A stretch of 64,000 nt of DNA from Chrysoperla carnea (taxonomy: Eukaryota; Arthropoda; Insecta; Neuroptera; Chrysopidae): assembly GCF_905475395.1 (NCBI RefSeq), contig NC_058337.1, positions 86,298,368 through 86,362,367 on the forward strand, given 5' to 3'. Each line of letters begins with the position of its first letter. Within the stretch, counting starts at the first letter, position 1. Of the stretch, positions 1-64,000 are shown piece by piece. The translations under genes were made by a program, and so were the position numbers. Under the pieces are notes generated by a model, which made no database searches, was not told where the DNA came from, and saw nothing but the letters and a program-made list of their open reading frames with translations.

Positions 1-157
1 TTACTTTATTATAACGGTGTAAACAATGAATTAAAAATATAAAAAAAATACATGAATATTCCCTATTATTATTAACGTAACTTTTGGTGCCATCTATGTT
101 CATTAACTAATTTTGGCTTTCAATTTAATGGTTCATATTTATTCTAATTTTTTTTAG

Positions 158-3100
158 ACTCCCGAAGGAAAAATTGGAACTTTTAACTTAGATCATCATT
201 TTATTGGATCTGAAAATAATTCACTGTCCGTGGTACTTTATGGAGAATTAGGTACTGCTGAATTTGCACGTTTTCATCGTGCGATAAAACAACATGTACT
301 TAGTGGAAAAATTGATTATGTTATTCGTCATTTTGTAAAAGTACGTAAAATAATCTTTATTAATTTAACATATAGTATTCACGAAAAATTCATAATATAA
401 AATTACCTTGGTTAATTTTAGAGTCGACCGAATCGAAGACTCCGACTCTCTGGTTATGGCGTAGAATTACAAATGAAATCTACCGAGTATAAAGCAGAGG
501 ATGATACCAAAATCAAAGAAGATGGAACGAACGAAGATCAAAGTTCTGAAGATGAAGACGAAGAAGTGGATGGATTTAATGTTCATAAATTAAAGTAAGC
601 GTTTTGAAAAATTTATTCGAAATAAAATTGTTTATCAGATTCGAATTAAAAGATTAGAATCTTAAATTTCCTTCTGGTTTCAAATCTAAGATTTTAGCTA
701 AAAAAATTTTTTTTTTACATCATTACTGTTTTTATTATATATTATATTATATAAAAAAATATTTAAAATACATTAAAATTTTGAGATATTTAAACGCAGT
801 TTTTTGGCGCTCTCTGTTGATGACGTATAAGTACAATTTTTGACAGTTCAATGTATAATTTACACTTTAAAAAAATGAATTTACAACACAGATAATAAAA
901 AGCCGTAGAATAGTATAATTTGATGAAATACCATATGAAATGTAAGTAATTAATATAATACAGGATGTCAACAAATTTGACAAGCCCGTACTATGATGTC
1001 ACGTCCGTATAAAAATTTGAATTTCCGTTTTAGAAATTTTTAAATGCCCTCACTGAGTTACGGAAGAAAAATATTTTAACCAAATTTAAATTTCATGAAT
1101 ATTCCCTATTATTAATAAACTGAAAAATAGAAAATTCCTATCGAAACACACAGACAATTTTTTTCTAATGGCTATGCCTTTAATTTATCTGAATGTATAG
1201 AATCAATTAAAATATAGTAATTAGTATAGTATAAAATTCAAATTTTTTTCTAGAACACTTTATCCCGATATGGCATCAAACCTAGACAAATTTCGTCAAT
1301 TCCTAATCGAATCATCGAGTGAAATGGCTCCATTAAAAGTATGGCAATTCCAAGAATTAAGTTTACAAGCCGCTGAACGTATAATGCAAGCACCAAAAGA
1401 AGAAGCCTTACACGTTTTAACATACATTTCACAAAATTTCCCAATGCAAGCAAAATCTTTAGTGCGAACGGTAGTTAACAATGATTTAAAAAAGGAAATT
1501 AAATTGAATCAAGAATTATTTAGTAGCAATTTAAATTTACAACCCTCCGATACTGCTTTATTTATTAACGGAATGTTTTTCGATTTAGATATTGTCGATA
1601 TCATTTCATTGTTTGAAGTAATTCGACAAGAGCAACGTGTTATGCAAGGTCTTCATAATATTGGGGTTAGCAATAAGAGAATGTCTGCACTTTTAGAATT
1701 AGATTTGAATGAAGCAAGTAGTGGAGGGCAAGAATTCGCAATTGATATTCGAGATTCAGCTATAAATTGGATAAATGACCTCGAAACGGATTCGAAGTAT
1801 CGAGGATGGGGTTCAAGTTTAATGGATTTGCTACGTCCAACATTTCCTGGCATGTTACGGAATATTAGAAAAAATTTATATAATTTAGTATTAATTATTA
1901 ACCCGGCCTCGCTAGAAGCAAAACCATTGTTAAAACTTGCCGAATCTTTTGTAGTTCATCTTGCTCCATTGCGAGTGGGTATTGTTTTTGCTGTAAATGA
2001 TTCAAAAGATACCATGGGTAAAACTGACCCTGATATTGCTATGCTGTGTGCATATAACTATGTGGCTCAAAACAAAGATCCCGAACAAGCGTTAGGATTC
2101 TTGACCGAAGTGTACTCAAAAGTTGAAAAAGAGTTAAGTGCTGAAGACGTTATTTCAATTTTCAAAGAACTATATCCTCGTGCAGATATTGATGATGTCT
2201 TTAGTGAGGATTCAGATTATGATTTTGGACGACATTTAGCTAAAGATTTCGTCCAAAGGACTGGTTTAACGACTCCGTCTGCATTAATGAATGGAATACC
2301 TCTTTTACAATCGCAGCTAAATGCTGATGAATTTGAAGAGGCTGTTCTTACGGAAGTCATGCAACAAACACCCGTTTTTCAAAAAGCTATTTATCGCGGA
2401 GAATTTTCTGATCGGCACAATACAGTTGACTACTTAATGGATAAACCAAATGTTATGCCACGATTAAATCAACGGATTTTAACACAAGAATCGTCACAAT
2501 TTTTGGATATGACTGGATCACCAGTAAAGTTAGATGTGTCGAAATTGTTGCAAGCATCAAATCGAGATTTAACAGCAACAGCTGTTGAAAACTTTAAATA
2601 TTTTTCGATAAGTAAAAAAGAAAATACAGTGAAAATGTTGACATTTTGGGTAATTGGTGATTTAAATTGTGCTAAAACACGAGATTTGTTAGCATCAGCC
2701 TTAGCATATGCGGTAAGATTTGATATTTTTAATTAAAAAATGAATTGACTATTATCAGCATTCCAGATTGTAATGTTAATAATTTTTGGTTACAGAAATC
2801 AAATAGTGAATCACGAGTGGCGTTTATTCCAAATGTTCAAAAAGATAAACCTGGCCAAGATCAATTATTGAATAAAATTGCCTTAGCAAGTGTACAAGCA
2901 TTAACACCAGCCAAAGCATTAAGTTTTATGTTAACAATGTTACGAGAAAAAGAAATTGAACGTGATTTATCGAAATATCCAGTAAGTCATTCCTGCCTCT
3001 CATCTGTGAAAAAATTATTTTCAATTTATAATTTTTTAGGATGAAATTAGAGCAATTGTTCACGATCAAGAAATTTATTTGAAAATGTTACGAGTTTACT

Positions 3101-6100
3101 GCCAACGTGTTCTAAGTTTTGGCCCCGGGCAACGTGGTGTTGTCGCTAATGGTCGGGTATTGGGACCGTTAAACGATGATGAAACTTTGGATTTAGAAGA
3201 TTTTGTGTTACTTGAACGTCATAGTATGAGTTCGTATGGTGATAAAATTTTAAAAGCATTAAAAAAATTAAATGATGAAGACGATAGTGGTAGGTTTATA
3301 ATAAAACATATATTGATTGAAATGACATTTTGATCGGAAGTGCTCAGTAAGAATCAATCGGTCGAACGCAACCATTTAATCTTAAAAATATAGAATGTTT
3401 GAAATATATTCTTTTTCTTTTTACAGATTTAACAAGTAATCAAATGCTTCGATTAATACCACTTCTAGTATCACGACCACAAAGCCGATCTCGTTTCGAA
3501 ATTAATTTCTTTACTGATGACTACAGTGTGTTAAAATTACCAGCAGCAAATCCAAGTAAACCAGCATTCGAAATTGCTGCTATTGTTGATCCTGTATCAA
3601 GAGGTGCTCAAAAATTAGGACCAATTTTGAATAATTTACAAATGATCTTAAATTGTAACATTCGGGTTTTTCTAAATAGTGTCGATAAATGTAGTGATAT
3701 GCCACTGAAAAGGTTTGTAACGGTTAAAAATCCGTATTTGCTGAAAAGATATTAATATACGTTTTAATGTTACAGTTTTTATCGCTTCGTTTTGGAGCCC
3801 GAAGTTTTATTTACCGTAAATGGGGCACATTCTCCAGGGCCTATTGCTCGTTTTTCAGGCATGCCAACAGCACCACTGCTAACACAAAATATGCACGTAC
3901 CTGAAAATTGGCTGGTTAATGTCGTTCGAGCTGTCCATGATTTAGATAATATTCGATTAGAAGATGTAGAATCGGTAGTTCATAGTGAATATGAATTGGA
4001 GTATTTACTATTAGAAGGACACTGTTTCGAAACAACAACTGGAGCTCCTCCACGAGGATTGCAAGTTACCTTGGGAACCGAATCAAATCCTGTATTAGTT
4101 GATACAATTGTTATGGCTAATTTGGGATACTTCCAATTAAAAGCTAATCCAGGTGCATGGATTTTACGATTACGTCAAGGGCGTAGTGCTGACATCTACG
4201 ATATTATTAGGTATTAAAATTAATGATATTTATTTTTTCGAGTGTATGTTAATGTAATTTCTTTTAGCCATGAAGGTAGCGACACTCCTGCAAATTCTAA
4301 AGACATCAAAGTAGTAATTAGTTCACTTCGATCGAATATTTTGAAGTTAAAAGTGGCGAAAAAACCTGATATGAAACATATGGATTTATTGGGTGAAGAA
4401 AAATCAAATTCTGGTATTTGGAATTCAATAACAAGGTATTTTTCATGATTTTTTATGGCTTAATTTCAACTTTTATGGTTTAACTCATAATATTTTTTTA
4501 ATAACGTCCCACTATTCTTTTTTCAAAAATACTGCGAATATTCATTCATTTTCTGTTTACTGCGCTTTACATTTTTTTTTTAAATTGAGATAAATTAATT
4601 TTAAACATATTAGTTATTTTTTTATTTTCGTTTTGTGCATGGCAAAATCAGTGCGATTCATAAAATAACACGGTAATTAATTTTCTTTTAACAAAACTGT
4701 TAATTTGTGTTTTCTATCATAAAATTTTTCAATTATAGCTCATTTGGAAGTGGAACTGATGAAGAGCAAGAAGAAAAAATCAACATATTTTCAGTTGCAT
4801 CAGGTCACTTGTATGAGCGTTTCTTAAAAATTATGATGTTGTCAGTATTAAAACATACAAAAACGCCTGTTAAATTTTGGTTTTTGAAAAATTATCTTTC
4901 TCCGCAATTTAAAGTAAGTTGTTAATGTCACCAGTATTCCCTTCGATCGTAACTGGTATAAGAATGAGTAAAGTATGAAATGAAAATGGATAATTTGGCT
5001 TATATGAGTATATGTCTGCAGAATTGTCACTCATTCTGATTTTCCTAATTTAGCTGCATTAAATGTTCTCTGGATCTAACAAATACTCTATTGAGATTTT
5101 TTCTAAACTTTCTAGGACTTTTTGCCAATAATGGCCAAGAATTATGGTTTTGAATATTCTCTAGTTGAATATAAATGGCCACGATGGTTACACCAACAAA
5201 CCGAAAAACAGCGAATTATTTGGGGGTATAAAATTTTGTTCTTAGATGTACTTTTCCCTCTGGATGTTAAAAAAATCATTTTCGTTGATGCCGATCAGGT
5301 ATGACTTTATATTACATCATAGTAACATCAAAATCTTAAATACTTTTATATTATAGGTTGTTCGAGCAGACATGAAAGAATTGCGAGATTTAGATTTGGG
5401 CGGTGCTCCATACGCTTATACACCATTCTGTGATTCCCGTACCGAAATGGATGGTTTCCGATTCTGGAAACAAGGATATTGGCGTAATCATTTACAAGGA
5501 CGCAGATATCATATATCTGCTTTGTATGTTGTTGATTTGAAACGATTCAGACGTATTGCGGCTGGGGACCGTTTACGTGGACAATACCAAGCATTGAGTC
5601 AAGATCGTAACAGTTTGTCAAATTTAGATCAAGATTTACCAAATAATATGATACATCAAGTAGCAATTAAATCATTACCACAAGAATGGTTGTGGTGTGA
5701 AACTTGGTGTGATGATGAATCGAAAAAGTACGCGAAAACAATCGATTTGGTAAGATGAAAATTATGATTTAGTATTATAAAGAATGTGTCATAATGAGCT
5801 GTTCCGGATTATAAAACCGGTATTATAGATTATGTCAAATTTTAAAGCCCGACAATAATATACTGTCCTGGCCTCATTAATCCCGATTATAAAATAATGA
5901 AATAGCGATACTTGTTAATCCAAAACATTACTAATATTATTTTTGTTTTATTTTAAGTGTAATAACCCGATGACAAAAGAGGCAAAATTAAATGCGGCTG
6001 TAAGGATTGTTGAAGAATGGAAAGATTACGATAATGAAATACGAAAATTACAGCAACAATTACTTAACGGCGAATTAATAGATGAAATTAAGGAATCTTC

Positions 6101-6192
6101 ACATTCAGGTAATTGATTTTAATTTTTAATAAAAAACCAAACATACTAATATTAGTTTTTTATTATTTTCAGCAGAACATTCTGAGTTATGA
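158..6192 (+). CDS. Uggt: UDP-glucose:glycoprotein glucosyltransferase (UGGT), 5'-partial, 13 exons
   Basis: This enzyme senses misfolding in the ER lumen and adds glucose to Man9GlcNAc2 on unfolded glycoproteins, sending them back to calnexin/calreticulin. Exons inferred from GT/AG borders and unbroken frame: 158-340, 422-594, 1254-2712, 2796-2981, 3040-3289, 3427-3712, 3776-4210, 4268-4435, 4739-4913, 5116-5298, 5357-5749, 5958-6108, 6173-6192. They total 4,062 nt, or 1,353 residues plus stop. Family members have about 1,500-1,560 residues, so roughly the first 180-200, including the signal peptide, lie left of the window. Exons 1-8 encode the thioredoxin-like and beta-sandwich folding-sensor region, with an acidic stretch at the end of exon 2. 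Exons 9-12 encode the GT24 catalytic domain, with the metal-binding DxD in FVDADQ at the end of exon 10. The protein ends in HSEL, a KDEL-type retrieval signal. Nothing was recognised in the 659-bp intron 595-1253. Family assignment is essentially certain; exact borders are inferred. Confidence 0.96.
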
Positions 6193-6394
6193 CCTGTTCA
6201 AATTATTAATAGAAATAATGAACAGCCATAATGTAAGTGTAGCATAATTTTCCCTCGTTATGTGATTCTTTATTTTTTTTAAGCATTAAGAATCGTTTTA
6301 ATTATTATAATTTTTCGTAAAATCGAGAAAAAAAACCTTCGAAACATTACCTGTTTTTGTATAGAATAATTTGAACACTAAGTTTTTGAATTTC

Positions 6395-6400
6395 AATAAA
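6395..6400 (+). terminator. Candidate poly(A) signal for UGGT
   Basis: AATAAA lies about 200 nt after the UGGT stop codon in an AT-rich stretch that fits a short 3' UTR. It is the clearest canonical hexamer seen downstream of the stop. No transcript evidence is available. Confidence 0.5.
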
Positions 6401-9400
6401 AACAAAAAAGAATTTTTTACATTAATTATGTTGTTTTAATTTTTTTGAAATCCGCAAGTAGCTAGATACAGAATATGTTCAGGATCCAGAGCAATGAACC
6501 TATTCGTTATGAGCTTAATTTATTACTAAGAGGACTCTAACTTCCCAGAAGTGCACAATGCCTAAATTTGATTGCCATTATTTTTATTCTTGAATTTTCA
6601 TTTTTAAGGCTATGCATTTAAAAACAAAAAAAAAGGTACGAAATTGTTGTTTATTTATTTTATTTAATTACAATAATTAACAATAATAAAATTTTAACTT
6701 CTTCGTGGAAAAACACTTCCAATTGTCGTATTCATTGTGGCTATTCGATGAAAATATTTCTGGGATTTTAAAATTACTCCCAATAATTTTCTTATCCTTC
6801 TTCTGCTCTTCAAATACCAATACAACACTCGAACAACGTTATTTTCACGCGAACAGATTGTAACAATTATTAAAATTGTATTGTTCTGGTGTGCAATTCA
6901 CACTTAGCTCTGTTCCCACGGCATGAGGCTCGAGGCGTTGGCCGGTAGTAATCACAGTCTCGTAACATAGAAATGTCGCAGTCAACTAGGTTAATTAGCC
7001 ATTCAATCCACTGCCTAGCTTTTTTAATAAACGGTGCCGTTCAACTAGCGGCCTGATCGATATTCAGCCATTCAATTAAACAGCTAGGCAAATGACTTGA
7101 ATTTAAATTTAGTTCCACTTCAGTACCTGGCGCTGAAATCCAACACTGTCAATATCGCGTCGGCAAAGAACAATATTCTTGGTGTTTCTCACAGTTTAAT
7201 TGTGTTTACGGGAAAAAGTACAATGGAAGAATGTGGGGACAAAAAGTTGGAACTAAGTATGGTATTATTAAAAACTGGCTTTGATGGCAAAGTTGTAATC
7301 CTGCTGTGAATCAATGTCGCAATAATGGATCTGCTCTTTTTTTATTTGAATTTAACTTGCGTTAGCAATACTATTTTAATTACTTAGATGTTTACTTTGC
7401 TATTGAGTTACAGTTTTTGATCTCATGGTTACCAAATAACAATATATTATATTTAAATAAACAATTTCTTATGTCAAATCTTTTACCCTTTTTTCAAATT
7501 CGGTTACTAAGCTAGTTGGCTGCGATAGATACACAATAAATGGTTATAATTCGAGACTTTACTATTTATATCTATCATTTACTTTTTTAGGACAAATATA
7601 GTGCAGAAGCTAAGCAGTTGTATTTGTATTTCATTATAATACATAACGCTTTTGCAGGTTTCGTTTTGGTGCTCGTAGTGCATGAACGGCACTTTGTTAG
7701 CCAAATCTGATGTAATATTTGTATTCAGCACTCTCGGAAACCAGGTCAATGATATTGATGTCATACACTCAAACCCACCACCGGATTGATACGTTATATT
7801 TGCCAATTTCATTTCAACCTTCAAATGGCTAATCTTTGCAAGAAGTTAAGTTTAATAACTGCACACTTTTCTTTGTTTTAATTTCTTTTCAACCTCTACT
7901 ACTAGAACCACATTTTCGAATGATTTCTTTATTCTGTAAAACTTGTATTAATTGTGTTTATAAAATGAATGCGTACATACGCACACATAGTCCAACACAA
8001 AAATATAGAAAAAAAACTACGTGTCAATAGAATAAGCATTTCAAAAATTATTTTCATGTAGATAGAGGTGGTAATGGAGGTAATGACACTTATAGTCTCT
8101 AACTATTTTTTCAAGTGTCCCGAACCCGAAAATCATATCGAATTTGACGAGTGACGTGATGGTCATGAGCTGCAATCTCGAAATGAGGACATTTCACGAG
8201 GCAGGCAATAAATACCTACTACTCACCTGCAAAAGCGTTTTTCATTAGAGTGAAATATATGGTTTGGTCCTATTTTGATGATTAATTTCAGAACAGTATG
8301 AATCCAGATAATCAAATTTAATATTTTAACCCATCTACTTTTTTGTTGGAATAAAAATTTACTAAAGATATATTAACTCTAATTCACTAAAACTTTGCTA
8401 CATTATTCACACTTATCCACTATTTTAATACAGCTTTCGAATCAGTGTAAAGAAATATAAATTAAAATAATACTTTAAAGTACTGGAATAAAATAGATAT
8501 AAAATTATAGGAATTTTAGTTAAAAATGGTTATTATGAACCTGTAAAATGGATGAATTGTAAGTTCATCGGATATGTATACTCGATTTCGGTTAATTAAT
8601 TAATTAACATAGTTAATTAAGTAGTTATAATTAGCCTTCTTACTATATAGAATTCCCGTTTTTTTATAAATGCAGTTTTTGTAAAGTTGTCGCAATTGTT
8701 TTGAACGGGAATATTCATGGAGGTATAATAGAAGGAATATTCGCCTATTTATACAATAACTCAAACCATGAAGAGCTGAAATTTTAACAGTGTGTTCCCT
8801 AAAAAGGATAATGTGTTCGCTAACAATGTCTAATTCCAATGTTATCTTTGATCATTTTAAAAAGTTTGTTATACAAATTTTTTCGCCTTTTTACGGCGCG
8901 TAAGCTTATTAAACACTTTTTTATTTTTAACTCAATCCGACGGTGTCTGGCGCGAAAGACCGGATTAGGCCACTTTACCATTTTTTTTGGACCCCTTCCG
9001 ACCATAAAAAAATGTTAGATTTTAGTTTCTTCAATTTGTATCATAATGATCTACTAAAATCAATTTTTTTCTCCGAACTCAGAATTAAATTATTCAAAAA
9101 GTTAATTTGATCACACTATTATAGACAGTTTAATCACTGATACCCAAGTGCTGATCAGTTGCTGTTTTCACTTGCTGGTTAAATTAGCCTTCAATGGACT
9201 GTATAAATCATAGAGGGTTCCAGGTTTGTATTTCGGTCAAATTTTTCAAACATTGGAAAAAGACGGCTTAGATGGTTTTGTACAAATGTATCCACGAGGC
9301 TTGAAAATGGTCCCAATTTACAACTACAGTGATCTGAAGCCGAAGAATCGTAATAAATACGTATTTCTTATTATGCTTTTCTATAAATAAATATGTAGAA

Positions 9401-10154
9401 TTTTTTGCTAGTAAAAATCTACAAAGAATCAGGTACAAAAATATGTCGAGTTGAGTGCTCCGGAATGTTCCATAATGGGGAAATTTTCTTGGAAAGTAGC
9501 GTTTGTTAGGAGTGTTAGTCAGTTAGACACTCTAACTTGGTCACTTTTTAACTAATATTATTAATGACTATTATTTTTACTTTTGTTATTTTAATTAAAT
9601 TAATAAAAAAAACTTTCAAAAATATATTTAATTCAAAATAAAGTTACAATCACCACTATTTGACTTGATTTGATAATCTATTGACTACTTGGGTAATTAA
9701 TCGAGGGGTCAATCGTCTTGCATTATCTTCTGCCCTGTAATTCAAAGAGTTGGATAAGTTTGAATGAATGCAGTTACATAAATTATAACAATAGAAATAA
9801 ACTTGAAAATAAATTTTGTTAGTTTGCCAATCATCAGTCTACAAGAATTGACTCCCACTTAAGACCAACTAATTATAATAGTAATCTATGAGACTTAAAT
9901 ATTAAGGGTTAGGCGTAAGTCCAAACATCCATGCTTGGTCGCTTGTACTTATGCCTTATCCTAAGTGAACCCGATATTTAAAATAGTATCAATTATGCCA
10001 CTTGTGAATTAAATCTCAAAGATTGATTTTGGTTTACTTAATCTCAAGTCATATTTAACAAATCGCTAGGGGAGTTTTCTTCTAAAGGCTAAATATTTTC
10101 GTGGTTCTACTATTATTCAGTCTCGATTGACTTAGAAGCCCTAACTTGAGAAAC
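6401..10154. other. Intergenic region between UGGT and TAM41
   Basis: The two genes converge here. No complete gene is visible. At about 6900-7080 there is a relatively GC-rich stretch with an imperfect duplication in which AGCCATTCAAT and a CTAGG-containing motif recur. A short open frame at 9214-9390 is protein-like and is listed separately. Reverse-strand open frames at 7579-7824, 8600-8839 and 8820-9005 resemble no family I know and are probably chance or transposon debris. Confidence 0.6.
9214..9390 (+). pseudogene. Orphan protein-like open frame (possible exon or relic)
   Basis: This frame of 58 codons plus stop opens just after an in-frame TAG at 9211. It has a balanced, protein-like composition, with segments such as EKDGLDGFVQMYPRGLKM and VPIYNYSDLKPK, unlike the Lys/Asn/Ile-rich noise around it. 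It has no start codon near its beginning. An AG at 9221-9222 could be a splice acceptor. I recognise no family. It could be a lone exon, a fragment of a processed pseudogene, or a piece of a transposon ORF. The last dozen residues look like ordinary AT-rich noise. Confidence 0.3.
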
Positions 10155-11255
10155 TTACATCATTTTCATAATTTTTCTACCACTGTACACAACACTCTTT
10201 TTGATACCAGCCGTTGCAATGCCTTTTAAACTTTGTCTCACCGAGGAATTCCATACAATTTCCTTCAAACTTTCTCTCACAACATAATTACAGTCGGGAT
10301 CGTATGCAATAGCTCTTAAAACATCTTCAGTATCTTGTTTGGCTGTACCTTTATTCCAATATCGTACAAGTGCCCTTTGTGGACATTTTGGTAATTGGTT
10401 TAAATGGTGTAATTTCGCTAAAGGATGTACATCTTGACTACAATTTATAAAATAATGCGTATTACTTTTTTTATCATTCACATTTTTCGGAGTTTGAGGG
10501 TCGGCATCAAGTAACAAATTCTTATCATTTGGAATTATAATTCCAGTATTTGTAGCTGTTACTATTGGGAAATCGACATATTCTTTCATGGTTTTTACCA
10601 CCGGCAAATATAAATTTCTGAAACCAATTAATTGAGGTTTTACAATATTTTCGACTTTATTTTTGTTTTCTCCAAAAGTCATCCGAAAATCTCCACCATA
10701 ACTTATATTTGATACCGTATGATAAAACTCGTATTCAGAAAATGATTCAGGTAACATTAATAGTGCTGCATGAACAGCTGACTTAATATTTAGCTGCAAG
10801 GCAGTTTGTAGCTCAACATTTGACGCAGATTTTATAATTTCAACGGGTTTATGTAATCGCCCAGCTAAATAAATATCACACCAATCTAATAAATCTGTAA
10901 TTAAATCTTTTTTGGAAATCACTCCATATTTAATAGTTACACCTTCAATATCCACTAACGTATTAAAATAAACTTTAGCTCCAAATTTCTCTTGGAAGCG
11001 TACAATAAAACTATGACCTAAATATTTTAGACTACTATAATGACTAGGATTAATCTGAATGTTAGCTTTATGCCATCGATGTGGATTATCAACACAATAA
11101 ATTAAATCGATCATATTTTGAGTTCCTGTTGATTTTTTGGTATCATTTAATTGCTTTTTAACACCAGAACCATATGCAAAACAAAATGAAAAGTTTTGTG
11201 GAAAACGTGAAAGTATACGTGAGTATAACGGTGCAATCATTATTGGAGAATTCAT
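10155..11255 (-). CDS. Tam41: Mitochondrial phosphatidate cytidylyltransferase TAM41 (Mmp37 family)
   Basis: The enzyme makes CDP-diacylglycerol from phosphatidic acid and CTP at the mitochondrial inner membrane, the first committed step to cardiolipin. This is a single-exon gene of 366 codons from ATG to TAA. A nucleotidyltransferase-like N-terminus carries FAYGSGVKKQ near residue 28, followed by the acidic motif IDLIYCVDNP. The family signatures HRWHKANIQINPSHYS and YLGHSF come next, then KYGVISKKDLITDLLDW and YLAGRLHKPV. The length is slightly above that of the human protein. The catalytic core starts close to the N-terminus, so no long cleavable presequence is obvious; an upstream 5' exon cannot be excluded. 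The gene converges on UGGT and diverges from PARP1. The complete lack of introns differs from its neighbours. Family assignment is confident. Confidence 0.95.
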   Translation of the reverse strand: MNSPIMIAPLYSRILSRFPQNFSFCFAYGSGVKKQLNDTKKSTGTQNMIDLIYCVDNPHRWHKANIQINPSHYSSLKYLGHSFIVRFQEKFGAKVYFNTLVDIEGVTIKYGVISKKDLITDLLDWCDIYLAGRLHKPVEIIKSASNVELQTALQLNIKSAVHAALLMLPESFSEYEFYHTVSNISYGGDFRMTFGENKNKVENIVKPQLIGFRNLYLPVVKTMKEYVDFPIVTATNTGIIIPNDKNLLLDADPQTPKNVNDKKSNTHYFINCSQDVHPLAKLHHLNQLPKCPQRALVRYWNKGTAKQDTEDVLRAIAYDPDCNYVVRESLKEIVWNSSVRQSLKGIATAGIKKSVVYSGRKIMKMM

Positions 11256-12233
11256 AATGATTTGTTGTTGTAAATAACTACACTTTGAATTAGAAACACA
11301 AATTTATTTAAATTTACATTTATGAAATTTTGTTAAATATCTCATTAGAATTAAATTTAAGTTCATTGAGCATAATGTTTTAGTATCTTTTAACAATGGA
11401 TGGCGTTTTCCGTCTTAGAATTAATAACCTTTATTTTTTCACGTTTATTTTTACAAATTGTGAAACCTGACATTAATCAAACATAACCAATTTTTAACAA
11501 TAAGGATGGGCATAGGAGATCGATATTGCTTAACGATGAATCGATTATTTAGGCCAAGAAAGTCAACTTTTACAAATGGATCGATTCAGTGAGTCGATCT
11601 CAGATACTTAAAAGACTCAATTCGCTTTTTTTTAAAAAAGAATCAAAGAGTGAATGTAACAAAAAATTTTGTATGTTGAAAAATTAAAATTTTGTATTTT
11701 GATCTTGCTTCTCAAGTTGCGGAAATAATTTTAATCCCCGACTCGTTTGGAAGTTAAGTGGTGGAGATATTCCAGTGGCCTCGGTATGGATAAATATCCT
11801 GGGACAAAAGAGAGAGCGTATTTTCCATACCACCCACAACCACCTTCTTCTCCAAAAGAGGTGGTTATTCCACCAGAAAAATGTTAATATTGTCGGAAGC
11901 TAGTCTTTTGATCATAATTTCAGCGGCTGCTTTGCCGAAATGTAAGTTAATTTGAATGAAACTCAACATAATTAGCTTACCTTTATAGAGCTCAGTCCGC
12001 TTTTCTTGTTCCTCATCTTCTTTGAGGACTACCATCTATTTTCACCAGCGAACTCTGGTGACTTTGAGTTCGCCTATACGGAAAGTTTTGCAGAAGGAAC
12101 AGTACAAAAAACTTTTCTACTGTTTATACTTGCTTCTAATTTAGGTACCTCTTCATTCTTGTTGGGTGGCTTCTCAGTTTGAGACAGCGTCGGGCCTAAG
12201 CACTCCAATATTCTAAACCAACATATATATTAA

Positions 12234-12475
12234 GGACGTAAAACTAGCGTGGAGAGTGTAGCAGGAAAAGGCGCCTATCTGAGCGAGTCGGTCGCTTTTT
12301 AGAATTTTTTGTCTTTTGTTTTCAATTAATTGAACAATTTTAATTGTTTTCAATCACTTAGACAATCTAATGCGCAGTACAAAGTACACAACGACCGATG
12401 ACTAGACCTCGCCCATATAGGCGCCTTAAATTCAGCCATGGTTGTTTATAGCTTGGTATAGGACGTTTCATGTCC
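12234..12475. mobile_element. Short TIR element flanked by TTAA (piggyBac-type MITE candidate)
   Basis: Terminal inverted repeats start GGACGTAAAAC on the left and, read from the other strand, GGACATGAAAC on the right. Further inside, AAGGCGCCTAT is also mirrored, at about 12270 and 12418. Both ends abut TTAA (12230-12233 and 12476-12479), the target-site duplication of piggyBac-superfamily elements. The 242-bp body has no coding capacity, so this would be a non-autonomous copy. Superfamily is inferred from the TTAA alone. Confidence 0.65.
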
Positions 12476-12596
12476 TTAATAACATTCTGTTAGATACCAA
12501 TTGACCATATAGATAGAAGTATTACCATAGTCCATAGTATTAGGAGTATTACATACGTTTAACCCCCGAACTAAAAAAAACAGGTGTTATAACCGC

Positions 12597-12870
12597 TATG
12601 TGTGTGTGTGTGTGCCTGTCTGTCTGTGGCATCGTAACGACTAAACGGATGAACCGATTTTAATTTTTTTTGGTTTCGTTTGAAAAGTAATTTAATGGAG
12701 AGTGTTCTTAACTATGTTTCAAGTGCGAGTTTAGAATTCCGTACCCGAAAAAAAAACAAAAAATTGGCGACGACCTTAAAAATACTTTAAGGAAATAGAT
12801 AATTAAATGGAGAGTGTTTTTATATATGTTTCAAGTGCTAGTTTAGGGTTCTGTACCCGAAAAATTTGTC
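12597..12870. repeat. GT microsatellite followed by tandem-duplicated interspersed repeat
   Basis: A (GT)n run is followed by CTGTCTGTCTGTGG. Two copies of a unit beginning AATGGAGAGTGTT then follow with a 112-bp period (12694 and 12806). Each contains ATGTTTCAAGTGC and a TTC(C/T)GTACCCGAAAAA segment. This is typical of an old insect interspersed repeat rather than a gene. Confidence 0.6.
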
Positions 12871-13126
12871 AGGGGCTTTTTAAATTTTGTAAATTTCACT
12901 TGTTTCGTACACATGTGTAGAGTAGTAGTTCTTTTATGTCATACAAGTTTATAAAAAATTATTTAGATGTCTCACTGATAGTGTTTGTGTTTCCTCTATT
13001 AATCTTTAACCTGTTTATCATTTCCCGGTAAATTGTGCTTAAAATTAAACTATTTTGTTGTGTCAGTATTTGTCAGTCTTTATATTTTATAATCAAAATT
13101 ATAATATTTAAAAATAATAATAAATT

Positions 13127-16100
13127 ATGGAAGAACAATTACCCTATATGGCAGAATATGCGAAGACCGGGCGATCAAGTTGTAAAGGTTGTAAAACACC
13201 GATTGATAAGGATACACTTCGATTAGCAGTAATGGTTCAAGTAAGATATCCGAGATTTCTCTTGTATTGATAGCTATTTATTATAGTTGAATTAATTATC
13301 ACGTTATAGTCTCCACATTTTGATGGTCGGGTCCCAAATTGGTATCATATGAAATGTTTTTTTCAAAAACAACGTCCTAAAGCTTTGGGAGATTTTGAAA
13401 AGGTGTTGAATTTACGAATTGAAGATCAAAATAAACTTAAGGAATTTGTAGGTAAGATTTTTTTTTTTTAAAGTTTAGCTCCCAATTTTAATTAAAAATA
13501 GACTCACGCCTTATAAAAACTGGATAGTCATAATCAAAGTGTATGTTTCTGTAAGTAACCCAATAAATAAAGCTTGTTATGTTTGTACAATTAGCATTCA
13601 AGTACCTAAATAACTAACTTGAAGATTAATTATACCAAAATAAATCAACCTGAGACACTGGACACATGATTGTATAAGGTTCCTGACAAGCTTCTTTAAT
13701 TGCTGTTTTTGGTACAAAGCTTCCTTATTATTATTATAGCTAAGTTTATGAAAAATTCGTAAAAAAAGACTTCTCATTTTTTCAATTTTGGGAGCGAAAT
13801 ATTATATTTGAATAATATGTTAAGAAATAAAATTTTTCGAAAACAATAAACTACAACGTTTTGTAGTGCAAGTTTAACATTTGACTGAATTGTAATCAAT
13901 ATTATAATTGAAGACATATTAAATTCATTGAGATAACTATACCGAAGAATCAACACCAGAGCGAATAGCGTCAGACGATGATTGACATAATATTCCAATA
14001 AACTATGAAATTCTGGCTGAATCATCAATATTTCAAGTCATTAATCATAATTTCATACAGGCAATTGGACACTTTTGTCTCTAATTGCTGGTTGCTCTGA
14101 TGTGAATTCACCACAGAAGTAAAATTTTTAGCAAACAAATTTAATTACCAGTTAACAGTTTACCAAAGCAGTTTGATCGAGCTAATACTTTAGAATTTTT
14201 TTAATAAAATTCAATATAACTCAACTCTATAAAACAGTCCTAAATAAACTTATTTGCGTTACCTTAAACATTTTTTTTTGGTGCTATCTTAATCAAATTG
14301 AACACAATTTTTGATTCTTTAATTGCTTTTAACTTGATTAGATATTATTGTTTCTAATTATTGGGATTCACACCATAAAGTTCGTAAATGAGCAACATAG
14401 GTCACCAATTGGGTCTTGGTTCCGTAGGACCAGTCTTGTAAACCGTTAGAGATAGAAAAACGTTTAAATGTAAAAAGTGTTTCTTATGAAAAAATAAACT
14501 TCTCTTTGAAATATTTTTTTCGTAAACTTTACTGTTTACCCGTGAGGGCACAAATTACGTTAGAACATAAGTATGTATTTTATGGGTTATCAGTTTTGAG
14601 AAAGCTTTGTCTCAAAAATCAGCCTAGGGTATAGGGGATGAGAAACTTTAGCTTATGAGATTTACTTTAGATATGCTTAGCTTTTTTTTGGTTTCATTGT
14701 TGTACTATGAATAAATCTAATTAGTTTTATTAAAATAACCCAAAAAATTTTTACATAAAAATTTAGATCAAGTTTCCAGTGGGGTTGTATTAGCAACAGC
14801 CAAAGGAGCGAAAGGGAAAAAGCGACCTGCAAAAGGAGAAGAAAATTTAGCTCTCAAAGATTTTGTATTGGATTATTCTAAATCAAATCGTTCGACGTGT
14901 CGTGGATGTGAATTGAAAATAATGAAAAATGAAATTCGAATTTCTAAAAAAGATTTCGAAACAGATGTTGGCAAAAGATATGGTGGTCAAGATATGTGGC
15001 ATCATTTAGAATGTTTTGCTAAATTGAGATCCAGTTTATTATTCTTTGCAAGTGGAGATTGTTTACCAGGTTTCCCAATGTTAAACGCTGAAGATAAAAA
15101 ACTTGTACGAGAAAAATTACCGTAAGTAAACGCATATAATTTAAATAAATTTGAATTTTGACCCTTTTTCATTGTGGCCACATTACTGGAAAACCTGGAA
15201 ATGTCAGGGAATTCAAATTGCATTTGTAAAGTCAGGAAATTTATACGTAAAAAAAGAGAAAAGTCAGAGAATATTACGTTTATCCCTGTTCGTTATTTGT
15301 AAAGTTTTCTCTACATTTTCCGACTCTCAACGAAAAACGTTTGAGTATTATAACAACTTTTGAGCTATATTTTCAAAAAATTGAAAGTGTATACGGACAA
15401 GATCGAATCATTTTTTGCGGAAATATATAATATGTCTGAAATTATGGCAATTATCTTCATATTTTATTTAATAGTGCTATTAGTGAAAGTGATCTACCAC
15501 CAGAAGCCAAAAAAATAAAAGGTGAACCTAAGGATGAGGTTGATAAAGCCGAAGAAGCCAAGGAAGATAAGAAGTACACAAAACAAATGAAAATGTATTA
15601 TAAATATCGTGATGCTCTCAAAGCATTTCCTAAATCAGACGTACATAATTTACTGAAAAGCAACAACCAACAGCCACTTGAAGGTGTTAGCGAGGTAAGT
15701 AAATGCTTAGTTTAAATATGCATTGATTTTATTATAAACAGGCTGTTTTTTAACACGACATTTGCAAAAAAATAAAAAAATATATGACAGATATTTAAAA
15801 AAAATTCTCAATGATTTTGTGTTTAAATAAGAAACACTTCTTACATTCAAATGAATTACACCATTCTAAGAATTTTCTTAAAAAGCAATAATTTTCGCAT
15901 AAGAAATCAATGAAAAAAATCTGTTATTTTTTGCTCAGATCACAAAAAATATGCATAGAAAAATTTACATTATAGTAAAAGTTAACTTTTTTCCCCTATA
16001 AAATACTTTACAAAGCAAAAAATGCTTTCTTTACCATGTTTTTGTCTTCTTTTTGAATATTTTTTAATAATTAGAGCCTAAATTTAAGATAAAAGATAAA

Positions 16101-19100
16101 TTTAAAGCTTTTCATTATAAAGTTAACTCACAAAATTTATGGCCGATTCGGCCTCGACCATCTTCATGGAAGTCACGATTAGTCTCCATAGCATCCTGGT
16201 TAAAAGTTGTCCATCTCAATCGTATGGACCGTTTCCGAGCTATAGAAGCAAAATTGCAGTATTAATATTATGCTTGGTAAGAAATATGGATGAAAATATT
16301 ATATTTGAATGTTGTAGTTGTAGATTACATTTGTATTTCTATAACCCGAAAATGGTTTCAGATCGAGTTGCGCCTTTGGAAATTTTTATCTGAGAAGCAA
16401 GCTTTGGAGGTTAAAATCCCAAATTATTTAATTTTTCTTCTTCATTCTTTAATCATTTTCAGAATAACTAAGTTTCAATCTATTTTGTCAGTTTCAGACA
16501 TACTGCCTTTTATGTACACCAAAATTTTCGTGTTTTTCATTATTTTTTATATTTACTGTACTATTTGTTTACAATTAAATTTTTATGCCACAGAATTTGG
16601 ATTTATTAGCGGATGTGGTTACGTTTGGTGCACTATTACCGTGTACAGTGTGCAAAACAGGACAATTCTCATTTCAAAATAATGTTTACAATTGTACTGG
16701 TAATATTACTGAGTGGTCAAAATGTACACATACAGAGTCTAAACCAAAACGTAAAGCTTTTAAAGTGCCTAGTGCATATGCGGATAGTCCGATATTTAAA
16801 AATTATAAGGCTACTACATCTGATCGAATCGTTAAACAATTAATTAAAACCGTAACTGTAAAGAAAGAAGAACCTAGTGAAACCGATGGGTATGTATAAT
16901 TCTAATTATTGATACTTCGTTCCCTTTTAAATCTCCACGCTTGCCATTTCCCGTACAAGTTGTGTAAATTTGAAGAATTTATTTAGTGTTTTTCAATAAA
17001 GCAGAAATTTTTTTGTGTCTACAAATTTGAACCAATATGTTTATAAACCACCCTTCCCCTAAATTTACTATAAAGCTTTTGGAAGTATTTAATTTTTTTC
17101 TGAATTGATGATTTAAATAAAAAAATTGTTGTTTTGAAATCAAACATTACAATCATTGAAGTAATATAACTTAAAAAAAATACTGGAACTTATTTGATTC
17201 AATTTAGCCTTTCAACTTTTTGGATGTAAGTCTATTTTTCAGTAAATTCGACAACGGCGACTTTGGACATCCTCTTAGTGAACGTAGTATATTGTGTTAG
17301 TTTTTTTAAAGGAAAAATATGTAATGGTATTCAATTGTTTTTAGGCCTAAAATTAAAAGAGAGAAACCACCCCTATATAATATGGAATTTTTTATTCACA
17401 AAACGAAGGCAGCTTCAAATAGTATTGAAAAGAAAATTATACGTTTAGGTGGTCGAATTGGTAAAAAATTACATCAAAATACGATGGCAGTGATTTCCAC
17501 ACCTGAAGCATTGGAAAAATCAGAGAGTACTAGTGAAAAAGCTCGAAAGTATGACGTTCAAGTTGTTCCTGAATCTTTTTTGGAAGATATTGCAAAAGGA
17601 GGAAATTATTCGGATGTTATAAAAGCAACTAGTTTATGTGAATGGGGTTCTGAGGTTTGTATTAAAATGGAGTTAGATACAATAATAATAATAAATTGAT
17701 GAAAGATATTGAGAAATTCGCCGTAGAATAATTTAAGTTCTGTGAAGTTGAAGTGGGGCGCAATGCAACACGAGGTACAATGAAACACCGTAATGTTTGT
17801 ACCTTATTCCAAGAAAATTTCAGAACAAATTACACAACATTATCAAGTCCGGTTAACTGTGTAATTTGTTCTGAAATTTTCTTGGAATAAGGTACAAATA
17901 TTAGGGTTGTTCTATTGTACCCCGTGTTCCACTACTAAACCTCACCTTCCTATATTTGAAAAATTTTATATCTAGTTTCTTTTCCATTTAGCATTTATGT
18001 CAATATATATTTGAATAGTCTGAGTGAGGCTATGTTAAACTTGGCTTTGTGCCTCCCACTAATTTGGAATCTCGTTTTCAAGGACTTTACATTTATTTAA
18101 AAACTTTTCCATGCTAAATATAACATAAATATTTTTCGCAAATCCATAATTTTAATCTATGCGGACATACCGTTTTAAACAAAAAACTGGAACACGCAAA
18201 TAACTTTCTGGAGTCATTTTTTATAAAATCGGATTATTTAGAAATAGATTTCTGTATTTTGATTTAAATTTTAGCCAGCAACTCGTTTGATTCCTGAAAC
18301 CAAAAGTATAAGTAAAAGTGGTAAAAGTGCATATAAAAAGTCTGTATCTGGACCTGTTAAATTAAAAGTGAAAGGTGGTGGAGCTGTTGATCCCGATTCT
18401 GGACTAGAAGATGTGGCTCATGTATATCAAAAGGGTGATGATAAGTATAATGTAGTTTTAGGGAGAACTGATATTCAAACTAATAAAAATAGTTATTACA
18501 AGTTGCAAATATTGCAAGCGGATAAGGGACAAAAGTTTTGGTTATTTAGATCTTGGGGTCGTATTGGTACAACCATTGGTGGTACTAAACTTGAAGATAC
18601 GGATGGATTAAACCATGCAATTAGTATGTTTAAAGAGTTATATTTGGATAAAACGGGAAATCATTGGGATGAAAGAGCTAATTTTGTTAAAAGGCCTGGT
18701 CTTAGTTATCCAATTGATTTGGATTACGGTGAAGAAAGTGATCAAGTAAAAGGTTTAACGAAAGATGATATTTCATCCAATTCAAAATTAGCGAAACCAA
18801 TTCAAGATCTTGTACAAATGATTTTTGATATTGAAGCTATGAAAAAAACTATGTTAGAATTTGAACTTGATTTGGAAAAGATGCCACTTGGAAAATTGAG
18901 TAAAAAACAAATTGAAGCCGCTTTCGGTGTACTAAATGAGTTAAAAGAAGTGATAACAAAATCAAATGCCAAACCACAAATTATCGATTTATGTAATCGA
19001 TTTTATACAATGATTCCACACGATTTTGGTATAGATAATCCTCCGTTAATTGAAACTGAAGAAGCCATTAAAACGAAATTGGAAATGTTAGATAATTTAC

Positions 19101-21143
19101 TTGAATTAGAGGTTGCGTACGGGTTAATGCAATCTACTCATGTGGAAGGTTCTGAATCACCTTTGGATGCTCATTATGCTCAATTAAAAACTGATATCGA
19201 AATATTGGATAAAACAACCGACGAATTTGAAATAATCAAAAAATATGTGAAGAATACACATGCAAAAACTCACCAACAGTATGATCTTGAAATAGAGGAG
19301 GTTAGTTAATTTTTATATTTTGGTTTAAGTTTAAATTTTGCTAAAATTTGGTTTGCTCAATTTGTTAGGTATTTAAAATTAAACGACAAAATGAAGACAA
19401 ACGTTATAAACCATTTAAAAAATTACCAAATCGTAAACTATTGTGGCATGGTTCACGTCTTACAAATTATGCTGGAATTTTATCTCAAGGTTTACGTATT
19501 GCACCCCCAGAAGCACCAGTTACCGGTTATATGTTTGGTAAAGGTATTTATTTTGCTGATATGGTTTCAAAATCAGCAAATTATTGTTGTACAAATAAGA
19601 GGAGTCCAACTGGGTTGATGTTGTTGTGTGAGGTTGCTTTGGGTAATATGTATGTATCGCGTTCTTTTGTTTTTGTTCTTTTTGCTTTAGTTTTTGTAAA
19701 AAACTTGCATGCACTGTATAAATTTTTGGCACTTATTTCTGTTTTTTTCGGACTCACTTTAGGTATGAACGACATGAATCCGATTACATAGAAAAATTAC
19801 CTAAAGGTAAGCATAGTTGTAAAGGAGTGGGGCGTACTCAACCTAATCCAGAAGATAAAGCAGTATTGCCGGATGGTGTAGAAGTTCCTTATGGGGAAGG
19901 AGTAACCGATTCCAAATTAAAATCAGATTTGTTGTATAACGAGTATCCTTTTTATTATTGAGTTCATCATTAATTTATTTCATGTTGATACCTGATAATC
20001 TAAGAACGTGTTACGAAAAACATTCACAGTTTTTCAGTTATTAGTTAACAAAGAAGAGGTGGACACATTTTTTCGTATAAGCTTCTGAAAAATGCCCCTG
20101 TTTAGCGGAAGCATTTCTTTTGTGTGAGTAATCGATACTATCTGATATATATCTTTTAATCATAATTGACAAACTCTAGTGCAAAGCTCCTTTATATACC
20201 TTAATATTTTATTCTAAGTGTAAGGTCTAATATTAATTGCTTAAGCATGTTTGATTTCAGACATATGAATATTTTGGTATTACTCAAACACATTTTATTT
20301 TGATTACATTAAAAGTAAAAAGTAGTAGAGACCGAAGTTTGGCGTATGACCAAATCATCCTCATCGTCATAGTCCGAGCAGGTATCACTGTCTTTCAATT
20401 CCAAGAGCGATCGATTCATTTTTAGTCTGAATTGATCGGTAAGAATCAGAACTACGAGGTTAATATCTTGTCGATCTTGAGACTCTTTACCCAACAATCA
20501 TTGTTTGGATTGTTTGGAATTTTCTAATCCTTTCTATTTACCGTTCTACTCGGCCGTAAAGGGTACTCATTCACCCAAGGGGGGGATAGTCTGCCTTATA
20601 ATAATTTGTTTGTCTTCTAATATTTCCCTGACAGTGCGCGCGACTTAAAAAGGGACTTATTTCGTGGTAGGCTACAATACAATTATTTCCTACATTTAAG
20701 ATTCATGGAAGATGACTTCCCTGGGAATAAGTTGAGTGTGGCTACTAGACCGCCCAGTCTCATAGCTGCACTCATTGTCAGAGTGGCTTATTCACCCCGA
20801 TACCTACAAGAAGAGACCCCTTTTCGTAATTGGCGGGTTTTACAATGATTTCGCACATTTAACGCACTATCTCCTTTGTGTTTGCTGTTGACTTTATTAA
20901 AAATAATAATACGCATTCAGCAATATGAGTACAAAAATAATTTAATAACTATCTATGTCGTTTAAATTCCAAATAATTGATCAATTATATACGAAAATTT
21001 GCATATTGTAATATCTCTGCGTAAAGAGAAAATTTTAAATTAATTTATTTTCCTTAATTTAATAATTTAGATACATTGTGTATGATATCGCACAAGTTAA
21101 TTGCAAATATTTGCTGAAAATGAAATTCAATTATAAGTATTAA
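13127..21143 (+). CDS. Parp: Poly(ADP-ribose) polymerase 1 (PARP1), complete, 10 exons
   Basis: A nuclear DNA-break sensor that uses NAD+ to build poly(ADP-ribose) on itself and on chromatin proteins. Exons: 13127-13240, 13310-13451, 14767-15121, 15475-15694, 16594-16889, 17345-17654, 18275-19300, 19369-19649, 19763-19942, 21071-21143; 2,997 nt, 998 residues. The ATG follows an in-frame TAA. Domain order: zinc finger 1 (CKGC...HMKC, split by intron 1), zinc finger 2 (CRGC...HLEC), PADR1 with the third zinc site (PCTVC...KC), BRCT (exon 6), WGR (FRSWGRIGT), helical regulatory domain ([16 protein letters not shown]), and ART catalytic domain. The H-Y-E triad is His in LWHGS, Tyr in GIYFADM and Glu in LLYNEY. 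The Glu codon is split GA|A across the last intron, and the final exon gives [10 protein letters not shown]. Length and order match animal PARP1 (human 1,014). Introns hold repeats at about 14384-14600, 16139-16400 and 17751-17934. Confidence 0.97.
14384..14600 (+). repeat. Interspersed repeat family R1, copy 1 (PARP1 intron 2)
   Basis: This copy shares ordered blocks with four other copies in the window: GTTCGTAAATGAGCAACATAG, CCGTAGGACC, AACCGTTAGAGATAGAA, TTTAAATGT, TTCGTAAAC, and (C/T)CCGTGAGGGC. No coding capacity was seen. The unit looks like the body of an old, dispersed non-coding element. Confidence 0.75.
17751..17934. repeat. Perfect 41-bp inverted repeat with diverged outer arms (PARP1 intron 6)
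   Basis: Arms 17796-17836 and 17858-17898 are exact reverse complements, 41 of 41, around a 21-nt loop. Outer segments (17751-17795 and 17899-17934) continue the symmetry with mismatches, for example GGTACAAT against ATTGTACC and GTGG against CCAC at the ends. The whole fits a foldback MITE. If transcribed within the PARP1 pre-mRNA, it would form a very stable hairpin. Confidence 0.8.
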
Positions 21144-21789
21144 TTGATAAATGTACCTTATTAAGTTCTTAAGGTTTTTTGTTATGTATACATAACATTG
21201 ATCATCACAAAATAGCGTAGAATTCGTTTAAGAATTTAAAACAATAACGCTAAAAGATTACTTCATTATTTTTTTATATACTATTGTTTTTTTAATTATT
21301 AAGAATTATGTTTTTCTCCAAATCAAATGAACACATCGTATGGTGGTGAACTAATTCGATAAATTTTATCTTATTTGCTTAATGCCTATATTGAAAAATT
21401 CAAATAACTTTAAATTGAAAAGATCGTTATTAATGTTACTGGCGGTATTCATAATGTCATTCGTTGAAAGTTTGATCACTGGTAAATGATAAACATAAAC
21501 ACATTTTTATGACATATTAAAACTATTGTTTATAAACTTTAAAGAAACGTAAAAATTATACTTACGTTTGAAAATAATTAATTGTTGATTGCATAGATCA
21601 AGAACACAATCTTTTTTCGTAAACCGACTATTTATAAATATAATATTAAATATTTTTCGGTAACTTCCATAAATTGAAAAAAAAAAAAAGATTCTTATTA
21701 ACTTACCTTATCATAGTATCTTCGTTTCAGAACGCATCAATCTACAACAAACTCATGTAAAAAGAAAAAGATTTCGCGTCGCGGAAACT

Positions 21790-21819
21790 CAAGCGACTGT
21801 ACGCGTCTTTACAGTCGCT
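21790..21819. repeat. 11-bp perfect hairpin
   Basis: AAGCGACTGTA and TACAGTCGCTT face each other around an 8-nt loop, in a locally GC-richer patch about 650 bp after the PARP1 stop. Function is unknown; it may mark the end of a small element. Confidence 0.5.
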
Positions 21820-22816
21820 TCGCTGAAAGTTGGAAACCCATAAAGTATTATTTATACATTTATACTCCTCCTACATAAAACTTGATTCAATAATTCATAC
21901 GATGTGTTTAATAATTCATTCCCAATGTTAAGTTTGAAACTATATGTAATTTGTCTTAAATTTAATGATTACCAATAACTATTATCGAAATACATATTTT
22001 TTTATTTCTAATCTCATTGTTTTATTAATGTAACTAATTTCATTTTCAATTGCTTTGAAAATAATCGAATTTTATTGCCACATAAAGAAGTTGAATGAAT
22101 ATCTTTAAAGTGATATATAAACCACATTTAAAATATAGATGAACAAGTTTACGAGTGGTGTAAATGAACATACACGAATTAAAATCGTCTAAAGTGACAA
22201 AGTCGGTATGTTGCTTGCAGTATTTTATATTTAGTGTGTAATATTACTTTATAAACACCTGTATAGTTTGAATTCATTTTTTAATTTTTATAAATACTGT
22301 CTGTACTGGAAATACTGTCGTTTATGTAGGTGTCATTTATTTTGGTAGTAAATAAACGCAAAAGAACATAGATCAGATGTAATCTCTATGAATCAAAATA
22401 ATTTGTATACAATCTATAGCACCCCACTTATCTTAGTCAAGTTGCTGATCGTGCTAGGGTATACGCATCTTAGTATTAGCTTGCTGGAACTTGGAGTTTA
22501 AATCGCATTTCGGCAGCAGTAGTTTGCCATTTATAAATTAACGAAGCATCTGATTAGATTTAAATTTCAAAAAATATATATATAATATTTATAATGAAAC
22601 GTTAATCGTTTTAAAGATCATGACATCCTGTTTCAAAGTGCCGAATCGCGAAAATTAGTCTCAGACTGGCAATGGATAGTAGTTGAAGAATAGAATACCT
22701 CAATATATACTGTTGCCTCTGTCACTCCGATGAGTGTAATTATCTACTCAAAGGCGTTCGACATTTAAAAGTCGTATAGACTACGAAAAGATGCAGTGTA
22801 ACACACTGCATGGTGG

Positions 22817-22972
22817 AAAACTGCGCATTAACATAGGCAGTCAGATGCAAAGTCAATTGTATCAGATCACTCAGTCATATCATAAGTAATTTACTAAAAC
22901 AGCAGACAAAAAACTGCGCAATAATGTAGGCATCAGATTAAAAAGCGATAATGTCACACCACTCAGTCATCA
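22817..22972. repeat. Diverged tandem duplication, 93-bp period
   Basis: Two units begin at ACTGCGCA (22820 and 22913). Each continues through TAGGCA and CAGAT and ends in CACTCAGTCAT. No coding potential is seen. Confidence 0.55.
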
Positions 22973-23215
22973 ATATGCACTCAAATAATCAAGCTGCAAT
23001 TAAATGCATAGTGTCAAAGTTGGCAGCATTAAAGACGGTGCGAGCTGTTGAAAAGTGTTGTCCTGCCAGAAGTCATACGTGCTGCAAAAAATCGAGCCTT
23101 TGAGTTCAGAGTTCAGACCTAGGGCTTGCTTAAGTGTGGATATGAAATAAATCAAAGTATACCAAGTTTGTAGCGCTTAAAAATATTGATGCTACGATAT
23201 TGATGTTCATAAAAT

Positions 23216-23510
23216 CGCCTAATTAGTCCATTTTCGGTTGTCCGTTAGTCTGTCTGTCTGTGGACACGATAACTCAAAAACGAAAACAGATATCAAGTCA
23301 GGTCGAGTTCGTAAATAAGGAACATAGGTCAATTTTGTCTTCGGTCCGTAGGACCAATCTTGTGAACCGTTAGAGATAGAACAAAAGTTTAAATGTTTGC
23401 TTGCAACATTTTTGCATAACCATCCATGTTCACCCGTTAGAGCACAATTAGGTTAGAACATTATATACAATGAATTATATGAGAATATCAGTTATTTGTG
23501 TGACTCCACT
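23216..23510 (+). repeat. Interspersed repeat family R1, copy 2
   Basis: This is the fullest copy. A 5' segment with TTAGTCCATTTTCGG, CTGTCTGTCTGTGG and CACGATAACTCAAAAACGA is followed by the shared R1 blocks GAGTTCGTAAAT, GTCCGTAGGACCAA, AACCGTTAGAGATAGAACA and CACCCGTTAGAGC. Confidence 0.75.
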
Positions 23511-24642
23511 GTTGTTTTATATTAGCGACAGTGCCTATATAAGGGTGATTATCTTTCATTGCTTACATGATTAAAAAAAAACTTGTTTCAATAATTATCT
23601 CAGTCAATTGTTTTTCCTCAGTCAATTGTGTTTCCTTTAAAATTTCCATAACTTTGAAAAAACTTAAGGAATTTAAAACATTTGTTGTTGTTGTCTAACA
23701 GGAACTCAAAAACTATTAAAATATTGGAAAAAATACAGTGTTCTATTTGAAAAACAAAAGTTTAATGCAGTATTTGCCAAGATGAAAGGCCAAAAGATTT
23801 TTTCACTTAAAATAAACTATAATAAAAATGATTAAATACGTACAATTTATTTTTTCTAAATTTCTCACCCCATGAAAAAAAGAGGGTAGAGCGTTTAGAA
23901 ATGGCCGGTCAGCTGGATATGACTATGGTAGAACGATAGAGATCCTGGTATCTTTTTTCTAAAATATTTTGCTATGTAGGGACGAAAAACCCAATACTTC
24001 ATGCGAATGCCATTTGTCATAATTTCCCCGAGGAATCCTTTTACTTCATGATTGCATGAAGAAATGATTTTTAATTTGTAAAAACAAATATTGTTCTTTT
24101 AATTTTATAGAAAAATTTTTTTCCATTATTCCAACAATAGTCCAGGAAAATATAGGTTTTTCTGCTTAAAAATCCAAGTGAAAATTTTCCACTGGGATTA
24201 TCTTTATTCAGTTTTCATAGGTCATTTCTTGCATCCGAATAAAGATAATCCCTTCACTTTGATTTTTAAGCAGATCGATTTTCTTCTTGTCTTTTTTCTC
24301 TGGGTTACAATAGATATTTATTTTATTAAATTTGAATATTTAATTTTCTAAATATTCAGATAATTATTATTTTCTTTAAAACTCATAAACACTTTCCGTC
24401 CTCCATATACAGAACAGCTCGGAACCTAGAATCAGTCAGTTTGTGTCAAGAAAATGCATTCCCCATTTTACAAGCGCTTTTATTAGCTAAACACAGTCGA
24501 TGATTCAAAAAAAACAACAGACAACACTATCACCTCCACTATTCTTTTATAGGAGTAGGACTCAATTTTACTGGATGTACACAGTAACTTATAATGTTAT
24601 AAGGACCATCTCCCACCAGGAATCAAAAAAAAAAAATAATTA

Positions 24643-25077
24643 CTAGATAATGATCCGAATTTTTATTATGTTATCATTAACGAAACATATTATTATATAA
24701 AACAAAAATTTATGTACCTTACCGATCAATTAAAAGAGTAATTATTAATTAAAAATACTCTAAATAACATAACCATCCTCATAGCAGGTTATATTAGTTA
24801 GTGTATTATTAATTAATTAATTACACTCTTAATTGATAGGTAAGGTACTCAAATTTTTGTTTTATATAATACGTTTTCACACATCCGTGTAGAAAGTGTC
24901 AACTTTCGTCCCGCTGTACAAAAAGCAGTTGCCGCTTTCTGCCTCCGTCGGAGAGAAAAATAGTATACACGCAACGCTTGAACGTGAGAGCTGAGACATT
25001 CTTTACTTTTTCTCCCTAGATGTGCAATATACTATTCGTTAACTATAAAATACTAAAAATTCGGATCATTATCTACT
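24643..25077. mobile_element. Foldback element with nested inverted arms and an asymmetric insertion
   Basis: The outer arms (24643-24665 and 25053-25077) share GATAATGATCCGAATTTTTA in inverted orientation. The inner arms (about 24693-24750 and 24811-24869) share TTATATAAAACAAAAATTT, GTACCTTACC and ATCAATTAA. The right-hand gap between inner and outer arms is about 155 bp longer than the left and contains a GC-richer segment (about 24880-25030). That suggests a later insertion into the right arm. Confidence 0.7.
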
Positions 25078-25085
25078 AATTAATT

Positions 25086-28000
25086 TTTCTCTATTACTGG
25101 CGAGTGTTGATCCTTAAGGTCTTTAAGAGAACGTACTAAGAGCATTCGCTTTGGTAAGACAAAACCATAAAAAATTCAAAAACCAATTATCGATTGTAGA
25201 TCTAAATGAAATTAATTCTCTGAAGAAAAGCAGCCGAAATAGTAACCAACGAAGTAAAAATTATTAGTTATTCGCAGAAGTGAAAGTAAAACCACAACTC
25301 CTGAAATGTTTTTTATTGTCACCTGTGTACTAATTAACAACATTGTATCAGGACTAATTTCAAATATTTTAATATTTTTTTTCATTGTTTTTATTAATTC
25401 TTTATTATAATATTAATTAGTTTTTCACTAATAAAAACCCATTTCAACTCGTAAACTTAATGTACGAAATGTTCTTTGTAGCTCATTATAAATATTTTTT
25501 TTAATATTATCATATTTTGTTTACCATACTGTAGTATTTTCATCTTGTTCAACATGCTTGCTTTTTTTTTTTTATTTATTTTATTTTATAAATGCGGTTA
25601 TCTCGACAATAATTTCAATATTTTTGTTGTCTATGATAACTTATCAAGTTCGTGGATTTATACATTTACATTTTAACAACAAACTAACGTAAATTTTTTT
25701 TTTAAATATAATTTTTTGCTGTAATTACTATGACAATCTGACTATTTATTGTTACTTTTTTTTAATAATCACATTCTACTAATTTTATGACCAATAAAAG
25801 GTTCTATCATTTGGAGGAGATTGTTTTTGCACAATACACAAATAAGAAAAATCTTGCAATTTTAAGAGATTTATGTCCACGTTCTTGTAGGATAGGATAG
25901 TTTACATCATCAGTTTAATATTCGTTTACTATCTTAGTACGGTATGGGTCTTATTTATGTACCGAACCAAATTAGTACAAGATGTAAATTTAGTCAGACT
26001 ATCTGAATTAAAGCTTGAGTTTGTACCCTAGGTACTCGTACTTATTTAAAAATTGATCGATGTAAACTATGCTGAATAAAATGAAAAGTAGATCACCAAT
26101 AAGGACCTGTTAATATGTAAAATTGCTAAGTTTAAGGTGTCTTGAAGTGAAAACCTAGGAAATATAGATAATTTAGATTTCACTTTTACAGATTTTGGCA
26201 TTTTGTCGGTTTATACTTATTTTCACCTTAATAAGTATAAACTGGATATTATTAGGTATCATTTATAATCAAATAGAGAACAGAGACAGTTTTGTAGACT
26301 TTGTTGTTATTGTGCAAAAACTATCGAAAATTTTTTTAAAATGTTTTCTATATTCTACAAGACCGTATATGTCATGTGTTGTCTATAGCGTATATCGTAA
26401 AAAATATTACGCTATACGAAATCCTCTAAATAATTATTTTCAATTTTTGATTTAAATGTAACTCAAAAGCACATTTTTGAGTTTATTTAAAAAGTATATT
26501 TTGTTTTTTTACTAAGTAGGAATTATATGACGCTACAATGTTAAAAATATGTACGTTTTTTTTTTTTTTTTTAAATTTATTTTGTGATTAAATTTTTGTG
26601 TGTGCAAATTGTCATTTTGGTCCAATAACACATTGCAGCAAATATTTATATTGTTATTACAGCAAAAAAATCAAATATAGGTACTACTTAAACATTGATT
26701 TCGTGTGTGTTTTTTGGTTTTTTTTTTTTTTTTTTGTTAAATTATTATTTTTAAAATTATGTACTTTTTTAAATTTTTTTTAAATAGTTTTTTTTTGATT
26801 CCCAATAAAATCATTGGCAAATAAAAAATTTTTTTTCTCGTGATTTTTTTTACAAATGTATAATAAATTAACAAATATCTGGCTCTTGATTACAACGTAG
26901 GTGTATAGATTATGTGTATGCTCTAATTTTATTTATCTTAAGGTTTAACACAATTGAATATCATCAATCAGTACATACGAATTATACATTCAGAAATATT
27001 TTTATCTGCATTTTAATTTAAAAAAAAAAAGGTTTTAATGCCTAATTGCACCGTAGTCTCCAAGTATACTCAGTTCAATAAATCTTACTCTTTGTTCCAT
27101 ATATCCAACTTAAAGATTCTAATATTATATTGGAAGCAATAACTGCACTGAAGACATTCATTTTAATTAAACTAGGTTATCTGAATAATATTTATTTGTT
27201 CTCAACCGCGCTTCATAGTTGAAAGAATGGAATAGACGCCTAAATCATTTTAAATAACATTTACATTTATTGGATCTGTGAAAAAAGATAACGTTAGTAT
27301 TGATGAGAGATCAAGACATATTTCTTATGCTTTCTGCCTCTTCCTATCACTGTCTATAAGAGTTCTTCTATTTCCAATTGCGTTTTTAAACCTCTGTATG
27401 ACTGATACATGATTTCTATCCAAATAATGGACTTCAAAACCAACTATAAACTACTTGAAGATTATGTGCATGTGGATGAGCCAAAACATACAAATACTTC
27501 AATAAATTTTTTTAAAGAATGTTTATGCAAAATTTGAAGTAGATTGGACCAAGGAATCACGTTTTCTTATACAAACGTTGCCCCCGTTTTTCATTTCATT
27601 AGAGGTTGAATTTTAAAAAATCCTTTCTTACCGGATGCGTACGTCATTCAAAGAATACCCCCTCTAAGTTTCAGGTCTCTACGATCAGATGAAAAAACCA
27701 TTAATAAACAATAATTATTAATTATTTTACATTTTATTGAAATATAATTTTCAGCAATTTTAGAGATGCTTGTTTATTGGTTTAAAGTGATCCAAATAGG
27801 GGTGGAGTGATCAGGTACCGTTTACTATGAAAGTCAATATCATTTGACAGGCGTAAACTGACCATTATTGACTCCATTTGGATAATTTTAAACTCAGAAG
27901 AACGCAGAGTTACAGAGTTTATAATCGCACAGTATAACGAAAAAAAAAGAGCTTAATGGCATACAATCTGATTTAAAAAAAATTTCAAGGGGTGGCGAAC

Positions 28001-28293
28001 CTTTATGTATCAAAGTGCCATTTTTTCTAAAAAAAATTTTTAATGAGGCCATAGACGTGCGTCAAATAATGTTAGTGAAGTAAATACTTTCGTCAAGACA
28101 CAGCAATATAAAAAAGCGAAGTTAATGTCAATTTTCTATTGACCTATTACATTTACGGTCAGTTTTAAGATTCTTTCTTTTATTGTGTTTGTAGATAGAG
28201 GAGTCTAGTTGTAGTCTATGATGTAAGTACCGAGCGTTTGATGTACAAACGAGCGCGCGTTCATAGGATAACTCGTATTCGTTAGTAATATAA
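25086..28293. other. Gene-free AT-rich stretch
   Basis: No recognisable gene. It contains several long T runs (for example around 26560, 26720 and 26790). Short open frames near 26200 and 26600 are translated homopolymer and AT noise. Confidence 0.6.
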
Positions 28294-28570
28294 TGGGTGC
28301 GTTTGGCAGAAAAAAGCGCTTGAGAGCGCTTACTAGCGCTGAAAAACGAACTGTACAGTTTTCGGCCAGGACATGTTTGCTAACTTCAGTTGCGCTGACA
28401 CAATCCGCCATTTTGCTTATTTATTTTGTTTGTTTTGAAGTAGAGTTCATAAGTTGTTTTGTGCAATTAGTTTCAAGTAATATTAAAATTTAAATTTACT
28501 ATTTGACAGCGCTTACCGCTTACCAATCGCCCTTTTGCTTCCTAGCGCTTTTTTCTGCTAAACGCACCCA
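28294..28570. mobile_element. 277-bp TIR element (MITE candidate)
   Basis: 27-bp terminal inverted repeats with one mismatch begin TGGGTGCGTTT(G/A)GCAG and end in AAAAAAGCGCT. Subterminal GCGCTTAC motifs recur on both sides. The interior has no transposase. Target-site duplications could not be read with confidence, so the superfamily is left open. Confidence 0.75.
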
Positions 28571-29455
28571 ATATTTCCTAGTGAACTTTGTGATCGGTGT
28601 TATTCCCAAAATATTGTGTCGCAAAAAATTATATATTTTTTCATATAATAAATTTCTTAACTAAATGTGTACCTACTTAAGAAATTATGAAACATGGTAG
28701 AAATATTTAACCGAGTTTAACTTAAAACAATAACGATGCAAACGGGCATAAGTGTGATTTAAAAATTAGTTTATTTTTTCATTGTAATTTATACGCCAGG
28801 CGATTCGGTGTTCAAATCCTTTAGTTTCTTAATGACTATTTTTTAAAATTATTATTTACATTTTTTAACAACAATCATTTATATATATTTATATATATAT
28901 ATATAATAGACTTAAATATAAATAATTTCTATCAATAATACAAACCGTTTTCGGTCAGTCTCTCTGCTATATTAATATAATATCTTATTTACACATGCGC
29001 ACATTGTTTTAAAATAATGGCAGGTCTCTATTTATAAATTGTTAAAAGCGTGTAAACGTAATCTATATTATATACATGTCAAACTCGTGTAAATTCCAAC
29101 TCAAAGGAAGTTGACCCAGCGTAACTCGATCCTAAGGGGACCAATAATAATAATATACATTAGATTTATACGCTTACGCTTAGTTCCGAGTTATAACAAC
29201 TACTAAAAAATGTTCTTTTGACATTCAAGTAATCTACATGAAGTTGAATTTATCTACTTCCGCTTATATAACTGAATTTCACTCCGATAGTAAATCCTTT
29301 TTGCGCAAACGTAAGTAAATCACTCCATCTCCCATTCGAATCAGCTTAGACGCAAAAAGAAAAGGAACATAGTGTTGATGTAATAACTTCGCCTAAAAGT
29401 GACCAGTAGTTACAAATAACATCGAAGTTGTTACTCTGGATTAAGAAAGTGTATA
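28571..29455. other. Gene-free stretch
   Basis: AT-rich sequence with a TA microsatellite around 28880-28910. Nothing else was recognised. Confidence 0.6.
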
Positions 29456-30035
29456 CAGGGTGGGACAAAGAAGTGTGAGATTTTGAAAACGATGTAAAAC
29501 AAAAACCCATCTATTTATCAAAATTATTTTTTTAAGACCTTAAAATATATTTTTTTTTAAATGCATTTAAACAGTTACTAAAATTAAATTTTGAAGTAAA
29601 TTTAATTAAATAAATTAGTCGAATAATCTAGGGTGCGAATTTTTCTGGTTTGTCAATTTGAAAAGGACAGTATCAAGAGAGAAAAACTATACCAGGATAA
29701 TCGATCATCAATAGTTGAAGCACTGAGAGAACGGAACTGATAATAAGTGGTTCAAATCTACACGCAATCAACTCTAGACGCTTGAATAGGCGCCATCTTA
29801 CTGGAGCTAATTTTTGAACTCAGTTAATTAATTTTCTTAAACGTTTTTTGTTTAATTTAATGTAATAATTTAAGTTGTTATAAATCAAATTATAATTCAC
29901 ATGAAAATACAAATTATGTAATTTTCTTAAATGCTTTTGTAGATATTTTAAGATAGTATAAAATAATTTGGAAATAATTTATGGAGTTTTGTTTATCTGC
30001 GTTTTCAAGATCACACATTTCTCTGCCCCACCCTG
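29456..30035. mobile_element. 580-bp TIR element flanked by TA (Tc1/mariner-type MITE candidate)
   Basis: Both ends read CAGGGTGGG inward and are flanked by TA (29454-29455 and 30036-30037), the hallmark of IS630/Tc1/mariner insertions. The inverted repeats extend imperfectly for about 45-50 bp, sharing TGTG, TTGAAAACG and AAACAAAA blocks. The interior is non-coding AT-rich DNA. Confidence 0.75.
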
Positions 30036-30978
30036 TACATATTTATTTATAAAATTATTTTAAACTAATTTTAATCAGTTCTTTAAACTAATATTTAAAA
30101 TTTTATTTTTTGAATGTTTTAAAGTTAAAGAGAGGCAGTTCAAGAGTACCTGCCATAAAATTAAAAAATGAAAAATTTTCATTTCAACAATTACGCGTCT
30201 GTAGCAACAATATAATATTTGAATAACAACAATAAACGGACAACAATGCAAAGCATCATCTAATAATATTCTAAATAATCTAATTACTAAGAATGTAATA
30301 AACAATTGTAACTTGTGTTAAATGGTTGTTTTCTTTATATAAACATGCAACCCACTATTTATCATCGTTTACCAATTTTTCAAAAATAAAAACAACTTTG
30401 GTATGCTTGATAAAAACAATGACTTTTTTTATATATATATATTCAATAAATTTGCATTTTATTTTTATCATTTTCTTTTCTCCTAGTTTAAATTTTTCAT
30501 TTTATACCGTTTTATAAGATTACTTTGAATTTTTCTCCATGTAATAATAATGTTTGAAGGCATCTAATAAAAGACATATTTTCATTTTTATTTGAGCTAG
30601 AATATTTAATTCTAAATATTTTCTAATTTTTTTTTATATCTAGAAATTGCCTGGCAAATAAAATTATACATTTAAAATTTATCTAATGAAAACGAATAGA
30701 AAAAGTTTGTTTGAATCAAAATAGCATAATAAGTATGGCTCCAATAATTCATATAAATATTTTTTATTGGATATAGCCGAACGCTGTAACATTATAATAT
30801 CTTTGATTTATATTGAAGGAATAATAATATACAGATCAATATTGATTTGTATAGTGCAAAACATTTAATGTCAAATGTTACAAAAAAAGGCGATGTAAAA
30901 GATTTTCTTCATAGATGTACTAGTACATCAGTTTTATTGATGTACTAGTACTTGTGAATATTGGATATTATGGGTGTG

Positions 30979-31118
30979 TTCCGTAATATTAACCAGTATA
31001 CTGGCCAATGCCCACGACGTCAGAAATCGACGCCATATTGTTCTGGTAAAAACATTTAAGTCATTTTGTTGACTAACCTAAAATGTGACGTCAAGTAGTG
31101 GCCAGTATATTTCGGAAC
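30979..31118. mobile_element. Small TIR element (about 140 bp)
   Basis: The left end GTTCCGTAATAT, ATACTGGCCA and GACGTCA are mirrored on the right by TGACGTCA, TGGCCAGTAT and ATTTCGGAAC. The arms are imperfect, with an extra 8-10 nt on the left. Size and structure fit a MITE; no target-site duplication was read. Confidence 0.6.
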
Positions 31119-31377
31119 GATTCATCAGTATGGCGTCGGTTTATCACATCCTATAAATTCTACAATAAATAATCGTAATTACTATCATTTACGGTGAATG
31201 TTTCCACCAAATTGATTGTAGCCCAGGCTTTGTTACATACCTGTGGTATGATGAAAATATTTGTGAATTTTGCGAATTGAAACGAATGTCATAGTGTCAG
31301 TATTCTTAAAGAGCGCGATGAAAACGACATCTGACGACAACATTAAATCATGCTCTAGAACCAGCGTTGAAGACTCT

Positions 31378-31520
31378 TACAACTTTAAGGGAGATCTACC
31401 AACTTTAAGTATTCTTAGAATAGAAAGTTGGTAGGTTACCAACTTTGAGTAATTCAAAGTAACTAGATCTAAAATTAGATTTACCGACTTTAAGCAGAAT
31501 ATGCTGAAAACTACCAACTT
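31378..31520. repeat. Cluster of ACCAACTTT(A/G)AG-like motifs
   Basis: Within about 140 bp the motif or a close variant occurs about five times in direct orientation (near 31380, 31398, 31438, 31482 and 31512). It occurs once inverted, as AAAGTTGGTAGG near 31424. Spacing is irregular, so it is not a simple tandem repeat. Confidence 0.5.
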
Positions 31521-32577
31521 TTTTAATTATATCTGCCATTTAGACAGATTTCGGGTTGGCAACGTTAATATATGTTGGAAGCCACAATTATTTATTGGAA
31601 TTATAAAAGTTACAATATAAGTTAAATTAAATTTTTTCCATTGGATCAGCTGAAAAAAGTAAGTAGAATATACACAATAACGAAAACAAATATTATCTGA
31701 ACTATCAAAAATTCGACTCAGTTGATCGGCCATAATGGTGTGCTCTCTGCCAATAGAAGTTTCTTATTATTAATAAAACAAGTAATTTTTTAGTTAACAA
31801 TTTTGAAAAGGTGTGTTCATGCTATTTTCATAGATTTAATCAAACTTTTATATTCATTTTCAGTGATTTAAGATTAAGCAAAATTATATAATTTCAACCA
31901 AATTAATTGATATCATCTTACAAATTTAGATTAACCTCATAATGGTTTTTGTTGTAGGAATTTACAAAACTTTACATTGATTGGGTATACATAGCATTAA
32001 TATTTTGAATGTAATTAATCTATGTATATTTTTAAAAAAGATTAATGTTATTAAAATAATTGTAGACATTCAATAAAGTATTTGACATTTCTAGAAAAAA
32101 ATTTATTTGTTCATAACTGGAGTATGTCAAATGGGTGTGGCTCAATAAACCAAGGGAATTTTCTCCTTTTTTAAGGGAATATTTAATTTTAAATACAAGT
32201 GCAATATCTAATATTCACACATTATATATTTTTTATTCGTAATTTATAATAATATTTCTGTTTTATGCATTATAAGTTTATCCATTTTTCTAATTCATAT
32301 TTTTACACATATTTCTTGTAACTGGTAGTTAAAATCGTAAGCGCAAAATATTTGTACAGGTCTATTCATTTTATTATCTTATTATTAAGATTCAATATTT
32401 TTATTATGAAACTAAACTCAAAGTCAAAGTCTCTCATACATGATACTTTTAATAACTTTTGTTATATTAACACATTATACCACTTAACATATGAGAGTGA
32501 GGATGTACATTTCAATAGAAAAAGCACATTACGTATTTTCATTTGAACAAATAGAAAGAAACGAAAAAATTACACAT

Positions 32578-32732
32578 AAGCTGGGACTGGACCCTGGATC
32601 CTCTAGATATCCGGTCTAAGACGTAACCAATTCTGTCACTTCTGCTTTATGTCACTCACATAAAGCAGAAGTGACAGAGTTGGTTACGTCCTAAACCGGA
32701 TATCTAGGGGACCCGGGTTCGAGTCCCGGCTT
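32578..32732. repeat. Head-to-head palindromic pair of tRNA-like (SINE-type) units
   Basis: The right unit (about 32660-32732, plus) carries a D-arm-like GACAGAGTTGGTTACGTC and a canonical B box, GGTTCGAGTCC. The B box sits in a perfect 5-bp T stem (CCGGG/CCCGG). The left unit (about 32578-32650, minus) is its near-perfect reverse complement across about 70 bp, with a degenerate B box (GGTCCAGTCC). About 9-10 nt separate them. The anticodon stem is imperfect, so a working tRNA is unlikely; the units look like tRNA-derived SINE heads. Confidence 0.7.
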
Positions 32733-35700
32733 CGTTGTATACCATATACCCATTTGACAGATTCCAATATAATATTTCAGTCATTCGACACATGACTGTG
32801 TAATATAAGGTAGAACCCACGACAAGATATTTTTGTTTCGTTTAATCTTACGTCAAATACCATATTCTTTCTGTGAGTGAAAATATTGATTTATTAAAAA
32901 AATTTAAATTAGTGTATTTTTACCAAAAATTTTTTATAAAATTCATATTTAAAAATGTTTTTTTGTGTTTATTATAGTTATTTTGTGCCGGCGTACCACA
33001 GAGTGCTTGCTTGCTATAAGCTTATCTAATATTATTTATTAAAGTATTTCATACTTTTATTTATAATATATAAATTTTTTCATAAATAAATTTGAGAATC
33101 CCCCAATCATTTTAAGTATTTATAACAACATAACAAATAAATTTTCTTATTTTTTGGTAATAAATTTTTTTTTCTTATATAAAATACCCTTAATATTCAA
33201 TTTTTTTCTTATAAAATAATTATAATATTGCATTTTCATGTTTTTGTAAGTGTAATTTTTTACAAAGTTTAATCTTTTTTTCAAAAAAATTTGACCTGAT
33301 AATCCAAAACAGAGCCAGATATTTGTAATAGTTTATTTTCAAAAAACATATTATGTTGGTTCTTCATTTAAAAACTTTTTTTTTTACAATTAAACTGAAT
33401 GACAGCTAATTTAAAATAAATCTGTAAATTTCATTTTTTTTACAAAATGATGAATCGTTTAGTATTTTTAAATATGACAGTTTTAGATACAAAAATTTAA
33501 ATAAAGTAGCAATATTTATTAAAAAAAAATAATGATTCATTATTTTCTAAATAAAATTACAAAAAAACTTGTTTAGAATTGTTTTATGTAATTATTATGT
33601 AAGTATGAAATTCGCTGTATTTGCAAAATTTAAATTAACCGTCATTTTTTTTTAAACAATCATACTATTAATTAATAATTAAAATGGATAAATCACATGC
33701 GCACGCAATATCACTACTATTCATTTTTTTTTTATATACTATGAACACAAACCATCATAACATCCAAGTATCAAATAAAGTCATTTGTTAATTTAATTAT
33801 TGGTGCTCTAGCCAAAACAATCTATGATTGCTCCGATTCAATAACCCAAAATGAAATTAATTTCGGTTTGATGTGTAGGTATATGTATGTGTGTTTTGTT
33901 TTGCTTTGTTCCCTATATTCCTGCAAATTATAGGTTTTGTATTAAAAAAATTCTTTTTTAATTTATAGAAAGTAATCGTTCAGTTTTTAAGAATTACAAA
34001 TAATTTACACCAGTTTTACAATAAACCAGTTTTACATCTAACATCGAAAACAAAATAAAATTAATTTAACATTTTTATCTTATTTAAATTGATCGGATAA
34101 GAAGTCCTTTTCTTTCTAAAATAATTGGTTTTTAAATTAACTCGATTAAATTTACTATTTAGTGAAAGATTTACGATTCCATTTAATTAAGTACAACTTT
34201 TGGTATAACCTTTATAGGAAATTAAATAAAACAAAGGGTTCAAAAAAAATAAAACATGGACATAAATACCGACCAATCTCCCATAATTAATCAAAATTCG
34301 ACATACTTTTTGTTATATTTCAGATACTACTGAAATTTTTACAAAACGTTTTGATGCAGGAATTAGGTTATGTTTAAAAGAGAAAACATTAAGGAGGCAG
34401 TAATATTACAACAGTTTTCAGTTCATGTGAGTTAAATTATAAATAAGAGATCAAAGATGTAAAAAATTAATTATAATGGATCATTATTTTTTTTTTTGAT
34501 GTTGGTAATTTTTTTTTGTTATTATTTAATTAATATGTTTTTTTTCGTATTTAAATTTAAACATTTACACAATAAATTTATTTGCAAAAATTCAAGTATA
34601 TTTTTAGGCCTATTTTATTTTAATAATTTGAACAATCGTAATATATGTTATTTGTTTTCCTTTTTTTTTTAATAAACAACAACAATGAATTAAATTACGT
34701 TAAAAATGTGGTAATTAGAAATATTTTATAATGGTGGCAGGCTTTAAAAGTTATATCATATCAAAAAAGTACATCAAAAATAATTATTTAATTTATTAAT
34801 ACTAATACTAATAATGTATTGCATTTTAAGGCAAGGCTTCGCATATTGTTTTACCAGCCTATATATGACTGAATTTAATATGTTTCAGCTCTTAAGTGAA
34901 CCTACTACAGCGAATTAAATTTTTTTTTTTTTTAACTGGCACATTATAAAAATTCCTAAGGTAATACATTTTATAACATTTTTATTTTATTTTTTTGTTT
35001 TATTTATTTTAATATATTAATCAAATTACAACAAAATTTCTTTTCGTCAATGCGGTTTCTTTTTTTTTTGTATTTTATTTATTATTATTTTTAAATTGAT
35101 TATATGATTTGTGCATGTTTTGATAACGGCTTATAATTACATTTGAGTTGCAAAAGATTCTATCTAAATAATACTTCTTATTTTGAACAGTAAATTTATT
35201 TTTGTTTTAATATAAAATTAACACCAAGGTAATTGCTTTTTTTCTATTTAACTACGTTTAAAATGGGTACATTCTTTTTGTCGAAATAATAATACCAGGA
35301 GGTATTACTTTTTCCAGTAGATATTATGTTTCCTAGATGATAGATTAGATAGATATAACTTTAATCCTCAAACATAAAAGATACTTCAAGTGTTTTTGAG
35401 GCCAAAATTTTTGCCCTTGCAGAAAGGAACCTGATATGGAGCATATTCTTTTTGCCACGGTGTATTACACTAGTTGAAGATAGAAAAGGATACTGTTTTT
35501 CAATAACAGTATTTATTGTGCAAATATTTCAAACAAATAACTTAAAAAGTCTTACTAATTCTGAAAAAGTCTTCTTTGTATTTGTACAAATTTTTAGGTC
35601 TTTTGTCTGGAATATTTCCACATGGGATGCCGTTTCAAAAAGAATATAAAACAGTTGCCATAATTATATCTGCTATTGGTAGATACATTTTTCATTTTTT

Positions 35701-37140
35701 ATGCCTGGAAATATATCTATATATCTCATAATTGGTAAATAAAAGAGTGTAAAGTAAACTAGATTCAGCTTTGCTTATTAGACGGTTGAGAAGAGACTAG
35801 AGATGTGCAAGATCATGACCATAACAAAAAACATGACTGTATTTTCGATCGAGGTGCTCATCACTGCGATTCAGGGGGCGTTGATTTTGCGAAGAAAATT
35901 TACTAATCATAGACAAATAATTTGTCTATGATTAGTGTAGGTACTATTTATCTATTGAATTGTACATATTTGTAGAATATAGTATTTAAATAAATTTACA
36001 AATTTTGACTTATACTATGTTGTATATTACTTCGCTTTATTTATCAGTTTCTCTTTTAGCTCTTAATGGCTCTTAATTGATACAAGATAACTGGATTCTC
36101 AATTGCAAATTCAAGATTGCCTGCTTTGACTCTGAGAATAATAAATGAATTAATTTATGTAATGAAAAATACCCTTACAGACGCTTTTTTAGACTGAAAT
36201 CAAGTGCCTGATTCGAATATCATTAACGAAACATTCCTTTATAATTAAAAGTCTACTATATCATCTCTTTTTCAATCTTATTTTAATTTTTGAACGCTTC
36301 CCATGTTTATATCTTAATAGTTAAATAATTACAGATATTTTGTTATTTCTATGTATTTAACAAGGTTTTAAAAACATATTAAGATTAAAATAAATTTGCT
36401 GTTAGAAAGGAAATTTAATTTCGGTAGTTTTGATGTTAGTTTAAGGTTTATGGAGAATGAAAAAATATATAATTTACATTTCTTCATTTGTCATATTATG
36501 CATATTACCCTGTGTACTTAACATAAATAAATAATTAATAAATATTATACATAGGCAAATATAGGCATTATTATTACTGTTGTAAACTCGGATGTTTTTT
36601 AGTTTATCGGAGATGTAATATAGGCCATATTTTAGGACTATAAGTATAAAATATAATATTTACATAACATTTTGAACTGAAAACTGTGTACGTTTTACTA
36701 CAAAAAAATATTACGTTGGTAACACTGGCTGACATATATATATATATATAGGTTATGTACCCACATGTCAAAATGGAAAAACTAGAAACCTCATATAATT
36801 TTTATGAGAATCAATTCCAATTTTTCAAAAAATTTCAGTTGTTTGTTTTTGAAACTGTTTGTCACATTTTCTAAAAAAATAAAAGTAATAAATACAATGG
36901 CATTTTGTTTTAATATCTTTAATAATTCTTAAAGTATGTTTTTTTTTTTTTTTTTTTTTTAAATATGGACCTGACTTTCATTTAAAGCATTTGATTTTAT
37001 CTTTGAAATTAAGTTTGAAGAGCTATGTTTTTTCTTGTCACTGTGTGTGTGTATTTTTTTTAAATTTTAAATAGAGAGAGGGAATATATTTAGAGAGTTG
37101 TGCTAATAAGAATATTATCATTGTTTATTCCATTTAAAAT
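32733..37140. other. Gene-free AT-rich stretch
   Basis: Long stretches of T and A runs, including T22 at 36939-36960. A near-perfect palindrome lies at 35902-35936. No protein-like ORF. Confidence 0.6.
35902..35936. repeat. Perfect 16-bp inverted repeat, 3-nt spacer
   Basis: ACTAATCATAGACAAA is mirrored by TTTGTCTATGATTAGT around the three bases TAA. It would extrude as a tight cruciform or hairpin. Confidence 0.7.
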
Positions 37141-37317
37141 TATGGCACGCCATTTTACTATTTAATAGACTAATTTTTATCGAGAAAAAAATTAATTAAT
37201 TATTTTTTTTTCAATCAGAATTTTTATATTTTATATTTTATATTTTGTAAAATAAATCCTAGTAAAAGAGAGATTGATATAAAATAAGATGAGAAAAGAG
37301 AGATGAGAATTAAAATT

Positions 37318-37427
37318 ATGATGATAACATAATAAAAATGTATTATTATTATGTATCATCATAATAATAATGTATTATTATTATGATGATACATAATAAT
37401 AATACATTTTTATTATGTTATCATCAT
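37318..37427. repeat. Long AT-rich palindrome inside the TIR element
   Basis: TGATGATAACATAATAAAAA and its continuation to TATCATCA are mirrored by TGATGATACATAATAATAAT and its continuation to GTTATCATCA. The arms are nearly perfect for about 45-50 bp each. Part of the motif recurs once more at 37428-37470. Confidence 0.7.
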
Positions 37428-37502
37428 AATAAAAATGTATTATTATTATGATGATACATAATAATAAATCAGTTAATTTTATTTGAATTAGATTAAAAAA
37501 AA

Positions 37503-37778
37503 ATGATTGAATTAAAATTATGTACATAATGGAAATAGAGAATTAAAATTATGTACATAATAAAAATGATTGAATTAAAATTATGTACATAATGGAAATA
37601 GAGAATTAAAATTATGTACATAATAAAAATGATTGAATTAAAATTATGTACATAATGGAAATATAGCGCACGCCGTTTTACTATTTAATATGAATTAAAA
37701 TTATGTACATAATAAAAATGATTGAATTAAAATTATGTACATAATAAAAATGATTGAATTAAAATTATGTACATAATG
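37503..37778. repeat. Tandem array of eight units with palindromic core ATTATGTACATAAT
   Basis: Eight copies of the 14-bp self-complementary core ATTATGTACATAAT are spaced about 30-33 bp apart. They alternate between GATTGAATTAAA and GAGAATTAAA leaders, giving a 63-bp higher-order period. The array is interrupted at about 37660-37690 by a TIR-like segment. Confidence 0.85.
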
Positions 37779-37872
37779 AAAATGATTATTATTATGATGT
37801 TAACATAATAATAATGTATTATTATTACGTTCATTTTTTTTCGGACATTAAATAGTAAAATGGCGTGCCATA

Positions 37873-40800
37873 TAAAATAGAAGAGATTTGCTATTAAAAA
37901 AAAAACAAAACGGAAAACTTGTGTGAAATGAGCTTTTTCGTATATTTCGTTTCAGAAATGGCGCTGTATATTTTAAAGTGAAATGGAATGAACAAATAAT
38001 ATGCTTGATTTTTTTTGGTAATTAGACATACAATTTCTACATTTTGAATATAATTGTAATTAATTTGATTTTTTCAACATTTCTTTGAATAACTTTCGAT
38101 ATATTGGATTTTTTCTCGATAGATCTATAATTTTTTATTTATATATATATATAATTTTTTTTTGATTTTTTTGTTTTATTTCAAGTGAACAAAATTGTTT
38201 TTTTTTTAATCTGTATGTATTTATGTATGCAAAAAGTTTTAATTAATTAATATATGAGAGATGGGGCACTGTGCGTAACGTCCATTTTGATATGAATGTT
38301 GTGCCTTGTATTCAATTGTTTAAATGTCTTTTTTAAATTTATTTTAAAATATGTTTTGTTTTTTTTATTTTTTTTTATTTTTATGAAAATAATAATTTTA
38401 ACATAATCACACTATATAGTCACTCAAATTCGCACTCATAAAATGAACCATGCTTTCTTTGGCAGTTTTGGCGTGTAGTGTGTGTGTTAATATTTCTTAC
38501 ATCTTGCACTTGATTTAAATAATACAATAAATATAACTTATGGTGTTTTCTTTCTAATTTGATAAATAAATGTTTCACTACAATCGATTCTTAATTGTTG
38601 CCAAAAAGTATCGTTGCAAATTTTTATATGAAATCAAAACGTTTACTAGTAAATTTCGGAAACGTTCATTTTTACCTTCTATTGTTATTTGCGTAAATTG
38701 GTTAAATGCTTTTGTTCCTAAATAGAAACAAGAATATTAATCAGTGCAATATGGCGTTATTTTACGTCAAAAATTATTAGCGATTACACTGCGGGTATCT
38801 ATTTAAGAATAAGAGTTAGGCTTCTACATATATCAATGAGATTGACCAAGGCATACCGTAAAACATAAAATCTGTTAGATTTGACTATATCGTGAAAGAT
38901 TATGACATCTTAAATAGGAACAAGGCGTGTAGGTATAATTCCTAGACGAGATCTAGGACTCACATCTTAATTCAATTGTTGAAAGTAATTTCGTAAAAAT
39001 TTTCTGGAAATATCAATCTTGATTAAGAAACAAAATAATATAATTAAATTTGTTAAATGTTTTACTAAATATTATCATAAAAAAAGAATTTTTTCAAATT
39101 TGGTCTTGCATAGATTCAAAGAGAGAATGGTTTTCTTAATGTTGAGTTAAGAAAAAATATTTATTAAAGTTATTTTATGTTTATGTATTAAATATATACT
39201 CTATTTTTACATTTTTCCTTTTGTCATATCAATGCTTTTCATTTTGCAATAAAATCAATTATTTTTAAGCGTGTTTACTCTAGAGTCTTGAACATAAAGC
39301 AAAAGCTATCGAAACGGTGTCTTCGTAATCAATTCAAGGTAATTCCTTGAATTACCTTAATTATTTTTTTTAAGTTGAGTAGGTTATATACCCATATTTT
39401 AAAATTGAATTTAAATATTTTTCGTGTTTAGAACACAAAGTGCTGAATATAGTAAGTCAATCATTTAGCAGTTATGATCCATGATTTGTATCATGGTAAT
39501 CATAGATAATGATATAATCATTACTTAGTTACATCAGAAAGACAACATTGTACTCAGTTAGGTTGAGTATCTACCTTAACTTATAAAGCACTTTGTTGTT
39601 TTGACCAAGGCCATTTTGAAAATATTCATGAGAAATAGACTCGTAGGCATATTCTAGAGAACAACGGAAATAACGACCTTTTAATGATTGCTCTTATTCA
39701 GTATTTATTGTACTTTATATTATGTCGGCCTTAGCATCTTTATTATAATTTCGATAGCGTCGCTTCTTAAAACAGATCTTAAGCTCAAACTTAACTTCTT
39801 GCACAGGATCACACCAAACGAACCCTTTTTAAATATTAGTACAGATTTTATACGTAGGATATCAAAACTACAAAAACAAAGAAATTAACGCCGAAGAGTT
39901 GCTGTAGCCTTAACGCGGAGGTTGGCTGCAGCAACTCTTAAAATGTATAACTGGTGTTACGATGGCTATTGTTCTACTTTGATTAATTTTTTTGCTCAAA
40001 TTACAAAATTATTATTAAAAAATCAAATTTGGTTTAAACTTAATGAAAATGGACGATATATCAAAATATTTTTTAGATAATCCAAAATTTAATTTTGGAA
40101 ATTTGCACCAAACAATTAATAAATCTGTAGTGAAACATTTTAACTATTTTTTTTTGATAAATCGTTTTCTACATCTTTTTTTTTTTTATTTTTATTTTAA
40201 ATTTCATAATTATATATTTTTATAATTCTACTCTCCACTTACTAAATTTTTTTTAAGTTTCGAACCACACATTTAACAATATTATTTTTATTATCCCTTA
40301 TTTTCGCTTTGGGCATTTATTTTTTTTTTGTTTAAATTAACTTTTATCTATATTTTTATGGGGTTTTTCTAAAATACAAAAAACAATGGTTTGTTTGTTT
40401 GAAATGTTAAATAATAATTGTACAGCCAAAAGTGCTTAAAATATTATCCCAAAAAAAAAAAAAAAAAAAATATTATGGCTTGTTGGTTTTATTTTTAAAT
40501 TCTTATAGTTTAAAATCTACGAAAATATATTTTATAACATATTTTTCCGAAATAATTGCACAAATGCATGTCTTATAACAGACATAAAAATTCACTAAGC
40601 ACATTCATTTTCTTAAAATAAAGTATTCTTTTCTTTGGGAAGTTTTCATAATGAATTCTTACTAAAATATAGAATTTCTGAAGAGTATTTTTATGGTAAT
40701 TTGTAACTGTCATCATATATTTTTAATTTGTTATGAAATAAATGGTAAATATATCTACTAACGATAATATAGTTTTTCTGATAACTTCTATCTTGACAAT

Positions 40801-43569
40801 ATTGTATTTTTTCCCAAATTTTACAATTTAAAAATGAGCATAGTCACTTCTTCAAATATTTCAAGGAAGTGCCACTATGTACCAAGGATCCCATACCATT
40901 AATGGCGGATTTAAGAAAAAATGCCCAGTGGGCAAAATCTATAAGGGTCGTTTGTTTTTTAGTGCCACCTTGTGGTGCCCTATTACAGAAGCTCAGTGGG
41001 CACCTGCTAGTTTGCCACCCCTTAAATCTGTACACCATCGATATAGAAACCGGCTTGAGTTCAAACTTTCTGAAAATTTGAGATATATTAGTTTTTATTG
41101 TTCCACTCTTGCATTTCCATTAGCATTGTCATATGAATAAGTAGTAGTAAGGTTTGTGTAACATTTCCCAAATTTCCAGGAAAATTGGCCAAAAGCCATT
41201 TTACATTAGGATAATTTTTTGAAAGCATTAATTTTATAGGTAAGAGAATGGCTTGTTACGAATAGTTATCTACTGAGATATTTCAAAAAGGAAAACGCCT
41301 ACTAGAAAACTTTTTCTGATGTTTAAAAGATAAAATTTTAGCGGTTATTAGGTAATGAAAACTGAAATGAGAATTTCAGTTGCAGTACAGAATCTCGTGT
41401 AGCAATGATAAGTTTTGGTTTATTCCACCGGGCGTACATACTTCAAAGCTGTATTTTCCAGGTAAATAATTTGGAAACTCCTGTCAGGCTAAATTAATAA
41501 TAATTATGTTTGTAGGTCAAATTCTTTCAGAAGGCTTGAAAGTAACCTCTAAAAATTAAATTCGGTTCAACTTAAAATTGGAATTTAATGAGATATGGGT
41601 TTTTGCAGAAGGTTCTTTGATATATCGGTTCGATGATAGACTGAATTTTGGGAACTGGGACTAATTTCAAGATTTATATTTCTAATCGATTGTATAAGCG
41701 TAATAACAATTACAAATTATATACATATATTATGTGTTTCTGGATTTTAATTAGCCATATTATAAAATGGGATGATTTTAAGCACTCAAAAACAAAGAAG
41801 GAAATCTTAGTACCATCAAAAACAATGCAATTGTTTTTACCAATAATACATTAAATATATAATATCGGTACCTAAAAATAATAATTTTTTTATTTGTCGA
41901 TTTTAGTCCACTCCCAACGACATGTGTTGTGACCCTTTTATGCACGACGCCATTGGATTAGATAAATGAAGAATTGCAACAAAAGTTGTTAATATGAACA
42001 TGTTTTAGTGAATGAAAATGGATAAAAGGACGCAATATTAACACACAACATGTTACAACGTAGAAATTTGTTTGTTTTTTTTCTTTTTTACTAAATTATA
42101 CTTATTATAGTAAAACTTTTATTTGTTTTTATAAAAATTGACTAACTTTTAAATGTAGTCAGGAATTTCAAAAATATTAATTTAACTTCTTTTTTCCTTT
42201 TTTTGTTGATATTATTATTTATTTGTAAAGTACATTTAGGATATATTATATTTCAAAAAAATTAACAAAAAAAATTGAATAAGAAATTCAGGACTGTTCT
42301 AGGTACAGGTTAATTTGAAAAAGTATGTTCTTTCAAGTTCCAGTATTTGGATTGTTTTATTAGGGTGAACGATTTCCTCAGAAAAGATTCCGATACTTAA
42401 CCTATTAGACGGTACCTCGTTATAGTTTATTTATCCTTAGGTTTATTTGTGTACTGACCCTCATAGTCTTTCTAGATTCTATTTGATTTAAGAGATAAAC
42501 GATCTGATTGAAATGTTCCCAATTAATAGATTAATAAGATAATTGATTAACCGCGATTTGACAAGGAATATTTTATTCTTGAATCCTAATTCAGAATCAT
42601 CTTTTAGTTCTTGGAAATCAGCAGGACATTTCAAATTTTTGAATGGCACACCAGACTCGCTAATATAATGATTATTGATTACATTAACATGCATTAAAGC
42701 TGGGCAGTGAACTTATTCTCTCAACAATTAAAACATTAGGGTCGGTTCGGGCGCCGTACTTTCTGTTTGCCAAAGGCTTCATACCACAGCAGGTCAGATT
42801 TATTCGTCTTTAAAAAATTTCATCAATAGATCAACATGAATATCTTTTAGAATAGAAACAGAACATAAGGAAGTATCTAAACTACTTAAAAAAAAAAAAG
42901 ATTAACATATTTTCAGCCCGTTTGATTTGGTAAATTTTTTTATACAGAAATTGCTAAACCTGCCAAAAGTTGAGGAAATATAAATTTATTTAATTCATAA
43001 AAATTATAGTGAACCGTCGGCTCTCGTTATTCTATAAACTATACCGATCGAAATTTATCCTAAAGCGGCCCGAAATTTTAAAATAACATTTGACTGTCCT
43101 TAGCTTCCAAGAAATCTCTGTAGAAATTACTACACGTTCTGAAACCATAGATGTGTCTGTACCTATTGTGTAGGTATATTAGAAAACTATAAAAAGAACA
43201 TACGTTTTTCAAAAGATAAAATATGACATATGGTCAGGTTTCATATTAAATTTTAAGTTTCCTTAAATATTAAAGTTTCCTTCAATGTTAAAGTCACTTT
43301 AATTTTTGAACAATAAAGTGATTTTAAATTTAAAGTTATTTTAAAATTGTTATGAAATCGTTCCTAAGTCATGTAAAGTTATCTTGTATTTTAAATCTGA
43401 ATCCATTGGCGAACGGCGTTTAACAGTTATATATAGTATGTATAATAAATACGGTCAATTATTCGTTTTAAAAAAATAATAAATATTTTTAAATAAATTT
43501 CATATTATTATTTTTTTTTTTTTTTTGTCGTGGAACACAAGAATTGACTATACTTGAAATAAATAACTT
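37873..43569. other. Gene-free stretch before NALF
   Basis: AT-rich DNA with an A20 run at 40451-40470. A hairpin lies at 39895-39938. A GC-richer patch at about 40860-41050 has overlapping short open frames on both strands, which looks like decayed transposon rather than a gene. Confidence 0.55.
39895..39938. repeat. 15-bp hairpin
   Basis: AGAGTTGCTGTAGCC pairs with GGCTGCAGCAACTCT (one G:T pair) around a 14-nt loop. It is GC-richer than its surroundings. It is too short for a standard animal pre-miRNA; a transposon end is possible. Confidence 0.5.
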
Positions 43570-43575
43570 TTTATT
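43570..43575 (-). terminator. Candidate poly(A) signal for the NALF gene
   Basis: AATAAA on the minus strand begins only 10 nt after the TAG stop at 43586-43588. If used, the 3' UTR would be very short. Confidence 0.35.
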
Positions 43576-43585
43576 ACAGTATACT

Positions 43586-46500
43586 CTATGAGCACTTTTT
43601 CGTAAAAGTAAAACTACAAATATTGTTTATATGTTTTTCATAATAATAATAAGAATCATAATGAGAGCTATAATTAATAATTTTTTTTGTTTTATGTTTT
43701 AGATGTTGTTGTAGATGATTCAGATGATTCAATCTTTTCATAATAATAATTTTATTATTATTTATTATTTTTTCACCACTTAAATAATTATAGTCACCAT
43801 CACAAAAATTAATAAATTTTTTACTTTTACATGATTTTAGATGATTATTCAAATAAAATTCACTTTTCATTATAATAACACAATAATATTCATTTAATAT
43901 TTTAATATTTTCATAAAATTTTTTTTTCTTTTTTGTATGCAATATCAATAATTCATAATAATATGTTGGTGATACTAAAACATTTTTTTTAATATTATTA
44001 TTATTTGTTTGACTATTTGAAGTTTGTTTTGTTTTAATAAATTTTTTATTGCCAGCCCTGATGTGTTTATTAAATTTAAACAGTTGATATCCACTGTTCA
44101 CAAATATTAACAACAAACCGATAAATGTATTTATTACGAATGTATTTATAATAATTGTTAATGTAATTATTAATTTTAGATTATAATTAGTCCATACAGC
44201 TGTCCATGCCACCGCGAATATTGAAATTTGAATTGTTTTTAAATAATACGCCTGTGCGTGCATTGTGACGGCGGCAGTCGAAGAGGAGGTGGCAACAGCA
44301 GCAGATGACGCATGCGTATTCATTATATCATCCTCATCATCTGATGGTTGATCTTGTTGTGCAGTGACAACTACAACGACAGTTGTCTGTTGTTGTTTGG
44401 AGGGGCAATTTGATGCGCGCTGATCATTGCTACTTCCCGCTGCAGAAGTGGCGCCAGCTGGCACATTTGGTGTAGTTGTACAACGCACGCGCCACGATGT
44501 ATCATTATACAGTGTGGCTACATCTGGTGTTGCAGTATCTAGACACTTAGCGCATACTCCTTTCGTTTCACAATATGTGTAGCAACAGTCCTCACTACCG
44601 TGTGATGATTTTAATGCTTGTTTACCCGTTTCCGGTATATTTGGATCTGAAACATATTATTATTTATTAATTTCATTCAAATTAGATATAAGAAAAAATA
44701 ACTTGACCATAAAATTACAAAAAAAAATATTTTCGATGCTAAACACTTGTATGACTTCTGTATACAGGTATTAATAATTTATTTTTTCAATCTTTTATAG
44801 TTAGAGATAAAGACCACTTTAGTGTTTGAGGAAGTTAAAGCACAATACTTGTGTGCTTGAAACTGAGAGAATATAGCCTCAAATGTTGGCATAGCTCTCT
44901 CAATATATTTTCCAATAACAAGTATAATTTCCTATTCGTATTATCTTTCACCCATATTAAAATAATTTAATGAAATTAGTTTAAATAACGTAATTTAATG
45001 AATTTATTTTAACAATCATAATGATGTGGGTGATTATATGAAATGTAGCTGTTATATAATATTTATGTTATTTACAATTTTATGATTCTTCTAGACTTAC
45101 TCTTGTATCTTACACATGTTTTAAGTAAGAGACCATCTCTTATGTTTCGTTCCGCATTTTTGAGAATTATATTCTTCCCCTATATGTCGCATTTCATTGA
45201 GACATTCCCTACCCAGTGACCTGCCTTTATAATTTAGTTATGTTAAAAACTATATTTTTAATGATTCTACTGTGGCATTACAATATTTAAATTCTATCGG
45301 ACCTCCAGTCACATTTTGTCAAACATCTATGCTGTTTCCTCTACTCTAAAATTTATGGATGGCCTTTAAAAATGGTTTTTGTATACCTAGAATTGAGACC
45401 TAACGTAAAGAGCAAAGAAATAGTAATCTATCCAAGAACAACGTTTATGCTATAATGCCTTTTATATAAGTAAATATTATTAGCTAATTTTTAACTATTT
45501 GGTAATGAATTTTTCACAGTATATATTACACATTTTTATTTAAAAAAGCATTACCTTTAATTACACAATTCTCTGTTAAAAGCTTACTACAAATGGGTTA
45601 ATTACTCTATTGAATAACCTAGTGACCTGATTGCTTTGAGCGTACCATATACATATAGCATATATAACATGGATGTTTTGAAAAGAAAGGGGTGTTTTAA
45701 AAGCAAGCAAGAGTATTATATGCTACATCACATGCAGTATATAATATATAGTAATATGTAGCTCGCTCGTTTTTCTACACTAGAGATAGATAGTAGATAC
45801 TACTATATATAGGGGATATTTTTATCATTTTGGAAATTATAAAGTAAGAATATATAGTATTACAAATATCATCTATGTAGTCACAGGGTTGTTTAAAGTT
45901 TACTTGATGAAATATCTTTTCATCATATTCTCACATGTCCTAGACAAGGGTTTTTACTTCACATTCTTATTATTAGACAGAAGTGAATTGAAGAGTAAAA
46001 AGGAAATGAAATGATTTTTCTATATAAAATTTGAGTTTTTGCAAAAACTACGCTGCAGAATACTCAGGGGAAATGTTATAGAAACAAATATACGAAAGCA
46101 CCGTCGCTTTTTACGTTTTACTTCTAAGTAAAACACCTCGAAACAATATAATTTTCGAGATTTGTAGCCATTGAGAGATTCTGTGAGATGTATTATTATA
46201 CTAAGGATTACGACCTTTACCTTATGATTTATTCTTTTTCGCTAGAAACTGAAAGTTTGATATGTTATGGCTTATAGACATTTTAACCAAAAGTTATCCT
46301 GGCGGGACTTATAAATAGATTGATATGAATATATAGGTCGAAATTCCATGGATTTTTTAAAGATTGAAATTTATTGCACTTTTGCATGAGTATGTGCATA
46401 GTGTATATAGGTTTTCGACGGTAGTTGTTAAATCGATGAAAACGTTGAAGGTCGTTATATTAGGACTTATTTGCAACATATTTGTGCATTAAACTGAGAG

Positions 46501-49500
46501 TCTAAAATGTACGATGCTCGAGCGGGCACAATGTTTGATTCATTAGAGCTATTATTACATTTCTTGGGGTTTCTACTTAGCATTTAAGCTACTTTCCATA
46601 CAAATTTCATAGTTAAAGCAACTATCTGCGCAGCTTCGGTGGAGATAAGAAATAGGCACGCCGAGTTAATATTATTTTCTTTTATTACCTATATTCTTCG
46701 AAATAAGTGGCATCTAAAAAATTGTTGGAATTCATTCATTATCAGACAAAAGTAAATAATTTGGCTAAACAGCTATATTTTTTGTACGATACGCCATTTT
46801 AGATTTTCGGTTTATTGGTAATAACATATAGTATACCTTCTTTCAGTGTTTGTGTCGAGTTAACAAACAGCCTGTAATAAGCTAACAACTGGACTTTTTA
46901 ACTTGCTAAAGAGAATGAAATCTACATTTGTAATACATAAACAATTTTAGATTTTAATCGGCTCATTTCAAGACTTTCTCCTCCCTCCTCAATTGATGAA
47001 ATCAGCCTACCCTCTCTTGAGAGATTGACCCGTCTAGTAGACAGCCCTACAAACAATATAAAACATTGTAATCAAAATATGCCTCCATAAATTGTGTTCT
47101 GGCGGTCGTGAAACAGACTTATATCATAACACATCCTTCCCCATTGCTCTTCCATGCAAATTTCAATTCCATTTTAAAATAAATTACTTTCTAGATTAAA
47201 TCGTAAAAAAATGAAAAAGGTGCTTAACGATAAAATAACGCTAATCCTATAATATGATCATAAAAAGTGTGAATAGACCAAAAGTCTGTCAATGAGCATT
47301 TTAACTAACAAGTTACTGGCTTAACCTTGGAAATATTTTTTGGGTTAAGGGCGTTCATTCACCATTCTGTTTTGCTAATTAAGAAAAAATTGAAAATTTT
47401 TTTGAAATTCAGTTAAGAGTTTAAATAATTATTAACTGGTAAAAGTTTCAAGTATAGTTATCGATATTATTTTTGAGAAATATCGATTTATATTTTCCTT
47501 TAGTCCCATGTTAAACCAAAAGTACCTATTTTGTCACGTTTTAAACTTAAAATTCAATAAATTTTGATAAAATAATAAATTTTCCATTCTAAACTTTTAT
47601 ATTATCATAATTTTTTTAATTGTCTATTTACAAGTCTCAGGAATGTGCGTCCATAAATTTCATTTACTATTATCGATTTTTTTCTAGTCACATGTAACAC
47701 AAAATGTGTAAATTCGGGTAAGTACTAAAAAGTAAAGTGTTGTGTTCTATGTAGGTACTATTTGCATCACCAAACATAAGGATTAAAACTATCATAAATT
47801 TGTTTTTCAGGATAAGTACTTTACAAAAGCAGCAAGTAGTATTCTAAATATCAAAATAAATAAATAAATATGGTATACATAAACAAAACACCATTAAAAA
47901 TTTTATGTATATCCCTCATTGTGTGTAGTACTAGAAATATTATAATGTTTAATAAGAGTAGTTTACAGACTATACCAACTTTAACTTTGTAATATTGGAC
48001 AAAATGTAATATTTTATTATTTATTTTTTAAACGTTTATAAAGAATTCACAGTTAAATTTATGTTTTTTTTTTTGCAAATTGTAGGTATTTTTAACTAAA
48101 ATATTTTTATTTATCATTTATTAAATGCATGTATATTTTTTATGTTAATTTTTTGTTGATACTCGTACTAGGCCAGAATGGTATATTGACATAAATGCAT
48201 AGAAAAGTGTCCCATTTACCTAACGATTTTAGTTGAAATTCAAAAATATTACCACCAGTAGGTGTTCATACATAGGTAAAGATGTAAATTGTATCTCATT
48301 TTTGTCTTTTTTGTCAAAACATTTGATTTACGGAGTCGAAACTGCCATTTGAAAAGTTTTATATTGAAGAAAAAGTCCAAGTAAAATAATTAAGAAAATT
48401 CAAAGTACTTAAAGGCAACACATGTCTAAACACCAAGGCCCATTGTAAGAATAATATAGGAGAAATCTGAAATTCTTATAGCGTAGTCGGGACATAAAAA
48501 GTGAGCTCGAGTTCGTAAATGAGCAACATAGGTCAATTGGGTCGGTTAGAGATAGAACAAAAGTTTTAGAGTAAGAAATGTTCCTTATAAAAAATTAACA
48601 ACTTTTATTTGAAACATATTTTCGAAAACATCATTGTGAACCCATGAGGGCGCAAATTAGGTTCGAATGTTCTATAGTATGCATTATAAGGGTCAAGTGT
48701 GTGTGTGTGATACGTGTATGTGGCTGTTTTTTGCTATGCTTGTTTTTTTTTTTTTTAAATTTGGTGACCATTTTGAAATGATTGATATGAATTGGGTCAT
48801 ATCGAGTGAATTTTCATTTTATAAGTTCTGAAAACTATATACGTAACGTTTCGGAGGCATGCCTAAAAGTGCAATATCAAAAAGCGTACTGCACGCACTT
48901 ATTATTGGTGAACTATATATCATTATTATTTTTATTCTTAATCTTTGGCTCTCTAATTACTGTTGTACATTATTATCGTAAATCGTTAAATACAAAGATC
49001 ACATTCATACATAAATAATATATCAATTTAGTAGGTAACATCATTTCCATTTTCCTTGTATAGCGTAGGCATCATTTCATATACATACACACACAAGTAA
49101 AGTATTTACAACGAAGATTAATGTTTTCACGCAATAATTAAGATCATAATAAATATCGTTGATATAAGGGTATGTTAGTGTATACCTGTGTATATATATA
49201 TATGTTAGATGCTAGAGAGAACTTAAATAGTATATGATAGTTGTGGGATACAATGCATACATAGATGATTTGTGCACTTATAAAACCTTACACAGTGGTT
49301 CAAATAATTCAGTAGGCCCATCAGATGAAGAAATAGATCAGTTTAAAAACATTTCTTTGTAAATAATTCAAATGTGAATAAAATACGCACGTCTGTATGG
49401 CAAGGAATATTTTTTTATTATATTTTCAATAAAATTCTAGGATTAGAAACTTATTCTGTCTATGGAACATATCACAAAGAATTATTCTAGGATATAGCAC

Positions 49501-52500
49501 ATTAAAAAAAATCCAAGAACCCTAACTTTCTGCCGCGTGGTAAATTAGCTTCTGAGTTGATGTGGAACATTTTCTCTCGTAGGACATATTTGTTTTACCC
49601 CATAAAATCTCTATGAGAAAATTAAATGGCATACCTCACTTTAATATCACATTTTTTGTGAAATTCTTATGAAGAAGCTGCGGAGAAATTCCTTAATCGG
49701 CATGTTCATCATTTGCCACAAGAGACCCAAACGCTACATGAGGCATGCTTTTAGGAAAATATAGCCGAAATTTAGAAAATTTTAGTGCATTAAGAGCACA
49801 TGAATTAGAAATTACAAGAAGTTAGATGCAAATGATTATATTTGAGCCTCTCTGTTATTTTAAACATCCACCGTTTACATAAGCCATTTAATTACTACAC
49901 AATTTATATGAATAATCTATTCTACAAGCTTAGGAGTTCATATATGTAGTTGATAAGTACTATATATACGATATTATAGTATAAATCTTACCAACCTACA
50001 TGAAAGGAAATATTATGCCAAAAAATTAGTTAATTATTTATGTTACATACGGCCAAAGTTTAACAAAAATTTAATAAAAATTAATTTGAATCGTGTTACA
50101 ATGGGCTGGTATAGTGCAATTGTCTACCTTAGATGACATATTTATAAGGAGGTACACTCATCCTTTCCAAATACATGAAAAACTAAAATAATCAGCGAAA
50201 TAGGTATACTACATTGGTCCTCAACTAAATAGGTACGTACTCAACTCAAACCTCAAAAACTTGACCTACTAACAAATTATAATCAAACAAGTGAAAATAT
50301 TAATGAATAGAGTTAATTCTTATGCGTATAATTGAGTATCAAGATTTGAATTGTTTATAATAATTATTAAGATTAGTTAAATAATCTATTTTCGTTTGTC
50401 CGCCTGAATGTCAACATGGTAGCTCAAAAACGAAAAGGAGATATTGAGCTGGAATTTTTATAGCGTGCTCAGAATCAGAACGAAAAAGTAAGGTAAAGTT
50501 CGTAAATGAGCATTTTTTCGTAAACAACAATGTTTACCCCTGAGGGCGCAGGTTAGGACAAAACTTTGGTGTCCATTTTATAAAAAACTATAAAAGATAT
50601 GGGAGTGATGATGGGAGTTGAAAATTTGCTGGTGTCTTCAACTAGTGGTCTTGCGAAACATCCTAGAACTACTACTAAATGAATTTTAGTATTAAAACCA
50701 TAAACAAGTCATTTTCGTTAGAACTAATAACCTTTTCGATTTTGCCGATACCACTTAAGTTCGCATGCAAATGATACAAAAGTAACATTATACAGAAATA
50801 CCTATATATTGCGTATCTACGTCGTATATTGAGATCAGTTATAAAGATAGGTATTATTATATAACTGAAATTTCAACATACAACATTGGTATTTCATTAT
50901 TGTTTGACCTAGTTAAGATTGTTATATAATATACGAGAGGTCTATTCTGCTTGTTATTCAGACATTCTTGAACTACGCAAAGGTTATATTATTCGAATTT
51001 ATATTATTTTTTGTCATATGACAGAAACAACAACTTGAATATCGAGTGCTATATTTAACAGGCAAATGCCAGTTGGCTTTAAAATTCCGAAGTGAAAACC
51101 TTTGTTATAAATATCTTTATTTCGAAACAATTCGGAAAACCCAAAACTTTCAAGAATACATGTCTGACCATGTTAGGAACAACATATTAAAAGTTATTGG
51201 CCGTTTTTGTCAAATACTAAAAATACGATTTTTTTGCTTTTTCCACGATAAAAAATGTAGCTGTAGGCTGTGGAATTTTATTTAATGGGAAAATTAACTT
51301 AATTAATTAAATTAAGTTTTTCGAAAAATAATACTCAGGGCAGGTAGAATATGAATACCTATAACATATCCAAATTTCAAATCGATAGAGTAAAGGGTAT
51401 AATCGCAATGCTTGAAATTCAATTGTAACTTCAACCATTCTTAGCTGTAAAACCGCTTTTTTTATAAAATATTTTTCCACCAATGAATATTTAATATTTT
51501 TATTATTCAAGGTTTATTTAATATTTTAAAATTTTTGTTATATGGATCGTAACCCAAGTGCACTTTTTTGAAATCCGGCTTTAAGGTTAACATATTATAA
51601 AATATCCGCATAATATTCTGTTTGTTAGATAAGGCTTCTATTCACGGATTATTTTTGTCCTATTGTCTGGCTTTGATTTATTTTCGTAATTTTCTTAAGG
51701 GTTTTATCATAGACTTAAAGGTATATATATTGAAAGCGTATTTTATTTATTGTAGTAAATAGTTTTCTGGTGATAGATTTATTTCCGTTTAAAAATAATA
51801 ATAACTAAATCAGAAATGACTCTGCTATTATTTTACCGAAGCTGGCATTTAATCAACAAGTAAACTGTAGGAGGTAAAAATTTTGCAATAGATATAAGTG
51901 TGATAAATAAGTCAGATTGTGGTATTATAAACTTGGCAACAAAGATTAAATAAAATACTTAAGAAGTAAATGTTGGCATTCCGAAATAAAATTATGATTG
52001 ACATTGAAAATAATTGGATAGTTTTAATGAAGCATCTTATTGGATAGTTTTAATGAAGCAAACGGTCCGAAACATCGGACAAGACTTTGCTATATTATAA
52101 AATTGATATATTATTCTTGTAATATTTTGATTGAATGCAGCCAATTGTAAGAATTATTTAAAAAAAGAAAAAGCTTTAGTTTCTCAACGTCACTAATTGG
52201 GCTTAATTAAGTTTTATTTATTTCTTTATTTGATTTATTTGATTATGTGAATAATTTGAATAATTATGCGATTTTATCATGCGTTTGAGGTTTTATAAAG
52301 TCAGTTAACTAAAATTATTAAAAAGATTTTCCCAAGGGTGTGGGCCTTCTTGAATTTTCCTGGATATGTAGCCTTCACCAATTTTAGGAACACCTTAAGG
52401 TCTAGCATTGTGTCAAGTTTAATCGAAATCGTTAGAACCATTTTTAAGAAAACCCCAAAAAAGAGGTTTTTCCTAGGGTGTGGGTCTTTTCAAATTTTCC

Positions 52501-54907
52501 CGGATATGTGGGTTATACCAATCCTAGGAACACCTTAAGGTCTAGGCTTGTGCCCAGTTAAATCGAAATCGTTAAAGCCGTTTTTGAGAAAACCCCAAAA
52601 ATTCTGTTTTGGCCTAGAGGGAAGTACCCTTAAAAAAAGCCTAGGGAAAAAATGAAAAAATCGTCTGGAATTATGACCAAACTGAACCTATGTACCGAGT
52701 TTGAGAAAAATCGGTTGAAAATTGAAGGCTCCAGCTGGGTAACAGACATACCGACATACCGACATACCGACGGACGCAACATTTTTTAAAAACCACTTTT
52801 TTGGAATCAGGGACCCTCAAAACGTGTATTTCCGTTGAAACTCCGATATCGATTTTTTTTTCGATCACAATACTTTATTATATTTATAATATAATAAAGT
52901 AAAAAAATTATCGCTGAGAGGAAGAAATGATCTAATTAAATTGTTCTAATTAACCAGCATCAGTGACTATCCACTAATGCTCCTCTAGTGGGGTATCTGA
53001 GCATCCCACATCTTATAGACCACAAATATTTTTTAAATAAAACAAAAATAGGATCTCTTAATCGCAAAATAAGAATTATTTTCTACCTTAGAAAAATGGT
53101 ATTCAGCATAGCATCTATTTCCATACAGTTTATTTTCTGTATATATTTTTTTAGAAACGATATTTCAGCTTGATTTCTTTTTTCGTTTAAGAGTTATCGT
53201 GTCGACAGGCAGGTGGACAGACAGTCGAAAATGGACTAATTAGGTGATGAATTTTGGAAACAATTTTCTTCATTAACTAATTAAATGAACTTGTTTTCTT
53301 ATTTGAATGAAAGAAATCTTAAAAAATGATTTACATTCTATTTTACTATTTCTGTTTGATATCCTAGCCACCGAATATCTCGAATCACAAGTTCATGGTT
53401 TTTTTTCTTAATCTTGCAGAAGGCGTCTTATCTTAATATTAGTTACAGTATTACATCCTATATATTTAGATGTTTATGATATTCACAGTCAAAAAATAAG
53501 TGGAGAAATAGTGCTCCATGACTTTAATTCAATAAGTGAAGTGGTTTAAAAATCTCCAGTGATACTAAAAGTATTGCACTTTTAGGGTATTGCACAAGTT
53601 TATTTACTACTTTGAATTTAAAAAAATGGAAATTTTTAATTTCATGAAACCAAAGAGCTTAAAGTCTAAAGCCTGAGAAAGGACAAAGGCTACTTTTTAA
53701 TGTGAAAAAAAGAGCTGCAAGGGATTGAAATAGGGGATGCAAATTTAAGGGGATGCTACTCAAATGTGTTATGAACTGATTTAAATGAAATTTGGCACAG
53801 ATGGTCTCGAGTCTGGGAAAGAGGCACAGATAGTCTAGAGCCTGTCTTTTTAATGCGCCTAAAGGGCTGTAAGGGTTTTGAAATAGGGGTTGCAAATTTT
53901 TATGGAAATTACGTCATTTTTAAAGCTATAGAAGCTTGATACTTATTTTGATTAAATATAAATAAATAGGCTTTTGATTAGATATAAATAAATACGATAT
54001 CCAAAGTTTATGAAAATTTAACCATAAAGAGAGTAAAAACAGTGATTAAACGCAATAACGCAAAATAGGAGTTCATTTTTAAAGGTAGAAGCAAAAGAGG
54101 ATATGAACTAGGTGAAAAATTATTTCACGTATAGAAAGCTTCATTATCAGCGAGTAACATGGGCTCGTTTCAAAATAATTAATATTTCGAACTAAAATAA
54201 TTAAATCGACGAAATTGTGAACAAAAGGAGGATAAGTTTTAATCTATATGTATTTAAAATTGAGGTTGCCCAGCGAAGCGGTTTGTTCATAGTTAGTTTA
54301 AGTATAATATAATAAAAAGTAGGGAATAAGAGTCGATATTACATTGTATTTTTTATTTTTATACTTGTTTAAAATAACTTTTGTTTGAAATTAAAAGAAT
54401 AATAATTGATAAAATAATAATAATTATTATTATTATTATGATAAATTGATATGGAATATGTAATAAGTAATATACGTATGAAGAAGTAAATAATATTTAT
54501 AATAAAGAAGTGAATGTGATGTGATGATATTATATTATATACCCACCAAGACATAAGAAGGTGGGTTCCCCGGCGTATTGTGTGGGATGTGCCGGGGCTC
54601 TGTCCCCGGGTAACATGTATGGGCACCGTTGTTCGACGGTCTGACACACGGAGCGACAAGGCCTGACGCGTCGTCGTCCACTCCTGCTTCCACTACCACT
54701 AATACTGCTGCTTCTACTTTTACTATTACTACCGCTGATATTGCTGCCACTACCACCTCTTTTTACATCGGCCGCCGCTGACATTGTTGTGCTTGTTGTA
54801 GTACTGCTACTACTACTGCTGCTGTTTGTGCTACTGCTGTTGTTGCCACTATTTGTGTTGGCAAAATGTGGTACTAATGAACTGCATACCCAACGCCGGT
54901 ATGCTTC
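43586..54907 (-). CDS. Nlf-1: NALCN channel auxiliary subunit NALF/FAM155 (NLF-1), 5'-partial, two exons
   Basis: NALF/FAM155 proteins are membrane proteins that help the sodium-leak channel NALCN fold, leave the ER and work at the surface; they share a cysteine-rich domain with fungal Mid1. Exons 54547-54907 and 43586-44646 are joined over a 9,900-bp intron (donor GTGGGT, acceptor TTTCAG). The junction rebuilds the conserved run FLCLDPNIPETG exactly. Exon A gives RWVCSSLVPHFAN, a Ser/Thr/Asn linker, then CRSVCQTVEQRCPYMLPGD and PTQYAGEPT. Exon B gives SSHGSEDCCYTYC and GVCAKCLD, a Ser/Ala/Gln linker, a hydrophobic stretch (ISIFAVAW to LLLIFV) fitting one or two membrane passes, and a long Lys/Asn/Tyr-rich tail. 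The two exons encode about 473 residues. The N-terminal exon was not found and probably lies to the right. The AT-rich tail stays open for about 190 codons, which suggests real coding, but it is the least certain part. Confidence 0.9.
48490..48720 (+). repeat. Interspersed repeat family R1, copy 3
   Basis: Shares TATAGCGTAGTCGGGACATA, GAGTTCGTAAATGAGCAACA, GGTTAGAGATAGAACAAAAG, CCCATGAGGGCGCAAATTAG and a GTGTGTGTG tail with the other R1 copies. The segment around the CCGTAGGACC block is deleted. Confidence 0.75.
49485..49610 (+). repeat. Interspersed repeat R2, copy 1
   Basis: CTAGGATATAGCACATTAAAA, ACCCTAACTTTCTGCCGC and TTGATGTGGAACATTTTCTC recur in the same order at about 61970-62075. It is non-coding. 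Confidence 0.65.
50385..50620 (+). repeat. Interspersed repeat family R1, copy 4
   Basis: Has the 5' segment (GTCCGCCTGAATGTC, TAGCTCAAAAACGAAAAGGA, TATAGCGTGCTCAG) and then AGTTCGTAAATGAGCA. It jumps directly to TTCGTAAAC and CCCTGAGGGCGCAGG, so about 100 bp of the middle is deleted. Confidence 0.7.
52331..52610 (+). repeat. Two tandem units of 140 bp, plus CCGACATA microsatellite
   Basis: Both units contain AGGGTGTGGG, AATTTTCC(T/C)GGATATGT, AGGAACACCTTAAGGTCTAG, AATCGAAATCGTTA and GAAAACCCCAAAAA. A short (CCGACATA)n run follows at about 52748-52775. This is old interspersed repeat sequence. Confidence 0.7.
53185..53250 (-). repeat. R1 5' segment in reverse orientation
   Basis: On the minus strand it reads CTAATTAGTCCATTTTCGAC, then TGTCTGTCCACCTG and CGACACGATAACTC. 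These match the 5' part of R1 copy 2. The downstream R1 body was not seen here. Confidence 0.6.
53690..53910 (+). repeat. Diverged tandem duplication, about 155-bp period
   Basis: CTTTTTAATG, GGGCTG(C/T)AAGGG and TTGAAATAGGGG(A/T)TGCAAATTT occur twice in the same order. A reverse-strand open frame over it (53659-53895) is a shadow. Confidence 0.6.
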
Positions 54908-56623
54908 CTATTAACAGAAAAGAAAAGAAAAACGAATTAAAGTGGTGGAAATTTGTTTATGTTATGTAGAAGTTTTTTATTTTCACTATACCCGGCGTAT
55001 ATTTTGTACGTACAGAATGAACTAATAAAACTATTACCATGAACACTTTTCGGTAAAAATACTATGATAGGAGTGTTTAAAAATCAATAAAATTTCATTA
55101 AAAATACATTTCATCTGGCTATCAGAAGGTTAATTGAAAATAATAGATCCGGAAAAAATTGACTTAAAAATTACACGGAAAATTTTAAAGACCCGGAGTA
55201 TTGTTGTAATTACGACTTGGTTGGGTTTAGTTTGTCGACTATGGAAAAGGTGGTTAGGTTCTATCGTTTTTGGCCTCTGTGTTCAAAAATGGGACAGTAT
55301 TACAGAAATTTTTATCGGTCTATTTTTTCCGATTCTACTCTTTTCTAAATCAATATTGGTGAGTTACCTTATAGTAGATTTACTTTATACCAGAAGTTAA
55401 AAAAACCTTTTGTATCCCGTCAATTTCTCGAAGCCTTACGTGTTTATTTCTGTGCGGCATTTATGTTATTCGCTTTGAATACTTATGGAAAGTTAGTATC
55501 CAGCAACGTCGTACATATTTGCTGGTGCAGAGGTGAGATACCAAGTGGTATGACATCAATAATTTAACCTGTACCCCGCAAAGCTGACGCCATGGTGCTT
55601 AAACTTACTTTTACATATAGGAACATCCTTTTGAACATGCTTCCTAGAACTTTTTATTAGCGAATAGTAATTGTACAAGAGGTTCCCAACTCAGCCGTGA
55701 GAACCTTTTAGATATGAAGTCTGTTGGATAGAATAATGAAAAAAATGACATTTTGAAGACATAGGCAATTTTGGAACAATCATAGTCCTTAAAAAGAAAC
55801 GATTCGTAATTCACACAGCAAAAATTTGACTAATTTGGTTTTTCGGCTTAGTCTTTGGTATAATAAATTTATTTTCTCTGTAAACCATGGAAACACTAAA
55901 AATGACTTATCACAGATTATATTAAAAGGTATCGCCAACTTTTGTAAATGAATGTTTTTTATTATTATATACACATAAAAATCTATTTTGCTTTTATTTA
56001 TCTTAAAATTGGAAAATTTCTTTCTTGTGAACACACATGAGAATGAGAAAGCAAAGAAAATTCCGACCGATTCATTGGTTAATTTGACTAAGTAAGTGAC
56101 TATAAAGTGTGCTTCTAATCCAATTAATCTACGGAGGACCAATGTTAAATTTGACAAAATTGCTATCAAAAAACAAACATTCTTAATTTTCGCTTTGTTT
56201 AAGTGTGTTTGACGATATTTTGTTCTCAAATTGTGGCGCCACAGTTATCGTACTCTCCCCCCTTAGCTATAGCTAAAGTTGTAAAAAACAACTACTCTAT
56301 TTAAAGTGCTCTGTCTTTTATCAGTAAGCTCGAGATGGTATCCGGATTACCTAGCAAGTCAAGATGAAGTTCAATGTATCTAAAATATGCTATCATTCTG
56401 CACCCTTTTAGACCTACAAAATTTTACTTACACTACAAAAATTTTTTCATTTTCAATGAAAATTGTCCACCGTTTATATAAATTTGTTGTAAGTGTTTTT
56501 AATTATGGTTATACCTGTTTTTGTAGAGCTTTCAAAATAAATTATTATGTTACTGTTTATTGTTTATTATAAAAAATTGCATTTAATTTCTTTTTTCTTT
56601 TTAGAACATAAAATTATTAATGA
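54908..56623. other. Region between the NALF exon and the H3-like gene
   Basis: No further NALF exon was recognised. A minus-strand open frame at 55789-56229 runs 146 codons but contains no ATG. Two perfect palindromes, TGTGGCGCCACA (56232-56243) and TTAGCTATAGCTAA (56263-56276), lie 350-390 bp before the H3-like start. TTCTTTTTAG at 56595-56604 would serve as a 3' splice site for a 5' UTR intron. Confidence 0.5.
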
Positions 56624-56986
56624 ATGGCCTCAAATAGGTCCAGAAGTACTGGAGAATCAATTATATGGCGTAGACGTAATATTTATCGTCGACGTTATAG
56701 TTATTACGATAACATATTTCGTGAAATACGTCATTATCAACGGACAACAAATTCATTAGTGCCAAAAGCAGCAATTGTACGGGTGATTAAAAGTATATTA
56801 CCGCAACATATACGTATACAACGGTCAGCTGTTGAAGCATTACAAGAATCTGTTGAGGTGTATATTGTTCAATTTTTAAGTGATTCTGACTTATGTACGT
56901 TTAATGCTAAGAGAAGAACATTAATGACCAAAGATATGTTATTGACACGTCGCATACGTGGTCGGGCTGATATTATTAATAAATAA
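56624..56986 (+). CDS. Diverged histone H3, probable centromeric H3 (CenH3/CENP-A/Cid)
   Basis: A 120-residue, intronless ORF; a TGA immediately before the ATG fixes the start. The histone fold is clear: alphaN as FREIRHYQRTT, alpha1/loop 1/alpha2 as RIQRSAVEALQE and VEVYIVQ, then SDLCTFNAKR and the C-terminal RRIRGRAD. Against canonical H3 the alpha1 entry is rewritten (KAAIVRVIKSI). The tail is only about 30 residues, rich in Arg and Tyr (WRRRNIYRRRYSYY), with none of the H3 tail lysines K4, K9, K27 or K36 in recognisable context. Four residues extend past the usual end. Divergence concentrated in the tail and alpha1 fits CenH3, which marks centromeres for kinetochore assembly. Against this, loop 1 has no insertion and LC is kept as in H3. 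A germline H3 variant is the main alternative. H3-family membership is near certain; the centromeric role is inferred. Confidence 0.85.
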   Translation: MASNRSRSTGESIIWRRRNIYRRRYSYYDNIFREIRHYQRTTNSLVPKAAIVRVIKSILPQHIRIQRSAVEALQESVEVYIVQFLSDSDLCTFNAKRRTLMTKDMLLTRRIRGRADIINK

Positions 56987-56992
56987 AGTTTG

Positions 56993-56998
56993 AATAAA
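56993..56998 (+). terminator. Candidate poly(A) signal for the H3-like gene
   Basis: AATAAA lies 6 nt after the TAA stop; overlapping hexamers also occur at the stop itself. It suggests a polyadenylated transcript. I saw no stem-loop of the replication-dependent histone type just downstream, which fits a replacement or centromeric variant. Confidence 0.5.
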
Positions 56999-57530
56999 AA
57001 ATATCATTATTTTATTATAAATAATCTAGAAGTAAAATAGTAATTTCATAGAGATAATTGTTTCAAAACTCGATTTACTCCAGATTATTATGTCACTTCA
57101 TACAATGTAGTTAAGGGTACTCCACATTAAAATTCAAAGTCCTAATGTGTAAGTGGATCAATTATTGTATAGTAAATACGTTTCGTCTGACAAAGTACTT
57201 AACACCGAAAAGAATTAGCTCGTCGTTAAATTGATTTCTTTTTATTCGTGGTCTCATATTAAAAAAGAGGAAATGGAAACGGGAGTTATTGATCTGGAAC
57301 GGGAGTTTAGACCGGAAATCGCTAATTTTTATCGACAGCTGAATAAATTCGGAAGAAGTGATCTATCTCTCTAAAGTAGGTGTCATGGGGAGAAGTTAAA
57401 ATCTGTGTCATTTTTATTTTAAATTTGATTGGTTACTTTAAATTGATCGCGTGATTTAAATTTAATTTAGAAAAATAAAAAATTTTTATTTACAAAACAG
57501 TAATCTCATTATTATTTTTACTTATTGTTG

Positions 57531-57960
57531 TTGTTTACATTTAATCATGCACACGATATTTACATCATGGTCGACATGGTCATTCGACTATATTTTGATA
57601 TAATATGTTACATACAGGCGTAAACTAAATATTGACAAACATCTTGACTAGTAATCTTAATTAAAGAGAATTGAAAAAAATACACTCGAACCAGGACTCG
57701 AACTCGGACTTCTTGGATTCATGTCAAGTGCCCTACCAATTAGGCTATTCTAGTTCTAGACACGAATGCAATTTTTTCAACTCAATGAATTTTTTAAATT
57801 TGTTTATCCACTTATTTATTATATATTATTACTTATTGTTGTTGTTTACATTTAATCATGCACACGATATTTAGATCATGGTCTATTCGACTATATTTTG
57901 ATATAATATATTATACAGGCGTAAACTAAATATTGACAAATATCTTGTCTAGTAATCTTA
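57531..57960 (+). repeat. 130-bp direct repeat flanking a tRNA-like relic
   Basis: Copies at 57531-57660 and 57832-57960 share CTTATTGTTGTTGTTTACAT, AATCATGCACACGATATTTA, CATTCGACTATATTTTGATA with small changes, GGCGTAAACTAAATATTGAC and AGTAATCTTAAT. The period is 301 bp. The 170-bp spacer holds the tRNA-like unit. Confidence 0.8.
57685..57755 (-). repeat. tRNA-derived SINE-like unit
   Basis: On the minus strand an A box (TAGCCTAATTGG, 57747-57736) and a B box (GAGTTCGAGTC, 57705-57695) are about 30 nt apart, as in Pol III type-2 promoters. Anticodon and T stems are mismatched and the acceptor stem does not close, so it is not a working tRNA. Confidence 0.6.
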
Positions 57961-58414
57961 ATCCCACCAAAAACATAAATGTGAAAAAGGCGTAGATGTC
58001 ACAGAACCCCAATAAACTCAATTACGTCAGCCCAAAAAAGTTGTGAAATCCCGTAGAGAAAAAAATTCTTCGAAAAAAATTTATAAAAATGGCATAAATT
58101 TATTGAGTAACTTTTCCGTAAAGAAGCATTAAAGTATTACATTAACAAATTTTCGGTGACTTCATACCTACACGCACCTGTATAGGAGAACAAAAGATAA
58201 TCGTTAACCCCCTACTATCTCCCTCCTCCCCTCTAATGTTATGACGTAATAATTTTTTCACAACTTTTATGAAACATCAAAATTTAAATTTAAACAATCA
58301 AAGTATTCTTTAGATTATAGTCAAGCCCCTACTTAACAAAGGCCTAATTTTTTTTACTAAAGTAAGAAAATTATTGGTTTAAATTTCTTGTCAAGTTTCT
58401 CCTTAGTACGTATT

Positions 58415-58496
58415 TATTTAATATTTTACTTCGCAAGTTTTTTATTTTTAGATTCGTTTTTATATTCCGAAAACTTGCGAAGTAAAATATTAAATA
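58415..58496. repeat. Perfect 27-bp inverted repeat (82-nt hairpin)
   Basis: The arms 58415-58441 and 58470-58496 are exact reverse complements with a 28-nt loop. They contain ATTTTACTTCGCAAGTTTT and its complement. Size is near that of a pre-miRNA, but perfect pairing and AT richness favour a minimal foldback element. Confidence 0.8.
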
Positions 58497-61400
58497 TTAT
58501 TTAAGTTTTCCCATACAAATTGTATAGGAAAAAAAACTAGCCTTCTGATTGGTTCATATTTTACCATTGATTTTTAAATGGGCTAAAAATGCACCTTTAA
58601 TTAGCGAAATTTCCCGTTAAAAATTTTGATATTTGGAAGTTTTTCTGGGGTATGATTTTTCTCTAATTTATTTTAACGAAAACTGCATCTTTATACCATT
58701 TCTCAGTTTTGCTGTGAATTTATATCAGTCAGCAACAAAATTTCGGGGCGTGGCCGTTTTTTGACGCGTTATTGCTCGGAAACGATGAGAGCCGTAAACG
58801 TGAACTTTGATTTACGGCGTCCCAGGGTATATATCTACTTAAGTTGAAAGTTTCAACATTATAGCTCAAGTAGTTTCTGAGATATAAGGGTGTGAAAAAG
58901 GGCTATTTTATGTCCTGTATATATAGTCACAACAAAAACATTCACATTTCACATATACATCATCATACATTACCCTTTCAATTTTCCATTTTACTTATCT
59001 ACTCTTACGCACTGTTGTGCTATATGATTAAAGAGAATTGAAAAAATTATTATTTTTATTATAATAATTAGTATAATAATATTTATATAATTATTATTAT
59101 TATAACACATATAAACATATGTAATATTATTTATTCTCTTTGCTTTTAAATAAACCACTATATGAACATCCTAATTGTGTACAATTATTGTGTGGCATTT
59201 AGACTAATTTATTTTGAAAATTGAAAGATCAAATGAATAAGTAAATTTCAATAACACTAAGTAGGTTTAAAAAAAGAAAAAGTTTGTATATAATATTAAA
59301 GAAAAGAATTTGTAGCAATTGAAATAACTATTTAACAGTACAATGAAAAACTATGAATATTCAAAGGATATTGTCTATGCTCTATGCATATCGAATTTAA
59401 ATAAAATGAGCTTGAATTACTTTGGGCAATATGCCAAATAATGCGAGCAGGGAGTTTTCACAAACAAAAATATTGAATTATTGAGAAATTATAATAATAA
59501 TATCATAGACGGGTATACAAAGTAAAACGTTTCAAGCTTTTTTTGGTCTAGTGGCAAGTAGAAAATAGACTAATATTTTGAATTAGAAAGCTGTTTGATA
59601 TTCACAGAATGTGAATACGTACCGGTTTCTTCTGCTCTGGTATAGGCTAATATGTATGCTCAATGTATTCCTAGTTGTAAACGCCGAGATATCGGGAGGT
59701 ATTTTCTAGTTACGATCTGTCGTATATTTTGACTTCTAATGGTTTGCTGCTGTCGATACTCAATCACAAACTTTGGATTATTTTCTATCCAGTTGGGTTT
59801 GTTTTGTAATTTTGACTTGATCTCTTTCTTTTTTCCTAAGCCACAATGAAGTTGAGTCGAATTGATTTCATTTATTATTTAGGTGAAGAAACCATGTGAG
59901 ATTTTCCACTTAAGATTGTTGAGTTAAAAAGACGCATAAAAGCAAATAATTTTTTAAAATAAATTATATCATGCAATGTATATTACCCACTAATTACATT
60001 TATAAAACATTTAAAAAGTATAAAACCATATAACATTTATAGTTAATACCCAACCAGTCATCCATGATATGGAATGGCATGGCTTGGCAGGAGTCATTAA
60101 CTCATCCATTTATACCTAGTCTCTTTTATGCTACGTATACCTAATGTAATCCAGTGAAAACCTGCACTTTCTCACCCATAGCTTTTTGCGTAAACTTCCT
60201 CAGGAATGTATAATGTATTGAACTAATCGAGAAATCTCAGTTTTTTCCAATGAAAGTGTTTGTATATAAAAATTTTTGCTGGCATGCAATTGGAAATTTG
60301 TACATAATGAAAAATACGTCGAATAATAACTGATATGCCCTATTTGAAGTTTATAAAAAATTCTTAATTTTCGTAAAATGTTTTGAGCAAAATGTCTAAT
60401 TTAGATCAATTTATCACGTCATTAACTTGGTAGAAAATAGAATAGTGATACTTTCAATCAGCAACGATTCGACATTATTATCTTTACTATCTTTCTATCC
60501 TTCCACGGGCTTCTATACTCAATATAGTAGCTGCTCTTCGAGAATAATGGCTAGTAGGAAGAACAGAGTAGGACACTGGTATGCTGAGTGCTTTGGCCTA
60601 ACAAAACCACGAATACTCAAGGACCTTTCATAGTGAGGAGGAAGAGCAGTTACTCACTTTCTCTGTCACTGCTTTCACTTTGAGAAGATTACATAATTAG
60701 GCCAGTCTTTCTTCTCGGAGTTTTTCAGCTGTTCTTCTCTAAATGCTTCAAGAAATTGGAAGGGGTCCTCCTGGTGTGGCAACCTTATTGTCAAATATGA
60801 CAATGAGCTGTATGGCCCTAGTGTGTCTCGCGAAGGCAGCTATCGCAATTTAAACTAATTCGAAATCTAACATATCATGATTTTTCAGAAGACTCAACTG
60901 GCCAAAAAAGCTTTGGACGCGAAAGAGAAAGTATTTTTCTATTTAAACTTTCTTTCATTGGAGTATAAATACATTTGCAGTCGTGCCGTGCACGGCTGTC
61001 CGTAATATATATGGTGTAGGTACTCTTATACACAATGAGAAAGATATTATATTTACTGTTTCAAGCCTCCATCGTTTTACCCTGCTGTTTTAATATTTAT
61101 ATTATTTTAAATGAGCAAACTTTTTATTTAAATATGTTTTAAATGTTTTCTAAAAAATAAAAAATAAAAATAAATAAACATAAAAAATAAAGTTACATGA
61201 AATTTTGTTGAATTATAAATATAAACAGTTAAATTTATAATCTCTACACAACAACTGCCATTAAGAAGATGTGGTAGTAAAAAAAAATTTTTATACAGGG
61301 TGTCTGAGGCTTATTTGTGTGGTGTTATACTTGTTTTCAGTAAGTTTGACTAAACTAGAGCCCGATATTCGAGCTAGCGCATTTTTTTTTACAAAAAACT

Positions 61401-61969
61401 GTGTGCTGTACAAACACTATCGCTTTTTGGCCAAGAACCCATCGGCTATTGATTAAGTGATACTTTGAAAATACAATAAACACATCAAATAGTTATACGG
61501 TGTCTGGCCGTAGTATAATATAGTATGTAGAATAACATATAATACCAAGATTAAAAAAAACAGTGTACCTTATTTGATTTCTAACTTCTCGACAGATATT
61601 GGTTAATTACTATAAAGCAAACAACATAAAGAATGATTATCCTTGTGCATTTGTTATATTGAGGTGCCCAAGAAGGGATTTGTGTAGTGACTCGAGTGCG
61701 TCAGATTAACATATGACAGGTTCCTTGGACCTTCCTTAGTATCTCCACCAAATATTAGCCCTAGACCGCGTATAGGGCAGACGATCAGATTAGTAAAAAA
61801 GAAATTGCGATAGGTGAATTATCTCGAGCGAGTCAGATTAAGATATTGTGGGTTAATTACATGCTAAAAATGTACATTTCAATAGAACATTTTTTGATCG
61901 CGCTCGAGTTACAAATATAATAAAAATATAATGAATAATTGATTTAGTTGCTACTGAAATACCTTGTAG

Positions 61970-62075
61970 TCTAGGATATGGCATGTAAAAAAATCCATCA
62001 ACCCTATTTTTCTGCCGCTTTCAAGTAAACTCCTAAGTTGATGTGGAGCATTTTCTCTCATAGGACATTATCGAG
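61970..62075 (+). repeat. Interspersed repeat R2, copy 2
   Basis: Same ordered blocks as the copy at 49485: CTAGGATATGGCATGTAAAA, CAACCCTATTTTTCTGCCGC and GTTGATGTGGAGCATTTTCT. Roughly three quarters of positions agree by eye. Confidence 0.65.
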
Positions 62076-63611
62076 ATAGAGGGGATTCCCCCCTACCCAT
62101 ATTTACATAAAGTATGTAAAAATAAAGAAAAATTTTTGCCCCTTACCAAAGGCTACCTAATGATAAACGTTATACTTGTCCCTCTCCTTTCCTCCTAAAC
62201 GTGCGAAAATGGGTAACATGATTTGATTGATATTAGTCGGGAAGAGAAAGGGGTTAGGGAACTTATTTAATTCCCTAGGAGGGAACGAGCAGAAAATTGT
62301 TCAGTTTTACTCATTTTATTTGCCTTTCCCCTTCCCATCGCAAAACGCGATGTAAATATTAAAAACAGCCATAAGAATGTTGTATTTTTCCGCCAGTTTT
62401 GTAAATACGGCAAACAGAGTGTAATAAAAATTTCTAAACTCTAAGCCTGTTGCAATCTTTGTTTTGATGAAAATAAAACCATCTGTGCCCCAGTATTTCT
62501 CTTTTTTTTTTTATATTTAAACAGTAGTTGAACACCTCTCTTTATTCTCATTATTCAATGTCCACATAATTAACTTAAAACAAATTAATGACATTTTAAA
62601 ACCAAACTGTTGAATAGGATGAAGAGAACGAAGATGAAGGTTTTTATTATAATAATTTTAAGCTTTATAATAACTACAGGATTATAAAATGTAATGATGA
62701 AAGTGAATCAAATAAATTGTTTTTAGTTGAAATTTAATTGTGCATGAAAACTATTTAAAACTTTTATTTTATTATATTCGAGGTTTAAAAGAATTGCTTT
62801 CCTAGGACTTGAATGATATACGTTTACGGAAATCTCAGGGGAAAATTACGAATATAAACTTGGGCATAATACAAAAATTCAGTGTTCCAATGTAAAAAAC
62901 TTCCAAAAATTAGTTTTTTTTTATGATATAGAAAAAAAAAATCCTAGAAATCGTAAAGCTTTTGTCAGAAACATTTTGTTCTACCTTGCTTATTTCTCGA
63001 AAAATTGGACTGGGAAAATTAAAATGAGGCACCTTGAATATAATTTTAAATTTATTAAGTGAGTTGTCGTGAGTTTTCGTGATGAAGTTTTTGGACTACC
63101 ATTCTGTGTCTGTCGTATGCGTTAGAATACAGTTATTGACGGTACAGCACGTGATCCATCCTCGTCGACATTTGCAAACTTACTGTCACTTTTTTAATGT
63201 GTTAATTATATATTGTCAATATTTCTCTTAAAATGTACGACAGATAGAATACAGTTTTTGAAAAGTCGATTTCCATAAAATCAACACCCGAACCCGAGCC
63301 AAAATTAAAACTTCAAACGTCTTTTTTACCAAACTTACCTTTATCAATACAAAAAAAAAAAAAAAAATTATGGAAATTTTGGTTAAAGGCTCAAGGTCTA
63401 GTTAAAATAGTTCTTGCTATTAGAAATATTTAACCTAATTTTGAAATATAAAATTTTATTATTATAGTCTGCATATATGAAATGAATGTCAAGGTATACT
63501 AATTTTAGTCTATACTAAAATATTGATGATACGAACAAAATTTTGGTAAAGCTATTCAGAAAACTACTTAGGTACTTCATTTCCCATTGTTCGTCTATCC
63601 GTATCCTAAAA

Positions 63612-63860
63612 AGGGTGTTTGAGTTCATAAGCGAGCAACATAGTTCAAAGTTCATAGTCAATTGAGTTTTAGTTCCTAAATCTTGTAAACCGTTAGAGAT
63701 AGAACAAAAGTTTAAATGTACGAAAACTTCCTTAAAAAAAATTAACAACTTTGGTTTGAAAAGTTTTTTCGTAAACAAAATTGTTTTCCCGTTAAAAAGA
63801 AAATTAGGACAAAACTTTAGTGTCCATTTTTTAGAAAACAATAAAAAAATAGAGGGATGA
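63612..63860 (+). repeat. Interspersed repeat family R1, copy 5
   Basis: GAGCAACATAG, TCTTGTAAACCGTTAGAGAT, AGAACAAAAGTTTAAATGT, TTCGTAAACAAAATTGTTTTC and GGACAAAACTTTAGTGTCCA follow the R1 order. It is closest to copy 4 at the 3' end. A minus-strand frame over it (63515-63841) is a shadow. Confidence 0.7.
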
Positions 63861-64000
63861 AAATTTTAACATAACTTTAACTAATGAGCGTTATGAAAAA
63901 TTTCTGAAAAGAATGAAAACAAAGCTTTATAGAAAATACTTCGAAAAATTTTTAAATTAAGACAAATATTAGGACATAAATTTGTTGGTTTTTCAACGTT

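Follow-up and report, generated by a model that had tools for sequence, protein, structure and literature searches.

A candidate centromeric histone H3 (CenH3) gene with a shortened loop 1 region in the lacewing Chrysoperla carnea

Locus and gene model

The window analyzed here is a stretch of 64,000 nucleotides from chromosome 1 of Chrysoperla carnea (contig C1, 139,979,878 bases; positions 86,298,368 to 86,362,367), and the genome that was searched comprises 559,487,470 bases in 337 contigs. An open reading frame (ORF) on the forward strand of this window encodes a divergent histone H3 variant (Table 1). The coordinates, strand, length, and H3 fold given for this ORF in a preliminary description of the DNA were found to be correct. 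The translated product matches the Pfam Histone family with an E-value of 1.9e-22 and a score of 80.2 bits, well above the curated cutoff of 26.4, and its top PDB matches are H3 chains, as expected for an H3-type histone fold. The mean codon log-odds of the ORF was determined to be 0.129, which exceeds by a narrow margin the maximum of 0.120 found for 63 noncoding frames of at least 60 codons and lies below the values for all seven training exons (0.163–0.393). A nucleotide-level search with an 851-base query covering the gene and its surroundings returned the gene itself as the sole match, and it is thus present as a single copy at the DNA level. The ORF is real and more than a product of chance.

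Table 1. Features of the candidate CenH3 gene and of its predicted protein (window coordinates)
Feature	Position	Strand	Description or basis
Possible core promoter	56298..56325	+	TATTTAAAG and then an initiator-like TCAGT, roughly 300 bases upstream of the ATG; weak, inferred
Possible 5'-UTR intron	56489..56604	+	116 bases; GTAAGT donor at 56489, pyrimidine-rich acceptor ending with AG at 56604; inferred
In-frame stop codons	56618..56623	+	TAA TGA directly before the ATG; sequence reading
Candidate CenH3 coding region, divergent histone H3 variant	56624..56986	+	120 aa; Pfam, PDB, codon use, single DNA copy
N-terminal tail	56624..56719	+	32 residues, with 8 Arg, 4 Tyr, and 0 Lys; translation
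αN helix and histone fold	56720..56962	+	REIR to the end of RRIR; α1-L1 shortened, V/I/S at 68/84/107; alignments
C-terminal tail	56963..56983	+	around RADIINK, two isoleucines, four residues longer than H3; translation, alignment
AATAAA signals	56978..56998	+	at 56978, 56982, and 56993, at or just after the stop codon

The gene had initially been called intronless. This holds for the coding region, which is uninterrupted, but probably not for the gene as a whole. Of the window's 1388 YAG sites, only five carry 15 or more pyrimidines in 17 positions, and the splice acceptor located 19 bases upstream of the ATG is one of them. Given the strength of this acceptor, an intron in the 5'-UTR of the candidate CenH3 gene is likely. 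The GTAAGT sequence of the proposed donor occurs 22 times on the forward strand of the window. TCAGT is the initiator consensus, and combinations of a TATA-like element with TCAGT are found three times on the same strand, one of them being the possible core promoter listed in Table 1. Since the in-frame TAA and TGA codons immediately precede the ATG, the short length of the N-terminal tail is firm.

The 3' end of the gene is unlike that expected of a replication-dependent H3 gene, which would be located in a histone repeat and carry a 3' stem-loop. The lacewing gene is instead a dispersed single copy on chromosome 1 with AATAAA signals, and there was no match to the Histone3 model within an E-value of 1 at its locus (L001). 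This model is not very sensitive, as the canonical histone repeat (L016) gave only two matches, both below the gathering score. The short, single-exon coding region is the sole point that would suggest that the histone passed between the host and a virus or another mobile element. We consider such a transfer to be extremely improbable, because the gene is single copy at the DNA level, its codon use resembles that of the neighboring host genes, and none of the 22 pattern matches in viral contigs encodes a relative in a tblastn search, which finds close relatives only.

From their protein sequences, we take the neighboring genes to be those for UGGT (1270–5758), TAMM41 (10155–11255), and PARP1 (13128–19950). 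The TAMM41-like neighbor consists of a single coding exon on the minus strand. A tRNA-Ser gene (TGA) lies on the minus strand at positions 57683–57754, between two direct repeats (57513–57661 and 57824–57962) that are about 300 bases apart, and a perfect inverted repeat of 27 nucleotides with a 28-nucleotide spacer is found at 58415–58496. Genome-wide, arrays of five TTAGG units gave 196 + 262 matches, versus 1 + 1 for the reversed control. Short TTAGG arrays are found inside chromosome 1 (for example, at 68107279–68107448), and none was located at the end of C1 among the matches listed. The title of a cited paper states that the canonical insect telomere is absent in Neuroptera.

Anatomy of the predicted protein

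The preliminary description had reported an Arg/Tyr-rich tail of about 30 residues without the modifiable lysines, a rewritten α1 helix, and four extra residues after RRIRG, and the translation and alignments bear out each of these features. The REIR sequence begins at residue 33 in the lacewing protein versus residue 49 in H3. The first lysine is residue 48, whereas the tail of the canonical H3 from C. carnea contains eight lysines. There is no H3 tail motif in the N-terminus, and the tail is fully divergent. Within α1, the KLPFQRLVREI sequence of H3 is replaced by KAAIVRVIKSI. The RRIRG sequence is followed by seven residues (RADIINK) in the variant and by three (ERA) in H3.

The absence of an insertion in loop 1 was also correctly noted, but the change goes further than this, as the α1-L1 region is actually shortened by a deletion. 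From R69 to the start of α2, there are 13 residues in the lacewing variant and 16 in H3. The corresponding lengths are 18 in human CENP-A, 18 in Drosophila Cid, 19 in Cse4, 22 in Cnp1, and 18 in Arabidopsis CENH3. The longer loop 1 of the CenH3 family is thus lacking in the lacewing protein, which is three residues shorter than H3 and five residues shorter than CENP-A or Cid in this region. The three H3 residues Q68, F84, and T107 are lost and replaced by V, I, and S, respectively. The lacewing protein also has R63P, which is common to Drosophila Cid and Arabidopsis CENH3.

Fifteen of the 19 residues that are invariant in the eight reference proteins are kept in the lacewing variant, which argues that the fold is under constraint; the four changes are I62V, F67I, L100I, and H113N. 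This bears on the reading that the gene is a decaying or taxonomically restricted derivative of H3 without a function, in which the short helix would reflect lost constraint. The changes at these four otherwise invariant positions, F67I and H113N among them, and the long branch of the protein in the tree described below (1.98 changes per column) would fit with such decay, but the uninterrupted frame of 120 codons, its gene-like codon use, the poly(A) signals, the strong splice acceptor, and the invariant residues that are kept make it very unlikely. A single-sequence AlphaFold model of the protein (mean pLDDT of 52.2 and pTM of 0.33) was too poor for use.

Searches for other H3 genes and kinetochore partners in the genome

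When the lacewing protein was used as the query against the genome, at least 150 places were matched; those listed comprise the candidate gene and 149 further places at 44–46% identity. Four of these further places were read: two hold canonical H3 genes that are intact, and the H3 genes at the other two are broken. Since no other place scored above canonical H3 among the matches listed for this query, the candidate has no close paralogue there. With Cid as the query, there were at least 150 matches, and all of those listed are in the score range of the canonical repeats. The candidate gene itself is absent among the matches listed for Cid, and therefore true relatives can be hidden in such a search. 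A query with H3.3 also gave at least 150 matches, and those listed are, without exception, 97% matches to the canonical type of repeat. The sole noncanonical gene with an H3 fold among the matches listed is the candidate CenH3. In a leave-one-out test of the profile search with five reference CenH3s and the lacewing protein, none of the six held-out sequences outscored canonical H3, so that canonical copies would swamp a profile search for a second CenH3 as well.

The canonical histone genes are arranged in tandem repeats of approximately 6.48 kb in which a 5S rRNA gene is present as well; these repeats are found at C6 1–267,000, on C7, and on many small contigs (L016). In some of the histone units, a reverse-transcriptase-like ORF (MYLDRTLSFVPHINHLISRG...) is inserted (L003 2812–3264 and L008 2797–3249), which by eye is LINE-like.

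A search of the genome for CENP-C with Pfam PF11699 gave three subthreshold matches with a best E-value of 1.92, and the human CENP-C query gave a single match (E-value of 1.03) that contains a stop codon; both searches are insensitive for divergent insect proteins. The best PF11699 match is an open frame that was read as a LINE ORF1, and neither search gave a credible CENP-C. There was no credible match in the genome for Scm3 by Pfam, a search that is likewise insensitive for divergent insect proteins and for which 14 control genomes were equally silent.

Assignment as a candidate CenH3

A CenH3 is to be expected in the genome of C. carnea, since Neuroptera is listed among the monocentric orders in one study, and the insect survey by Drinnenberg reports that the surveyed monocentric orders have CenH3. 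According to the same survey, CenH3 is distinguished by a longer loop 1 together with a divergent tail. The study on Tribolium castaneum (PMC7598501) recognizes CenH3 by a lengthened loop 1 and by the loss of Q69, F85, and T108, which are counted with the initiating Met and are equivalent to Q68, F84, and T107 of H3 as numbered here. In the portions of the literature that were accessible, which leave most subscription journals outside of coverage, we found no description of a neuropteran CenH3, nothing for CENP-A combined with Chrysoperla, and no paper for the CenH3 peptide strings. The gene may already bear an automatic CENP-A name in the RefSeq annotation.

Of the described systems, cCENH3 from T. 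castaneum can be compared with the lacewing variant through its published description (PMC7598501). Its coding sequence is intronless and 378 bp in length, versus 363 bp in the lacewing. Both proteins have a divergent tail and both are without the same three H3 residues, and the identity of the histone fold domain to H3 is approximately 51% for cCENH3 and 48% over 81 columns for the lacewing protein. Unlike the lacewing variant, cCENH3 has a longer loop 1, and its localization at the centromere has been demonstrated (PMC7598501).

Cid from Drosophila melanogaster is like the lacewing protein in having R63P (LIPK/LVPK), T107S, I119L, I124M, A111T, and no H3 tail, but it is a protein of 225 residues with a much longer tail, a longer α1-L1 region (18 residues versus 13), and a more divergent α3. 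Human CENP-A shares an Arg-rich tail, the changes at Q68, F84, and T107, and a C-terminus that is longer than that of H3, whereas its loop 1 is two residues longer than in H3 and its C-terminal tail is LEEGLG as opposed to RADIINK. The sequence used for Arabidopsis CENH3 is an unverified one. It gave the highest pairwise score among the references (180, with 40 of 82 residues identical to the lacewing protein) and shares R63P, L65A, and T107S with the variant; it differs in having F84W and an α1-L1 region two residues longer than that of H3. The canonical H3 of C. carnea and H3.3 share the H3 fold with the variant, which is identical to this canonical H3 at 39 of the 81 aligned positions. The canonical H3 differs in its tail with eight lysines and in being encoded in tandem histone repeats, whereas the variant is a single dispersed copy.

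The closest PDB matches of the lacewing protein are canonical H3 and not CENP-A (best E-value of 4.8e-18). For the accepted CenH3s Cse4 and Cnp1 and the unverified Arabidopsis CENH3, H3 is likewise the top-scoring or almost the top-scoring match. A site was called CenH3-diagnostic when it is identical in the three H3s but different from them in four or more of the five reference CenH3s, and there are 15 such sites. The lacewing protein differs from H3 at all 11 of those that could be aligned (the other four are deleted), compared with 39 of 80 positions elsewhere (Fisher p = 0.00086). The reference sequences of Cid (PDB 6xws), CENP-A (PDB 3nqu), Cse4, and Cnp1 were checked letter by letter over their PDB-aligned parts.

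The lacewing protein scores 87.6 bits with a profile of the five CenH3s and 73.4 bits with a profile of the three H3s, a difference of +14.2. In 600 simulations of H3 divergence that included the deletion seen in the lacewing protein, this difference was never reached (maximum of 12.5). With the four PDB-verified CenH3s and no Arabidopsis sequence, the difference is 6.4, which was reached by 5 of 300 simulations at CenH3 rates and by none of 300 at uniform rates. The difference falls to −12.8 with CENP-A and Cid only (reached by 48 of 300 and 0 of 300 simulations, respectively) and to −2.6 with Cse4 and Cnp1 only (56 of 300 and 1 of 300). When each reference was left out in turn, the differences were determined to be +13.0 for CENP-A, +16.1 for Cid, −12.0 for Cse4, −6.1 for Cnp1, and −8.4 for Arabidopsis CENH3. 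The profile test thus discriminates poorly, because the H3 profile gives the higher score for three of the five accepted CenH3s when they are left out. The profile support for a CenH3 is real but moderate, and part of it derives from the unverified Arabidopsis sequence; the scores lean toward CenH3, and they do so clearly only when that sequence is included.

A phylogeny of H3 and CenH3 was constructed from nine sequences. It gives no placement and is not counted as support, as neither the grouping of the lacewing protein with the CenH3s (p = 0.279) nor that with the H3s (p = 0.267) is rejected. There is no starred branch in this tree, and the best tree joins the lacewing protein with Arabidopsis CENH3 at a support of 60/76, which is not significant.

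The unrejected grouping with H3 and the shortening, rather than lengthening, of loop 1 would both be compatible with a noncentromeric H3 variant of Neuroptera, such as one of germline or sperm chromatin whose H3 tail was lost following a duplication, in which case another locus in the genome would encode the true CenH3. A separate CenH3 could indeed hide in the genome, as the matches listed for the H3.3 query are of the canonical repeat type. We nevertheless regard this explanation as unlikely, since the tail is wholly non-H3, every aligned CenH3-diagnostic site is changed, and no close paralogue was found among the matches listed. To our knowledge, germline H3 variants keep the H3 tail.

The gene from chromosome 1 probably encodes the CenH3 (CENP-A) of C. 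carnea, the protein that would replace H3 in centromeric nucleosomes. This identity, suggested in the preliminary description, agrees with the tail, the residue changes, the single gene, the poly(A) signals, and the lack of a stem-loop match, but not with the expectation of a longer loop 1. Because the longer loop 1 is missing, we designate the gene as a candidate CenH3 and not as an established member of the family. In the CenH3 family, a longer loop 1 is customary and useful for diagnosis, but it does not define the family functionally. On balance, we favor the interpretation that the gene encodes a functional insect CenH3, which would apparently be the first described for Neuroptera, whose α1-loop 1 region is shorter than that of H3 and whose targeting and chaperone recognition would proceed via other residues.

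In human CENP-A, the centromere-targeting domain includes the longer loop 1, and the LEEGLG tail docks the CENP-C motif. The lacewing variant would pair with H4 through the conserved fold, and a dedicated chaperone may recognize the altered surface of α1 and α2 in place of a lengthened loop 1. By analogy with LEEGLG, the hydrophobic C-terminal RADIINK sequence could dock the CENP-C motif. The shortened α1-L1 region would be a lineage-specific change. According to a 2026 preprint, chaperones of the HJURP/CAL1 type are found in all major arthropod clades, and a chaperone of this kind is therefore expected in the lacewing.

The longer loop 1 serves to recognize CenH3 genes in new genomes. If the lacewing gene does encode a CenH3, then a lengthened loop 1 would be dispensable for this family, and searches for CenH3 that rely on this feature can miss genes. 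It would also document a CenH3 in an order that we did not find covered in the available text of the insect survey, and the shortened loop would provide a natural deletion for testing how the chaperones of CENP-A choose their histone.
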